From Ignavibacteria bacterium (lineage in GTDB: Bacteria; Bacteroidota; Ignavibacteria; Tepidaquicellales; OLB5), in NCBI GenBank assembly GCA_030835085.1, contig JAUQWQ010000052.1:1-49406 (forward strand): 49,406 nucleotides of DNA. The letters are read 5' to 3'. The position numbers and the translations under genes are program-made. Positions 1 to 49,406 of this stretch are shown here, one piece after another. Under the pieces are notes generated by a model. The model made no database searches and had not been told where the DNA came from. It saw only the letters and a list, made by a program, of their open reading frames with translations. Position 1 is the first letter of the stretch. Every line of letters starts with the position of its first letter.

Positions 1-1
1 T

Positions 2-367
2 TCGTCTGATACAGGATATGCTGTAGGTAAAAACGGGACAATTAGAAAAACTTCCAATGCATTGACATATATTCCAACAGTATCAAATATTATACCGGAG
101 AATTTTTCACTGGAACAAAATTATCCTAATCCGTTCAATCCTTCGACAAAGATCAAATTCAATATTCCCGCTGATGGAAATGAATATGTAAATTTAAAGA
201 TATTCGATAACCTCGGAAAAGAAGTGCGCACACTTGTTAACGGGAATATGAAACCCGGCGTTTATGAAATTGATTTTAATGCTGCAGATTTGCCAAGCGG
301 TGTGTATTTTTATAATATTCAGGCAGGTAAATATACTGATACAAAGAAAATGATACTGGTTAAGTAA
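2..367 (+). CDS. T9SS-sorted YCF48-like protein, 3' fragment
   Basis: The reading frame is open from the window edge, so this is the C-terminal end of a gene that starts upstream; an internal TTG at 62 is not a credible start. The first residues (GYAVGKNGTIRKTSN) resemble a YCF48/BNR propeller blade. A type A T9SS sorting domain follows, with QNYPNPFNPSTKI and an ending of SGVYFYNIQAG...KKMILVK. The domain would direct the mature protein across the outer membrane to the cell surface or medium. The 3' end overlaps the convergent CDF transporter by 8 bp, so no terminator fits between them. The propeller assignment rests on one blade only. Confidence 0.85.
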   Translation, partial: SSDTGYAVGKNGTIRKTSNALTYIPTVSNIIPENFSLEQNYPNPFNPSTKIKFNIPADGNEYVNLKIFDNLGKEVRTLVNGNMKPGVYEIDFNAADLPSGVYFYNIQAGKYTDTKKMILVK

Positions 368-1385
368 GCATTTCTTCGCTTACATCATCTATATCATATG
401 TCGGGAGTGATATAATTTTTTTTGAGTCCCACTTGATGTATTTTGAATTCGGTTCTTTGCGCACACCGCACTCAGGCATTGTGCAGATATGGCAGCATCG
501 CGGGTTACACGGGTCTAAATGAATCAGTGATTCCACCTGCTTTGTGCCAAGTGAGTCAATTATCCTGCGTTCAAGAAGGTCAACTGTTTCATGGCTTTCA
601 CTGACCGATTTATAATAAGGGACTATCAGATGGAAATCGACCATATACTTATCCCCTGATTTCCAGTACCTGAGCCTGTGAACATCAATCCAGTCAGGGT
701 GTTCTTTGCGTTGTGACTCCAAGCCCGAACCTATATCACTTATTATCTTGTCATCATTCTCGTTCATCAGTCCGCCAATGGATTCACGCACAAGGTGTTT
801 GCCGGTCCACAGAATATTCAGTGCAAGTATAATAGCAACTACCGGATCAAATAGTTTTATATCAGTAATTAATACAAGTACCAAAGCCGCAACAGCGCCA
901 AAGCTGGTTACGGAATCAGTCATAACATGCTTGCCATCTGCGATCAAAATCAGACTCTTAGTCTTCTTCCCTGTTCTTATCAGGTATAATCCAAGCAGTA
1001 AATTTATAACACTTGCCGCTGTGATAATTCCCGCACCTATATCAAGTGATGAAATTTCCCGGGGATAAACAATATCCCTGACAGCATACGCAATGATTGA
1101 AAATGCCGCAATGATGATCATTGCACCTTCAAATCCCGCTGAAAAAAACTCGATCTTTCCGTGTCCATAGGGATGCTCTTTATCAGCAGGCTTTGTTGAT
1201 AAATGCAGGCTGTAAAATGCGAACGACGTTGCCACAATGTGAACAACCGATTCAAGGGCATCTGAAAGCACAGCTGCAGAGCCTGTTAACAGGTATGCTC
1301 CTATTTTACCGAAAAACATCAGGAATCCGATCGAAAGGGATATCAGCGCTGCTTTTTTCTTCAGGTCAATCTCTTTTTTATCCAC
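360..1385 (-). CDS. cation diffusion facilitator (CDF) family metal transporter
   Basis: 341 aa. An N-terminal bundle of about six membrane segments contains the CDF metal-site regions: SDALESVVHI in the second segment and ADGKHVMTD (an HxxxD) in the fifth. A cytoplasmic ferredoxin-like domain follows, then a Cys-rich stretch HLDPCNPRCCHICTMPEC. Family members exchange protons for Zn2+, Fe2+, Mn2+ or similar ions at the inner membrane; the metal cannot be read from sequence. The gene is divergent from the TetR/RND operon. Its likely -7 box (TATATTTG, minus strand, 1423-1430) lies just upstream of an AGTTTCCAA box at 1407-1415, so the TetR protein may control it too. Confidence 0.9.
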   Translation of the reverse strand: MDKKEIDLKKKAALISLSIGFLMFFGKIGAYLLTGSAAVLSDALESVVHIVATSFAFYSLHLSTKPADKEHPYGHGKIEFFSAGFEGAMIIIAAFSIIAYAVRDIVYPREISSLDIGAGIITAASVINLLLGLYLIRTGKKTKSLILIADGKHVMTDSVTSFGAVAALVLVLITDIKLFDPVVAIILALNILWTGKHLVRESIGGLMNENDDKIISDIGSGLESQRKEHPDWIDVHRLRYWKSGDKYMVDFHLIVPYYKSVSESHETVDLLERRIIDSLGTKQVESLIHLDPCNPRCCHICTMPECGVRKEPNSKYIKWDSKKIISLPTYDIDDVSEEMLT

Positions 1386-1406
1386 TTACACAAATAACTG
1401 AATTTC

Positions 1407-1530
1407 AGTTTCCAATATTATACAAATATATGTTAAAATTCCGTTAATTTTCAGAATATTAATTTAACACTTGACAAATTAGTTTCCGTTAATTATTTTG
1501 GAAACTTAAGAAACGAAAATAGTTTCCAAT
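1407..1530. promoter_or_regulatory. divergent promoter region with four AGTTTCC boxes (candidate TetR operators)
   Basis: AGTTTCCAA occurs at 1407-1415, at 1521-1529, and on the minus strand at 1498-1506; AGTTTCCGT is at 1481-1489. They form inverted pairs: 1481-1506 (7-nt arms, 12-nt spacer) and 1498-1529 (9-nt arms, 14-nt spacer). A promoter-like TTGACA at 1471, 19 nt from TTATTTTG (1493-1500, one mismatch to TAnnTTTG), would be covered by the first pair. On the minus strand TATATTTG at 1423-1430 would serve the CDF gene. The arrangement suggests autoregulation by the adjacent TetR protein; this is inferred from position and symmetry. Confidence 0.6.
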
Positions 1531-1549
1531 CCCCAAGAATAGATCTGGA

Positions 1550-2179
1550 ATGGCAGAAGTTACGGAAAAAGAGAAAATACTGTATTTTACACACGCAAAG
1601 TTCATAACGGAGGGCTTTTATAAGACCACTATGGATGAAATTGCCCGTGACCTGCAAATGAGCAAAAAGACCATTTACAAGCATTTCGATTCAAAAGAAG
1701 AGCTGCTTGAAAATGTCTGCGGAATGAGAATGAACCTGATGGAAGAATTCCTTGAAGAAGTAGCTGAAAGTGAAGATGATGCTATAACAAAATTCCTCAA
1801 GATAATTCACAAGCAAAAGAGCATGTCAATGAACTGTTCACCAGTATGGTTCCGCGATCTTGAGATCCATGCTCCTCACTTAAGCAAAGAATTTGCGAAA
1901 GTTAGGCAGGAAAAAGTTACCAAGATCATGTCAAAACTGCTGGAGCAGGGCAAGAAAGAAAAAGTTGTAGAACACGTTCCGGTAGATATTATTATTACCG
2001 CGCTTAACGGCGCAATTGAAGCTGTTACCCACGCTGATTTTGTCCTCAACAGCAAATATTCTTTCCATGAAGCAATGAGAATTACCGCGGAAATCTTCTT
2101 TAACGGCTTTTTAACCGAGCTGGGTAAGGAAAAATTTTCAAATACAAAAAAACTGTTTGAAAATGTTCTGCACAATTAG
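1550..2179 (+). CDS. TetR/AcrR family transcriptional regulator
   Basis: 209 aa. An N-terminal three-helix DNA-binding domain occupies roughly residues 12-58 and includes TTMDEIARDLQMSKKTIYKH, the usual TetR helix-turn-helix, followed by FDSKEELL. The rest is a helical ligand-binding and dimerisation domain without a recognisable ligand signature. It is the first gene of an operon with TolC, adaptor and RND pump genes (41 bp to the next gene), the standard position for a local efflux repressor. The upstream AGTTTCC boxes are its most likely operators. The inducer is unknown. Confidence 0.92.
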   Translation: MAEVTEKEKILYFTHAKFITEGFYKTTMDEIARDLQMSKKTIYKHFDSKEELLENVCGMRMNLMEEFLEEVAESEDDAITKFLKIIHKQKSMSMNCSPVWFRDLEIHAPHLSKEFAKVRQEKVTKIMSKLLEQGKKEKVVEHVPVDIIITALNGAIEAVTHADFVLNSKYSFHEAMRITAEIFFNGFLTELGKEKFSNTKKLFENVLHN

Positions 2180-2220
2180 TACCAATCAAAAACAATTTTA
2201 ATAATATCATAAATTAATTT

Positions 2221-3528
2221 ATGAATAAACTAATCGCCGCCTTGATCCTTTTTACTGTGTTTGCCTCTGCGGCATACAGCCAAAGCGTAAGAACGCTTAC
2301 GCTGTATGATGCTATAAACCTTGCAAAAAGGAACAATTCAGATTATGTAATTGCCAAGCTTGATAAAATGAAAGCTGATAAACAGGTCTCCGAAGTTTAC
2401 AGCGAAAATTTACTGCCAAGTTTAACGTTAAGCTCAAGATATGCCAGGTCGTTCAGGAAACAAACGATCAATATCTTCGGGCAAAACTATGAGATAGGCT
2501 CGGATAATAGTATAACTACTACATTGGACGTCTCCGAGCCTATTCCTTTTTTAGGTACTCCCGTTTTTAACGGCATTCGCATAGCTGAGTACTATTCACG
2601 CATCCAGGAAGAGAATGTAAAAAGCGTTGAAGTTAAAATTAAAACTGATGTAAAAAAATCGTTCTTCAACGTTCTGCTGTTAAAAGAAGTAATAAAGCTG
2701 AATGAACAGAGTATCGATAATGCCACAGAGAACTTAAGAGTGGTTGAAGCCAGGTATAAAGCCGGCGTTGCGCTTGAGTATGATTATATAAGAGCAAAAG
2801 TTAAAGTAGAGACTTTAAAACCGCAGCTCACCCAGTCACAAAATAACCTTGAAATTGCCAAGAAATTCCTTAAAAATAATATCGGACTTAAAGATGGCGG
2901 TGATATTGATGTTGTTGGCGCTCTGAGCTATGACAGCACAGAAGTGTGGGGCTCAACTGACGACCTGATAAAAAAGATAAGTGAGAACAATGTAGCTATA
3001 CGCCAGCTGAAGCTGAGCAAAAAAATAAATGAACAGCTTGCAGAAGTTGATTATGCTAACTACCTTCCAAAGTTCTACGTCTTCGGGCAGTGGCAAAGCC
3101 AGGCAAATGAAAATGACGGCAGGTCATTAACCGGTTACAGGTTCTATAATTCAATTGTTGCCGGTATCGGAGTTAACTGGAGCCTCAACCTTTTCAGGAA
3201 TTCATACAAAGAGGACCAGTCATTAATAGAAATAAAAAAATCAGAAGAAACTATAGTTAAGACAAAGGAACTCCTTAAAACACAGACACAAAGCGTTATA
3301 CTTAAGATCGAAGATGCAAAGAACAGGATAAAGTCTCAGGAAGAGATAGTTAATACCGCGCAGCGCGGTTACGATCTGGCTTTGATAAGTTATAAAAGCG
3401 GAGTGCTTAACCAGATTGATGTAGTTGATGCTGAACTGGCTCTCAGCCAGGTAAAGCTTGCATATATACAGGCTATATATGATTACCTGAATGCGAGAAG
3501 CGAGCTTGAACAGCTTCTGGAGAAATAA
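2221..3528 (+). CDS. TolC family outer-membrane efflux protein
   Basis: 435 aa with a Sec signal peptide (MNKLIAALILFTVFASAAYS). Two long heptad-rich halves repeat the OEP fold: one near residues 25-215 (LTLYDAINLAKRNN, then VVEARYKAGVALEYDYIRAK) and one near 225-430 (YDLALISYKSGVLNQIDVVD). The length is typical of TolC/OprM. It would form the outer-membrane and periplasmic exit duct for the RND pump encoded two genes downstream; the adaptor gene starts 5 bp after its stop. Confidence 0.93.
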   Translation: MNKLIAALILFTVFASAAYSQSVRTLTLYDAINLAKRNNSDYVIAKLDKMKADKQVSEVYSENLLPSLTLSSRYARSFRKQTINIFGQNYEIGSDNSITTTLDVSEPIPFLGTPVFNGIRIAEYYSRIQEENVKSVEVKIKTDVKKSFFNVLLLKEVIKLNEQSIDNATENLRVVEARYKAGVALEYDYIRAKVKVETLKPQLTQSQNNLEIAKKFLKNNIGLKDGGDIDVVGALSYDSTEVWGSTDDLIKKISENNVAIRQLKLSKKINEQLAEVDYANYLPKFYVFGQWQSQANENDGRSLTGYRFYNSIVAGIGVNWSLNLFRNSYKEDQSLIEIKKSEETIVKTKELLKTQTQSVILKIEDAKNRIKSQEEIVNTAQRGYDLALISYKSGVLNQIDVVDAELALSQVKLAYIQAIYDYLNARSELEQLLEK

Positions 3529-3533
3529 ATAAA

Positions 3534-4616
3534 ATGAGAGAGAAATTTTTAAACATACCATCCATGACTAAAATTAAATTGATTTTACCCGTCACTTTAC
3601 TGATATTATTGATATCAGTGATAATAACAGGCTGCGGCAAAGGCGGGGGTGAAACAAAAGACCAATCTAACGAAAAGAAAATACCGCTGGTAAAAGTAAG
3701 TAATGTGGAGTACAGCACCTTTTCGGATAATTTTAAAGTTGCCGGCGTTATAAAACCGTTTACCTCGGCCAAAATATCTTCAGAAGAAGGCGGTCTGATA
3801 ACCTATCTTACTAAAGATAAAGGAAGCTACGTTAGCAAAGGTGAAATTGTTGCAAGGATAAAAAAAGATGTTGAGAACGCGACTTTGGAGCAGACAGAAG
3901 CACAGATAGAGCTTGCGCGCATGAATTACGAAAAGCAAAAGCAGCTTTATGAAGATAACGCAACTACTGAAATGCAGTATCTTACCGCCAAATGGCAGTA
4001 TGAAGCCGCAGTCAGGGGAGCTGATATTCTGAAAACAAGGTTAAAGACCGGTTTTGTGCGCTCACCCATAAGCGGAGTAGTGGATGATAAGTTCATGAAC
4101 AAAGGCGAAATGTCCGCACCGGGCTCGCCGATATTCAGTGTAATAGATATTTCCACAGTAAAAGTATCAGCCGGTGTACCTGAAATGTATATAACGAAAG
4201 TTAAACAGGGACAGAGCGTAAAGATCACAGTTGATGTGCTGCCCGGTGTGGAGTTTGAAGGCAAAATAAGTTATATAGCCCCGGCGCTTGCAGGTACAAG
4301 CAGAACATTTGAAATAGAAATACTTATCAATAACCGCGATAAGACCCTGAAACCGGGAATGAACGCAAATGTGCAGATCTCAGAATTCACAAAGGAAAAC
4401 GCGATAGTAGTATCACAGGACCTGATAGTTGATTACGGTGAAGTGCAGTATGTATTTATACTAGATGGCGATATTGCAAGAAAACGTGAATTAAAACTTG
4501 GCGGAAGAAACGGCAACCAGGTATTGATAGACAGCGGTCTGAATGCAGGTGATAAGCTGATTACAGACGGATTCCAGGCTTTAAAAGATGGCGATAAAGT
4601 GCAGGTTGTTCAGTAA
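3534..4616 (+). CDS. RND efflux periplasmic adaptor (membrane fusion lipoprotein)
   Basis: 360 aa. The likelier functional start is ATG 3564, which gives a clean lipoprotein signal (MTKIKLIL...VIITGC) with the lipid-carrying Cys followed by a Gly/Lys linker; ATG 3534 adds ten residues and sits 5 bp after the tolC-like stop. The mature part shows the HlyD/AcrA order: a lipoyl half (GLITYLTKDKGSYVSKGE), an alpha-helical hairpin (ATLEQTEAQIELARMNYEKQ), the second lipoyl half (FVRSPISGVVDDKFMNKGE), a beta-barrel and a membrane-proximal domain. It bridges the RND pump and the TolC duct. Confidence 0.93.
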   Translation: MREKFLNIPSMTKIKLILPVTLLILLISVIITGCGKGGGETKDQSNEKKIPLVKVSNVEYSTFSDNFKVAGVIKPFTSAKISSEEGGLITYLTKDKGSYVSKGEIVARIKKDVENATLEQTEAQIELARMNYEKQKQLYEDNATTEMQYLTAKWQYEAAVRGADILKTRLKTGFVRSPISGVVDDKFMNKGEMSAPGSPIFSVIDISTVKVSAGVPEMYITKVKQGQSVKITVDVLPGVEFEGKISYIAPALAGTSRTFEIEILINNRDKTLKPGMNANVQISEFTKENAIVVSQDLIVDYGEVQYVFILDGDIARKRELKLGGRNGNQVLIDSGLNAGDKLITDGFQALKDGDKVQVVQ

Positions 4617-4639
4617 AAATCTAACTTAAACCAGAGAAC

Positions 4640-7600
4640 ATGAAATTTTTCAAATTATTTGTAGATAATAAAGTAGTAGTATATATCTTCACTTTTATAA
4701 TAGTGCTGGCCGGTATATCTGCTTATGTCGGGCTTCCCCGGGAAGCCTCTCCTTCTATCCAGATTCCGTATGTATTCATTTCTACGGTTTATGTCGGGGT
4801 ATCACCTGAGGAAATAGAAAAGCTGGTTACTATGGAAATAGAAAAACAGGTTAAGGCTATTTCCGATATTAAACAGATAACATCTGTATCACGTGAGAGT
4901 TTTTCTTCAATTACCGTTGAGTTCAACCCTGATGTGAAGATAGATGACGCTCTTCAAAAAGTGCGTGATAAAGTTTCTGTGGCAAAAACCAATATGCCGA
5001 ATGATATTGAAGAACCTGTCATTGCAGAGGTAAATCTTTCAGAGCAGCCTATTCTATATATTAATATTGCGGGCAACTACGGACTTTCAAAGCTGAAAGA
5101 AGTTGCCGATAAACTAAGCGACCAGATAGAAGGTGTACCCGGCGTATTAAGCGCAGAAGTTGTAGGCGGACTTGAACGCGAAGTAAAAATTAATGTAGAT
5201 GCTGACCGCCTTAAATATTACAGCCTTGGTTTAAATGATATTACCAACGCCATAAGCGCTGAAAACCTGAATATTCCCGGCGGAAGTGTTGATATAGGTG
5301 ACCTGAACTATCTTATCCGCGTACCCGGTGAAGTAGAAGACCCGCGCATTTTTGGCGATCTTATTGTGAAATCTGATATGAAAGGAAATCCAATATACAT
5401 CAGGGATGTTGCCCAGGTAATTTACGGATATAAAGAAAGAACAAGCTTTTCCCGCGAGAACGGCGAAGATGCAGTAACAATTATAATAAAGAAGCAAAGC
5501 GGTGAAAACCTTGTCAGGATAGCTGATGATATTAAAGAGATAGTTAAAGTTGAAGAAAAGAACATTCCTGCCGGAATGAAGATCAGCTTAACCGGTGACC
5601 AGTCAAAATCGATCAAGAATACTGTTCATGAGCTTGAAAACGGCGTAATAACAGGTGTTGTGCTTGTTGTTTTGGTGTTGTTCCTGTTCCTTGGCTTCAG
5701 GATCGCTTCACTTACTGCAACCTCAATACCGCTTTCATTCCTTATTTCATTCATTGTGCTGAGCGCTATGGGTGTTACGCTGAATATTGTGGTTTTGTTT
5801 ACGCTAATACTTGTGCTTGGTATCATTGTTGATGATGCTATTGTTGTAATGGAAAATATTTTCAGGCTTCAGGAAAAGGAGGGATACTCGCCGTATGATT
5901 CCGCGCTTGAGGGTCCCCGTGAAGTGGCATTCCCTGTAACTATTGCTACATTAACAATTATCGCTTCATTTTTCCCGCTGTTGTTCTTCCCGGGAATAGT
6001 TGGTGAGTTTATGCGTTACCTGCCTCTGACACTTATTGTGTGTTTGTTCTCTTCATTGTTTGTGGCAATGGTGATCAGCCCGGTACAGGCAGCAGTCTTC
6101 ATTCACGTTAAGAAGCAGAAAGAAAAAGACGCGAAGAAGAAGTTCAGACCAATAAGCCGCTTTATTGAACACTTTGACGAAAAGTTCTTTTCAACAGTAC
6201 TTGGCATGTATGAAAAAACTCTTCGCTATGCGCTTAGACACAGGGTACTTACAATAGGCGGAACAGTTGCATTGCTGATAGTTTCATTCATAGTGTACGG
6301 AATGTTCAACAATGGTGTTGAGTTCTTCCCCAATGTTGAACCCCGCCAGGCAAACATAAATATTGTTATGCCAAGCGGAACGAATATTGATAAGACCAAT
6401 GAGTTCACAAAGCTGCTTGAACAGAAAATAAAGCCTTTTGATGATATAGAATACTATGTTTCAAATGTAGGCTCATCAAGCAATCCAATGGATTTTGGCG
6501 GCTCTGTTTCAAACAAGAGCACTATTACTATCAATTTTTACGATAAGCTTGATAGAAAACGCAGTTCATTTGAAGCGATGGAAGATATCCGTACGGCAAT
6601 TTCAGGAATAGCCGGCGGAGATATTGATATTCAGAAACAGGCCAACGGTCCGCCGACAGGTCCCCCGGTGAACATTGAGATCACGGGCGATGATTTCGTA
6701 AAGCTGGGCGCACTGGCTGACCAGATAAAAGACCAGATAAAAGATATCCCCGGGCTTGCGGATCTGAAGGATGATTATATTGAATCAAGACCCGAAATCA
6801 AGATCACTATCGATAGGGACAGGGCTGCACTGTATAAGCTCAGTACAGCATCAATTGCAGGTACTATCAGAACAGCAATTAACGGTACTGAAGCCAGCAA
6901 GTTCCGTGTAGGCGAAGATGAGTATGATATTACTGTTAGACTTGATAAGAAACAAAGGGATAATGTTTCATCAATTGAAAACCTGTTCATCACAAACAGG
7001 GATGGAGCAAACATTCCGTTGACCTCTGTTGCAAGCATTCAATTTTCGGGCGGACTGGAGAAGATCAACCGTAAGGACCAGAAGCGCGTTGTTACAGTTT
7101 CTGCAAACGCTGAAGGCAGGCTTGGTAATGATGTTTTAAAGGATGTACAGGCAAAGCTCAAAGATTTTAAGATGCCTGATGAATACACAATAAGCTACAC
7201 CGGTGAAAATGAAGACCAGAACGAAGCATCAGCATTCTTAGGAAAGGCTTTTCTTGTATCGCTGCTGCTGATATTTTTGTTCATGGTTATGGAGTTCAAT
7301 TCATTGAGAACACCGCTGATCATCATGTTTTCAGTACTGCTTTCACTAATAGGTGTGTTCTTCGGACTTCTTGTAACGCAGACACCGTTTGGTATTATGA
7401 TGACAGGTATAGGTGTAATTTCACTTGGCGGTATTGTGGTCAGGAATGCTATCGTACTTTTGGATTTCCAGAAGGAGCTTGTAAAACGCGGATTATCGCG
7501 GGATGAAGCCCTTGTGCAGTCAGGTGTTATCAGGTTAAGGCCTGTGTTCCTGACAGCTGTATGTACTATACTAGGGCTTGTACCTTTGACAACAGGCGTT

Positions 7601-7831
7601 GATTTTGACTGGAGAACTTTAAGCTGGGTTATCGGCGGAGAAAATACCGCTTTCTGGAGACCGATGGGTGTTGCGATCATATTCGGACTTTCCGCGGCAA
7701 CATTCTTAACTCTGGTTGTTATTCCCGCAATATTCAGCTGGGTTGATGATGTTATGCTTAGGTTAACAGGTAAAAGGAAAAAAACAGAAGTGAAGCCCGT
7801 TGCAGGCGAAGAAGCACCGGCAAAAGCTTAG
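4640..7831 (+). CDS. RND multidrug efflux pump, AcrB/HAE1-like permease
   Basis: 1063 aa, a full-length RND protein: one N-terminal transmembrane helix, a large porter domain, helices 2-6, a second porter domain, helices 7-12. The proton-relay pair in helix 4 is present (IVDDAIVV, Asp398 and Asp399). In helix 10 the segment GGIVVRNAIVLL has Arg935 where AcrB has its conserved Lys, with the following Asn kept. It should drive proton-coupled export of hydrophobic or amphiphilic compounds across both membranes with its two upstream partners. Sequence does not settle the substrate; a metal pump is less likely. A strong terminator follows. Confidence 0.95.
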   Translation: MKFFKLFVDNKVVVYIFTFIIVLAGISAYVGLPREASPSIQIPYVFISTVYVGVSPEEIEKLVTMEIEKQVKAISDIKQITSVSRESFSSITVEFNPDVKIDDALQKVRDKVSVAKTNMPNDIEEPVIAEVNLSEQPILYINIAGNYGLSKLKEVADKLSDQIEGVPGVLSAEVVGGLEREVKINVDADRLKYYSLGLNDITNAISAENLNIPGGSVDIGDLNYLIRVPGEVEDPRIFGDLIVKSDMKGNPIYIRDVAQVIYGYKERTSFSRENGEDAVTIIIKKQSGENLVRIADDIKEIVKVEEKNIPAGMKISLTGDQSKSIKNTVHELENGVITGVVLVVLVLFLFLGFRIASLTATSIPLSFLISFIVLSAMGVTLNIVVLFTLILVLGIIVDDAIVVMENIFRLQEKEGYSPYDSALEGPREVAFPVTIATLTIIASFFPLLFFPGIVGEFMRYLPLTLIVCLFSSLFVAMVISPVQAAVFIHVKKQKEKDAKKKFRPISRFIEHFDEKFFSTVLGMYEKTLRYALRHRVLTIGGTVALLIVSFIVYGMFNNGVEFFPNVEPRQANINIVMPSGTNIDKTNEFTKLLEQKIKPFDDIEYYVSNVGSSSNPMDFGGSVSNKSTITINFYDKLDRKRSSFEAMEDIRTAISGIAGGDIDIQKQANGPPTGPPVNIEITGDDFVKLGALADQIKDQIKDIPGLADLKDDYIESRPEIKITIDRDRAALYKLSTASIAGTIRTAINGTEASKFRVGEDEYDITVRLDKKQRDNVSSIENLFITNRDGANIPLTSVASIQFSGGLEKINRKDQKRVVTVSANAEGRLGNDVLKDVQAKLKDFKMPDEYTISYTGENEDQNEASAFLGKAFLVSLLLIFLFMVMEFNSLRTPLIIMFSVLLSLIGVFFGLLVTQTPFGIMMTGIGVISLGGIVVRNAIVLLDFQKELVKRGLSRDEALVQSGVIRLRPVFLTAVCTILGLVPLTTGVDFDWRTLSWVIGGENTAFWRPMGVAIIFGLSAATFLTLVVIPAIFSWVDDVMLRLTGKRKKTEVKPVAGEEAPAKA

Positions 7832-7935
7832 GTATTTTTTAAAAAATTTTGTTAATTGTTATTTGTTAATTGATTTCATTACCTCCGTTTGATTAAATGC
7901 TCTTTGATGGTTAGAGCAAATGTTAATTGAACAAT

Positions 7936-7970
7936 AAAGCCCGGCTTAGTTTTGCCGGGCTTTTGTTTTT
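7936..7970 (+). terminator. Rho-independent terminator of the RND operon
   Basis: Ten-bp stem AAAGCCCGGC (7936-7945) with GCCGGGCTTT (7954-7963), an 8-nt loop, then a T-rich tail. It lies between the RND gene and the convergent helical-protein gene and may work in both directions. Confidence 0.85.
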
Positions 7971-7994
7971 TTCAGTATTACGGAAAGTTTAGAC

Positions 7995-9452
7995 TTATTT
8001 CAGCTCTTCAGTTTTTCTGATAAGCCATTTCCTGTTTGCAGTCACAGGAGTTTCTTCAATTTTCTTCAGCAGTTCATCTTTACTTCCCTGAAAATTATCT
8101 ATCCTTCCTTTTATTAGGTAACCCATCAGGGATAGAAAATTTCTGTTCTTTTCCCTGTACTGCTCTGTGAGAGTCTTATTGTTTGCCAGCAGCTTTTTAA
8201 AGCTTTCAATTGCTGCAATTGCTGTTTCAAAATGAGAGAGCTCATAAAGCGCCATCAGGCTAAGCATTTTTACATCAATTTTATAAAAGATCTGCGATGT
8301 CCTTACCTTCTGAAGATGCTTAAGCGTTTCCCCGAAGTTCCTTTTTTCGAAATTAAGCTGCGCCATTGATAGTTCTTCAATGCTCTGCCTGTCCTTCTTC
8401 TGCAGCTCATCCCTGTAATCATGTATAAATCTTTCTGCCCAGTCAAATTTCCCTGCCTTCAGCGCTGATAAGTAAATGTTACGGTATTTCATGACTGTCA
8501 TTGGCGCCTGTTTGGAAGGTTTATACATGTCATTTTTCAGTTCATAATCATACGTTTCGTGAAGGTCGTTATAGAATTCAAGCTTGCCTGAGTTTATCTT
8601 TTGTGCAATGATTGATTCCAGAAGATGAAGCAGGTGCTGAAACTCAGTTTTAGTCAGTTTCTCTTTGCTGCTGAAGAGCAGCTCTTTGAATGAGATGTAA
8701 GCTGAATTATCATTTACATTCAGATTGCAAAGCATTGCGTAATAAAGAAGCTTAATATGAATACTGTGCTCAATGTTGTTTGTTTCCATGTAAGCAAGTA
8801 CTTTGTTCATATCCAGGTTCCTTATCACATTATCCAGAAGGTTTACATCTGAACTGATGTTAAAAGAAAACTCGTTTATCCTGTTGTTTATGGATAGCCT
8901 TAGAAGGTGTTTAAGGAAATAATGGACCAGGTATTCCCCGGCCTTAAGAATATGTACTGTAGCTTCTGCCTGCCGGTTATTTATAATGGCATTGGTGAAT
9001 CTTTCTTCTTCCATCCTGTAAAGCAGCAGGTGCAGCTCTTTAACCGCTCCCGGGTTATCCCTTGCAAGCAGTTCAACTGCCAGTGTCTCCTTATCAAACA
9101 GCTGACCCGCATCGCGGGTTGTAAGGTTCGTTATAAGCATCAGCGTTTTTTCAAAACTCTCTCTTTCCAGCATATCATGAGCAAGGAATTCTCTTTCAAG
9201 CTTAAAAAGCTCTGTGTTCAGGTTTTTGATAACCTGGTCATTATAGGGTTTGCCTTTAAAAAGTTTATTATACAGTCTTTCTTTTGTGATGCTCTTTGAA
9301 GTAAAACCGGGGTAATCTTTCCTTAATTCATCAAAGAGACTGACCACTCTTGTATTTTTATTGAAGTACGGCGACCTGACAAAATCACCGAAGCTTTTCA
9401 TCTCCGCAGCTGAAAACGAGGAAAGCAATAACACTGACTTACTTTTGTGCAT
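7995..9452 (-). CDS. unrecognised all-helical protein, SPYFN family, copy 1
   Basis: 485 aa, no signal peptide or membrane segment, so probably cytoplasmic. I do not recognise a named domain. It is a paralogue of the genes at 23700-25178 and 35050-36489. Shared features: an N-terminal block with SPYFNKN, then a Tyr-Pro-x-Phe and a YN pair; a middle block with FEKRNFGETLKHL and KIDVKMLSLMALYE that looks like TPR-type helical hairpins; and a C-terminal NRKWLIRKTEEL. Its 5' end is divergent from a T9SS cargo gene (9984) and its 3' end is convergent with the RND operon. A scaffold or regulatory role is possible, but nothing in the sequence shows it. Confidence 0.85.
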   Translation of the reverse strand: MHKSKSVLLLSSFSAAEMKSFGDFVRSPYFNKNTRVVSLFDELRKDYPGFTSKSITKERLYNKLFKGKPYNDQVIKNLNTELFKLEREFLAHDMLERESFEKTLMLITNLTTRDAGQLFDKETLAVELLARDNPGAVKELHLLLYRMEEERFTNAIINNRQAEATVHILKAGEYLVHYFLKHLLRLSINNRINEFSFNISSDVNLLDNVIRNLDMNKVLAYMETNNIEHSIHIKLLYYAMLCNLNVNDNSAYISFKELLFSSKEKLTKTEFQHLLHLLESIIAQKINSGKLEFYNDLHETYDYELKNDMYKPSKQAPMTVMKYRNIYLSALKAGKFDWAERFIHDYRDELQKKDRQSIEELSMAQLNFEKRNFGETLKHLQKVRTSQIFYKIDVKMLSLMALYELSHFETAIAAIESFKKLLANNKTLTEQYREKNRNFLSLMGYLIKGRIDNFQGSKDELLKKIEETPVTANRKWLIRKTEELK

Positions 9453-9983
9453 ATGATAAATTTACCTTTTCTAAAGTTACTTTTTGCGGAGTCCAAATTC
9501 AAGGTAATTGATTAATTATATAATATTTAACAGGCTCAATAATACAGAAAAACAGGTATTCTGGTATTACTGTCTTTCTTAAATATCCCTGATGGTAATA
9601 TGTATTATTTTTCCAGATACTTTTCCCCATTTAAACAATTTATAAACAGCTACTTAATTCATGAATTCCGCAGTTATGACATGGAAAATATTCATTTTCA
9701 GTATTATTCCCTCATTTTCATTTCTTTTTTTCCCCTCATATGCATGAATATATTTGCATTGTCAGAACCAGACTGGAATGAAAAAGAAAAAAAATGTACT
9801 GCCAAAGAGCAGAAGTTCCTTTAACAGGAAAAAAGAAAACGGCTCACTCTTAAACAGTGACGTTCTGATCAGCAGGCTTTTGGAACCTTACTTTGACAGT
9901 GAATATGAAATATTACCGGGATTAATGAATTCAGAAAAAAATAATTTTAAACATATTAAACAAAATAAAAAAAAGGATAAAAA
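9453..9983. other. 531-bp divergent intergenic region
   Basis: A long AT-rich region between the helical-protein gene and the T9SS cargo gene. It contains two overlapping small frames (9600-9824 and 9754-9987), neither convincing, and no clear hairpin terminator. It does not share the structured leader seen in the equivalent position before the paralogous cargo at 25461. Confidence 0.5.
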
Positions 9984-9987
9984 ATGA
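9754..9987 (+). CDS. possible small Lys/Asn-rich ORF
   Basis: 77 codons, rich in Lys and Asn. The stop overlaps the ATG of the cargo gene at 9984 by 4 bp, which can indicate translational coupling. The amino-acid composition is what an AT-rich spacer would give, I see no motif, and no ribosome-binding site precedes it. A leader peptide is possible but chance is more likely. Confidence 0.15.
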   Translation: MHCQNQTGMKKKKNVLPKSRSSFNRKKENGSLLNSDVLISRLLEPYFDSEYEILPGLMNSEKNNFKHIKQNKKKDKK

Positions 9988-11795
9988 AAAAACTTAAATT
10001 TTTAATTGCAGCATTTATATTTACTGTTGTATCAGTTTACGCACAAACTGATGCGACAAATGAATCAAAGCTTAACCAAAGCTCATTCAGGAACGTTTCT
10101 CCAAATGAAATTTCTGCGGAGAGTTTACCCCGTAATATTACTATTCCTGCGGCATTGTTAAACAGCTATAACGCTGCGATCGACAGCAGGAACCCGGAGA
10201 TGAAAAAACAAACGGCCGCTGAAATTGAAAAGTATTTGACAAAAGCAGAATTTACCGCCGAACCCATTGAAGTCGAGATAACCAAAGATCTGAATCCGCC
10301 TTTTATCAATGACTGGTACGGCTCTGATGTTCAGGTAACAAATTCCAGCGTTGCTGTTACAGGCGGCTACAGGCAGCTTGATCTTAAAAAAGGCGAAGAT
10401 GGCTGGATGTACCTTGCTGTGAACAGGCGCGGTATCCCCGGAATAAACGGGCAGATAACTGTATACCGCTCCGGCAACGGGGGAGCTGAATGGAGTACAG
10501 TGGCAAACATTACATCAATCACAGGTTATTTCGGGTCAATAACTATGCTTGTTGAAAGCAGAAATGAAAATGTGCCTGATTCAACAAGGATACTTGTATA
10601 TGCAACATTAAGTGCAAATTCAAACCTGAATGATGCATACCTTGTGTGTTCCTCTTTCAGAAGAGACGGCTCTGCTTCAAACTTCTTTAATGTTGCAAAT
10701 CCTTCTGCAGGCAACAGGTTCGTTTATCCCTCGGCATGCAGCGATGGTATGTTCTGGTCCAGCCTTACATTTATGCATGTAATTTTGAGAGAAGAAACTA
10801 ATTCCGGCGCTTTTGTTTCTATGCATCATTTCCGTTCCACCAGCTGGGGTGCAGTACATACTGTAGGGACCAACAGCAATAATGCTTTCGAAGACAGGTA
10901 CCCGGCTGCTGCCTTTTCCAATGAGGTCGGTAGTGATTCAGTTTACTTTGCTGTTGAAAGGGAAGTAGCCAATAACGAACACGAAATAAGGCTTTTCGCA
11001 ACGATGGAATTACCGTCAAACAATTTCAGTATAAGGTATATTACCGATGCAGCCCCGGGTACCATTTACGAAAGACCCGCAATAACTATTCAGCAGAGGG
11101 ATTTTTCGCTTCCGCAGAGGATACTTGTAACATGTACCAAAAATGACAGGGCAGTTTATCACTATTCCATCGATGGCGGAGCATTGTGGAATATAGATTT
11201 TGGCCTTGGACTTGCTTCTATGCCTGTTGATTTCACTTCATGCAGTTCAGATACATCAACTGCAAACGGCAAAGATTTTATATCCGCCTATGTTGATCTT
11301 AACGGTGATTCAGTGACTGTTAGACACGGTGAGCTTGGAAATTTGGGCACACCCATGTATAAAAAGAACGGTGTCGTAAGCACCGGTTCACTTGCACCTG
11401 TTTCAGCAATTTACTCCGAAGGAAATACAAAATACTCTGCATTTGCATATGCAGGCCTTGGACCTGCAGGAGTGTACTACAATATGGAATCTTTAGTTAC
11501 AGGAATTACACCTGTTTCAAATGAAGTTCCTAATGCATTCAGTCTTGAACAGAACTACCCGAATCCGTTTAACCCGGTTACCAACATTAAATTCGCAGTT
11601 GCGAAAAACGGATTGGTTACGTTGAAAATTTACGATATTTCCGGCAGGGAAGTAGCTCAGCTTGTAAATATGGAGCTTAATGCGGGCACTTATAACTTCG
11701 ATTTCAACGCTTCGCATCTGGCAAGCGGAATATATTTTTACAGATTGAATTCAAACAATTATGCCGATACCAAAAAAATGGTATTGGTTAAATAA
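9984..11795 (+). CDS. T9SS-sorted secreted protein (cargo family shared with 25461)
   Basis: 603 aa with a signal peptide (MKKLKFLIAAF...SVYAQT). A helical pro-region (LLNSYNAAIDSRNPEMKKQT) precedes a beta-rich domain with sialidase/BNR-like phrases (VYRSGNGGAEWSTV, YHYSIDGGALWNID), probably a beta-propeller. The type A sorting domain starts near residue 525 (QNYPNPFNPVTNI) and ends KKMVLVK. It is homologous along its whole length to the protein at 25461-27284; both contain NDWY, GGYRQ, DGWxYxAVN, SMLVESRN and DSTRIL. No catalytic residues are evident, so an enzymatic role is unproven. Both copies sit divergent to an SPYFN-family gene. Confidence 0.9.
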   Translation: MKKLKFLIAAFIFTVVSVYAQTDATNESKLNQSSFRNVSPNEISAESLPRNITIPAALLNSYNAAIDSRNPEMKKQTAAEIEKYLTKAEFTAEPIEVEITKDLNPPFINDWYGSDVQVTNSSVAVTGGYRQLDLKKGEDGWMYLAVNRRGIPGINGQITVYRSGNGGAEWSTVANITSITGYFGSITMLVESRNENVPDSTRILVYATLSANSNLNDAYLVCSSFRRDGSASNFFNVANPSAGNRFVYPSACSDGMFWSSLTFMHVILREETNSGAFVSMHHFRSTSWGAVHTVGTNSNNAFEDRYPAAAFSNEVGSDSVYFAVEREVANNEHEIRLFATMELPSNNFSIRYITDAAPGTIYERPAITIQQRDFSLPQRILVTCTKNDRAVYHYSIDGGALWNIDFGLGLASMPVDFTSCSSDTSTANGKDFISAYVDLNGDSVTVRHGELGNLGTPMYKKNGVVSTGSLAPVSAIYSEGNTKYSAFAYAGLGPAGVYYNMESLVTGITPVSNEVPNAFSLEQNYPNPFNPVTNIKFAVAKNGLVTLKIYDISGREVAQLVNMELNAGTYNFDFNASHLASGIYFYRLNSNNYADTKKMVLVK

Positions 11796-11810
11796 CAACC
11801 CCAATTGATT

Positions 11811-11841
11811 AAAAAGGCGGATAGAAATATCCGCCTTTTTT
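11811..11841 (+). terminator. Rho-independent terminator
   Basis: Thirteen-bp stem AAAAAGGCGGATA / TATCCGCCTTTTT with a GAAA tetraloop, followed by T residues, directly after the cargo gene. Confidence 0.9.
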
Positions 11842-11946
11842 ATTTCAGACTATACCTGAACAGATAATTATCATATTTTTTTCTAAGCGTAATCATTGAA
11901 ATCAGTTTGACGCTGTATTATTTTGAGATAAATTACTTAAAATGCC

Positions 11947-13758
11947 ATGAAGTCAATAAACAGTTTTTTTTATTTTATTGCCTTAATCAGTCAGTGTGTT
12001 TTCTCGGGTAGTTTTACAGTAAACAACGTAACACAGTTTCAGTCAGCTTTAAATTCTTGTGCTTCAAACGGGCAGAGCGATACTATCAATGTTCTTGCAG
12101 GCACATATAATGTAAATCCTTCTCTCACATTTATATCCAATGAAAATTATTCCCTGTTCATAAGAGGTACAGGCAGTCCGGTGCTTGATGGCGCGAATTT
12201 AAGGCAGGTACTGCAGCTTACAGCAAACTCACCTGCTGCTGATATTATTATAGAAGGTCTTACTATCCAGCACGGAAAGGCAGATTATGGCGGCGGCCTG
12301 AATATCCTGACCCAGGAGGCTGACATTATAGTAAGAAACTGCAGCATTAATGATAACACATCTAATTATGTTGCCGGCGGTGTTAACCTCTTTTCAAATA
12401 CAGGTTCAGTTTCGGTCAGCTCATGCTCTTTCAGCAGAAATTCATCGCCGAATACTTCGGGGTATCCGTACGGTAATGCCGGGGGCCTCTTCATACAGAC
12501 TGATGGCAGCGGAACAACCATCTCACTTTCAGGGTGTACTTTCACACAAAATACTTCGCAGCGCGATGCTGCCGGTGCAATGCTTTATCCTCTCGGAAGT
12601 AATTCCACTGTTATAGCGGAGCTGAATACTTTTGTTTCCAATACTGCAAAAGAATCCGGGGGTGGCTGCTGGATCAGGTGCCCGGGCGGTAATTCTGCAG
12701 TAAGATACAGAAGCAATGTTATGAACGGGAATTCATGCACTATTGGCGGCAACGGGGCAGGGACATATATACAGATCACCTCCGGCTCAATAGAGCTTTA
12801 CGATAATCAGTTTACGGGGAATAACTCTGTTTGGCAGGGAGGAGGATTGTGGGTTGAGCATAGCGGCGGCACAATGAATGTTTACCGGAACAGGTTTATT
12901 AATAACACTGCCGGTGAAACAGGCGCGGGGGCAAATCTTTTTCTTGATTACGGAACCGCTAAGATATATCACAACATTTTTAACCGCAACCGTTCTGGAC
13001 TTGCCGGCGGCGGAATAAATTTTTCCACAAACACAGGCAGTATCAATATTTTTAATAATACGTTATTTTCAAATACAGCTTCCGATGGCGGTGATGTGAA
13101 TTTGTACTTTGATAATTCTTCGGCACGATCATTTTTTATTAACAATATTTTATATAACAGCACTGAACCCGCCCTTTCATATTCAGGGCAGCAAACCGTA
13201 ACCGCGCGATATTGTGACATTATGGGAGGTACCGGCCAGCCGTGGTTTGGCACAGGGTGTTTTGACCGCTACCCTTATTTCCGTGATACCACAGGCGGTG
13301 ATTTCCACCTGCAGGATTCAGTTCATTGCGGCAGCCCACGCTACTCACCCTGTATCGATGCAGGCAATCCTGATATTACCGACAGCATTATCAATTGTTC
13401 ATGGGGTTTGAATCTTGCAAGAACAGATATGGGAGCATACGGGGGAAAAGGTAATATTCCTATAGGAATACACACTATTAACACAAATATTCCCGAACAA
13501 TTTACCCTTTACCAGAATTACCCCAACCCGTTCAACCCGGTTACAAAAATTAATTTTTCTGTTCCTTTTGCTGCATTTGTTAAGCTGGCAGTTTATGATA
13601 TCCTTGGTAGGGAAATTACTGTACTTGTTAATGAAGCATTGCTGCCGGGAATTTATAATGTAAATTGGAATGCTGATAAATATTCAATCGGCATATATTA
13701 TTATAAACTCGGGTCATTCAGTTTTACAGAAACAAAGAAAATGGTTTTGATCAAATAA
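11947..13758 (+). CDS. T9SS-sorted right-handed beta-helix protein
   Basis: 603 aa with a signal peptide (SINSFFYFIALISQCVFS). Residues about 60-430 repeat short strands of the type GGGLNI, VxNCSIxxN, GGVNLFSNTGSV and IYHNIFNRN, as in pectate-lyase-like or polymorphic outer-membrane beta-helices. SPCIDAGNPD followed by DMGAYGG is typical of the end of such helices. The sorting domain starts near residue 525 (QNYPNPFNPVTKI). No lyase active site is recognisable, so it is better called an adhesin- or binding-type surface protein than an enzyme. The sigma-54 activator gene begins 27 bp downstream without a terminator, so the two are probably co-transcribed. Confidence 0.9.
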   Translation: MKSINSFFYFIALISQCVFSGSFTVNNVTQFQSALNSCASNGQSDTINVLAGTYNVNPSLTFISNENYSLFIRGTGSPVLDGANLRQVLQLTANSPAADIIIEGLTIQHGKADYGGGLNILTQEADIIVRNCSINDNTSNYVAGGVNLFSNTGSVSVSSCSFSRNSSPNTSGYPYGNAGGLFIQTDGSGTTISLSGCTFTQNTSQRDAAGAMLYPLGSNSTVIAELNTFVSNTAKESGGGCWIRCPGGNSAVRYRSNVMNGNSCTIGGNGAGTYIQITSGSIELYDNQFTGNNSVWQGGGLWVEHSGGTMNVYRNRFINNTAGETGAGANLFLDYGTAKIYHNIFNRNRSGLAGGGINFSTNTGSINIFNNTLFSNTASDGGDVNLYFDNSSARSFFINNILYNSTEPALSYSGQQTVTARYCDIMGGTGQPWFGTGCFDRYPYFRDTTGGDFHLQDSVHCGSPRYSPCIDAGNPDITDSIINCSWGLNLARTDMGAYGGKGNIPIGIHTINTNIPEQFTLYQNYPNPFNPVTKINFSVPFAAFVKLAVYDILGREITVLVNEALLPGIYNVNWNADKYSIGIYYYKLGSFSFTETKKMVLIK

Positions 13759-13785
13759 TTTTCTATTTTATCGATAAAGAATCCT

Positions 13786-15876
13786 ATGCGAAATATAAAT
13801 AATGGTGACCTGGATGCCCTGATTGAAGCCGCTCCTTTGGGAATTGTTGTATTCGACAAAAATGCAGTTATCACAAGATGGAACCCGGCAATGGAAAGGA
13901 TATTTGGCTGGAAAGAAAGTGAAGTTACCGGGAAAGCTTATAACCCTGTGCTCCCGGAGTCTGATGATTCGGTTCATAAATTAATGCGTGAAAAGCTACT
14001 GAGCGGCGGCAGCCTTAATGGTGAAGAATGCTTAAGGAAACGTAAAGACGGGAAGTTCATTAATGTTAAGACCCATTCTTCCTTATTAAAAGATATCTCC
14101 GGTAATATAACAGGAGTCATTGGTATTTATGATGATATAACCGAAGAGAAAAAGGAACATGAGAAGCTTATATGGAATGAACTGATGCTTCGTGAAATGG
14201 CTGAAAGTTCACGCAGCGGCTTTTATCTGGTAGATAGCAGGGATGATAAAATTCTTTATTATAATAAAAAATTTATTGAACTCTGGGATCTTGCTGAAAT
14301 TGAACCTGTTAAGGACCTCTCAAATTCTGGATTAATGAATATTTGCTCTGAAAAAGTTGAACATAAGGAAAAATTTGTTTCATCGCTTAAACTGTTGATG
14401 AATATAGATAACCAGGCAGTTTACGAAGATGAAATAATATTCAGGGATGGAAGGATATTCAGTTATTATACAACTCCGTTAATTGATGATAACAGGAATT
14501 ATCTTGGAAGGTTCTTCATGTTTGAAGATAAAACAGAATCGAAATTATTTGAAGCTTTGCTTATAAGTGAAAATGAGTATACCAGGTCTGTTGGTTCTTC
14601 AATTGATGCGATTATTCTTGCCGATAATTCAGGAAAAGTACTTATGGTTAACAAGTCTGCTGAAACGTTATTAAAAGTCAAAGCAGATAAGCTGTTAAAC
14701 ACTAAAATGCATGACTTTCTGCAGGTTGATGATTTTTTGACTGCATCAATTTTAACTTACGGCAGAACCGAAACAATTTTAAGAGAGATTAAAGATATAA
14801 ACGGAGAGACCAGGAATCTGGAATTCCATATCAGGCTGCACTCACACAATAAGATACAGATATCTGTATATGATGCCGGTAAACAGGTAAATAAAAGCAG
14901 GTCCCAAAGCAACTTTGAAGCCCTTCAAAGCCGCTTCATTTTTACAAGTGATGAGATGAAGAAGCTGAATTATGAAATAACACGTCTTGCAAATCTTGAT
15001 TTTGATGTGCTGATTGAAGGTGAAACAGGCGTTGGCAAAGACCTGGTTGCATCCCAGATACACTCCCGAAGCTCCAGGAAAAATAATATATTTCTGCCGG
15101 TATCTATCTCATCCCTTAGTGAAAGTCTAATTGAATCAGAATTATTTGGCCATGAAAAAGGAGCTTTTTCAGGTGCTGACAGGCAGATCATCGGTAAATT
15201 CGAAGCTGCAGATAAAGGGATATTATATATCCCGGAAATTTCCTCATTACCTGAAAGTATACAGCTTAAACTTCTTCATTTTATGCAGTATAAATCAATT
15301 ACAAGGGTCGGGCAGGATGCAAGAAAGGGTGAAGTAAATATAGATGTCAGGCTGATCATGGCAACTAATGAGAACCTTGAAAAGCTGGTAAGCTCCGGCA
15401 GACTGCGAAAAGATTTTTACTACAGAATAAGCGGTACTTCCTTAACTATTCCGCCTCTCAGAAAAAGGAAAGATGATATAATATCTATTGCTGAGTATTA
15501 CCTCGGGAAGTTTAAAACCGGTTTCCCCGGTAAACATTTTGAATTCTCGGATGAAGCAAAGAATATGCTGAGGGAGTATCCCTGGCACGGAAATGTAAGA
15601 GAGCTGGTTAGCTGTGTAAAAAATGTTATCTCATTTAACACTGAATCCGTTCTTGAGCCGCATCATTTCAGATACCTTCTGAGAAAGCATGATGAAGATA
15701 CGGATATAAATAACCCCGGGAATGAAATTGATTATATTACAGCTGAGAATGATTTCAAGAAAAATTACTTTAAAAAACTGCTTAATACTTCCAATAACAG
15801 AATATCTGAAGCCGCAAAGTCTGCAGGTATGACACCGCAGGGACTGCGAAAGGCGCTTAAAAAACTGGGGATGTGA
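13786..15876 (+). CDS. PAS-sensor sigma-54 activator (bEBP) with altered Walker B
   Basis: 696 aa, cytoplasmic. Three PAS-like domains (about 5-117, 130-245 and 258-365), an AAA+ sigma-54 interaction domain (about 378-605) and a C-terminal Fis-type helix-turn-helix (about 650-696; RISEAAKSAGMTPQGLRKAL). Walker A is GETGVGKD (Gly412-Asp419). The sigma-54 contact loop reads GAFSGA (459-464) for the usual GAFTGA. Walker B reads ILYIPEI: Pro483 stands where the Mg2+-binding Asp is expected, and Glu484 is kept. Sensor I (MATNENL), the arginine-finger region (GRLRKDFYYRI) and GNVRELV are present. No receiver domain is seen, so the signal probably enters through PAS. Palindromic sites and a sigma-54 promoter lie just downstream. 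Confidence 0.95.
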   Translation: MRNINNGDLDALIEAAPLGIVVFDKNAVITRWNPAMERIFGWKESEVTGKAYNPVLPESDDSVHKLMREKLLSGGSLNGEECLRKRKDGKFINVKTHSSLLKDISGNITGVIGIYDDITEEKKEHEKLIWNELMLREMAESSRSGFYLVDSRDDKILYYNKKFIELWDLAEIEPVKDLSNSGLMNICSEKVEHKEKFVSSLKLLMNIDNQAVYEDEIIFRDGRIFSYYTTPLIDDNRNYLGRFFMFEDKTESKLFEALLISENEYTRSVGSSIDAIILADNSGKVLMVNKSAETLLKVKADKLLNTKMHDFLQVDDFLTASILTYGRTETILREIKDINGETRNLEFHIRLHSHNKIQISVYDAGKQVNKSRSQSNFEALQSRFIFTSDEMKKLNYEITRLANLDFDVLIEGETGVGKDLVASQIHSRSSRKNNIFLPVSISSLSESLIESELFGHEKGAFSGADRQIIGKFEAADKGILYIPEISSLPESIQLKLLHFMQYKSITRVGQDARKGEVNIDVRLIMATNENLEKLVSSGRLRKDFYYRISGTSLTIPPLRKRKDDIISIAEYYLGKFKTGFPGKHFEFSDEAKNMLREYPWHGNVRELVSCVKNVISFNTESVLEPHHFRYLLRKHDEDTDINNPGNEIDYITAENDFKKNYFKKLLNTSNNRISEAAKSAGMTPQGLRKALKKLGM

Positions 15877-15910
15877 TACCTCTTACTTAAGTAAAGATTT
15901 AAAAATTCAT

Positions 15911-15962
15911 GCGGAAACTTCTGTTTCCGCTGTTTCCCGTTAAATGGAAACACCTGTTTCCC
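15911..15962. promoter_or_regulatory. enhancer sites for the sigma-54 activator (GGAAAC-N4-GTTTCC, two copies)
   Basis: A perfect palindrome, GCGGAAAC and GTTTCCGC round TTCT, occupies 15911-15930. A second GGAAAC-N4-GTTTCC is at 15946-15961, its centre 33 bp from the first, about three helical turns. A further GTTTCC at 15932-15937 pairs with 15946-15951. The cluster is about 75-125 bp upstream of the predicted transcription start of the sigma-54 promoter, the usual place for activator binding. No T-run follows, which argues against a terminator. Confidence 0.75.
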
Positions 15963-16010
15963 TTTCTATATAAAAATCATGATTAAAAAAAATTTTCACC
16001 GAATAATTAT

Positions 16011-16026
16011 TGGCACGATAATTGCT
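16011..16026 (+). promoter_or_regulatory. sigma-54 (RpoN) -24/-12 promoter
   Basis: TGGCACG, 4 nt, TTGCT: matches the sigma-54 consensus at every conserved base, with exactly 10 nt between the GG and GC dinucleotides. Transcription would start near 16036-16038, about 20 nt before the ATG at 16058. Confidence 0.9.
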
Positions 16027-16057
16027 TTTCATAGAATATCAGAAGTTAGTGTAAACT

Positions 16058-16267
16058 ATGAAAACCAAATCTGTAAATAAAGAACGATATAAATTATGTC
16101 CCAATTGCGGTAATTTTATGTCAATTAGTGAACAGGATACGTATTGTTACTTATGCGGAGTAAAAATGATCGATTCATGTCCTTCTTGCAATGAACCCAT
16201 AATTTACCCGACTTCTGTATTTTGCCCGGTTTGCGGAAAAAAACTTGTTGCGTTAAAGAATGAATGA
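16058..16267 (+). CDS. double zinc-ribbon small protein
   Basis: 69 aa with two treble-clef or ribbon-type units: CPNCGNF...CYLCGVK and CPSCNEP...CPVCGKK, eight cysteines in four CxxC pairs. No membrane segment. It is the first gene after the sigma-54 promoter, so probably the first product of the regulon. Such double zinc ribbons usually mediate protein or nucleic-acid contacts; a specific role cannot be assigned. Confidence 0.85.
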   Translation: MKTKSVNKERYKLCPNCGNFMSISEQDTYCYLCGVKMIDSCPSCNEPIIYPTSVFCPVCGKKLVALKNE

Positions 16268-16332
16268 TTCTGTTTGAAAATCTAATCCCTGAAATTGATA
16301 TATATTTTACTAATAACTTAAAATCTAATATC

Positions 16333-16725
16333 ATGAATAAAAAATTAGCATTTGCATTATCTGTATTTCTGATTTTACTGTGGAGCTGTAATGATGATAA
16401 CGGTACCGGTATCAATCAGCTGGGGACAGGCGGAAATGTTACTTTCACAATGCAGGGTACCGGTAACCAAACCTCGTATGACTTCTATTTCAAACCCAGT
16501 GTAGATGTTAAGATAGATAAAATTATCGCGTTATTACCCGCGCAGAATTTTACTGATACTGCTGCGAATCCAAATACAAACTATGTTTTCAGCAAAGATT
16601 CCAGTTATACGTGGTACTCATACACCGGTGTTACATCAGCTCAGCAATGGACATTCCGTTTTTCAGGCGTATTGGTAAGTAATAACAATCCATTTAACGA
16701 AAGCGCTGATTTTACTGTACCGTAA
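16333..16725 (+). CDS. small secreted lipoprotein, function unknown
   Basis: 130 aa from ATG 16333; an in-frame ATG at 16264 would add 23 residues before the signal peptide and overlap the zinc-ribbon gene, so the later start is preferred. The signal MNKKLAFALSVFLILLWSC ends in a Cys with NDDNG after it, a lipoprotein pattern. The mature part is beta-rich and resembles no family I can name. It is the second gene of the predicted sigma-54 operon and is followed after 56 bp by a beta-barrel gene. Confidence 0.75.
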   Translation: MNKKLAFALSVFLILLWSCNDDNGTGINQLGTGGNVTFTMQGTGNQTSYDFYFKPSVDVKIDKIIALLPAQNFTDTAANPNTNYVFSKDSSYTWYSYTGVTSAQQWTFRFSGVLVSNNNPFNESADFTVP

Positions 16726-16781
16726 TATTGTTATTTGCATAACTTCATATACTTTTTTAAAATATTCCAAAGGAGAAAAAA

Positions 16782-17399
16782 ATGAAACAAATGAGTAAAA
16801 TTGCAGCAATATTTTTTATTTTGTCTTCAATATCAGTATTTTCACAGCCAAGTATTGAGTTAGGACTTGAAGGCGGCCTGAACCTGGCTAATGTTTCAAT
16901 CACCCCCTCGCAGACTTCAAACTCACGTACCGGCTTAATAGTTGGCGGTGTTATAGATATTGGTATTTCCAATAGTATTGGTGTTACCGGTGGCTTAAGA
17001 TATATTATGAAAGGCTTCCAGGTTACGAACCAGGGGTATACATTTACCGATAAGCTGAATTATTTAGAAGTTCCGGTTCTGTTGAAAGTGAAATTCCCCC
17101 TCACTGAGATAAAACCGTATGTAATTGGCGGACCGGTTTTAGGTATCCGTGTTTCTGCTAGCGAAGAACAAAGCGGAGGCGGGCAGAGCGCAGATGTAGA
17201 TGCTTCAAGTGCCTATGAATCTATTGATTTTGGCCTGTTATTTGGTGCCGGAATGGATTTTAAAGTTGCCCCTAAAACAGATCTGTTCTTACAGGGTGGT
17301 TATGCATTCGGTCTTTCGAACATCTGGAAACAGACTACTACTGTGACAGTGAAAAATTATGGTATTCAGATAACCGGTGGAGTAAAATTCAAACTTTAA
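16782..17399 (+). CDS. outer-membrane beta-barrel protein (PorT/OmpW-like porin family)
   Basis: 205 aa with a signal peptide (ISSISVFSQPS) and a clear ribosome-binding site (AAAGGAG, 7 nt before ATG). Alternating strands such as LGLEGGLNLANVSITPSQ, VTGGLRYIMKGFQV, FLQGGYAFGLSNI and a terminal GIQITGGVKFKL fit an eight-stranded outer-membrane barrel of the 'outer membrane beta-barrel domain' type, ending in a hydrophobic C-terminal strand. It is last in the sigma-54 operon, suggesting that the regulon remodels the cell envelope. Confidence 0.85.
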   Translation: MKQMSKIAAIFFILSSISVFSQPSIELGLEGGLNLANVSITPSQTSNSRTGLIVGGVIDIGISNSIGVTGGLRYIMKGFQVTNQGYTFTDKLNYLEVPVLLKVKFPLTEIKPYVIGGPVLGIRVSASEEQSGGGQSADVDASSAYESIDFGLLFGAGMDFKVAPKTDLFLQGGYAFGLSNIWKQTTTVTVKNYGIQITGGVKFKL

Positions 17400-17468
17400 A
17401 GAAGAACTTATCAAAAACCGCTTGCTGATTATAACTATTATAGATTTATAACTTCTTCCTATATTAAT

Positions 17469-17505
17469 GCCGGTACTTTCTTTTGTGAAGTGCCGGCTTT
17501 GTTTT
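17469..17505 (+). terminator. Rho-independent terminator of the sigma-54 operon
   Basis: Stem GCCGGTACTT with AAGTGCCGGC (one G-T pair), then TTTGTTTT. Confidence 0.8.
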
Positions 17506-17600
17506 AATTGCCAGATGCTGTTTCATCTTCACTCTCAACAACCGGGTGAGCATCGAAATTAAGAATATCATACTGATCTGCGATAACATATTTTGTTACA
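17504..17600 (-). pseudogene. possible C-terminal gene remnant
   Basis: The minus strand carries an uninterrupted stretch of about 32 codons containing YDILNFDAHPVVESEDE, with an acidic, protein-like composition, ending in TAA beside the terminator. It has no start codon and is preceded by an in-frame stop, so if genuine it is a decayed gene end. Chance is a real alternative. Confidence 0.2.
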
Positions 17601-17676
17601 ATTTGTTAAAGATAGTTAATGTTTCTTCAGGTTAGATTGAGTATTTTTGAAGTATATAATATCAGGAGGGCAAAAA

Positions 17677-18009
17677 ATGGAATTGAATAAGAAATTCAAT
17701 AAACGCGCATTCATAACTTTCGGAATGCTGGCTTCAGGAATCGCGCTGCCTGTTTCCGGGCTGATGAATCATTATCTGGCATTTGATCTTTTAACTATCA
17801 GCAGGCATTTCTGGATGTCGGTTCACAATATGCTTGGCATAATGTTTACAATATTTTCCATCTGTCATATTGTACTGAACTGGCGGTCGGTAAGAAACTA
17901 TTTTACGAGGCTTAAAAAAATATCCATAAGCAAGGAAGCGCTGGCAGCCATATCCATTGTAGTAATAATTACAACCTTTTTTGCAATGCACGCGTACATT
18001 GCGGGTTAA
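17677..18009 (+). CDS. DUF4405-like small membrane protein
   Basis: 110 aa from ATG 17677, chosen because AGGAGG (17664-17669) lies just upstream; the in-frame ATG at 17647 would place that site inside the gene. Three hydrophobic helices with spaced histidines (LMNHYLAF, RHFWMSVHNMLG, CHIVLNWRSVRNYF) match the DUF4405 pattern, which resembles cytochrome-b-type haem-binding helices. A haem role is inferred only. It stands alone between two terminators. Confidence 0.75.
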   Translation: MELNKKFNKRAFITFGMLASGIALPVSGLMNHYLAFDLLTISRHFWMSVHNMLGIMFTIFSICHIVLNWRSVRNYFTRLKKISISKEALAAISIVVIITTFFAMHAYIAG

Positions 18010-18041
18010 ATAAAGTTCAGATGTAACAGTCTTTACTATAA

Positions 18042-18073
18042 CAAAGAGGCAGATATATTATCCGCCTCTTTTT
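18042..18073. terminator. bidirectional terminator
   Basis: Stem AAAGAGGC (18043-18050) / GCCTCTTT (18064-18071), with T-run after it on the + strand. It separates the DUF4405-like gene from the convergent metal-binding lipoprotein. Confidence 0.75.
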
Positions 18074-18129
18074 TTTGAAAAAATTTGAATCGTTGAAAAA
18101 ACACCCGGCATAAGAATACTTAACTGAAT

Positions 18130-18507
18130 CTATTTTACACTCTCAACTTTATATCCCGCTGATGTGATAGCTTCTTTTATAGCATCGGGATTTGTTTTCG
18201 CTGGATCAAAGGATGCCTTAACCGTATTTGATTTAAAATCAGCCATTACATCTTTTACTCCATCAACTTTCTTAACCTTGCTTTTAATGGTGTTCTCACA
18301 TCCCGTACATGTCATTCCAGATGTATGTATCTCAACCGCCTTATCTGTAGCTGATACTTCAAGAGTTTTGCTCTCGTTTTTCTGTTCAGTGTTTGTTGTC
18401 TTGTTATCGGTTTTGGTTTCGGTGGTTGATTTGTCATCTGTTTTACCGCAGCCAATTATCAGTACAGCAATAAACATGGCTATAATAGAAGTGAACTTGG
18501 TTTTCAT
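18130..18507 (-). CDS. heavy-metal-associated (HMA) domain lipoprotein, MerP-like
   Basis: 125 aa. A lipoprotein signal with lipid-carrying Cys20 (VLIIGC) is followed by a low-complexity Thr/Lys/Asp linker (about 22-48) and a C-terminal HMA domain with the metal-binding motif GMTCTGCENT (Cys67, Cys70) and the typical ending ITSAGYKVESV. It would bind Cu+ or another soft metal in the periplasm; anchoring on a lipid tail differs from soluble MerP. A TAnnTTTG-like box (TATTTTTG) lies on the minus strand at 18537-18544. Confidence 0.88.
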   Translation of the reverse strand: MKTKFTSIIAMFIAVLIIGCGKTDDKSTTETKTDNKTTNTEQKNESKTLEVSATDKAVEIHTSGMTCTGCENTIKSKVKKVDGVKDVMADFKSNTVKASFDPAKTNPDAIKEAITSAGYKVESVK

Positions 18508-18595
18508 GGTATTGTTTAAATGGATTTATATTCAGGCAAAAATAGAATAAATTTATCGTTATTAATAACTATATATATAGTATAATAATTTCAAA

Positions 18596-18817
18596 TTGAA
18601 AATTACAGTCAAAGTTAAGCCGAATTCCAGGGAAAATTCAATAAAACAGGTTGAAAGCGGTATTTATGAAGTTAAGGTATCCGTTCCGCCTGAAAAGGGA
18701 AAAGCTAATCAAAAAGTAATAGATTTGCTTGCAAAAGAGCTTAGAATTGCAAAATCCCGGATTAGCCTAATTAGAGGTGAATCCTCCAGAGAAAAAATAT
18801 TCACAGTAGAAGATTAA
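18596..18817 (+). CDS. DUF167/YggU family protein
   Basis: 73 aa, the small alpha/beta DUF167 (UPF0235) fold. It shows the family phrases VKPNSREN, VSVPPEKGKANQKVIDLLAK and SLIRGESSREK. The start is TTG; the first conserved strand begins at residue 2 and no ATG is available. Function of the family is unknown, although it is widely conserved. The gene is monocistronic, divergent from the HMA lipoprotein. Confidence 0.88.
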   Translation: MKITVKVKPNSRENSIKQVESGIYEVKVSVPPEKGKANQKVIDLLAKELRIAKSRISLIRGESSREKIFTVED

Positions 18818-18946
18818 AACAACTTACAGCTTTTTCTGCTATAACATTATTCAATTAACCCTTTTAGTTATTAAAATACCAAATATATATACTTAATTAT
18901 TCATATATTTGTTAATTAACCCGCAAATTTTAAATTTATATCACAA

Positions 18947-21430
18947 ATGAAAAAAATATTTCTGTTTCTTTTATTGACTTCATTTATTCCTTTGCTTACA
19001 TGGTCGCAGGATGATGGTGAAGGCAACGAGACACCCGAAAGAATCAAGCAGCGCGAAATGTTCATTCACGAACGACGCGCAGGCGGTCCGCATATGCTCT
19101 ACACCCCAAACGCATATGAAAATGCTTTGTTCCAGAAAAGTACGATGATGAAAGATAAGGACCTCGAGGGAAGCCAGACCAGAATGATCAGCTGGCAGAC
19201 TGCTAACCCCAAAGGTTTGTATTATTCAAGGACCGGTAATAATTATATTTCAGGCAGAACAAATTCAATAGCGTTTATTGTTGGCCAGCCGAACATTTTT
19301 TACATTGCTGCTGCACAGGGCGGCGTATGGAAAACACTCAACGGCGGTGTGAACTGGATAGCGCTCACTGAAGATCTTTCAACCTTAGCATGCGGCGATG
19401 TTGTTGTTGATCCTGTTAATCCGAACGTAGTATATCTTGGTACCGGTGAGCTCAATTATTCAGGTGATAGCCAGTATGGCGATGGTATATTCAAATCAGC
19501 TGATGGCGGCTTAACCTGGCTGCAGGTAGCCCCGGGAAGTCTTGTGGGCACAAGATGTTCTTACATGGCTGTTGACCCGGTGAATAACAATAATGTTTAT
19601 TTTGCAGGAAGCCTGGGCGTTTTTAAATCAACAAACGCAGGCATAAACTGGGTAAATATGAACAGCGGTACAAATGCGAATTGCCTGATTATCGATCCGC
19701 TTGCTCCGCTTACAATATATATTACAATCGGCGGTACAAATGCCGGTGCTGTAAAAAAATCAACTGATGGCGGCACTACATGGGTTACACTTGCAGGCGG
19801 CCTGCCGGGAAGTATGGGCAGAATTCAGCTTGCTATGGCACCCAGCAATTCACAGATATTATATGCCAGTATTGCAGCCGCTTCCGGCGGTTCATTGCTG
19901 GGACTTTACAGAACAACTGACGGCGGAACAACATGGACCTCACAGGCAACTTCACCAAATTACCTTGGTTCACAGGGATGGTATGATAACGCTGTTATTG
20001 TTCACCCCACTGACCCGAATATTGTAGTGGTCGGCGGTCTGGACCTGTACGTATCAACAACCGGCGGTACCGGACTTGTACAGAAAAGCTCATGGTCAAC
20101 ATCAAGCTCACAAAATATGACTCATGCTGATATACACAGGCTTGCATATAACGGTACAAATCTGTACTGCATGTCTGATGGCGGAGTTTATAAATCAACC
20201 AATAATGGAAACAATTGGATCGATCTTAATTACGACCTTTCAACGCTGCAGTATCAAAGCGCTGATTATGATATAACTAATACCGCGATGTTACAGGGCG
20301 GCACGCAGGATAACAATAAGATGACCTCTACCAACGCGGGGGTTGACTGGAACCAGAGAACAACTGGCGATGGCGGTTACACAATTGTTGACCCGGTTAA
20401 TACAAATTATGTTTACGGACAGTATGTAAACGGTTCAATTCAGCGTTCTACAAATACAGGCGTAGGTTTTACAAATATTACACCAAGCGGTTCCACAGGC
20501 GGTTTGTTCTACAATCCGTATGAAATGGCTCCGGGTGACCACAATACTATAGTGTTCGGAAGAGCTGATATATGGAAAACCTCCAATGCGCAGACAGCAA
20601 CTACTACAAGCGGCTGGACGCAGATTGCAACAACAACAATTGTTGGCGGAAGCGTTTCGGCAATTGGTATCAGCTGGATAAATACCGGAAAGATATATAT
20701 TGGTACATCTAACGGTAGAATACTCACAACAACAAATAACGGCACTAACTGGGCAACACAAACAGGTTTTGCTTACGTAAGCGATTTTACCGTTGACCAA
20801 TCCAACGATAATATATGCTACGCAACACTTGGCGGCACAGGAGGTACACATGTTTTAAAAACAACCAACGGCGGCACGAACTGGGTGAATATCACAAGCA
20901 ACATGCCGAATATTGCCGCAAACTCAATTGTACTCAGAACAGCAGCTCCACGAATGATAATAGTAGGTACTGATATCGGTGTATTCCAGTCAGTGGATGA
21001 AGGCGCAAGCTGGGTTTCATTTAACAGCGGCATGCCGGTTAATGAGATTTATGACATGAAATATAAACAGTCTGCTGGTATTATTCTTGTTGCAACTCAC
21101 GGCAGGGGATGCTGGACATTTGACCTTGGCTCTGTACTTGGTACTGATCCGTATTCAGTAATTCCAAAAACATTTGAGCTCAGCCAGAATTTTCCCAATC
21201 CGTTTAACCCGGAAACTAAAATAAAATTTGCATTGCCAAAAAATGGTAATGTGAAAATATCTGTATTTGACGCATTGGGCAAACAGGTTGAAGAACTTGT
21301 CAATTCTGATTTCAATGCAGGCACTTATGAAGTTACATGGAACGCCTCAAATTATTCCAGCGGTGCTTATTTCTACAGGCTGGAAACTGACGGCTTCGCT
21401 GAGACCAAACAAATGATACTTGTAAAATAA
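18947..21430 (+). CDS. T9SS-sorted VPS10/sortilin-like beta-propeller protein
   Basis: 827 aa, signal peptide FLLLTSFIPLLTWS. After a charged segment (RIKQREMFIHERRAG), repeated blades carry BNR boxes: GGVWKTLNGGVNW, GIFKSADGGLTW, VKKSTDGGTTW, LYRTTDGGTTW and VYKSTNNGNNW, with xxDPxNPNxVYxG between them, as in sortilin-type or xyloglucanase-like propellers. The sorting domain begins near residue 748 (QNFPNPFNPETKI, Phe for Tyr) and ends KQMILVK. No catalytic acid is recognisable. It is the largest cargo of the array and has its own terminator. Confidence 0.9.
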   Translation: MKKIFLFLLLTSFIPLLTWSQDDGEGNETPERIKQREMFIHERRAGGPHMLYTPNAYENALFQKSTMMKDKDLEGSQTRMISWQTANPKGLYYSRTGNNYISGRTNSIAFIVGQPNIFYIAAAQGGVWKTLNGGVNWIALTEDLSTLACGDVVVDPVNPNVVYLGTGELNYSGDSQYGDGIFKSADGGLTWLQVAPGSLVGTRCSYMAVDPVNNNNVYFAGSLGVFKSTNAGINWVNMNSGTNANCLIIDPLAPLTIYITIGGTNAGAVKKSTDGGTTWVTLAGGLPGSMGRIQLAMAPSNSQILYASIAAASGGSLLGLYRTTDGGTTWTSQATSPNYLGSQGWYDNAVIVHPTDPNIVVVGGLDLYVSTTGGTGLVQKSSWSTSSSQNMTHADIHRLAYNGTNLYCMSDGGVYKSTNNGNNWIDLNYDLSTLQYQSADYDITNTAMLQGGTQDNNKMTSTNAGVDWNQRTTGDGGYTIVDPVNTNYVYGQYVNGSIQRSTNTGVGFTNITPSGSTGGLFYNPYEMAPGDHNTIVFGRADIWKTSNAQTATTTSGWTQIATTTIVGGSVSAIGISWINTGKIYIGTSNGRILTTTNNGTNWATQTGFAYVSDFTVDQSNDNICYATLGGTGGTHVLKTTNGGTNWVNITSNMPNIAANSIVLRTAAPRMIIVGTDIGVFQSVDEGASWVSFNSGMPVNEIYDMKYKQSAGIILVATHGRGCWTFDLGSVLGTDPYSVIPKTFELSQNFPNPFNPETKIKFALPKNGNVKISVFDALGKQVEELVNSDFNAGTYEVTWNASNYSSGAYFYRLETDGFAETKQMILVK

Positions 21431-21441
21431 ACTAAAAATTG

Positions 21442-21470
21442 AAAAGGACGCTTAAAAGCGTCCTTTTTTA
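21442..21470 (+). terminator. Rho-independent terminator
   Basis: Twelve-bp stem AAAAGGACGCTT / AAGCGTCCTTTT with a 2-nt centre, then T residues. Confidence 0.9.
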
Positions 21471-21525
21471 TTATATAATAATCTGCAATATTTGTATGAC
21501 TTTAAATTTATAATATCTTAAAATT

Positions 21526-23643
21526 ATGAAAATATTATCCCTGCTTATTTGCCTCATACTCTCCAATCAGTCAGTTAATTTATATTCCCAATTTACATGG
21601 CAGCAGTTAAACGGCCCGCAAGGCGGAATAGTATCTGAAATAAAGAGCAATTCATCAGGTACTCTGTTTATGGGCTCTTTGGGCGGCGGTGTTTTCCGTT
21701 CAACTGATAACGGATTAACATGGAGTCAGAAGATCAATGGTTTTCCGTCCCCGGTTTTTGATGATGGCACAGTTACCCTTGCAATTGCAAATGATGGTGA
21801 TGTATTTGCATCTTGTTTTAATAATGGAGTCTTCAGATCCACAAATAATGGCGAAAGTTGGATAAATACCAATATTCCAAACTCATTCATAACAGGAATA
21901 GTAATTGATCAGTATAAACGTGTTTATGCAGCTGCCGGCGGCGGCGGAGGTGTATTCGTGACTACGAATAACGGATTGAATTGGGTGCAGAAAAATAACG
22001 GTTTGCCTGAATCTATACATATAAGAACAATATGTCTTACAGCAGCCGGTGAATTAATTATTGGCTCTACATCCGGTAATAATTTATCAATTTACATGTC
22101 AACAAATTATGCTGAAAGCTGGATTCCCGGTACACAGGTAAATACATATCCGGATCATATTGTCTCTTATGGAAGCTATATTTTTTCGGCATCACATGGT
22201 CTGGGTGTATTCAGGTCAACTAATTCCGGCGCAAATTGGATTCCTGTAAACAGCGGATTAACGAATAATAAAATCAACCGTTTGTTTATTAACAATAGCC
22301 AGATATTGGCAGCATCAGATTCCGGTGTGTTCCGTTCAACTAACTATGGCAATAACTGGGTTAAGATTGGATTTAACTACAACAGAATAACTGAAGTGAA
22401 CATAACCCCATCCGGTGTAATTTTAGCTGCAGTTACAGCGGAAGGAATCTTCAGGTCTTCAAACAACGGCTTAAACTGGGTAAGTTCTTCCGCCGGATTT
22501 AATTGCAGCGGTATAGCATCGGTTTCCGTTTCAGGAAGTAACCTGTTTGCAGGTACTGCGTATAACGGATTGTTAAGGTCCACAGATAATGGAAATTCGT
22601 GGCTTAAACTCTCGGGCGGCTTTAAGGGGTCATCATGCGAACTCATATTCACAGCCCCGGGGAATGTTCTGCTTGCACAAAGTGATTCTGGTTTTTTCCG
22701 TTCAACAAACAACGGCAGCAATTGGCAAATGCTAATGAGCGGGTATATATCTTTCAATAATATTGTGAGCAATCAAAGCGGTATGTTGTTTGCATCAGGC
22801 TCTTACCCTTCATTTGGTGTATGGAAATCGACTAACAACGGGCTGAACTGGGATATGACAGATCCTAATTTTATGTCTTCGGTCTATTCACTCTGTGTTA
22901 CACCAAACGGGAATTTGTTTGCCGGAACGGCGGGCGGCGGCGTTTACCGTTCAATCAACAACGGTACCAACTGGCTGCAGGCGCACCCATACGCATCTGT
23001 TGTTTCACTGACAGCTGCTCCAAATGGTTACGTTTACGGATGTTTTAACAGTGTTTCAGGTGGTCAGAACGGTATATACAGGTCAACAAATTACGGAGTG
23101 AGCTGGAGCATAGTAGGTTTGCCTAATACCGATTATTTTTATGTCAAAAGTAATTCAGCCGGTCATATTTTTGCCGGCGGGTTCTATGGCTCGGGAGTAT
23201 TTAGATCCACAAATAACGGGTTGAACTGGTTCGAAGTCAATTCGGGTATCTATAATAAGATGATTACCGCTGTACATTTTGATAATGCAGGATTTGGATA
23301 TGCCGGCACTCATTTCGGGGGATTGTATAAAACCAATATTTCAACGATCGGTCTTATAAGTATATCAACGGAAGTTCCGGATGAATTTTCACTCTCACAA
23401 AATTATCCAAATCCGTTTAACCCTGTTACAAATATTGAATTTGTGCTTCCTGAAAAGTCATTTGTGAGGCTTGCTGTATTTGATATTACCGGAAGGACAG
23501 TTGAAATACTTGTAAAAGAAGAGCTTTCAGCAGGTACCTACAAAGCCGACTGGAATGCTGCAAACTATTCCAGCGGTATTTACTTTTACAGGCTGGAAAC
23601 CGATAATTTTTCTGAAACTAAAAAAATGATTTTGGTTAGATAA
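21526..23643 (+). CDS. T9SS-sorted BNR-repeat beta-propeller protein
   Basis: 705 aa with a signal peptide (LSLLICLILSNQSVNLYS). More than ten blades repeat the unit GVFRSTNxGxxW followed by an Asn/Gly-rich turn, spaced roughly 40-45 residues, enough for two consecutive propellers. The type A sorting domain begins near residue 625 (QNYPNPFNPVTNI) and ends KKMILVR, with Arg instead of the usual final Lys. The high similarity between blades suggests growth by internal duplication. Likely a surface or secreted binding protein; no enzyme signature is seen. Confidence 0.9.
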   Translation: MKILSLLICLILSNQSVNLYSQFTWQQLNGPQGGIVSEIKSNSSGTLFMGSLGGGVFRSTDNGLTWSQKINGFPSPVFDDGTVTLAIANDGDVFASCFNNGVFRSTNNGESWINTNIPNSFITGIVIDQYKRVYAAAGGGGGVFVTTNNGLNWVQKNNGLPESIHIRTICLTAAGELIIGSTSGNNLSIYMSTNYAESWIPGTQVNTYPDHIVSYGSYIFSASHGLGVFRSTNSGANWIPVNSGLTNNKINRLFINNSQILAASDSGVFRSTNYGNNWVKIGFNYNRITEVNITPSGVILAAVTAEGIFRSSNNGLNWVSSSAGFNCSGIASVSVSGSNLFAGTAYNGLLRSTDNGNSWLKLSGGFKGSSCELIFTAPGNVLLAQSDSGFFRSTNNGSNWQMLMSGYISFNNIVSNQSGMLFASGSYPSFGVWKSTNNGLNWDMTDPNFMSSVYSLCVTPNGNLFAGTAGGGVYRSINNGTNWLQAHPYASVVSLTAAPNGYVYGCFNSVSGGQNGIYRSTNYGVSWSIVGLPNTDYFYVKSNSAGHIFAGGFYGSGVFRSTNNGLNWFEVNSGIYNKMITAVHFDNAGFGYAGTHFGGLYKTNISTIGLISISTEVPDEFSLSQNYPNPFNPVTNIEFVLPEKSFVRLAVFDITGRTVEILVKEELSAGTYKADWNAANYSSGIYFYRLETDNFSETKKMILVR

Positions 23644-23666
23644 TATTGAAGGTCCGGCTGGATGTC

Positions 23667-23702
23667 AAAAATGATGCATAATTCATTATGCATCATTTTT
23701 TA
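23667..23702. terminator. bidirectional terminator
   Basis: A near-perfect 16-bp-arm palindrome centred at 23682-23684: AAAAATGATGCATAAT / ATTATGCATCATTTTT. It serves the + strand propeller gene and the convergent SPYFN-family gene, whose stop lies inside the T-run. Confidence 0.85.
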
Positions 23703-25178
23703 TTTATTGTTCTGAATTTCGTTTATCTTTTCTATGAACCAGTCTTTATACAGCACGTTTTCTGAGCCTTCTACATCTGTTTTCAGGCCAATTAGCTCAA
23801 ATTCATTATGATCCTCTTTCAGTTTCAGCAGCCGGGCGTATATATTAAGCATCTTTAAGTTCTTAACTCTTTCATCTTCGGTCAGCTCCTTATTGCTGTT
23901 CAAAAACTCCCTGAATGAGGCAATAAGTGATAAAGCAGATTCAAGAAGGTTCAGCTCATAGTAGTTCAGCAGCTGAATTTTTCTTACATCAAGCTTGTAA
24001 AGGTTTATATCATATTTTACCCTGTTAAGATAGTCCAGTGATTCCTCATATTTTTTTTCGAAGAACTTGTTGTAACTGCTAAGCAGGTTAAACAGGTTTT
24101 CCCTGTGTTCAGGGGTTACTTCATTTATATATTTCTTAAGGAATTTTCTCATCCATTCATACTCTTTAAGCCTGGTAGCAGTCAAAAAAACTGCCCTGAA
24201 TGAAATAGCGTCAAAGTAGCTTTTATCGCTTTCCCTGTAGATCTTTTTCTTCAGTCTGAAATTTATGATATCAAATGTATCCCGGTAGTTTTCAATCGCT
24301 GAATTGTGCATCATCCGGAATGAAAACAACCCGTATAATGCGTCTGTGACCTCGAACTGGAAAGCCTTATCGAATTTATTGATGTTTTTGAATACAAACT
24401 CTTTTGCCTTTTTGAAATATTCATCGTTTTGGGGTACCCTGAATGACATAAGGATATAATAGAATATCGCAACTATCTCATGATCTTTGCTCTTCATACT
24501 CTGCATTTGCTCAATTGACTGCTGTACCAGCCCGGTATCGAGCTGTTTCCTGATATGAGCCATTGCGGGATTTTCGCTCTCATTCAGATTAAAATTCATA
24601 CCAAGGCTTTCAAAATCAAATCTCTGCCTGAAGGCGTGTATGAAATAGTATTTCAGAAGCTCGTTGCTCTCTTCATTACCTGTGGAATTCAGCTTTGCGC
24701 GCCTGCTTCTGTGATAGAGGAAATTCCTTTCAATTAATGCCAGCCGGAATTTATGCAAAAAATTTGTATCACTGTATTTTGTTTTGTTAAGTTCTGCCCT
24801 CAGGTTTTTCAGCTCAATTTTGAAGAGCTCATCAGCCCTCATTGATTCAAGCTTTTCTATCATATCAACACGGGAAGTAAAACCGTTTGTTCTGTAACTT
24901 TCCACCGCAAGGAATTCACGCGCATGCAGGTACAGCTCAGAGCTAAGGTTTTTGTATACCTGGATATTATATTTGCTTCCGGGATAAAGACTTACATAAA
25001 TTTCCGCCTTTTTTATTTTTTTCTCATCAAATTCCGGGGCATGTTTTATGAGCTTATCGTACAGCAGAACAAGTTTGCTTTTGTTATTGAAATAGGGCGA
25101 GCAAAGAAACTCCCTGAACCTGGTTTGCTCCTTTTTGTTCAGCCTTCTTAACAGCAGAATTATTTTACTTGTAACCAT
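23700..25178 (-). CDS. unrecognised all-helical protein, SPYFN family, copy 2
   Basis: 492 aa, soluble, mostly helical, Lys/Glu-rich. It shares with copies 1 and 3 the N-terminal block (FLCSPYFNNKSKLVLLYDKL, then a YNIQVYKNL segment), the TPR-like middle (FEKKYEESLDYL, YKLDVRKIQLLNYYE, IASFREFLNSNKEL) and the C-terminal KDWFIEKINEI. No catalytic motif or DNA-binding domain is evident. It is divergent from the T9SS cargo at 25461, itself a paralogue of the cargo beside copy 1, so the two-gene arrangement has been duplicated or kept together. Confidence 0.85.
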   Translation of the reverse strand: MVTSKIILLLRRLNKKEQTRFREFLCSPYFNNKSKLVLLYDKLIKHAPEFDEKKIKKAEIYVSLYPGSKYNIQVYKNLSSELYLHAREFLAVESYRTNGFTSRVDMIEKLESMRADELFKIELKNLRAELNKTKYSDTNFLHKFRLALIERNFLYHRSRRAKLNSTGNEESNELLKYYFIHAFRQRFDFESLGMNFNLNESENPAMAHIRKQLDTGLVQQSIEQMQSMKSKDHEIVAIFYYILMSFRVPQNDEYFKKAKEFVFKNINKFDKAFQFEVTDALYGLFSFRMMHNSAIENYRDTFDIINFRLKKKIYRESDKSYFDAISFRAVFLTATRLKEYEWMRKFLKKYINEVTPEHRENLFNLLSSYNKFFEKKYEESLDYLNRVKYDINLYKLDVRKIQLLNYYELNLLESALSLIASFREFLNSNKELTEDERVKNLKMLNIYARLLKLKEDHNEFELIGLKTDVEGSENVLYKDWFIEKINEIQNNK

Positions 25179-25262
25179 ATTAGTTACGTAATTTACAAAT
25201 TTTCAGAGAAATAATCATTATTAATATTAGTTATTTCAGGTTACCATTAAAAAAAAATCTTT

Positions 25263-25293
25263 TTGCCTTATAATGGAATGAACGTTATAATTG
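25263..25293 (+). promoter_or_regulatory. candidate Bacteroidota-type promoter for the cargo at 25461
   Basis: TTG at 25263-25265, 20-nt spacer, TATAATTG at 25286-25293: one mismatch to TAnnTTTG. Predicted transcription start near 25298, just ahead of the structured leader. Confidence 0.5.
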
Positions 25294-25299
25294 CCGTGT

Positions 25300-25412
25300 A
25301 ATATGTTACCGGTGAGAGAATATGATAAATAATATTTGTCCTCTCACCGGGCATGGCCGGGCTTAAAAGAGTGCCCCTGATTCCGGATTAAGGAGCACAC
25401 TTTGCCGGCCGA
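25300..25412 (+). ncRNA. structured 5' leader, unidentified
   Basis: Three helices can be drawn. P1 is CCGGTGAGAG (25309-25318) with CTCTCACCGG (25341-25350), a perfect 10-bp stem. P2 is GGCCGG (25355-25360) with CCGGCC (25405-25410), enclosing P3, GTGCCCCT (25371-25378) with AGGAGCAC (25391-25398, one mismatch). There is no T-run, so it is not a terminator. About 50 nt later come AAAAGGAG and the ATG at 25461. It does not match cobalamin, TPP, SAM, FMN, c-di-GMP or ydaO consensus as I know them. It could be a riboswitch-like leader, a protein-binding site or a mobile palindromic element. Confidence 0.45.
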
Positions 25413-25460
25413 TCCATAAAAATTATCGTTTTACAAAAACAATATAAAAGGAGCTTTAAA

Positions 25461-27284
25461 ATGAATTATCCAAAAGTAATTTTTATGTGCCTGGCAATTA
25501 TTTTTTTATATTCTGCCATATTGGCACAAACTGATATTACACCTGAAACGAAGATGAATCAAAGCAGCACAAGGAAAGTTTCAGGCAATGAAAATCTATA
25601 TCCCGGCTTAACCAGAACTTCAAATGTTCCGCAGCAGCTTTTGAGTGAATATAATGCGGCAGTTGATGCCGGCAATGAATCAGAAAAAGAGAGGCTTGGC
25701 ATTGAAATGGAAAAATACCTGGATAAGCCTTCAGTATCCAATATTGACCCAAATACATTATTTATCCCTGAAAAAAATAATGAGCCACCATTTGTAAATG
25801 ACTGGTATCTGAATGATGTAATGATAACAAATTCTGATGTAGCAACTGCCGGAGGCTACAGGCAAATTGACCTGAAACAGGCTGAAGATGGCTGGTTGTA
25901 TATGGCTGTTAACACAAGGAATCCAGGCGGCGGATTTAACGCTCTGGCTAGAGTATACCGCTCAAGCAATGGCGGAGCAAACTGGGCATTTGTTCAGGGA
26001 TGGCAATCAACCAATTACTGGAGCTCAATATCAATGCTGGTGGAAAGCAGGAATAATAATATACCAGACTCGACAAGGATTCTGCTTTATGTAACTTCCA
26101 GCCCGAATTTAAATTTTAACGATGCGTTTTTAGCCGTTGTAAGCTTTACAAGGAATGGAACAGGAACTTATTCAAATGTTGTTGCTAACCCCAGCGCCGG
26201 AAACCGATTTGCAACCGTATCAGCCTGCAGTGACGGGATGTTCTCTTCAAGTACAACTTATATGCATATTGTTGTCAGGGAAGAGACCAATGGTGGCGGG
26301 GTGTTTACCGCTTTACATCATTTCCGCACTATAAACTGGGGATTTGCACACACAAGCGCTTCGTATCCTCTGGCATTTGAAAATTACTACCCAAGAGCTG
26401 CATTTTCAAATGAAACAGGAAATGACTCAATTTATATCGCTTTTGAAAGAAGGGTTGCAAATGATGAATGGGAGATCCGCCTGCTTGCTACTAGCGAAAT
26501 TCCTTCAGTAAGTTACCAGCTGCGTTACATAACTGATGCCACAAGCGGCACACTGTATAAAAGACCCGATATCACTATTCAGCAGCGCGATTTTAATCTG
26601 CCGCAGCAGATACTTGTTACCAGTACAAAAAATGACAGGGCAGTGTATCACGGTTCAACTGATGGAGGTGCGAGCTGGAATGTTGATCTATCCCTGGGAC
26701 TTGCAAACCAGCCGGTTGATTTTACTTCCTGCAATTCTGATTCAATGACAGCAGGCGGCGGGTATTTTATAGCAGCGTATGTTGATCTAAACGGTGATTC
26801 TGTAAATGTACGGCGCGGCGTTATAGGCTCAATGGGAAATATTTTACACAGAAGGAACAGCCTGCAGAGCACCGGAACGCTTGCACCGGAATGCGCAATT
26901 TACAGGGAAGGCAGCACGAAATACAGCGCTCTTGTTTATGCCGGGTCAGGCCCGACAAGCGTCTATTACAATATGGAAAACCTGGTTACCGGTATTCAGC
27001 CGATAGGAAGCAATATCCCGGATAAATTCGGTCTATCACAAAACTACCCCAACCCGTTTAACCCGGTTACTAATATTGAGTTCGCAGTTCCGAAGTCATC
27101 ATTTGTGAAACTTGTTATTTATGATATTACAGGCAGTCTTGTAGAAACATTGGTGGCTCAGCAGCTTAACCCCGGTACTTATAAAGCTGACTGGAATGCA
27201 TCAAAATTTTCCAGCGGCATCTATTTCTACAGCATTCAAACAGATGGATTCGCTGAAACCAGGCGGATGGTACTGATCAAATAA
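25461..27284 (+). CDS. T9SS-sorted secreted protein (paralogue of 9984)
   Basis: 607 aa with a signal peptide (CLAIIFLYSAILAQ) and a ribosome-binding site (AAAAGGAG) before the ATG. It aligns without large gaps to the cargo at 9984: pro-region LLSEYNAAVDAGNESEKERL, then NDWYLNDV, GGYRQIDLKQAEDGW, SMLVESRNNNIPDSTRIL, VANPSAGNRF, TIQQRDFNLPQ and SSNGGANW-type BNR boxes. The sorting domain begins near residue 526 (QNYPNPFNPVTNI) and ends RRMVLIK. A beta-propeller is likely; the ligand is unknown. It is divergent from SPYFN copy 2 and preceded by a structured leader its paralogue lacks. Confidence 0.9.
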   Translation: MNYPKVIFMCLAIIFLYSAILAQTDITPETKMNQSSTRKVSGNENLYPGLTRTSNVPQQLLSEYNAAVDAGNESEKERLGIEMEKYLDKPSVSNIDPNTLFIPEKNNEPPFVNDWYLNDVMITNSDVATAGGYRQIDLKQAEDGWLYMAVNTRNPGGGFNALARVYRSSNGGANWAFVQGWQSTNYWSSISMLVESRNNNIPDSTRILLYVTSSPNLNFNDAFLAVVSFTRNGTGTYSNVVANPSAGNRFATVSACSDGMFSSSTTYMHIVVREETNGGGVFTALHHFRTINWGFAHTSASYPLAFENYYPRAAFSNETGNDSIYIAFERRVANDEWEIRLLATSEIPSVSYQLRYITDATSGTLYKRPDITIQQRDFNLPQQILVTSTKNDRAVYHGSTDGGASWNVDLSLGLANQPVDFTSCNSDSMTAGGGYFIAAYVDLNGDSVNVRRGVIGSMGNILHRRNSLQSTGTLAPECAIYREGSTKYSALVYAGSGPTSVYYNMENLVTGIQPIGSNIPDKFGLSQNYPNPFNPVTNIEFAVPKSSFVKLVIYDITGSLVETLVAQQLNPGTYKADWNASKFSSGIYFYSIQTDGFAETRRMVLIK

Positions 27285-27310
27285 TCTGATAGTTACTAAA
27301 CAGGTTGCTT

Positions 27311-27345
27311 AACAGGCATTAATAATATCAATGCCTGTTTTGATA
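27311..27345 (+). terminator. Rho-independent terminator
   Basis: Ten-bp stem AACAGGCATT / AATGCCTGTT with a 9-nt loop, then TTGATATTTT. Confidence 0.75.
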
Positions 27346-27398
27346 TTTTAAAAAATTATACACAAAAAAAATTTGTAAATAATTAAATAATATTAAGT

Positions 27399-28835
27399 AT
27401 GCTGAAATTCCTGATTGCAGTTTTTGTTCTTTCCTCTTCAGTCCATTTATTCGGGCAATGGCTGCCTGATTACCGGTTCACTAACCATCCTGATAGCTCA
27501 TTGACTTCGCCAAACAATGCACGATGCATTGCTGCTTCAGGCAATATAATACATGCGGCATGGTATGATAACCGTGACGGCAATTACGAAATATATTATA
27601 AACGCTCAAGTGATGATGGTGCATCATGGGGTCCCGATATAAGACTTACTGTAGATAACGCCGTTTCGCAAAGACCGTCAATTGCGGTCTCAGGAGATTA
27701 TGTACATATTGTATGGAATGACAGGGTGAGCAATGAAGAAATTTATTATAAGCAGTCAACAAACAGCGGCATTAGCTGGGGAGCAAATATCAGGCTCACA
27801 AACGATCCGAATCTCTCCACCTATCCATCTGTTTCTGCTTCCGGAAATGTTGTTATTGCCGCATGGAGCGAGAACCGGGATGGTAATTATGAGATATATT
27901 GTAAGCGCTCAGCTGATTTCGGCATAACGTGGGGGGCTGATACGCGGCTTACAAATGATGCCGGTGTTTCTTTGCAGGCCTGCTGCGCAGTAACGGGTTT
28001 AATTGCTCATGTTAGCTGGCATGATAACCGTAACGGCAATGATGAGATCTATTACATGAGGTCAACTGATGGCGGACTAACATGGGGAGCAGATACAAGG
28101 CTTACAACATTAACGGGAGTATCATTTTTTGCCTCCATGCAGGCTGCGGGTCAGTTTGTCTTTGCAGCGTGGGTAGAAAACACTGACGGAAATCCGGAGA
28201 TCTACAGCAAGCGTTCAACCGATGCCGGACTGACATGGGAAGCCAATGTGCGGCAGACTAATAACCCTGCAATTTCTATAAGACCCACTGTGAGTATTTC
28301 AGGCAGTAATTTCCATATTGTATGGCAGGATAATGTTGACGGCAACGATGATATCTACTACAGGTATTCCACAAACAGCGGAGCAAGCTTTTCATCCATT
28401 GAAAGATTATCCAATGACCCGGCATTTTCGGTTTACCCATGTCATACCGTTTCATCGGCGGGGATACACTGCCTTTGGCGTGATTTCAGGGATGGTAACT
28501 GGGAGGTTTATTACAAAAGAAATCCGACCGGCAATCTTGTTAATGTTGTATCTATTTCAGGTGAAACACCATCAGTATATTCGCTTAAGCAAAATTTTCC
28601 AAACCCTTTCAATCCGGTTACAAATATTGTTTTTGAGCTGCCGGTATCTTCACAAGTCAGATTATCTGTATTTGATATCACCGGAAGGGAAGTTGAAGTA
28701 ATTACAAATGAACTATTATCTGCGGGTTCTTACAAAATGGATTTGAATGCATCGTCTTATCCAAGTGGTGTATATTTTTACCGGCTTAAAACCAAAGACT
28801 ATACTGAAACCAGGAAGATGATTTTGGTGAAATAA
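27399..28835 (+). CDS. T9SS-sorted sialidase-like BNR-repeat protein
   Basis: 478 aa with a signal peptide (IAVFVLSSSVHLFG). Seven or so blades of about 50 residues repeat AAWxDNRDGNxEIYYKRS-x-DxGxxWG-x-xRLT, the pattern of sialidase/neuraminidase-fold propellers in which each Asp box (S-x-D-x-G-x-x-W) closes a blade. The Arg triad and Tyr/Glu of true sialidases are not evident, so an enzyme is not claimed. The sorting domain starts near residue 399 (QNFPNPFNPVTNI) and ends RKMILVK. Confidence 0.9.
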   Translation: MLKFLIAVFVLSSSVHLFGQWLPDYRFTNHPDSSLTSPNNARCIAASGNIIHAAWYDNRDGNYEIYYKRSSDDGASWGPDIRLTVDNAVSQRPSIAVSGDYVHIVWNDRVSNEEIYYKQSTNSGISWGANIRLTNDPNLSTYPSVSASGNVVIAAWSENRDGNYEIYCKRSADFGITWGADTRLTNDAGVSLQACCAVTGLIAHVSWHDNRNGNDEIYYMRSTDGGLTWGADTRLTTLTGVSFFASMQAAGQFVFAAWVENTDGNPEIYSKRSTDAGLTWEANVRQTNNPAISIRPTVSISGSNFHIVWQDNVDGNDDIYYRYSTNSGASFSSIERLSNDPAFSVYPCHTVSSAGIHCLWRDFRDGNWEVYYKRNPTGNLVNVVSISGETPSVYSLKQNFPNPFNPVTNIVFELPVSSQVRLSVFDITGREVEVITNELLSAGSYKMDLNASSYPSGVYFYRLKTKDYTETRKMILVK

Positions 28836-28849
28836 TTAAATTTATTTGT

Positions 28850-28876
28850 AAAAAGCGGGTTAAACCCGCTTTTTTG
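28850..28876 (+). terminator. Rho-independent terminator
   Basis: Stem AAAAGCGGGTT / AACCCGCTTTT followed by T residues. Confidence 0.88.
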
Positions 28877-28969
28877 CCCTCTAACCCTTTTCGCTATGAT
28901 TAACATTACTTGATTAGATGTACAACATCTATGTTTAATTATTGCATTTTCTATACAGTGCAAATAGTC

Positions 28970-28999
28970 TAATTTTGCAGTAGAATAACTCTACTGCAA
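28970..28999. promoter_or_regulatory. -7 box plus perfect palindrome before the TrmB-like gene
   Basis: TAATTTTG (28970-28977) matches TAnnTTTG. It overlaps a perfect inverted repeat, TTGCAGTAGA / TCTACTGCAA with a 5-nt centre (28975-28999), that ends 2 bp before the TTG start codon at 29002. A weaker TTGCA...TGCAA pair spans 28942-28964. The placement fits an autorepressor operator covering promoter and start; alternatively a hairpin in a very short leader. Confidence 0.6.
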
Positions 29000-29001
29000 T
29001 T

Positions 29002-29868
29002 TTGAATACTAAAAGCTTACAGGAAAAACTTAAATCAATTGGATTCAGGGAAAATGAATCCAAGGTTCTTTTTGTGCTTTTAAAAGGGGTTCCTTTAAGC
29101 GCTTCACAAATAGCTAAGGAAGCAAAAATAATCCGGAATTCCATTTATGATATTCTCAAAGATTTCGTATCAAGAGGGTATTGCAATGAGATAGAAACAA
29201 ATACTATATTGAATTACCGGTGTATCGATCACCAGGTATTATCTGATAAGATCGAAAAAGAATTCAACGAAAGCAATAAACTGAAGATTTTTACCCTGCA
29301 TGAAACTATCAAAGAAATAAAAGAACATTACAGTAAGAACGTAAAACCTGATGAGGTTTTTAACAGTGATGTTAATATAGAGCTTGTCAGGGGATTTAAT
29401 AAACACAGGATGGAAAAATACATTGAATACCTTAAAGCTTCCGGAAAAAGTGTTTTGGGAATGTACAAGCTTCGGGGGATTGTAAGCAGCAAGCTTGATG
29501 AGATTGCAAAAGATTTTTTAAAACGCGGCGGCAGCTTAAGATCTATCTACAGCGTTAATCTTGACTTTAAGGTAATCAAAAACGGGAATGCAGTTCCTGC
29601 TTCAGGAGATGATCTTATTAAAGTGTGTGAAAGTTTTCAAAAAGCCGGCGAACAGCTCAGATTATGCGTGATGGATATACCTAATATGACCATATTTGAT
29701 GATGAGACCGTTTTCAGCAATATTACCGATAAAAATATACCAAGAAGTAAATCAGCCGATATAATTGTTAAGAATAGAAGTAACGCAAAATACATGACTG
29801 ACCTTTTTGAATTTTACTGGAAGCAAAGCATGACACTGGAAGAGTTCAAAAAGAATAGAAGTGAATAA
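29002..29868 (+). CDS. TrmB-like transcriptional regulator
   Basis: 288 aa. The N-terminal winged helix (about 5-75: LKSIGFRENESKVLFVLLKG, ASQIAKEAKIIRNSIYDILK, then a GYCNEI wing) is of the TrmB type. The C-terminal half resembles the PLD-like effector part of that family (SADIIVKNRSNAKYMTDLF). The start is TTG, required because the first helix follows directly. TrmB relatives sense sugars or other small ligands. The next gene, a T9SS cargo, starts 14 bp after its stop, so regulator and cargo are probably one transcript. Confidence 0.82.
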   Translation: MNTKSLQEKLKSIGFRENESKVLFVLLKGVPLSASQIAKEAKIIRNSIYDILKDFVSRGYCNEIETNTILNYRCIDHQVLSDKIEKEFNESNKLKIFTLHETIKEIKEHYSKNVKPDEVFNSDVNIELVRGFNKHRMEKYIEYLKASGKSVLGMYKLRGIVSSKLDEIAKDFLKRGGSLRSIYSVNLDFKVIKNGNAVPASGDDLIKVCESFQKAGEQLRLCVMDIPNMTIFDDETVFSNITDKNIPRSKSADIIVKNRSNAKYMTDLFEFYWKQSMTLEEFKKNRSE

Positions 29869-29882
29869 AAAATCATAATAAA

Positions 29883-31754
29883 ATGAAAACAAAAAAAATT
29901 AAATTGTTTTCCTTCATCCTTCTGATCCTTATATCAACCAATATATTTTCACAAACCGGCTGGGTTCAGCAGAATTCAGGTACTACCAGCCATCTTTCAT
30001 ATGTTGAAATGATTGATCAGAGTACGGGTTTCATCTGTAAACCATTTCTTAAAACTACCAACGGCGGAGAAGGCTGGGAAACCCTTATTACACCAACATT
30101 TACTTCTATAGAAATGGTGAATGCCAATACGGGATATGCCTTAAATTACGAAATATATAAAACTACCAACGGGGGAAATAACTGGAGTACTGTTACACCC
30201 CCGGGCAGCCCGCTGTACTGGTACGCCTCTTTCATTAATGCTGAAACGGGATTTGTCGGTGGTATGCAGGATCAGTTGACTCTTTTCATATTACGTACAA
30301 CCAGCGGCGGTTCTTCATGGACATTTGGTACCGCATTAACGGCATCTGATTTTCCTAATCAGATGCACTTCAACGACTTAGAAACTATAAACCAGGAAAC
30401 TGTATACGGTACAATTTACTATTATGACGAGGTATACCCGTATGAAACAATATACTATTTCAGAAGATCTACCAATGGCGGAATATCATGGAGTACGATC
30501 ATGCAGTCTCAAAGTATTCAATATTATGATATTTCTTTCCCTGAACCAAATACAGGATACGTAACAGGTCAGTCAAGCGGTAATTATTATATATATAAAG
30601 GTGTAAATAATTCATGGCAGCAATCCCTTAATGTAAATTCAGCAATTATATCTATTGATTTCCCGAATTCTCAAACTGGATTTGCTGTTGGGACAGGTGG
30701 AATAATTCACAAAACCACGAACGGGGGAACGAACTGGTACACAATAAATTCAGGCACAACAGAAACAATAACAAATGTCAAGTTTATCAACTCACAGACA
30801 GGTTGGGTAATAGGACGAAACGGTCTTATTCTCAAAACTACTACAGGCGGCGAAGCGCCGGTTTTAAATTCAGTTTCAGGTACTATCCGTTACCAGGATA
30901 ACAATGACCCTGTTACCAGCGGGTATGTAAAAGCCCTGAGGTATGATTCTTTAACTCATAATATTATAACAGTTGATTCGGCGCAGATTCAGCCCAATGG
31001 TGCTTACACACTGCCTAACTGCCCGCCTGTTTGGCTGGATATTATGGCATATGAAAATGATGAAGAAGAGCTTTCATTTGTTCCCACTTATTATGTATCA
31101 ACAATTAACTGGCAGAGCTCTACTAAGGTAAAACCGGATTCCAATTTGACGAATATTAATATTGCAGTTAAAAGAATAGTCAATCCCGGTGATAACATGC
31201 ATGTATCAGGATACATATACACAAATAATTCAGCCGATCTTGCAGCATTAAAGGATGCTATAATTTATTCAAGGTCATCAGGGATATTTAAGAGCCATTC
31301 AATTTCCATGCAAAACGGATATTACTGCGTTGATTCACTTTCTGCGGGAGTTTATGAATTTATTGTTGACAGGATAGGATATGTTACGGAAACAATTGTT
31401 GTTTCATTGACAAATTCCAGCCTGAATAATATAAACATTTACCTCGATGATATTCTTGTTGCAATAAATCCGCCGGGTATGGATATTCCTTCGGAATTTG
31501 TTTTGCGGCAGAACTTTCCAAACCCGTTCAACCCGGTAACAGGTATTGAATTTTCTTTGCCGCTGGATTCTTATACAAAATTAACTATTTATGATGTTCT
31601 GGGAAGGGAAGTTGAAGTAATTTTTGCTCAGCAATTGAAACGCGGAATGTACAGGGCAAACTGGAACGCATCAAACCATCCAAGCGGTGTATATTTTTAC
31701 CGGCTTACATCAGATGGTTTTACTGATACAAAACGTATGGTTTTGGTGAAATAG
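29883..31754 (+). CDS. T9SS-sorted YCF48-like propeller protein with C-terminal beta domains
   Basis: 623 aa with a signal peptide (LFSFILLILISTNIFSQ). Residues about 25-320 contain YCF48/BNR-type blades: TGWVQQNSG, LKTTNGGEGW, IYKTTNGGNNW, TGFVGG, IHKTTNGGTNW and TGWVIGRNGLILKTTTGG. Residues about 330-520 look like carboxypeptidase-regulatory-like beta sandwiches (SGTIRYQDNNDPVTSGYVKA, VSGYIYTNN). The sorting domain begins near residue 543 (QNFPNPFNPVTGI). In photosynthetic organisms YCF48 is an assembly factor; here the repeat is only a fold marker. It sits in an operon with the TrmB-like regulator. Confidence 0.88.
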   Translation: MKTKKIKLFSFILLILISTNIFSQTGWVQQNSGTTSHLSYVEMIDQSTGFICKPFLKTTNGGEGWETLITPTFTSIEMVNANTGYALNYEIYKTTNGGNNWSTVTPPGSPLYWYASFINAETGFVGGMQDQLTLFILRTTSGGSSWTFGTALTASDFPNQMHFNDLETINQETVYGTIYYYDEVYPYETIYYFRRSTNGGISWSTIMQSQSIQYYDISFPEPNTGYVTGQSSGNYYIYKGVNNSWQQSLNVNSAIISIDFPNSQTGFAVGTGGIIHKTTNGGTNWYTINSGTTETITNVKFINSQTGWVIGRNGLILKTTTGGEAPVLNSVSGTIRYQDNNDPVTSGYVKALRYDSLTHNIITVDSAQIQPNGAYTLPNCPPVWLDIMAYENDEEELSFVPTYYVSTINWQSSTKVKPDSNLTNINIAVKRIVNPGDNMHVSGYIYTNNSADLAALKDAIIYSRSSGIFKSHSISMQNGYYCVDSLSAGVYEFIVDRIGYVTETIVVSLTNSSLNNINIYLDDILVAINPPGMDIPSEFVLRQNFPNPFNPVTGIEFSLPLDSYTKLTIYDVLGREVEVIFAQQLKRGMYRANWNASNHPSGVYFYRLTSDGFTDTKRMVLVK

Positions 31755-31778
31755 AATGTTTGAAATAGTGTTTATCCT

Positions 31779-31807
31779 AAAAGCGGTCAAAATGACCGCT
31801 TTTTTTT
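31779..31807 (+). terminator. Rho-independent terminator
   Basis: Eleven-bp stem AAAAGCGGTCA / TGACCGCTTTT with a 3-nt loop and an extended T-run. Confidence 0.9.
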
Positions 31808-31871
31808 ATGGAACATTTCTGTTAGAATTACAGTAAAAATATAAACAGCCAAACTAAACTTCAAAAAAGCC

Positions 31872-33314
31872 ATGAAAAAACACGCAAAAAAACCATTTTT
31901 ACCTTTGCTGGCAGTTATAACCATTTTAACAGCATTATCTGTTTCAGCTTATCTTGTATTTTTTAATACAGGTGATCCCGTTAAAGTGCAGCAAACTAAT
32001 GCCAGGAACATAAACACAACTCCGCAGGCTAACGGAAAAATCGGCAGCGGACCCATCAAGTTCACAAGTTCACTTGATAACAATTATTTTTACGATAAGA
32101 ACAGCGTTTACCTTTATATCGATCTTGAAGCCGATAAGATAAGCGAAACCAAACAAAGGACCCCGATGAACATTTCTATAGTTATAGATAGAAGCGGCTC
32201 AATGGGTGAAAAAAACAAGCTTGAGTATGTAAAAAAAGCTGTTGACTACCTGATAGATGAAGCAGGTACAGATGATTACGTCTCAATAGTTACTTATGAT
32301 GATTACGTGGACGTTCTGCAAAAATCAATGATTGTTCGTGAAAAATATGAGCTCAGGGAAAAAATTAATGCGCTTCAACCCGGTGGATTCACAAACCTGA
32401 GCGGCGGTATGTTCGAAGGATATGACCAGGTGAACAATAACTATATGCGCGGGTATGTCAATAAAGTATTCCTGTTAAGTGATGGGCTTGCTAACCGCGG
32501 AATAACTGACAGGTACAAACTTTCCACAATGGTTAAGGAAAAAAACCGCAGGGACGGCGTGACTATATCTACATTTGGTGTAGGCACTGAGTTTAACGAG
32601 AACATGATGACCGATATTGCCGATTACGGTAAAGGTAATTATTACTATATTAAGAATTCCAGCGATATCCCGGAAATATTCGCTACTGAGCTTCGCAACA
32701 TGAAGAATCTTGTCGGGCAGAATACAAAAATGAAGGTTCGTTTCCCGAAAGATAACCTCAGAGTAAGCAAAGTATTCGGCTATCCTTATGATGTTGAAGG
32801 GGATGAAGTTACAATAGACTTTAAAGATGTTTTTTCGGGTCAGAAAAAATCGGTATTAATAAAATTTGATATTACACAGACAATAAAACGGAAGCTTGTT
32901 TTTGAAAATGAGCTTACTTATGAAGATGTTACCGCTGATTTCCGCCTGGTATCAGAAAAGAACACAAACAATGCCGAAGAAACTTCAAGTATTGATAAAT
33001 ACAACAGCAGCAGGAATGAAACAGTCATTCAGAACATAGCAATGTTTGAAGCCAACGAAATTATGGAAGAGGCTCTGAAGAACGTAGACGAGGGAAATTA
33101 TGACCGCGCAAAAGAACTTATGAGCGGAGCCAGGACCTATATGGATGAACAGCTGAAAACTGTGAATCCCTCCCCCGAAATGAAACGCCAGTCAGAAAAT
33201 ATTGACAGGTATTCAAAGGATGTGGAATCTGTTGAAACAAAATCAGAAGAAGAGCGGAACGAAATGCAGAAATCAGGCAAATACGATAATTACAATACCC
33301 GTAAAAAGAACTGA
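31872..33314 (+). CDS. vWA-domain protein, YfbK/BatA-like
   Basis: 480 aa. One N-terminal membrane segment (PFLPLLAVITILTALSVSAY) is followed by a linker and a von Willebrand A domain (about 97-270) with an intact MIDAS motif DRSGSMG and the later STFGVGTEF segment. A beta-rich domain follows, then a charged, probably coiled C-terminus (about 385-480). The order resembles YfbK-like 'Ca-activated chloride channel' vWA proteins, which in fact bind metal and protein partners. It is probably anchored in the inner membrane facing the periplasm, or exported. It stands alone between two terminators inside the cargo array. Confidence 0.87.
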   Translation: MKKHAKKPFLPLLAVITILTALSVSAYLVFFNTGDPVKVQQTNARNINTTPQANGKIGSGPIKFTSSLDNNYFYDKNSVYLYIDLEADKISETKQRTPMNISIVIDRSGSMGEKNKLEYVKKAVDYLIDEAGTDDYVSIVTYDDYVDVLQKSMIVREKYELREKINALQPGGFTNLSGGMFEGYDQVNNNYMRGYVNKVFLLSDGLANRGITDRYKLSTMVKEKNRRDGVTISTFGVGTEFNENMMTDIADYGKGNYYYIKNSSDIPEIFATELRNMKNLVGQNTKMKVRFPKDNLRVSKVFGYPYDVEGDEVTIDFKDVFSGQKKSVLIKFDITQTIKRKLVFENELTYEDVTADFRLVSEKNTNNAEETSSIDKYNSSRNETVIQNIAMFEANEIMEEALKNVDEGNYDRAKELMSGARTYMDEQLKTVNPSPEMKRQSENIDRYSKDVESVETKSEEERNEMQKSGKYDNYNTRKKN

Positions 33315-33384
33315 TAAATGCAGAAACCAAAATTTCGTTAGCTTATTTTAGTGAATAAATATTAAATTAACAACTTATCCGGTT

Positions 33385-33416
33385 AACAAGCGAAGCTATC
33401 TGCTTCGCTTGTTTTA
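33385..33416 (+). terminator. Rho-independent terminator
   Basis: Perfect 12-bp stem AACAAGCGAAGC / GCTTCGCTTGTT, 5-nt loop, short T tail. Confidence 0.85.
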
Positions 33417-33485
33417 TATAGTTCAATTTTGTTATAATATCATTATAATATATTATTCCAAAAAAATAATTCAGGAGAAAAAAAC

Positions 33486-35003
33486 ATGAAATATTTATTC
33501 ACTGCTTTATTCTTCATTGTATTAATTTCTTCCGTTGTTGTTTCACAGGATATGAACCCTGTTGTGTACGATCCGCCGATTCCTTATTCAGGAGAGATGG
33601 ATTCCTGGGGAACCGATTATCTTGTTTCAGCTACAGAACCGCTTGGAAGACCATCCGGTGTTTACAGGACTACTAATAATACTATTTATGTTGCAATTCC
33701 TGATACAAATATTCAGACAGGCAGAAGCCTTGTTATTCTATCAAGTTCCAATAACGGCGCTAACTGGTCAACAACAGGTACGCTTACTCCGGGAGGTGTA
33801 ATAATACCTAAAGCCAAAATGGTCTGCAGAACCGGTTCTGATTCAGTATACTGTTTTTTTCTTGTAGGAAGTACCGTTTATTGCTGGAATGTTATTACTA
33901 ACAATTTTAATTCTTTTACTGCTTATACAAATGTCAGGGATTTTGATGCAACAATGTCTTCAACCAACAGTCTTTATCTTATCGTAGATCTTAACACAAA
34001 TAATGATGTCAGATTCTACGGTTCAGCTAACGGCGGTGTTTCCTGGGCAGGTGCGGTTTTTCTTTCATCTGCAGCCGCAAGGCCTACTATTTATATGTCC
34101 GGTTTAGGTGATACTGCTTTAATAAATTATATTACCCCGATTGCTGATACCCTGACAGCACAGATAAGAAATGTACGATACAGGGAAAGTGCCCCCGGAA
34201 CACTTGCGATAGTTGGTTCTTTTACCACACCAATTCCTGTTGGTGTGCCAAAAGACCAGTTCATGGGTGTAAGGAACGGCATGAACGCATGGATATTCTA
34301 CACAACAGGTTTAACCGGAAGCATAGACCTTAATTGTATTACCAGCGTTGATGGCGGAACAACATACGGTGCTCCTGTAACAATAGGCTCACTTCCGGGC
34401 AGAGATGAATATTGGTTTGATGCAAAACATTACGGCTCAGGGGTTGATCTTATTTATTATTCGGATAGTTTACAGGGGGGCGCTCCAACAATATCATCAG
34501 ATAAGTTATTTAATACCTATGCTTCCAATTCCACTCCCGGCACTTTTGTAACACCAGTACAGTTAAATGACCGTCCTTTGGAATGGTCCGCAAGGGGCTA
34601 TATTCCAACATTAATTGAATACAATAATGCGGGTTCTGATGCAGGAACTATTTGGGTCGGAATTGACGGAGCAAATAAAAAACTGTACTTTGACAGGTTC
34701 GGTGCTGTTACTAGCGTAAATACCAATAACAATATTCCCGAACAGTATTATTTGAGCCAGAACTATCCCAATCCGTTCAATCCGAATACAAAGATTGATT
34801 TTTCAGTTCCTAAGAATTCATTGGTAACAATTAAGATATACGACGTTGTAGGTAAAGAAGTAGCTGTACTTGTTAACAGGGATTTCACAATCGGCAGTTA
34901 CACCATCGATTTTAATGCAAGTACACTCACAAGCGGTGTGTATTTCTATAAAATTACAGCAGGTGATTACACGGATACAAAAAAACTTGTACTGGTTAAA
35001 TAA
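33486..35003 (+). CDS. T9SS-sorted propeller-like secreted protein
   Basis: 505 aa with a signal peptide (FTALFFIVLISSVVVSQ) and a clear ribosome-binding site (CAGGAG) before the ATG. The mature region (about 25-410) is beta-rich with degenerate Asp boxes (SSNNGANWSTTG, GSANGGVSWAG, VDGGTTYGAP), suggesting a sialidase-fold propeller. The sorting domain begins near residue 426 (QNYPNPFNPNTKI) and ends KKLVLVK. No active-site signature is recognisable. It is convergent with SPYFN copy 3 across a shared terminator. Confidence 0.88.
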   Translation: MKYLFTALFFIVLISSVVVSQDMNPVVYDPPIPYSGEMDSWGTDYLVSATEPLGRPSGVYRTTNNTIYVAIPDTNIQTGRSLVILSSSNNGANWSTTGTLTPGGVIIPKAKMVCRTGSDSVYCFFLVGSTVYCWNVITNNFNSFTAYTNVRDFDATMSSTNSLYLIVDLNTNNDVRFYGSANGGVSWAGAVFLSSAAARPTIYMSGLGDTALINYITPIADTLTAQIRNVRYRESAPGTLAIVGSFTTPIPVGVPKDQFMGVRNGMNAWIFYTTGLTGSIDLNCITSVDGGTTYGAPVTIGSLPGRDEYWFDAKHYGSGVDLIYYSDSLQGGAPTISSDKLFNTYASNSTPGTFVTPVQLNDRPLEWSARGYIPTLIEYNNAGSDAGTIWVGIDGANKKLYFDRFGAVTSVNTNNNIPEQYYLSQNYPNPFNPNTKIDFSVPKNSLVTIKIYDVVGKEVAVLVNRDFTIGSYTIDFNASTLTSGVYFYKITAGDYTDTKKLVLVK

Positions 35004-35023
35004 TTAATTTTTTTAATAAAAAT

Positions 35024-35052
35024 AAGGCGGGGATAAATACCCGCCTTTTTTA
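35024..35052. terminator. bidirectional terminator
   Basis: AAGGCGGG (35024-35031) pairs with CCCGCCTT (35040-35047); T residues follow. It lies between two convergent genes and reaches the stop codon of the minus-strand gene. Confidence 0.8.
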
Positions 35053-36489
35053 TTTTGCTTCAAGCTCAGCAATTTTTTCAAGCAGCCAGCTTTTGTTTAT
35101 CAGGTCAGTTTTTTCAATTATGTCACTTTTCAGCCGGGCAAGCTTTTCAGAATTACCGTTTTCCTTTATTGCCGTCAACCGCGATGTCATGTTCAGGAAT
35201 GAGGAATAAATACTTTTTCTTTCATCCGATATCCCGGTGTTATTTTTAAGGAAATGCCTGAATGTATCGATAACTGAATATAACTGCTCATATGCATCAG
35301 TTTCATAATACATCAAAAGGTACATTGATTTAATATCTGCTTTAAGCATTTCATCCGCGCTTTTTATTCTGCTGAGATATTTTCCGATCTTTTCAAACTC
35401 TCCGCGCTTGAAGGCAATATGAGCCTTAACATAATAATAGTTCGAAACTCCTTCGCCGGGCAGGAACTGTTTATAATCATCTGCAAATTTTTCTGCAAAC
35501 AATATTTCCGATAGCTGAAGCGCGGTAAATACAATATTCCTGTATAGAATGACTGATATTCCGGTTTCCGCTGTATAAGTCCTGCCTGAAAGCTCTAACT
35601 TGTATATCTCAAACAGTTCGCCCAGGTATTCATTCCTGTTGCTTCTTATTTTCCTCATGCAGTAGTTCTGCAGATTGATATATATGTTATCAAGTTCTGC
35701 CCCTGAAATAGCTTTCTCATTTTCCGAAAGCAGCTTTTTGCTTTCAAAAAAATATCCCTCATTCAAAGGTTCCTTTAACATCTTTATTATATTATAGTGT
35801 ATCTTTAAATAGGAATGTTTGGATATAATTTTCTGATCAAATGAATTGATAATATTCTCAAAATAGGCATCATCAATTTCTATATTTGCCATTCTCCGGG
35901 TATTAAGGTAATACTCATATAGATTCATTACAGATGAATAATAATGGCCAAGCAGGTATTCAAATGGTTCAAACAGATCGTTTTTGCCTGCAAATTTTAT
36001 AAAATCAACATTCTTATGTTCAGCTCCGTATGCAAGGTACCTGTAAGAAGATAAATAGCTGTAATAAAACTGCTCTGAACTCATATGTTCATTATTGTTC
36101 CTCGAAGCTGATACATTTTTCCAGGTTTTTAAAAAAAGCGCAGAGCTGTTCCTGGTATAATATTGGTTCAGAAGTACATCGTTTACCGCGGGCAGATTTT
36201 CCGTAAAACCTTTAATTGAAATATAACTTTCTGCAAGCTGGAAGAGTGTATGCATAATTTTTCTCATAAACCCGTCGTTATATTTTGTACCTTTAAAAAT
36301 CCTGGAATAAACATGTTCTTTTTCAATTTTCGCTTCAGGAAAATCCGGGTAATACTTCCTGAGAAAATCGAATAATAGTACAACACTTTCATTCTTATTA
36401 AAAAATGGAGAAGTTACCAAATATTTAAACTCTTTCATTTCTTTAGGTGAAAAAGCATTAAATATTTCTATCAGGTTGCTGTTTTTCAA
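35050..36489 (-). CDS. unrecognised all-helical protein, SPYFN family, copy 3
   Basis: 479 aa, soluble, helical. Shared family blocks: YLVTSPFFNKNESVVLLFDF, RKYYPDFPEAKI, an IFKGTKYNDGFMRKI segment, the middle FKRGEFEKIGKYL, KADIKSMYLLMYYE and TFRHFLKNN, and the C-terminal NKSWLLEKIAELEAK. It is slightly shorter and more divergent than copies 1 and 2. Upstream it is divergent from a fibronectin type III gene and an SBBP-type T9SS cargo. I know of no characterised function. Confidence 0.85.
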   Translation of the reverse strand: MKNSNLIEIFNAFSPKEMKEFKYLVTSPFFNKNESVVLLFDFLRKYYPDFPEAKIEKEHVYSRIFKGTKYNDGFMRKIMHTLFQLAESYISIKGFTENLPAVNDVLLNQYYTRNSSALFLKTWKNVSASRNNNEHMSSEQFYYSYLSSYRYLAYGAEHKNVDFIKFAGKNDLFEPFEYLLGHYYSSVMNLYEYYLNTRRMANIEIDDAYFENIINSFDQKIISKHSYLKIHYNIIKMLKEPLNEGYFFESKKLLSENEKAISGAELDNIYINLQNYCMRKIRSNRNEYLGELFEIYKLELSGRTYTAETGISVILYRNIVFTALQLSEILFAEKFADDYKQFLPGEGVSNYYYVKAHIAFKRGEFEKIGKYLSRIKSADEMLKADIKSMYLLMYYETDAYEQLYSVIDTFRHFLKNNTGISDERKSIYSSFLNMTSRLTAIKENGNSEKLARLKSDIIEKTDLINKSWLLEKIAELEAK

Positions 36490-36750
36490 CTTATTTAAAA
36501 ACTTAGAATTATGAAAATTTCCGTGAATTAAAGATTAAAATTAATCTTTTTTTGTTTTAAAAACACTGCTTTACAAAACATCCCGGAAAAAATTTCTGAT
36601 GCTCTTTTTTGCGGGAACACATCAACCGGAAAGATTTATATTTTTGAAAAATACTCCCTGTTTACACATTTCCTCAGAGAACAAATATAAAAAACTTTCT
36701 TTTCCTAAGATACGCTGATACTGTTATTATTGCTGTGTGAGAAAACAGGT

Positions 36751-37041
36751 ATGAAAAATAAGGCAATTAATTCAAACCCTGTAAGCGGCTTGACCGCTGC
36801 TGCCGGTGAACTGACAGGTGAAGTGATACTCAAATGGAAAGCTGTCAAAAACGCATCCGGTTATACTGTGGAAATAAGTAATGAGAAAGATAATGAAAAT
36901 TGGGAACAGGTCGATTTTGTTAAAAATCCAAAATGTATAATTACAGACTTATCACCGGGACACAGTTACATTTTCAGAGTATCCGCTGTTAGCGGCTCAA
37001 GCCGCAGAAAACGGAGCGGTACATTAAATATAAAATTATAA
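36751..37041 (+). CDS. single fibronectin type III domain protein
   Basis: 96 aa from ATG 36751; an in-frame TTG at 36730 adds seven residues and is less likely. One fibronectin type III domain fills the protein: VSGLTAAAGELTGEVILKW, YTVEISNEKDNENWEQV, LSPGHSYIFRVSAV. There is no signal peptide or sorting domain, so it appears cytoplasmic, unusual for this fold. It lies 17 bp upstream of a T9SS cargo gene and is probably co-transcribed. It could be a detached domain of a larger surface protein. Confidence 0.75.
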   Translation: MKNKAINSNPVSGLTAAAGELTGEVILKWKAVKNASGYTVEISNEKDNENWEQVDFVKNPKCIITDLSPGHSYIFRVSAVSGSSRRKRSGTLNIKL

Positions 37042-37058
37042 ATTCAAATTAACATAAA

Positions 37059-38693
37059 ATGAAAAAATTTAAATTATATTTACCTGTATTTCTTTTATTT
37101 GTATTTATTCAGACTTCTTTCCCGCAGGTTTATAAGCAATGGGATAAAACTGTGAACGGTTCCATAAACAACGAGGATTATTTCACGAAATCCGCAGTTG
37201 ATGATTCAGGTAATGTTTACCTGACGGGTACAATCTACAATTCACCTACCGGGAGGGATATTATGTTCAGAAAATACAACTCCTCCGGTGAGCTTGTTTG
37301 GCAGCACGATTACAGCTCAGCTACTCCGGATGGTCAGGATGGCGGTGTAGGTATCTTATATAAAAATGGTTATGTATATATTACCGGGGATGTTGAAACC
37401 ACATTGAACGTTAAGGATATAATTGTTATAAAACGGGATGCGGTATCCGGGAATTTGATATGGAGCAAAACTTATAACGGAGCAGGCAACTCTAATGATC
37501 ATGTTTATACATTTACACTGGATAATGCCGGTAATGTATATATATGCGGTATGAGCAGTAATGGAGCTACAGATTTTGACATGCTAATTGTCAAATATAA
37601 TTCTTCAGGCGGTTTTCAGTGGGACTACACCGGCGGCGGTAATGGATTTGACCGCGGTATAGATATAGAAATTGATAATTCAGGGAATGTATTTGCCTGC
37701 GGAACAGATGTTGCATCAAATGTGTTTTCGGAAATTGTCACTCTTAAATTTCAGCCTGATGGTTCAATGATGGCGGAGGTGTACCTGGAAAACGGCGTGG
37801 ATAGCAACGATGCCGCAAGCAATATCGCAATAGACGCACAGGGAAATGTGTACACAACGGGTTATGTGGAAACCCTTAACCAGCAAATGAATATAGCTTT
37901 GGTTAAGTATAATAATGCGGGTGTGCAGCAGTGGGTTAGATATTACAACGGCACATCTAACGGAAGTGATGCTGTTAGGGATATGAAAATTGATGCAGCC
38001 GGAAATATTTGCCTGACAGGTTATTCATTCAGTTCTGTTTCTAACCTGGATTATATAACAATTAAGTATAATCCTGCAGGCAGTTTACTTTGGGCAGCAA
38101 GATATATAGGTGATTACCTGGCTGGTGATAATATAGCTACCGGCATTACCCTGGATGACTCTGCTAATGTATATATAACCGGCGGTTCGAGGGAATCCTC
38201 AGCAGGTTCTGATATCGTTACCGTAAAATATAATACTGCGGGCTCACTGCAATGGGTAATGAAACAAAATGGCAGCGTTAATACTTCTTACCAGGAATAC
38301 GGACGCTGCATAGCAGTTGATAATATCAATAATGTTTTTGTTGCCGGCGTTAATGATGCCTCTGACGGTATTCTTATCAAATATGTTCAGGCGCCAATTG
38401 GCATTCAGCCAAACGGAAGTGAGATCCCGAACGAGTTTGTGCTTAAGCAGAATTATCCAAATCCTTTCAATCCTTCAACCAACATTGAATTTTCTGTTCC
38501 GGAATCGGGTATTGTAAAACTTGCGTTGTATGATATTCTCGGAAGGGAAGTTTCTATCCTGATCGATCAGCATATGAATGCCGGAAATTACAGCTACCGC
38601 TTAAATGCTACCGGATTTTCATCGGGTGTATATTTCTGCCGCATGGATTCGGGTAATTTCACTGAAATTAAGAAGATGATCTTGATGAAATAA
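37059..38693 (+). CDS. T9SS-sorted SBBP-type beta-propeller protein
   Basis: 544 aa with a signal peptide (YLPVFLLFVFIQTSFPQ). Residues about 40-440 carry seven to eight repeats of D-x-x-GNVYxTG...xxKYNxxGxxxW, the SBBP (seven-bladed propeller) pattern. The sorting domain starts near residue 464 (QNYPNPFNPSTNI) and ends KKMILMK. Probably a secreted or surface binding protein. Close upstream are the FnIII gene and, divergently, SPYFN copy 3. Confidence 0.9.
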   Translation: MKKFKLYLPVFLLFVFIQTSFPQVYKQWDKTVNGSINNEDYFTKSAVDDSGNVYLTGTIYNSPTGRDIMFRKYNSSGELVWQHDYSSATPDGQDGGVGILYKNGYVYITGDVETTLNVKDIIVIKRDAVSGNLIWSKTYNGAGNSNDHVYTFTLDNAGNVYICGMSSNGATDFDMLIVKYNSSGGFQWDYTGGGNGFDRGIDIEIDNSGNVFACGTDVASNVFSEIVTLKFQPDGSMMAEVYLENGVDSNDAASNIAIDAQGNVYTTGYVETLNQQMNIALVKYNNAGVQQWVRYYNGTSNGSDAVRDMKIDAAGNICLTGYSFSSVSNLDYITIKYNPAGSLLWAARYIGDYLAGDNIATGITLDDSANVYITGGSRESSAGSDIVTVKYNTAGSLQWVMKQNGSVNTSYQEYGRCIAVDNINNVFVAGVNDASDGILIKYVQAPIGIQPNGSEIPNEFVLKQNYPNPFNPSTNIEFSVPESGIVKLALYDILGREVSILIDQHMNAGNYSYRLNATGFSSGVYFCRMDSGNFTEIKKMILMK

Positions 38694-38712
38694 TCCGGTA
38701 CAGCTTTCCTTT

Positions 38713-38742
38713 CAAAGGCGGATTAAACCCCGCCTTTTTTAT
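38713..38742 (+). terminator. Rho-independent terminator
   Basis: Stem AAAGGCGG (38714-38721) / CCGCCTTT (38730-38737), then T residues. Confidence 0.85.
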
Positions 38743-38791
38743 TTAAACACATGGACTTAAATTACGCTATTCATAATTTAATATTAATAGT

Positions 38792-39376
38792 ATGAAATCA
38801 TTGAAAATCATTCTTTTAGCACTTTTCTTTGTTTGCGCTGTGAGTGTTTATGCTGATCCTGTAAAAGTTTATATTGAATATGAACATTCAAACAAAAGCT
38901 CCGCAAACAAAATGACATTCAAGCTCTATAAAGATGGTGATAAATATAAGCTGGTAAGGAAACTGAGCGACTCACCAAATGAGACCGGAATTGTCACTAC
39001 TTATATAGATGTAACTGCCGGCACTTTGGTAAGTGTAACCGAAAAAGACGGCGTTAAGAAAGGTCTGAAAGCTGCATGGGATGATGATTATTCCGCGCTG
39101 GTCATTCAATTCCCGGTTTTGTTTAAGGGGATACCTCCGGGGAAAGCTTTTAAGAGCTATAAAAGAAATGATGGTACCGAAACTGTAAACGGTAAGGATT
39201 GTAATGTTTATCAAAGTCCGATAAGTATACTTGGTGCGGGCACAAAATATTACATGTGGGATGGTATAATGCTTAAATCCACCGCCCCCGGCACTGAAAC
39301 GATATCAACTGTTATCAACGAGGACCCGGTATTTACAGCCGATGAATTCACTGTTCCCGCAGATGTGCAGTTTTAA
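38792..39376 (+). CDS. secreted protein, possibly DUF4412/LolA-like fold
   Basis: 194 aa with a clear signal peptide (LLALFFVCAVSVYAD). The mature protein is a run of amphipathic strands (KVYIEYEHS, KMTFKLYKDGDKYKL, NVYQSPISILGAGTKYYMW) ending in FTADEFTVPADVQF, reminiscent of DUF4412 proteins with a LolA-like half-barrel. This is a loose resemblance only. No sorting domain is present, so it should remain periplasmic. It is 18 bp upstream of the TraB/GumN-like gene, probably in the same operon. Confidence 0.65.
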   Translation: MKSLKIILLALFFVCAVSVYADPVKVYIEYEHSNKSSANKMTFKLYKDGDKYKLVRKLSDSPNETGIVTTYIDVTAGTLVSVTEKDGVKKGLKAAWDDDYSALVIQFPVLFKGIPPGKAFKSYKRNDGTETVNGKDCNVYQSPISILGAGTKYYMWDGIMLKSTAPGTETISTVINEDPVFTADEFTVPADVQF

Positions 39377-39394
39377 ATCTTAAATAGTTATGCC

Positions 39395-40306
39395 ATGAAT
39401 TGTATGAGATCAGTATTTATTATGTTTTATTTTTTTGTTTTACAGGCGTGTTTGTTACCTCAGGAAGTTACCTCTGAAAATGAACTTTCAGGTTCGTTGC
39501 TGTGGGAAATTTCAAGAGATGACATTGCATCAAGATCTTATATATTCGGCACTAATCATTTAATCAGCAGCAGTTTCATCGATACTTCTGCTGTAATACT
39601 GAACTGTATTAATTCTGCTGATATTATCATTACAGAAGTTGAAAGTATGCAAATTGATACAGCATTCCTGATGAATGCGATGAAAATGAAAAAGGATGAA
39701 TATTACAGTTTTTCTGAATCAGAAGATGAGGAATATCTGGTAAATTTTTTCAGGAATGATTCCATGCTAAAAGCCTTTGCTGATATTTACTTCATTTTAA
39801 AACCAATGGCATACTGGCTGATATATTTCTACAGTAAATACATAACAGATACTCCATACGGCAATACTGGTTTTACAACACTCGATGGTTTTTTTATGGC
39901 TGAAGCTCAGAAGAAGAATAAAGAATTGATAGGCCTTGAATCAATGGAAGAGCAGATAAGCTATTTTATGGATAGTATTGCAGTTAGTACTCAATTAAAG
40001 ATTCTTCTTGGTACTATAAGGATCAATCCGGAGGATATGGATTTAGCAAAAAATCTTCTGGATACTTGTTACTTGTCCCAGGATCTTACATGCATGAGTT
40101 CTTTCTGGGTTTTTGGAAGTAAGTTCAAAAAAGAGAACATGATGTTCACAGATAACCGGAATTTGTTATGGGTTAAGAAGCTTCCTGCTTACATTAACTA
40201 CAAATCAGCAGTGATAGCTGTTGGAGCAGGACATTTACCCGGTGAAAATGGCTTGATCAGCCTGCTGAAAAAGCAGGGTTATAATGTTAAACCCCTTCGA
40301 TTTTAA
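39395..40306 (+). CDS. TraB/GumN family protein, probable lipoprotein
   Basis: 303 aa. The N-terminus (FIMFYFFVLQAC) could be a lipoprotein signal with Cys19. The family landmarks are in order: SRSYIFGTNHL near the start, a central KELIGLESMEEQ, and the C-terminal AVIAVGAGHLPGENGL with LLKKQGYNV. Eukaryotic relatives (Tiki) are metalloproteases using the Gly-x-x-His and Glu residues; the bacterial members lack a settled function. Metal-dependent proteolysis in the periplasm is possible. Confidence 0.85.
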   Translation: MNCMRSVFIMFYFFVLQACLLPQEVTSENELSGSLLWEISRDDIASRSYIFGTNHLISSSFIDTSAVILNCINSADIIITEVESMQIDTAFLMNAMKMKKDEYYSFSESEDEEYLVNFFRNDSMLKAFADIYFILKPMAYWLIYFYSKYITDTPYGNTGFTTLDGFFMAEAQKKNKELIGLESMEEQISYFMDSIAVSTQLKILLGTIRINPEDMDLAKNLLDTCYLSQDLTCMSSFWVFGSKFKKENMMFTDNRNLLWVKKLPAYINYKSAVIAVGAGHLPGENGLISLLKKQGYNVKPLRF

Positions 40307-40460
40307 CAGTTTTGCTGAAAAATAATGAATTTTTGATAATTATCCCTAAATTCTTCCTTGACTTACTTAAAAAAATCTCGTTATTTACAGGAAATAGAAA
40401 GGGAATTATAGAGTAAATTCTTCTGTTTTAACTATTATCCAATCAAATATTCGCAAAATA

Positions 40461-41519
40461 ATGCAAAAAACAAAAATTGCTTCCTTAATGAATCACAGAA
40501 GAATTCTGTTCCTTCTATTATTTTTTGCTTCATCAGTAAATCTCCTTTCACAGGGTACAGGAAATAAGTACGCAGGTGAGTTCCTGGCTATTGGCGTTGG
40601 GGGCAGACCCCTTGGCATGGGCGGAGCTTACGTTTCACTGGTTAACGATGTAACCGCAGGTTACTGGAATCCAGGTGCGCTTGCTATGATCAATTACCCG
40701 CAATTTTCATTAATGCACGATGAACGCTTTGGCAACCTTGTCAATTACGACTATGGTTCCGTGGCAGTTCCCTGGGGTGTTAACGCGTCACTTGGCTTAA
40801 GTGTTATTAGGCTTGGTGTTGATGATGTGCCCAACACTAAAGGTGCATGGGTTGACCTGAACAATAACGGCTATTTTGATAACGGTGACAGGCTTGACTA
40901 CAGCCAAATAAGATTTTTCAACGCGGCTGACTGGGCTTTCATTGCAACTTATTCCAAAAAACACAGCGATAAGCTTTCATATGGTGTGAATTTGAAAGTA
41001 ATTTCCCGCTCTATTGATGATGGCTCTGCATGGGGAATTGGCTTTGATGTCGGTGCTATTTACAGTGTTTCGCCTAAGTTCCGCATAGGCGCAAACCTGC
41101 AGGATATTACCACAACACTGCTTTCATGGAGCACTGGCCGCAGAGAGCTGATCACTCCAACTGCGAAAATCGGCGGCTCATACGATATTCCTTTCTTCAA
41201 AACCGGCAGGATAACACCGGCCCTGGATTTTGACGTAAGGTTCGAGAACAGAAAATTCGCTTCGCTGGCTTCAGCCGGACCCGTGAGTTTTGATATGCAT
41301 GCAGGACTTGAATACGGTTTTAAGGACCTTTTCGCTTTAAGAGTAGGTTACAACGATGTTAAACAATTAACATTTGGCGCAGGTGTAAAATTACCCAAGC
41401 TTAATTTAGATTACTCATTCGCCAAATTCGATGGCTCTGACCAGCTTGGCAATACACACAGAATTTCAGTCACTTTCACGCTTGATGATGAGAAGTTCAA
41501 ACGCAAAGGTGAAAAATAA
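40461..41519 (+). CDS. PorV/PorQ family outer-membrane beta-barrel protein
   Basis: 352 aa with a signal peptide (LFLLLFFASSVNLLSQ). The N-terminal signature of the family, KYAGEFLAIGVGGRPLGMGG followed by AYVSLVNDVTAGYWNPGAL, is intact, and the rest is made of FadL-like barrel strands ending in HRISVTFTLDD. PorV carries T9SS cargo from the translocon to the surface attachment machinery, and PorQ works with PorZ; which one this resembles cannot be decided by eye. It is the only T9SS-type component in the window and follows an array of cargo genes. Confidence 0.85.
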   Translation: MQKTKIASLMNHRRILFLLLFFASSVNLLSQGTGNKYAGEFLAIGVGGRPLGMGGAYVSLVNDVTAGYWNPGALAMINYPQFSLMHDERFGNLVNYDYGSVAVPWGVNASLGLSVIRLGVDDVPNTKGAWVDLNNNGYFDNGDRLDYSQIRFFNAADWAFIATYSKKHSDKLSYGVNLKVISRSIDDGSAWGIGFDVGAIYSVSPKFRIGANLQDITTTLLSWSTGRRELITPTAKIGGSYDIPFFKTGRITPALDFDVRFENRKFASLASAGPVSFDMHAGLEYGFKDLFALRVGYNDVKQLTFGAGVKLPKLNLDYSFAKFDGSDQLGNTHRISVTFTLDDEKFKRKGEK

Positions 41520-41543
41520 AATTTATATCATAGAATTTTGAAT

Positions 41544-41580
41544 AAATGTCCCGTAATTTTGCGGGACATTTTTTTTTGGA
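41544..41580 (+). terminator. Rho-independent terminator
   Basis: Ten-bp stem AAATGTCCCG / CGGGACATTT and a run of eight T after the PorV/PorQ-like gene. Confidence 0.92.
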
Positions 41581-41628
41581 AATAGTGTTCGTGCCGGCTT
41601 CTCGTGCCACAAGAAATTTTAACTCCTG

Positions 41629-41652
41629 TATCCCAAACCCCGGTTTGGGATA
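41629..41652. repeat. perfect 24-bp palindrome
   Basis: TATCCCAAACC and GGTTTGGGATA round CC. It sits 11 bp before the preferred ATG of the DUF2085 gene. No T-run follows. Either a regulatory hairpin or a copy of a dispersed palindromic element. Confidence 0.6.
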
Positions 41653-41663
41653 CTAAAACAGCA

Positions 41664-42167
41664 ATGCAAACCAAAAGATACCAAAAAGTAATATACTCTG
41701 TCATACTCGCCATATCAATTTTATGGTGCGGCGGAATTATAATAGCTCCCTACTGGGCGGGCAATGAAGGAATTACAGGTGATATTTCCGAAGGAATTTA
41801 TTCCTTCTATTCAAAGTCATGCCACCAGGTAAGCGAGCGCTCTCATCATCTTTTCGGCGAAAAGCTCGGCGTATGCTCGCGATGCACAGCTATATATTTT
41901 GCATTTTTGCTTGGAGTGATTTTATATCCGTTCATCCGCAAGATGAGTAATATCGATCTGCCTTCTTTGTTCTGGTTGTTTATACCTGTCGGACTCATGC
42001 TTCTGGATGTTGGGCTCGATATTGCAGATGTACAGAAGAATTCATTCATTACCCGTGAAATTACGGGCGCAGTTATCGGTGTCGTGCTGCCGTTTTTCAT
42101 TATTCCGGGAACCATCAGGGTATTTTATGAGTACTTCACTCCCCCTGATGTGATACCGAAGAAGTAA
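41664..42167 (+). CDS. DUF2085 membrane protein
   Basis: 167 aa from ATG 41664; a GTG at 41604 would extend the frame through the palindrome and is less likely. About four membrane helices. The family motif is intact: SKSCHQVSERSHHLFGEKLG followed by VCSRCTAIY, giving Cys/His and CxxC residues near the membrane that could bind metal or a thiol partner. Function of DUF2085 is unknown. It starts a run of three small membrane-protein genes. Confidence 0.85.
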   Translation: MQTKRYQKVIYSVILAISILWCGGIIIAPYWAGNEGITGDISEGIYSFYSKSCHQVSERSHHLFGEKLGVCSRCTAIYFAFLLGVILYPFIRKMSNIDLPSLFWLFIPVGLMLLDVGLDIADVQKNSFITREITGAVIGVVLPFFIIPGTIRVFYEYFTPPDVIPKK

Positions 42168-42201
42168 AACTGCTTTTTTATATAAACAATTTATCCCACA
42201 T

Positions 42202-42282
42202 AGCCCCCTCCGGCGCAGTCTGCCGTCCCGCTTTTCTGCTTAGCGGGATTGTAAGTAGGAGAGGGGCTGGGGTTGAGGTCCA
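42202..42282. repeat. G+C-rich nested-hairpin intergenic element
   Basis: AGCCCCCTCC (42202-42211) pairs imperfectly with GGAGAGGGGCT (42258-42268), enclosing CCCGC / GCGGG (42227-42247); GGGGTTGAGGTCC follows. It is far richer in G+C than its surroundings. The end GAGAGGGGCTGGGG resembles short repeats scattered through many bacterial genomes. It replaces the 5' leader of the next gene, ending about 5 bp before its ATG. Confidence 0.55.
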
Positions 42283-42286
42283 AAAT

Positions 42287-42790
42287 ATGAACCATCCAAG
42301 TAAATTTACACCTGTTTTGATCAGTTCTTTCCTAATGGTATTCATTTCCATTTTTCCTGTGCTTAATATGCTGAACCTGTTATGCTGCGCGGGAATTATC
42401 CTGGGCGGTGCCGCAGGCACGTGGTATTACGCGCGACAGCTTGAAAAATCAGGACAGTTCATCCAGAACAAGGACGGTATCATGATAGGACTCTTAGCCG
42501 GAATAATTTCCGCCATCGTGTACGTGATATTTTCAACCACAATTATGATGATCGCCAAACAGAATCCCGTAGAGCTTGTTTATAAAATGACAGAGCAGTG
42601 GGGCTTCAGTATTCCGCCTGAATCAGAAAAAATGCTCCGCACAGTGTATGAAGATTACCAGAAGAATGGTTTTAGCCCCATTATGATAGGTGTCGAATTA
42701 TTTTCGCGCATAATTTCGCATTGTATCTTCGGTCCAATTGGCGGCCTGCTTGTCGCATCAATATTTAACAAACGCCGGAACAAAGTATAA
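42287..42790 (+). CDS. DUF4199-like small membrane protein
   Basis: 167 aa with four hydrophobic helices: VLISSFLMVFISIFPVL, LLCCAGIILGGAAG, IGLLAGIISAIVYVIFSTTI and IFGPIGGLLVASIF. A soluble stretch (KMTEQWGFSIPPESEKMLRT) lies between the third and fourth. The layout resembles DUF4199-type integral membrane proteins, but I cannot confirm that family. A G+C-rich repeat lies directly before its start. Confidence 0.7.
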   Translation: MNHPSKFTPVLISSFLMVFISIFPVLNMLNLLCCAGIILGGAAGTWYYARQLEKSGQFIQNKDGIMIGLLAGIISAIVYVIFSTTIMMIAKQNPVELVYKMTEQWGFSIPPESEKMLRTVYEDYQKNGFSPIMIGVELFSRIISHCIFGPIGGLLVASIFNKRRNKV

Positions 42791-42825
42791 ATACTTTACA
42801 CATATTTGATTGACATTGTTAAATT

Positions 42826-42865
42826 CCCCTCTTGAGAGGGGTAGCGCTTAAGCGCCGGGGTGTGT
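42826..42865. repeat. G+C-rich double palindrome
   Basis: CCCCTCTTGAGAGGGG (42826-42841) and GCGCTTAAGCGC (42844-42855) are both perfect palindromes, followed by CGGGGTGTG. Similar CCCCTCTTGAGAGGGG units occur as dispersed intergenic elements in many genomes. No T-run, so a poor terminator. Confidence 0.65.
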
Positions 42866-42900
42866 TTTATAATATTAAATTCTTTTTGAAATAGTCTATT

Positions 42901-43362
42901 TTGTCCAATAACAAATATTTCTACATATCCCAAACCACCCCGCAGCAAAGCAGAAAAACGATCTACATACTTTTGCTGCTCATGGCACTGGGATTAATTA
43001 ACGTATACTTCGCGCCCTTAAAATCATTTTTAAATGATGTTGCCGGTGTTGAAAGTGTTAACGGCTGTCCCTTGTTAACGTTTACAGGTGTGCCTTGTCC
43101 TTTTTGCGGAACCGGCAGAGTGTTTTCCTGCATTACTGATATACCAAAGGGGTGGCATTATTTAACACTAAGCTTTTATTACAATCCACTGGGATTAATA
43201 TTCTATCTAATCTTTGGTTTCTTTTTCTTTACGGTTTTATTTCTTGCTATCTTGAAAAAGAAAATAGTCCTCAAAAAGCCCGCACTTAAATTATGGTATA
43301 TTCCCGTGTTATTTCTTGTATTAATGTGGATTTTGAACATATTATACGGGCATCACCACTGA
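42901..43362 (+). CDS. DUF2752 membrane protein
   Basis: 153 aa. Three to four membrane helices and the family motif CPLLTFTGVPCPFCGTGR (Cys, then CPxCGxxR), followed by the conserved YYNPLGLIFY. A TTG is used as start; an ATG at about residue 28 would remove part of the first helix region. Function of DUF2752 is unknown; the paired cysteines suggest a redox or metal role. It ends the membrane-protein trio. Confidence 0.82.
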   Translation: MSNNKYFYISQTTPQQSRKTIYILLLLMALGLINVYFAPLKSFLNDVAGVESVNGCPLLTFTGVPCPFCGTGRVFSCITDIPKGWHYLTLSFYYNPLGLIFYLIFGFFFFTVLFLAILKKKIVLKKPALKLWYIPVLFLVLMWILNILYGHHH

Positions 43363-43382
43363 TTTTGTCACCACTCATTAAA

Positions 43383-43413
43383 TTGAAAAGACCCTAAATT
43401 TTAGCTATATTTG
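43383..43413 (+). promoter_or_regulatory. Bacteroidota-type promoter of the aldolase operon
   Basis: TTG (43383-43385), 20-nt spacer, TATATTTG (43406-43413): an exact TAnnTTTG match at normal spacing. The ATG at 43445 follows with AAAGGAA as ribosome-binding site. Confidence 0.7.
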
Positions 43414-43444
43414 TAGATAATCAAATAATTTAAAGGAATTTCTT

Positions 43445-44092
43445 ATGAAAATATTCATTGATACCGCTAATTTAAACGAGATAAAAGAAGCTGCAAGTTT
43501 TGGTATTCTGGATGGTGTTACAACCAATCCCTCATTGATGGCCAAAGAAGGACACAAAGATGTCCGTAAGACCTATGAAGAAATATGCAAAATGGTAAGC
43601 GGTCCCGTGAGCGCGGAAGTTGTTTCAACAGATTATGAAGGAATTTTAAAAGAAGGCAGAGAGCTTTCAAAGATTGCGCCCAACATTTATGTTAAGGTTC
43701 CGTTAATAATGGAAGGCCTCAAAGCCGTAAAAACATTTGCAGATGAAGGCATACGCACAAATGTAACATTATGCTTCTCGCCATCGCAGGCAGTCTTGGC
43801 TGCAAAAGCGGGCGCTACTATTATCAGTCCGTTTATCGGCAGACTTGATGACATCTCAACCGATGGCATGCAGTTAATTGAGCAGATAGTACAGATATAC
43901 GGCAACTACGGCTATGAAACCGAAATTCTTGTTGCAAGCGTTCGCCACCCTATGCATTTTGTTGATTCATGTTTAATTGGTGCTGATATATGCACTATAC
44001 CGTTCAACGTTATTAAACAGCTTGTGAAACATCCGTTGACCGATCTCGGTCTGGAAAAATTCCTTGCTGACTGGAAAAAGAACCAGGGATAA
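43445..44092 (+). CDS. fsa: fructose-6-phosphate aldolase / transaldolase-like (FSA/TalC)
   Basis: 215 aa, the short single-domain TIM barrel of the FSA/TalC branch. [16 protein letters not shown] opens the first strand, [12 protein letters not shown] the phosphate and Schiff-base neighbourhood, and Lys84 in IYVKVPL is the Schiff-base lysine. [14 protein letters not shown] and [13 protein letters not shown] follow. Members either cleave fructose-6-phosphate to dihydroxyacetone and glyceraldehyde-3-phosphate or act as transaldolases; sequence alone does not separate these. It has its own promoter and leads the HicAB-GcvT stretch. Confidence 0.93.
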
Positions 44093-44105
44093 AAGTTTTC
44101 AATAA

Positions 44106-44291
44106 TTGAAAGTTAAAGATATTATCAAACTGGTTGAAAAAGATGGATGGTTTGTTGTGCGGATAAAAGGAAGCCACAGACAATTCCATCATAACAGTAA
44201 AAAAGGGACAGTAACGATTGCCGGAAAACCAAGTGTCGATATGAACCCAAAAACATTAAATAGTATTTTAAAACAAGCAGGTTTAAAATGA
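44106..44291 (+). CDS. hicA: HicA family mRNA interferase toxin
   Basis: 61 aa, the normal HicA size. It has the dsRBD-like fold with KDIIKLVEKDGWFVVRIKGS and the catalytic His24 in GSHRQF, then VTIAGKPSVDMNPKTLNSIL. The toxin cleaves mRNA when free of its antitoxin. The start is TTG, 13 bp after the aldolase stop; the stop overlaps the antitoxin ATG by 4 bp, so the pair is translationally coupled. Confidence 0.9.
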   Translation: MKVKDIIKLVEKDGWFVVRIKGSHRQFHHNSKKGTVTIAGKPSVDMNPKTLNSILKQAGLK

Positions 44292-44560
44292 GAGTGAAGT
44301 ACCTATATATCATTGAACAGGGCAAAAACAATTACAGCGCATATGTACCTGATCTTCCGGGATGTGCAGCCGCTGGTAAAACAAAGACTGAAACAGAGAA
44401 GTTGATCAAAGAAGCTATTGAATTTCATATTGAAGGTATGATATTAAATGGCGAAAAGATTCCTGTTCCTACGACAATGAAATCGGGATATTTCAGTATT
44501 AAGCCCGCAGTAAAATCTAATTCAAAGAATAAACAAACAAGAAAGAGAGTCACAGTATAA
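44288..44560 (+). CDS. hicB: HicB family antitoxin
   Basis: 90 aa. The partial RNase H-like domain is complete (YSAYVPDLPGCAAAGKT, then LIKEAIEFHIEGM). The C-terminal tail (about 65-90) is basic and Lys/Ser-rich and does not look like the ribbon-helix-helix or HTH domain found in many HicB proteins, so it may neutralise HicA without strong autorepression. gcvT starts 2 bp after its stop. Confidence 0.88.
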   Translation: MRVKYLYIIEQGKNNYSAYVPDLPGCAAAGKTKTETEKLIKEAIEFHIEGMILNGEKIPVPTTMKSGYFSIKPAVKSNSKNKQTRKRVTV

Positions 44561-44562
44561 CT

Positions 44563-45657
44563 TTGGCTAAACAAACAGCTTTTTACGATTTACACAAAGC
44601 ATACAATGCTAAAATAGTGGATTTCGCCGGCTTTGAAATGCCCGTACAATATGACGGGATCATTGCCGAGCACATGGCAGTTCGCAACTCAGTTGGCGTA
44701 TTTGATGTTTCTCATATGGGCGAGTTCTTCGTTAAGGGAAAAGATGCCCTCGCATTCATACAGAAATGCACAACTAACGACGCTTCAAAGCTTACACCGG
44801 GCAAAGTGCAGTATTCAGCAATGTGTTATGAAGATGGAGGCGTTGTTGATGACCTCCTGGTTTACTGCTACGGCGATTTTTTCATGCTGGTGGTAAATGC
44901 TTCAAATATTGAAAAAGATTTCAACTGGCTTGCTTCAAACAAAGCAGGATTTGATGTTGAGCTTACTAACCGCAGCGATGATTTTTCGCTGCTTGCAGTT
45001 CAGGGTAAGAATGCAATTAAAACACTGCAGAAGCTTACTGATACAGATCTTACCCCGATGAAATATTACACTTTCGCCGAAGGCAAAATTGCGGGAGTTG
45101 ATGCGATAATTTCACGTACCGGTTATACAGGCGAAGGAATTGGATTTGAGATATACATACCATCTGATAAGGCAACTTCAGAAAAGATCTGGAAAGAGAT
45201 CTTTAAAGCAGGTGAGGAGTTCAATATAAAGCCCATAGGCCTGGGTGCGCGTGATACATTAAGACTTGAAGCAGGATATTGTTTATATGGGAATGATATA
45301 GATAAAACAACCAATACCATCGAAGCCGGTCTTGGATGGATAACAAAACCTAAAAAGGGTGATTTCAACGGAAAAGCAAAAGTTGATTCAGAGCTCGCAA
45401 ACGGCTCCGCAAGAAAACTTGCAGGCTTTATAGTGGAAGGCAGGCTTGCCGCAAGACACGGGTATGAAATACATGCTGACGGCAAAAAAATAGGTCATGT
45501 TACAAGCGGCAGTATTTCACCCTGCTTAAACAAGAATATCGGGCTTGGGTATGTCGAAACAAAATACTCAGCACCGGGATCAAAAATAAAAATTAAAGTA
45601 AGAAACGATCTTATTGACGCGGAAGTTGTGAAAATTCCGTTTGTTGGAAAAGAATAA
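44563..45657 (+). CDS. gcvT: aminomethyltransferase, glycine cleavage system T protein
   Basis: 364 aa, standard GcvT length. T protein takes the aminomethyl group from lipoylated H protein to tetrahydrofolate, releasing ammonia and 5,10-methylene-THF. [54 protein letters not shown] and [20 protein letters not shown] are all in place, followed by the C-terminal barrel ([11 protein letters not shown]). The start must be TTG, because the conserved N-terminus begins at once and the next Met is inside a core motif. No gcvH or gcvP is in the window. Confidence 0.95.
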
Positions 45658-45712
45658 ACAGTGTTTATTTGAGCTGTATCTAAAACGAAAGGTTAAAAGC
45701 AGTTAAGAATTA

Positions 45713-46552
45713 ATGGAAATATCAGGTAACAGATCTGAGGATCACAAGACGGATGATCCCAAACCCCTTAAGATAAGCTTGTATTTTGCGCATGATTATG
45801 TTGAATCAGAGCTTGTTCTTAAAGATAAAAATGTTGTGGTAATAGATGTTCTAAGAACATCCACAACCATGATAACGGGACTTTCAAACGGGGCAAAAGA
45901 AATTATACCCACCGATAGCATCGCTTCGGCGGGAATGATAGGCAGGAACTCCGAGGGGCAGGCCCTTTTATGCGGTGAGAAGAACGCCAAAATTATACAG
46001 GGTTTCAACCTTGGCAACTCAATTAAGGAATACAGTGAAGAAACCGTAAAAGGAAAAATACTTGTGTTCCACAGTACAAATGGTACGCCTTCACTCATAA
46101 AATCCAAGTTTGCGCACAACTGCGTTGTGCTTGGCTTTGTGAATATGGAGCGCGTTGCAAATTACCTGCTTGAGCTTAATGAGGATTTTATAATCCTCTG
46201 CGCGGGTACAAACGGCGAGTTCTCACTGGAAGATACCGTTTGCGGAGGTATGCTTGTGAGCAGGCTTAAAAAACTTGCCGGAAGAGGGAAGTACATACTT
46301 ACCGATTCCTCGCGCGGTGCCTCAAAGCTGTACTCGGCGTACAAAAATGATATAAGCAAAATGCTGCATGATTCAGAGCACGGCCAGTTCCTTGTATCGC
46401 TTGGGTTCAGTGATGACCTTGCAGCCTGCGGCGAAGTTGATAAATACAATATGCTTCCTGTGTTAAGGAATGGTGTTATAAAATCGATCGAAGCGTTTGC
46501 TTCAGACCCTAAACTTACGATGAAAAAAGTATCTCAAAAAAGCGCCGGTTAA
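45713..46552 (+). CDS. comB: 2-phosphosulfolactate phosphatase family protein (ComB)
   Basis: 279 aa. ComB hydrolyses 2-phosphosulfolactate in methanogen coenzyme M synthesis; bacterial relatives are widespread without coenzyme M, so the substrate here is open. Motifs: VVVIDVLRTSTTM near residue 43, FNLGNSIKEY, FHSTNGTPSL, and CAGTNGEFSLEDTVCGGM near 160. Mg2+-dependent active-site acids are within these blocks. Alone between gcvT and ftsK, on the same strand; a hairpin overlaps its stop codon. Confidence 0.88.
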   Translation: MEISGNRSEDHKTDDPKPLKISLYFAHDYVESELVLKDKNVVVIDVLRTSTTMITGLSNGAKEIIPTDSIASAGMIGRNSEGQALLCGEKNAKIIQGFNLGNSIKEYSEETVKGKILVFHSTNGTPSLIKSKFAHNCVVLGFVNMERVANYLLELNEDFIILCAGTNGEFSLEDTVCGGMLVSRLKKLAGRGKYILTDSSRGASKLYSAYKNDISKMLHDSEHGQFLVSLGFSDDLAACGEVDKYNMLPVLRNGVIKSIEAFASDPKLTMKKVSQKSAG

Positions 46553-46570
46553 TTGCCGGCGCCGGTTTTG
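46540..46570 (+). terminator. terminator-like hairpin overlapping the comB stop
   Basis: GCGCCGG (46542-46548) / CCGGCGC (46556-46562) with the TAA codon in the loop, then CGGTTTTGTTCTTTC. The T-run is interrupted, so efficiency is uncertain. Confidence 0.55.
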
Positions 46571-46667
46571 TTCTTTCGGCGTATCTTTCTTTTTTGAGGA
46601 AATATTTTTTATTTATAAATAATTAAACAGCTAACAGACTATCAGCAGGATTAAGGATAAAAAAAGT

Positions 46668-46726
46668 CCCTCCCGTAGAGAGAGCAGGGGCAGCTCTGCA
46701 CAATCTTCCCGGAAATTTGAAGAGGG
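46668..46726. repeat. G+C-rich imperfect palindromic element before ftsK
   Basis: GTCCCTCCCGTAGAGAGAGC at one end and GAAGAGGGATT at the other form imperfect complementary ends (GTCCCTC / GAGGGAT); GGGGCAGCTCTGC lies between. It ends just before the TTG start of ftsK. It resembles in kind, not in exact sequence, the elements at 42202 and 42826. Confidence 0.4.
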
Positions 46727-46727
46727 A

Positions 46728-49184
46728 TTGCCTATCTCGAACAAAAAGCAGATACTCGGCTTCTTTCTCATTATATTCAGCGTACTGATAGTTCTCAGCA
46801 TTATCTCCTATTCTGCCGCAGATGAAACCCGCCTTGAATCACTCAGCATCACCGAGCTTTTTAAAAAAGAGAACCAGTCTTCGAACTTCACAACTTCAAA
46901 CTGGCTTGGTATAATAGGTGTTGTTATTTCCGGCGTATTCGTACGCGGCGCATTCGGTTATTTTTCGCTTATCATTCCCGTGCTGTTCATAATTTTCGGC
47001 ATACAAATGATGCGCAAACGCAGTTTGCTTTCTTTGATGCAGCTATCGGTGTACATGCTCTTCCTTATGATATTTTCCTCAGCGCTTTTCGGAATGTTCA
47101 GAACCACGCTTGGCGTTGATAAAATTCCATACACACTTGTTGGCACAAGCGGTGAGTATTTCTCATCAATTTTCTACCTCATGCTTGGCTCGCTTGGCAG
47201 CTATATTCTTCTTTTCGGGCTGGTGGCAATTTTCGGTTTCCTGCTTGTTGACCGTGATATAGCGAAATCATTTGCACGGCTTAAAATGCTTATCGAATCT
47301 TTCCGCGAGAAATTCCGCTCTTCAATGGAAGAGATGAAAGAAAAACGCGAGGAAGAGAAACAGCGTGAATCCAAACGTGATATGATCCGCGGTGAACGCG
47401 AAAAAATTGTCAAATCCAAAAAGTTCATTAAAGATGATGAAATCTCAGATGATGAACCGGTTATTAAAGATACCAAGATAAACCGCCCGGTTGATAACGA
47501 AATGATTGTTGAGCCCAAACCGAAAGCAAAACCACCGGTCAAAGAAGTTTTGCCGGCTGACCTGCCGCTTGAAGTTGAAAAGGTTATTCCTGAAACGGAT
47601 TCGGGCGAAGTTATTCCGCCGGTAAAAGTATCAAACAAAAGGCCGCAGATAGGCGATGTTATCCCCGATGAACCTGCAGAGGAAACAGTTTTCCCCGTGG
47701 AATTACTTGAGGATTACAAGCTGCCGCCGCTTGACCTGCTTGATGAACCCTTAAAAGAAGAGCTTGATGTTATAAGTGATGAAGAGCTTAAGGAAAACGG
47801 CAGACTGCTTCAGGCAAAGCTGCTGAATTTTGGAGTGAAGATAGAAAAAGTTATCGCAACCCCGGGTCCAGTGGTTACACTTTATGAGCTTGTACCCGCG
47901 GAAGATGTTAAGCTTAGCCGAATTGAAAGCCTGCAGGATGATATCGCGCTTGCCATGAAGGCAAAAGGTATCAGGATGATAATACCAATACCCGGCAAAG
48001 GCACAGTTGGAGTTGAAATTCCGAATCACAATCCCGTAACGGTTAAGATAAGAAGCGTAGTAGGCTCAAAGAAGTTTGCGGAATCAACCCACGCGCTGCC
48101 AATTGCGCTTGGCAAAACAATTTCAGGTGATGTATTTGTTGATGACCTTGCAAAAATGCCGCACCTGCTTGTTGCAGGTTCAACAGGCTCAGGTAAGAGT
48201 GTTGGTATAAACGTAATTGTAACAAGCCTGCTTTATAAACTGCACCCAACTGATCTTAAGTTTATACTTATCGATCCCAAAAAGATCGAGCTTAATCTGT
48301 ACGACCAGCTAAAGAACCATTACCTTGCTATATCAAAAGATTACGCTGAAAAAATTATCACAATACCGCAGAATGCGGTGATGGCGCTTAAGGGTCTGGA
48401 AATAGAAATGGAAAAACGTTACGAGAGGCTTGCTAACGCGACTGTCCGTAACATTGCAGACTACAACAAGAAGTTTAAAGATGGCAGGCTGAAAGATGAT
48501 GAAAACATAAAACACGGCAAGATGCCCTATATTATAGTTATCATTGATGAGCTTGCTGACTTAATGATAACTGCCGCGCGCGAAGTTGAAGAACCTATCG
48601 CAAGGCTTGCGCAGCTTGCCCGCGCCGTTGGGATACATTTAATACTTGCTACACAAAGACCCTCGGTTGATGTTATAACCGGCGTTATAAAAGCCAACTT
48701 CCCGGCAAGGATAGCGTACCTTGTGAATTCAAAGGTGGATTCCCGCACAATACTTGATATGAACGGCGCGGAAACTCTGCTTGGCAAAGGTGATATGCTC
48801 TATACACCGCCCGGCGTTGGTAAGCCTATCAGGATACAGAGTCCCTATATATCAGGTGAAGAAGTTGAAAGGGTCGCCGAGTATATTGGCAAACAAAAAG
48901 GGTTTACCCGTAACTATGAGCTTCCTTCTGTGAACCAGAAGAAAAAGAAAGCGTATGATGAAAGCTATGATAGAGACGACCTGTTTGAAGAAGCGGCAAG
49001 AATTATTGTGAGATACCAGCAGGGCTCAGTATCTTTGCTGCAGCGTAAATTAAAAATCGGCTACGCCCGCGCTGCGCGCATTGTTGATGAGCTTGAATCC
49101 GCAAATGTTGTCGGACCCTTCGACGGCTCCAAAGCCCGCGAAGTCCTTGTAGAAACCGAAGCCCAGCTAGAGCAGCTGATATAA
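46728..49184 (+). CDS. ftsK: FtsK/SpoIIIE DNA translocase
   Basis: 818 aa. Four N-terminal membrane helices (ILGFFLIIFSVLIVLSIISY and three more, to about residue 180) anchor it at the septum. A charged linker (about 185-335) follows, then the alpha/beta motor domain with Walker A GSTGSGKS (Gly484-Ser491), Walker B IIVIIDELADLM and LILATQRPSVDVITG. The C-terminal winged-helix gamma domain (about 745-810; ARIIVRYQQGSVSLLQRKLK) reads KOPS-like polarity sequences. It pumps chromosomal DNA during division and dimer resolution. The start is TTG, the only codon that keeps the first helix intact. Confidence 0.96.
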   Translation: MPISNKKQILGFFLIIFSVLIVLSIISYSAADETRLESLSITELFKKENQSSNFTTSNWLGIIGVVISGVFVRGAFGYFSLIIPVLFIIFGIQMMRKRSLLSLMQLSVYMLFLMIFSSALFGMFRTTLGVDKIPYTLVGTSGEYFSSIFYLMLGSLGSYILLFGLVAIFGFLLVDRDIAKSFARLKMLIESFREKFRSSMEEMKEKREEEKQRESKRDMIRGEREKIVKSKKFIKDDEISDDEPVIKDTKINRPVDNEMIVEPKPKAKPPVKEVLPADLPLEVEKVIPETDSGEVIPPVKVSNKRPQIGDVIPDEPAEETVFPVELLEDYKLPPLDLLDEPLKEELDVISDEELKENGRLLQAKLLNFGVKIEKVIATPGPVVTLYELVPAEDVKLSRIESLQDDIALAMKAKGIRMIIPIPGKGTVGVEIPNHNPVTVKIRSVVGSKKFAESTHALPIALGKTISGDVFVDDLAKMPHLLVAGSTGSGKSVGINVIVTSLLYKLHPTDLKFILIDPKKIELNLYDQLKNHYLAISKDYAEKIITIPQNAVMALKGLEIEMEKRYERLANATVRNIADYNKKFKDGRLKDDENIKHGKMPYIIVIIDELADLMITAAREVEEPIARLAQLARAVGIHLILATQRPSVDVITGVIKANFPARIAYLVNSKVDSRTILDMNGAETLLGKGDMLYTPPGVGKPIRIQSPYISGEEVERVAEYIGKQKGFTRNYELPSVNQKKKKAYDESYDRDDLFEEAARIIVRYQQGSVSLLQRKLKIGYARAARIVDELESANVVGPFDGSKAREVLVETEAQLEQLI

Positions 49185-49265
49185 CATCACTTAAATTCTC
49201 CCGCTTGTTATGCCTTGTTTACCTATTTGGGGCACAACAGGTATATTCAAATAATACCGATTGTT

Positions 49266-49343
49266 GAGCTCCGATAGGAGCGGTATGTTTGTAGCATTGA
49301 TTTGAGTCCAGTTTACAGAGCTCCGTAGGAGCGATATGTTAAT
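49266..49343. repeat. two direct copies of a GCTCC...GGAGC palindromic repeat
   Basis: Copy 1, GAGCTCCGATAGGAGCGGTA followed by TGTTTGTAG (49266-49294); copy 2, GAGCTCCGTAGGAGCGATAT followed by GTTAAT (49318-49343). Each has a GCTCC / GGAGC stem with a 3-4 nt loop and ATGTT after it, spaced 52 bp. Such CTCCGTAGGAGC units are dispersed in many Bacteroidota-type genomes. The remaining sequence to the window end shows no gene. Confidence 0.7.
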
Positions 49344-49406
49344 CTTTCAGATTTCTAATAAAACGTAACAGCACGATATATATTTATTTCAACCCGCAGA
49401 GTCCTC

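Follow-up and report, generated by a model that had tools for sequence, protein, structure and literature searches.

A putative one-target sigma-54 circuit in Ignavibacteria, with an activator clade carrying an altered ATPase site and a zinc-ribbon protein as its predicted target

Introduction

When the gene of a sigma-54 activator (bEBP) lies beside paired palindromes and a -24/-12 promoter, do these elements form a circuit of their own, and which of the downstream genes is the target? This question is raised by a locus at 13786-17399 of contig JAUQWQ010000052.1 from an Ignavibacteria bacterium; the whole 49,406-nt stretch was analysed and is called the window here. A first-pass annotation had read the locus as a self-contained circuit in which a PAS-AAA-Fis activator switches on an envelope operon. 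ORF calls, Pfam and pattern searches place the activator gene, the two palindromes, the promoter and the operon where that annotation had put them. The arrangement has a known counterpart in PspF-psp, in which the activator gene and the sigma-54 target that it serves are neighbours, separated by dyad sites. Other bEBPs, such as VpsR and FleQ, are degenerate, having an altered sigma-54 contact loop and/or working with other sigma factors. Coordinates below are on the + strand, and the palindromes are given without a strand.

Results

An altered ATPase site marks the activator clade

The activator gene (13786-15876) is an ORF of 696 aa which encodes, from the N to the C terminus, three PAS-like domains, an AAA+ domain and a Fis-type helix-turn-helix (HTH), as found with Pfam (PAS, 8.9e-33; Sigma54_activat, PF00158, 1.4e-54; HTH_8, 0.001; AAA_lid_14 was also matched). 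The solved structures nearest to it are NtrC1, ZraR, NifA, FleQ and PspF, and the window genome has one rpoN gene. The HTH (TPQGLRKALKKLG) spans 15763-15867 (HTH_8, residues 660-694). The sigma-54 contact loop L1 reads GAFSGA (15160-15177). We found related activators at 39 loci in 36 genomes of the class, and they form a monophyletic clade (SH-aLRT 100) in a tree from which the trait columns were excluded; by their sequences these activators are a deep, previously unnoticed bEBP branch. Position 4 of the L1 motif GAFTGA is T or S in 39/39 clade members, the departures being WAFTGA in one member (L007) and small changes in a few others, and the sigma-54 interaction AAA+ domain (PF00158) is present in all 37 members scanned. 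The PAS sensor of the window activator is unusual for the clade, since 28 of these 37 members carry a receiver and only the window activator has PAS. In the tree the window activator groups as sister with members of the order to which its genome belongs (branch SH-aLRT 94, not starred for support), and horizontal acquisition of the window copy is not favoured because of this grouping, although the 12 congeners of the window genome lack the activator.

The PAS-AAA+-Fis layout of the first-pass annotation stands, but the protein is not an ordinary bEBP: what had been missed is a change of the ATPase site that runs through the clade. The key columns of this site align gap-free to NtrC1. In Walker A (GETGVGKD), Asp419 (15040-15042) is the equivalent of PspF Glu43, and this position is Asp in 39/39 clade members compared to Glu in 10/10 control bEBPs. 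Ser440 (15103-15105), located by the NtrC1 alignment, occupies the position of the glutamate-switch Asn (PspF N64), which is Ser, Pro or Ala in 37/39 members compared to Asn in 9/10 controls. In Walker B (LYIPE instead of hhhhDE), Pro483 (15232-15234) stands at the position of PspF D107; this residue is Pro in 38 and Ser in one of the 39 members, and Asp in 10/10 controls. Since the Walker-B Asp is missing, we term the clade a variant of bEBPs and not a set of standard members. Within open-licence papers, no precedent was found for a natural loss of the Walker-B Asp in bEBPs.

In PspF, the D107A mutant keeps ~0.6% and the N64Q mutant ~4% of the wild-type ATPase Vmax (PMC3419264 Table 1), and by analogy with D107A a clade that lacks the Walker-B Asp would be expected to have very low ATPase activity. 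The activator might then be a pseudo-ATPase, able to bind the palindromes and sigma-54 but unable to remodel the promoter by itself; it would work either by antagonism or repression, or within a mixed ring with a canonical bEBP of the same cell. The residual activities of the PspF mutants speak for this, as do the absence of the Walker-B Asp and the switch Asn from nearly the whole clade and the presence of five further sigma-54 activator-like matches in the window genome, four of them with a readable canonical Walker-B DE. However, the Walker-A Lys, the catalytic Walker-B Glu, both R-fingers, the R-hand Asp and the sensor II Arg are unchanged in 39/39 members, which would be unexpected without hydrolysis; moreover, GAF[TS]GA is nearly always retained, the target retains -24/-12 promoters, and no conserved canonical partner gene was found adjoining the activator. 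A pseudo-ATPase is possible, though somewhat unlikely. Because the catalytic Glu, the R-hand residues, the sensor II Arg and the Walker-A Lys are invariant, the ATPase of the clade is most likely still ATP-driven. Mg2+ might plausibly be coordinated by the Walker-A Asp, at a position occupied by Glu in other bEBPs, in place of the missing Walker-B Asp; a second possibility is that a ring with very slow turnover serves as a long-lived ATP-bound switch.

The zinc-ribbon gene is the probable conserved target

The first gene after the promoter (16058-16264) encodes a stand-alone double zinc ribbon (ZR) of about 69 aa (Pfam DZR, PF12773, 2.4e-9) with four CxxC knuckles, whose eight Cys are invariant in 20 homologues. 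The ZR gene is present in 31/36 genomes with the activator compared to 25/355 others (p = 2e-25, a value that is indicative only, because the genomes are related). Of the 25 genomes that have ZR but lack the clade activator, at least eight of those inspected carry a canonical bEBP close to ZR; ZR is thus not reserved for the clade. The idea that the partnership with ZR is older than the Walker-B change was unsupported, as these canonical bEBPs sit in separate tree lineages. A conserved hairpin in the ZR leaders of family f2 had no credible Rfam match, and a search of open-licence papers found nothing linking a ZR-type zinc ribbon with RpoN.

Behind ZR lies a gene for a secreted lipoprotein-like protein with an LLWSC lipobox and no match in Pfam; its ORF covers 16264-16725, and an internal Met at 16333 is the likely start (16333-16725). 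It is followed by an outer-membrane beta-barrel gene (16782-17399; Pfam OMP_b-brl_2, PF13568, 3.8e-25). The operon had been said to end at a terminator, with 17399 given as the end of the locus; a terminator-like hairpin with a T tail does follow, at 17469-17497, and 17399 therefore marks the last stop codon instead.

The first-pass annotation had taken this envelope operon as the target, which would make the lipoprotein and the barrel the main output and ZR incidental. The gene directly after ZR does look secreted in most loci (27/31 by a crude heuristic, four being RNase HII false positives), and in one family (f56; L085) the curli genes csgE-csgF-csgG lie 3' of ZR. But the cargo varies by family: the window operon has no csg genes, other families have curli csgEFG, a PEGA lipoprotein or T9SS proteins, and in four f2 genomes the place behind ZR is taken not by envelope genes but by genes for RNase HII and a YraN-like protein. 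We consider an envelope output with incidental ZR unlikely. ZR is the predicted conserved output and the only conserved candidate target gene, since it co-occurs with the activator and has palindromes and -24/-12 elements upstream even where it is unlinked from it, and the lipoprotein and the barrel are probably lineage-specific, variable cargo.

Palindrome pairs and the -24/-12 promoter are conserved at ZR

Between the activator gene and ZR lie two palindromes. Palindrome 1 (GCGGAAACTTCTGTTTCCGC; 15911-15930) has an exact core at 15913-15928, and its arms have the 8 bp claimed for them when the flanking GC is counted. Palindrome 2 (GGAAACACCTGTTTCC; 15946-15961) is exact. They are spaced by 33 bp, and their centres precede the predicted start at about 16037 by ~117 and 84 bp, in agreement with the proposed distance of 75-125 bp. 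The -24/-12 (sigma-54) promoter TGGCACGATAATTGCT (16011-16026) scores 12/12 consensus positions (GG-N10-GC with TGGCAC/TTGC). The match is insignificant by itself, as TGGCACGATAATTGC (16011-16025) is the sole match in the window at up to one mismatch where ~3 are expected by chance, and TGGCACG-N4-TTGC has one further exact copy in the genome; it is significant because of its position and conservation. Promoter-like elements are found at the matching place upstream of ZR in relatives, and a strong -24/-12 element precedes ZR in 21/33 cases with the activator in the genome compared to 3/27 without (p = 5e-5).

Sites were counted genome-wide by pattern searches, which for the palindromes covered the window genome, G477 and G457. 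Exact GGAAAC-N4-GTTTCC is confined to this locus, with two matches in the 4.05-Mb genome, both in 15913-15961; the nine one-mismatch sites elsewhere equal the control rate. In G477, GGGAAC-N4-GTTCCC occurs three times, each upstream of its ZR. Upstream of the 20 linked ZR genes we found 19 palindrome sites, compared to a mean of 0.37 and a maximum of 3 in shuffles, and 7/20 loci have at least two, compared to a maximum of one in 500 shuffles. Palindromes are paired upstream of ZR at 17/33 ZR loci of activator-bearing genomes, and the AAC-N4-GTT pairs are 21-24 bp apart in 15 of these 17. Five genomes of the window's order, in which ZR is unlinked from the activator, have GGAAAC-type pairs 22-24 bp apart together with a -24/-12-like element. 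Roughly half of the loci with the activator show no recognisable core, especially those of families f13 and f10; the site therefore either drifts or differs there.

A different regulator might bind the palindromes while the adjoining activator controls something else, as adjacency is weak evidence where genomes hold several bEBPs. However, the palindromes at ZR track the presence of the activator clade in the genome (a strict palindrome in 16/33 cases with the activator compared to 1/27 without, p = 1e-4), and the HTH residues PQGLRK are common to the window activator, L006 and L007, which also have the same palindrome core, making a second regulator very unlikely. It is more improbable still that the palindromes terminate the activator gene, or are inverted repeats that arose by chance, and that the promoter is a chance match. 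In favour of this reading, both palindromes score as terminator-like hairpins, and a single -24/-12 match at one mismatch is no more than chance would give in 49 kb. Against it, the T-tracts are poor, pair spacing is narrowly confined, and the relatives' sites stay at the ZR promoter and not at the activator end (~0.7 kb from the activator 3' end in L006 and ~1.4 kb in L083); the five unlinked loci largely refute a terminator role, which we reject.

Discussion

Phylogenetic footprinting over divergent relatives, including the five genomes with unlinked ZR, supports the circuit reading, and the activator, the palindrome pair, the promoter and ZR probably make up a dedicated one-target sigma-54 switch. 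The PAS domains would sense a cytoplasmic signal, and the Fis-type HTH would dock on both GGAAAC-N4-GTTTCC palindromes, with two dimers sitting on the same helix face. The activator would then assemble a ring that reaches the sigma-54 RNA polymerase at 16011-16026 by DNA looping. Its GAFSGA loop would open the promoter and so switch on ZR, along with the co-transcribed lipoprotein and outer-membrane barrel in the window lineage. ZR itself may be a small regulator or adaptor with a role in producing surface proteins. That activators with all three site changes drive sigma-54 promoters through a moved Mg2+ ligand, or through slow or ATP-binding-only remodelling, and are dedicated to one zinc-ribbon target, seems to us about evenly balanced.

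The clade shares with NtrC/PspF-type bEBPs (AAA+ clade 6) the GAF[TS]GA AAA+ domain, the Walker A Lys, the catalytic Glu, the R-hand and sensor II, as well as the C-terminal Fis-type HTH, the paired upstream dyads and the -24/-12 promoter; it differs at three positions of the nucleotide site, where essentially all members have Pro for the Walker-B Asp, Ser/Pro/Ala for the switch Asn and Asp for the Walker-A Glu. The window locus has the same arrangement as PspF-psp-like single-target circuits, but it has a stand-alone double zinc ribbon as its predicted target, and the sensor swaps between PAS in the window and a receiver with an FG-GAP/UnbV or PAS kinase in relatives; for FG-GAP/UnbV kinases, nothing was found in open-licence papers. 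Like VpsR and FleQ, the clade consists of bEBPs with changed active-site or L1 motifs; unlike them, it keeps L1, alters the nucleotide site and has -24/-12 promoters at its target.

Taken together, the circuit would be a minimal single-target sigma-54 system with interchangeable sensors and surface-protein cargo (curli in one family), whose core output is a conserved, uncharacterised zinc-ribbon protein. The role of ATP hydrolysis versus mere binding in promoter opening has hitherto been probed with the engineered PspF mutants E108Q, D107A and N64Q. A natural clade in which the D107 and N64 positions are changed across many genera, with an identifiable promoter and target, makes this question testable with evolved proteins, and, if the proposal is true, these activators would be natural bEBPs with a different nucleotide mechanism.

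Circuit elements at the locus

The analysis is of sequence only, with crude signal-peptide heuristics and partial literature coverage. The first-pass annotation had described a sigma-54 circuit, and its activator, palindromes and -24/-12 element were all found where it had placed them. The protein encoded by the activator ORF (13786-15876) is 696 aa long and combines three PAS-like stretches with a sigma-54 AAA+ domain and a Fis-type HTH. Downstream, the palindrome GGAAAC-N4-GTTTCC occurs twice as an exact match, at 15913-15928 (8-bp arms if the flanking GC is counted) and 15946-15961, and then comes the -24/-12 element at 16011-16026, which matches at 12 of 12 scored positions and is not significant when taken alone. 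In a whole-genome scan (4.05 Mb), the exact palindrome had these two copies and zero elsewhere, while one-mismatch copies were no more frequent than in the reversed control. Exact TGGCACG-N4-TTGC has just one further copy in this genome, which carries one rpoN gene.

An activator clade with an altered ATPase site

A scan of genome contigs found two close relatives of the activator (43-45% identity). HMM searches at phylum and class level, which covered the window's phylum, found members of the activator's clade in 36 of 391 class genomes, a non-exhaustive sample. The total is 39 loci, with the two contig loci counted once; searches found no clade member in the other members of the window's genus. 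When the 39 members were aligned with 10 canonical activators of the same genus, the Walker-B Asp was replaced by Pro in 38 (Ser in one), the glutamate-switch Asn by Ser, Pro or Ala in 37, and the Walker-A Glu by Asp in all 39. The Walker-A Lys, Walker-B Glu, RxDxxxR residues and sensor II Arg are invariant, and four other readable activators of the window genome have the canonical DE. With the three altered columns removed, the 39 members still form one side of a branch (SH-aLRT 100).

The corresponding or nearest single changes in PspF give Vmax values of 0.23 (D107A), 1.50 (N64Q) and 22.3 (E43D) per min, compared to 39.5 for the wild type (PMC3419264). ATP-bound PspF E108Q can remodel the closed complex despite <1% ATPase activity, and does so best on pre-opened DNA (PMC4132715). 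Given the three replacements and these mutant data, the clade would either compensate chemically, hydrolyze slowly or have abandoned hydrolysis. Since the catalytic Glu and the trans residues are invariant, compensation or slow hydrolysis is favoured over abandoned hydrolysis; in such a site, the Walker-A Asp might now hold Mg2+.

Most members have a receiver domain (Response_reg in 28 of 37 scanned), and PAS was found in the window copy only (1/37). The activator is accompanied by a PAS kinase at 12 loci and, at 14 loci (L006:1701-5672, L007:1728-5684 and 12 more), by an FG-GAP repeat and UnbV/ASPIC protein of ~1240-1375 aa with a C-terminal histidine-kinase ATPase domain. These varied sensors and partner kinases indicate that the clade exchanges its sensor while keeping its DNA-binding and ATPase parts. 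The FG-GAP/UnbV gene, mostly directly upstream of the activator, encodes an unusual sensor kinase for which no paper was found in the literature covered. At L007:5812-7212, the activator L1 reads WAFTGA instead of GAFTGA, which may be a sequencing error or a real change.

The zinc-ribbon gene as the conserved target

The double zinc ribbon ZR (16058-16264 in the window), a small protein that carries four CxxC knuckles, is encoded 3′ of the activator in 20 loci; at L080, it lies upstream instead. The intervening gap contains AAC-N4-GTT inverted repeats, often paired, and a GG-N10-GC element. A strict count gave 19 palindrome sites in 20 ZR upstream regions, compared to a shuffle mean of 0.37; seven regions had at least two sites, while any of 500 shuffles had at most one such region. 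ZR is present in 31/36 activator genomes and 25/355 others of the 391-genome sample (the p-value ignores relatedness), and searches of six window congeners lacking the activator found no ZR. A strict palindrome precedes 16/33 ZR genes in activator genomes and 1/27 in other genomes, and a strong promoter 21/33 and 3/27, respectively.

Most activator genomes without a linked ZR have exactly one elsewhere. In the window's own order, the five ZR genes that are unlinked are preceded by paired palindromes, for example GGAAACAGTTGTTTCC/GGAAACGTTTGTTTCC, and by -24/-12-like elements. Because the activator gene is elsewhere in these genomes, the sites belong to the target. Under a slightly relaxed definition, pairs occur at 17/33 ZR genes in activator genomes, 15 of the 17 spaced 21-24 bp; the outliers are the window (33 bp) and genome G477 (wider). 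The G477 site, GGGAAC-N4-GTTCCC, has three genome copies, all upstream of ZR. Tests on the window genome and G477 showed these sites at ZR and nowhere else; for other genomes, we infer a single target.

Variable cargo behind ZR

The first-pass annotation had made an envelope operon the output of the circuit. The window does encode envelope proteins, one lipoprotein-like and the other an OMP beta-barrel, but not as a fixed output, since cargo varies between lineages: a PEGA lipoprotein at L007, T9SS-tailed proteins at L097 and L073, CsgE, CsgF, CsgG and a curlin-repeat protein at L085, and RNase HII plus a YraN-like gene in four genomes of family f2 (named by sequence inspection). The window's envelope operon is thus lineage-specific cargo behind a conserved ZR. 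At L085:7050-9714, ZR heads the curli assembly operon behind a -24/-12 element, which suggests that sigma-54 controls curli production there and in the rest of the family.

Immediately upstream of the window activator, 9984-13758 encodes two 603-aa secreted proteins with NYPNPFNP-type T9SS tails; similar ones are ZR-operon cargo in other families. T9SS C-terminal tails point to Bacteroidota. Just 3′ of the operon, on the opposite strand (18130-18507, minus), is a lipoprotein with the heavy-metal-associated motif GMTCTGC.

The ZR mRNA leader of f2 genomes contains a conserved two-tier hairpin, CCTCCCTAATTGCCCCCTTG...ACCCAATC...CAGGGGGGAAATAAGGGAGG, in the promoter-to-ZR interval (L144:1351-1434, L142:774-844, the L147 leader, L145 and L148). 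An exact-pattern search found one copy per genome in three genomes, always at ZR, and Rfam gave no credible match.

ZR outside the clade

In families f3 and f4, ZR is present and the clade activator absent. At L247 and L248 (f3), two ZR paralogues lie close together near a canonical response-regulator activator and pilin-like small proteins, and AAC-N4-GTT palindromes are absent. In eight inspected cases, ZR has a canonical activator nearby, and in four of them, all f4, an FG-GAP-type kinase homologue as well; promoter-like GG-N10-G elements are retained at several of these ZR genes. Taken together, ZR seems to be a more general sigma-54 target, with activators from more than one lineage acting on it.
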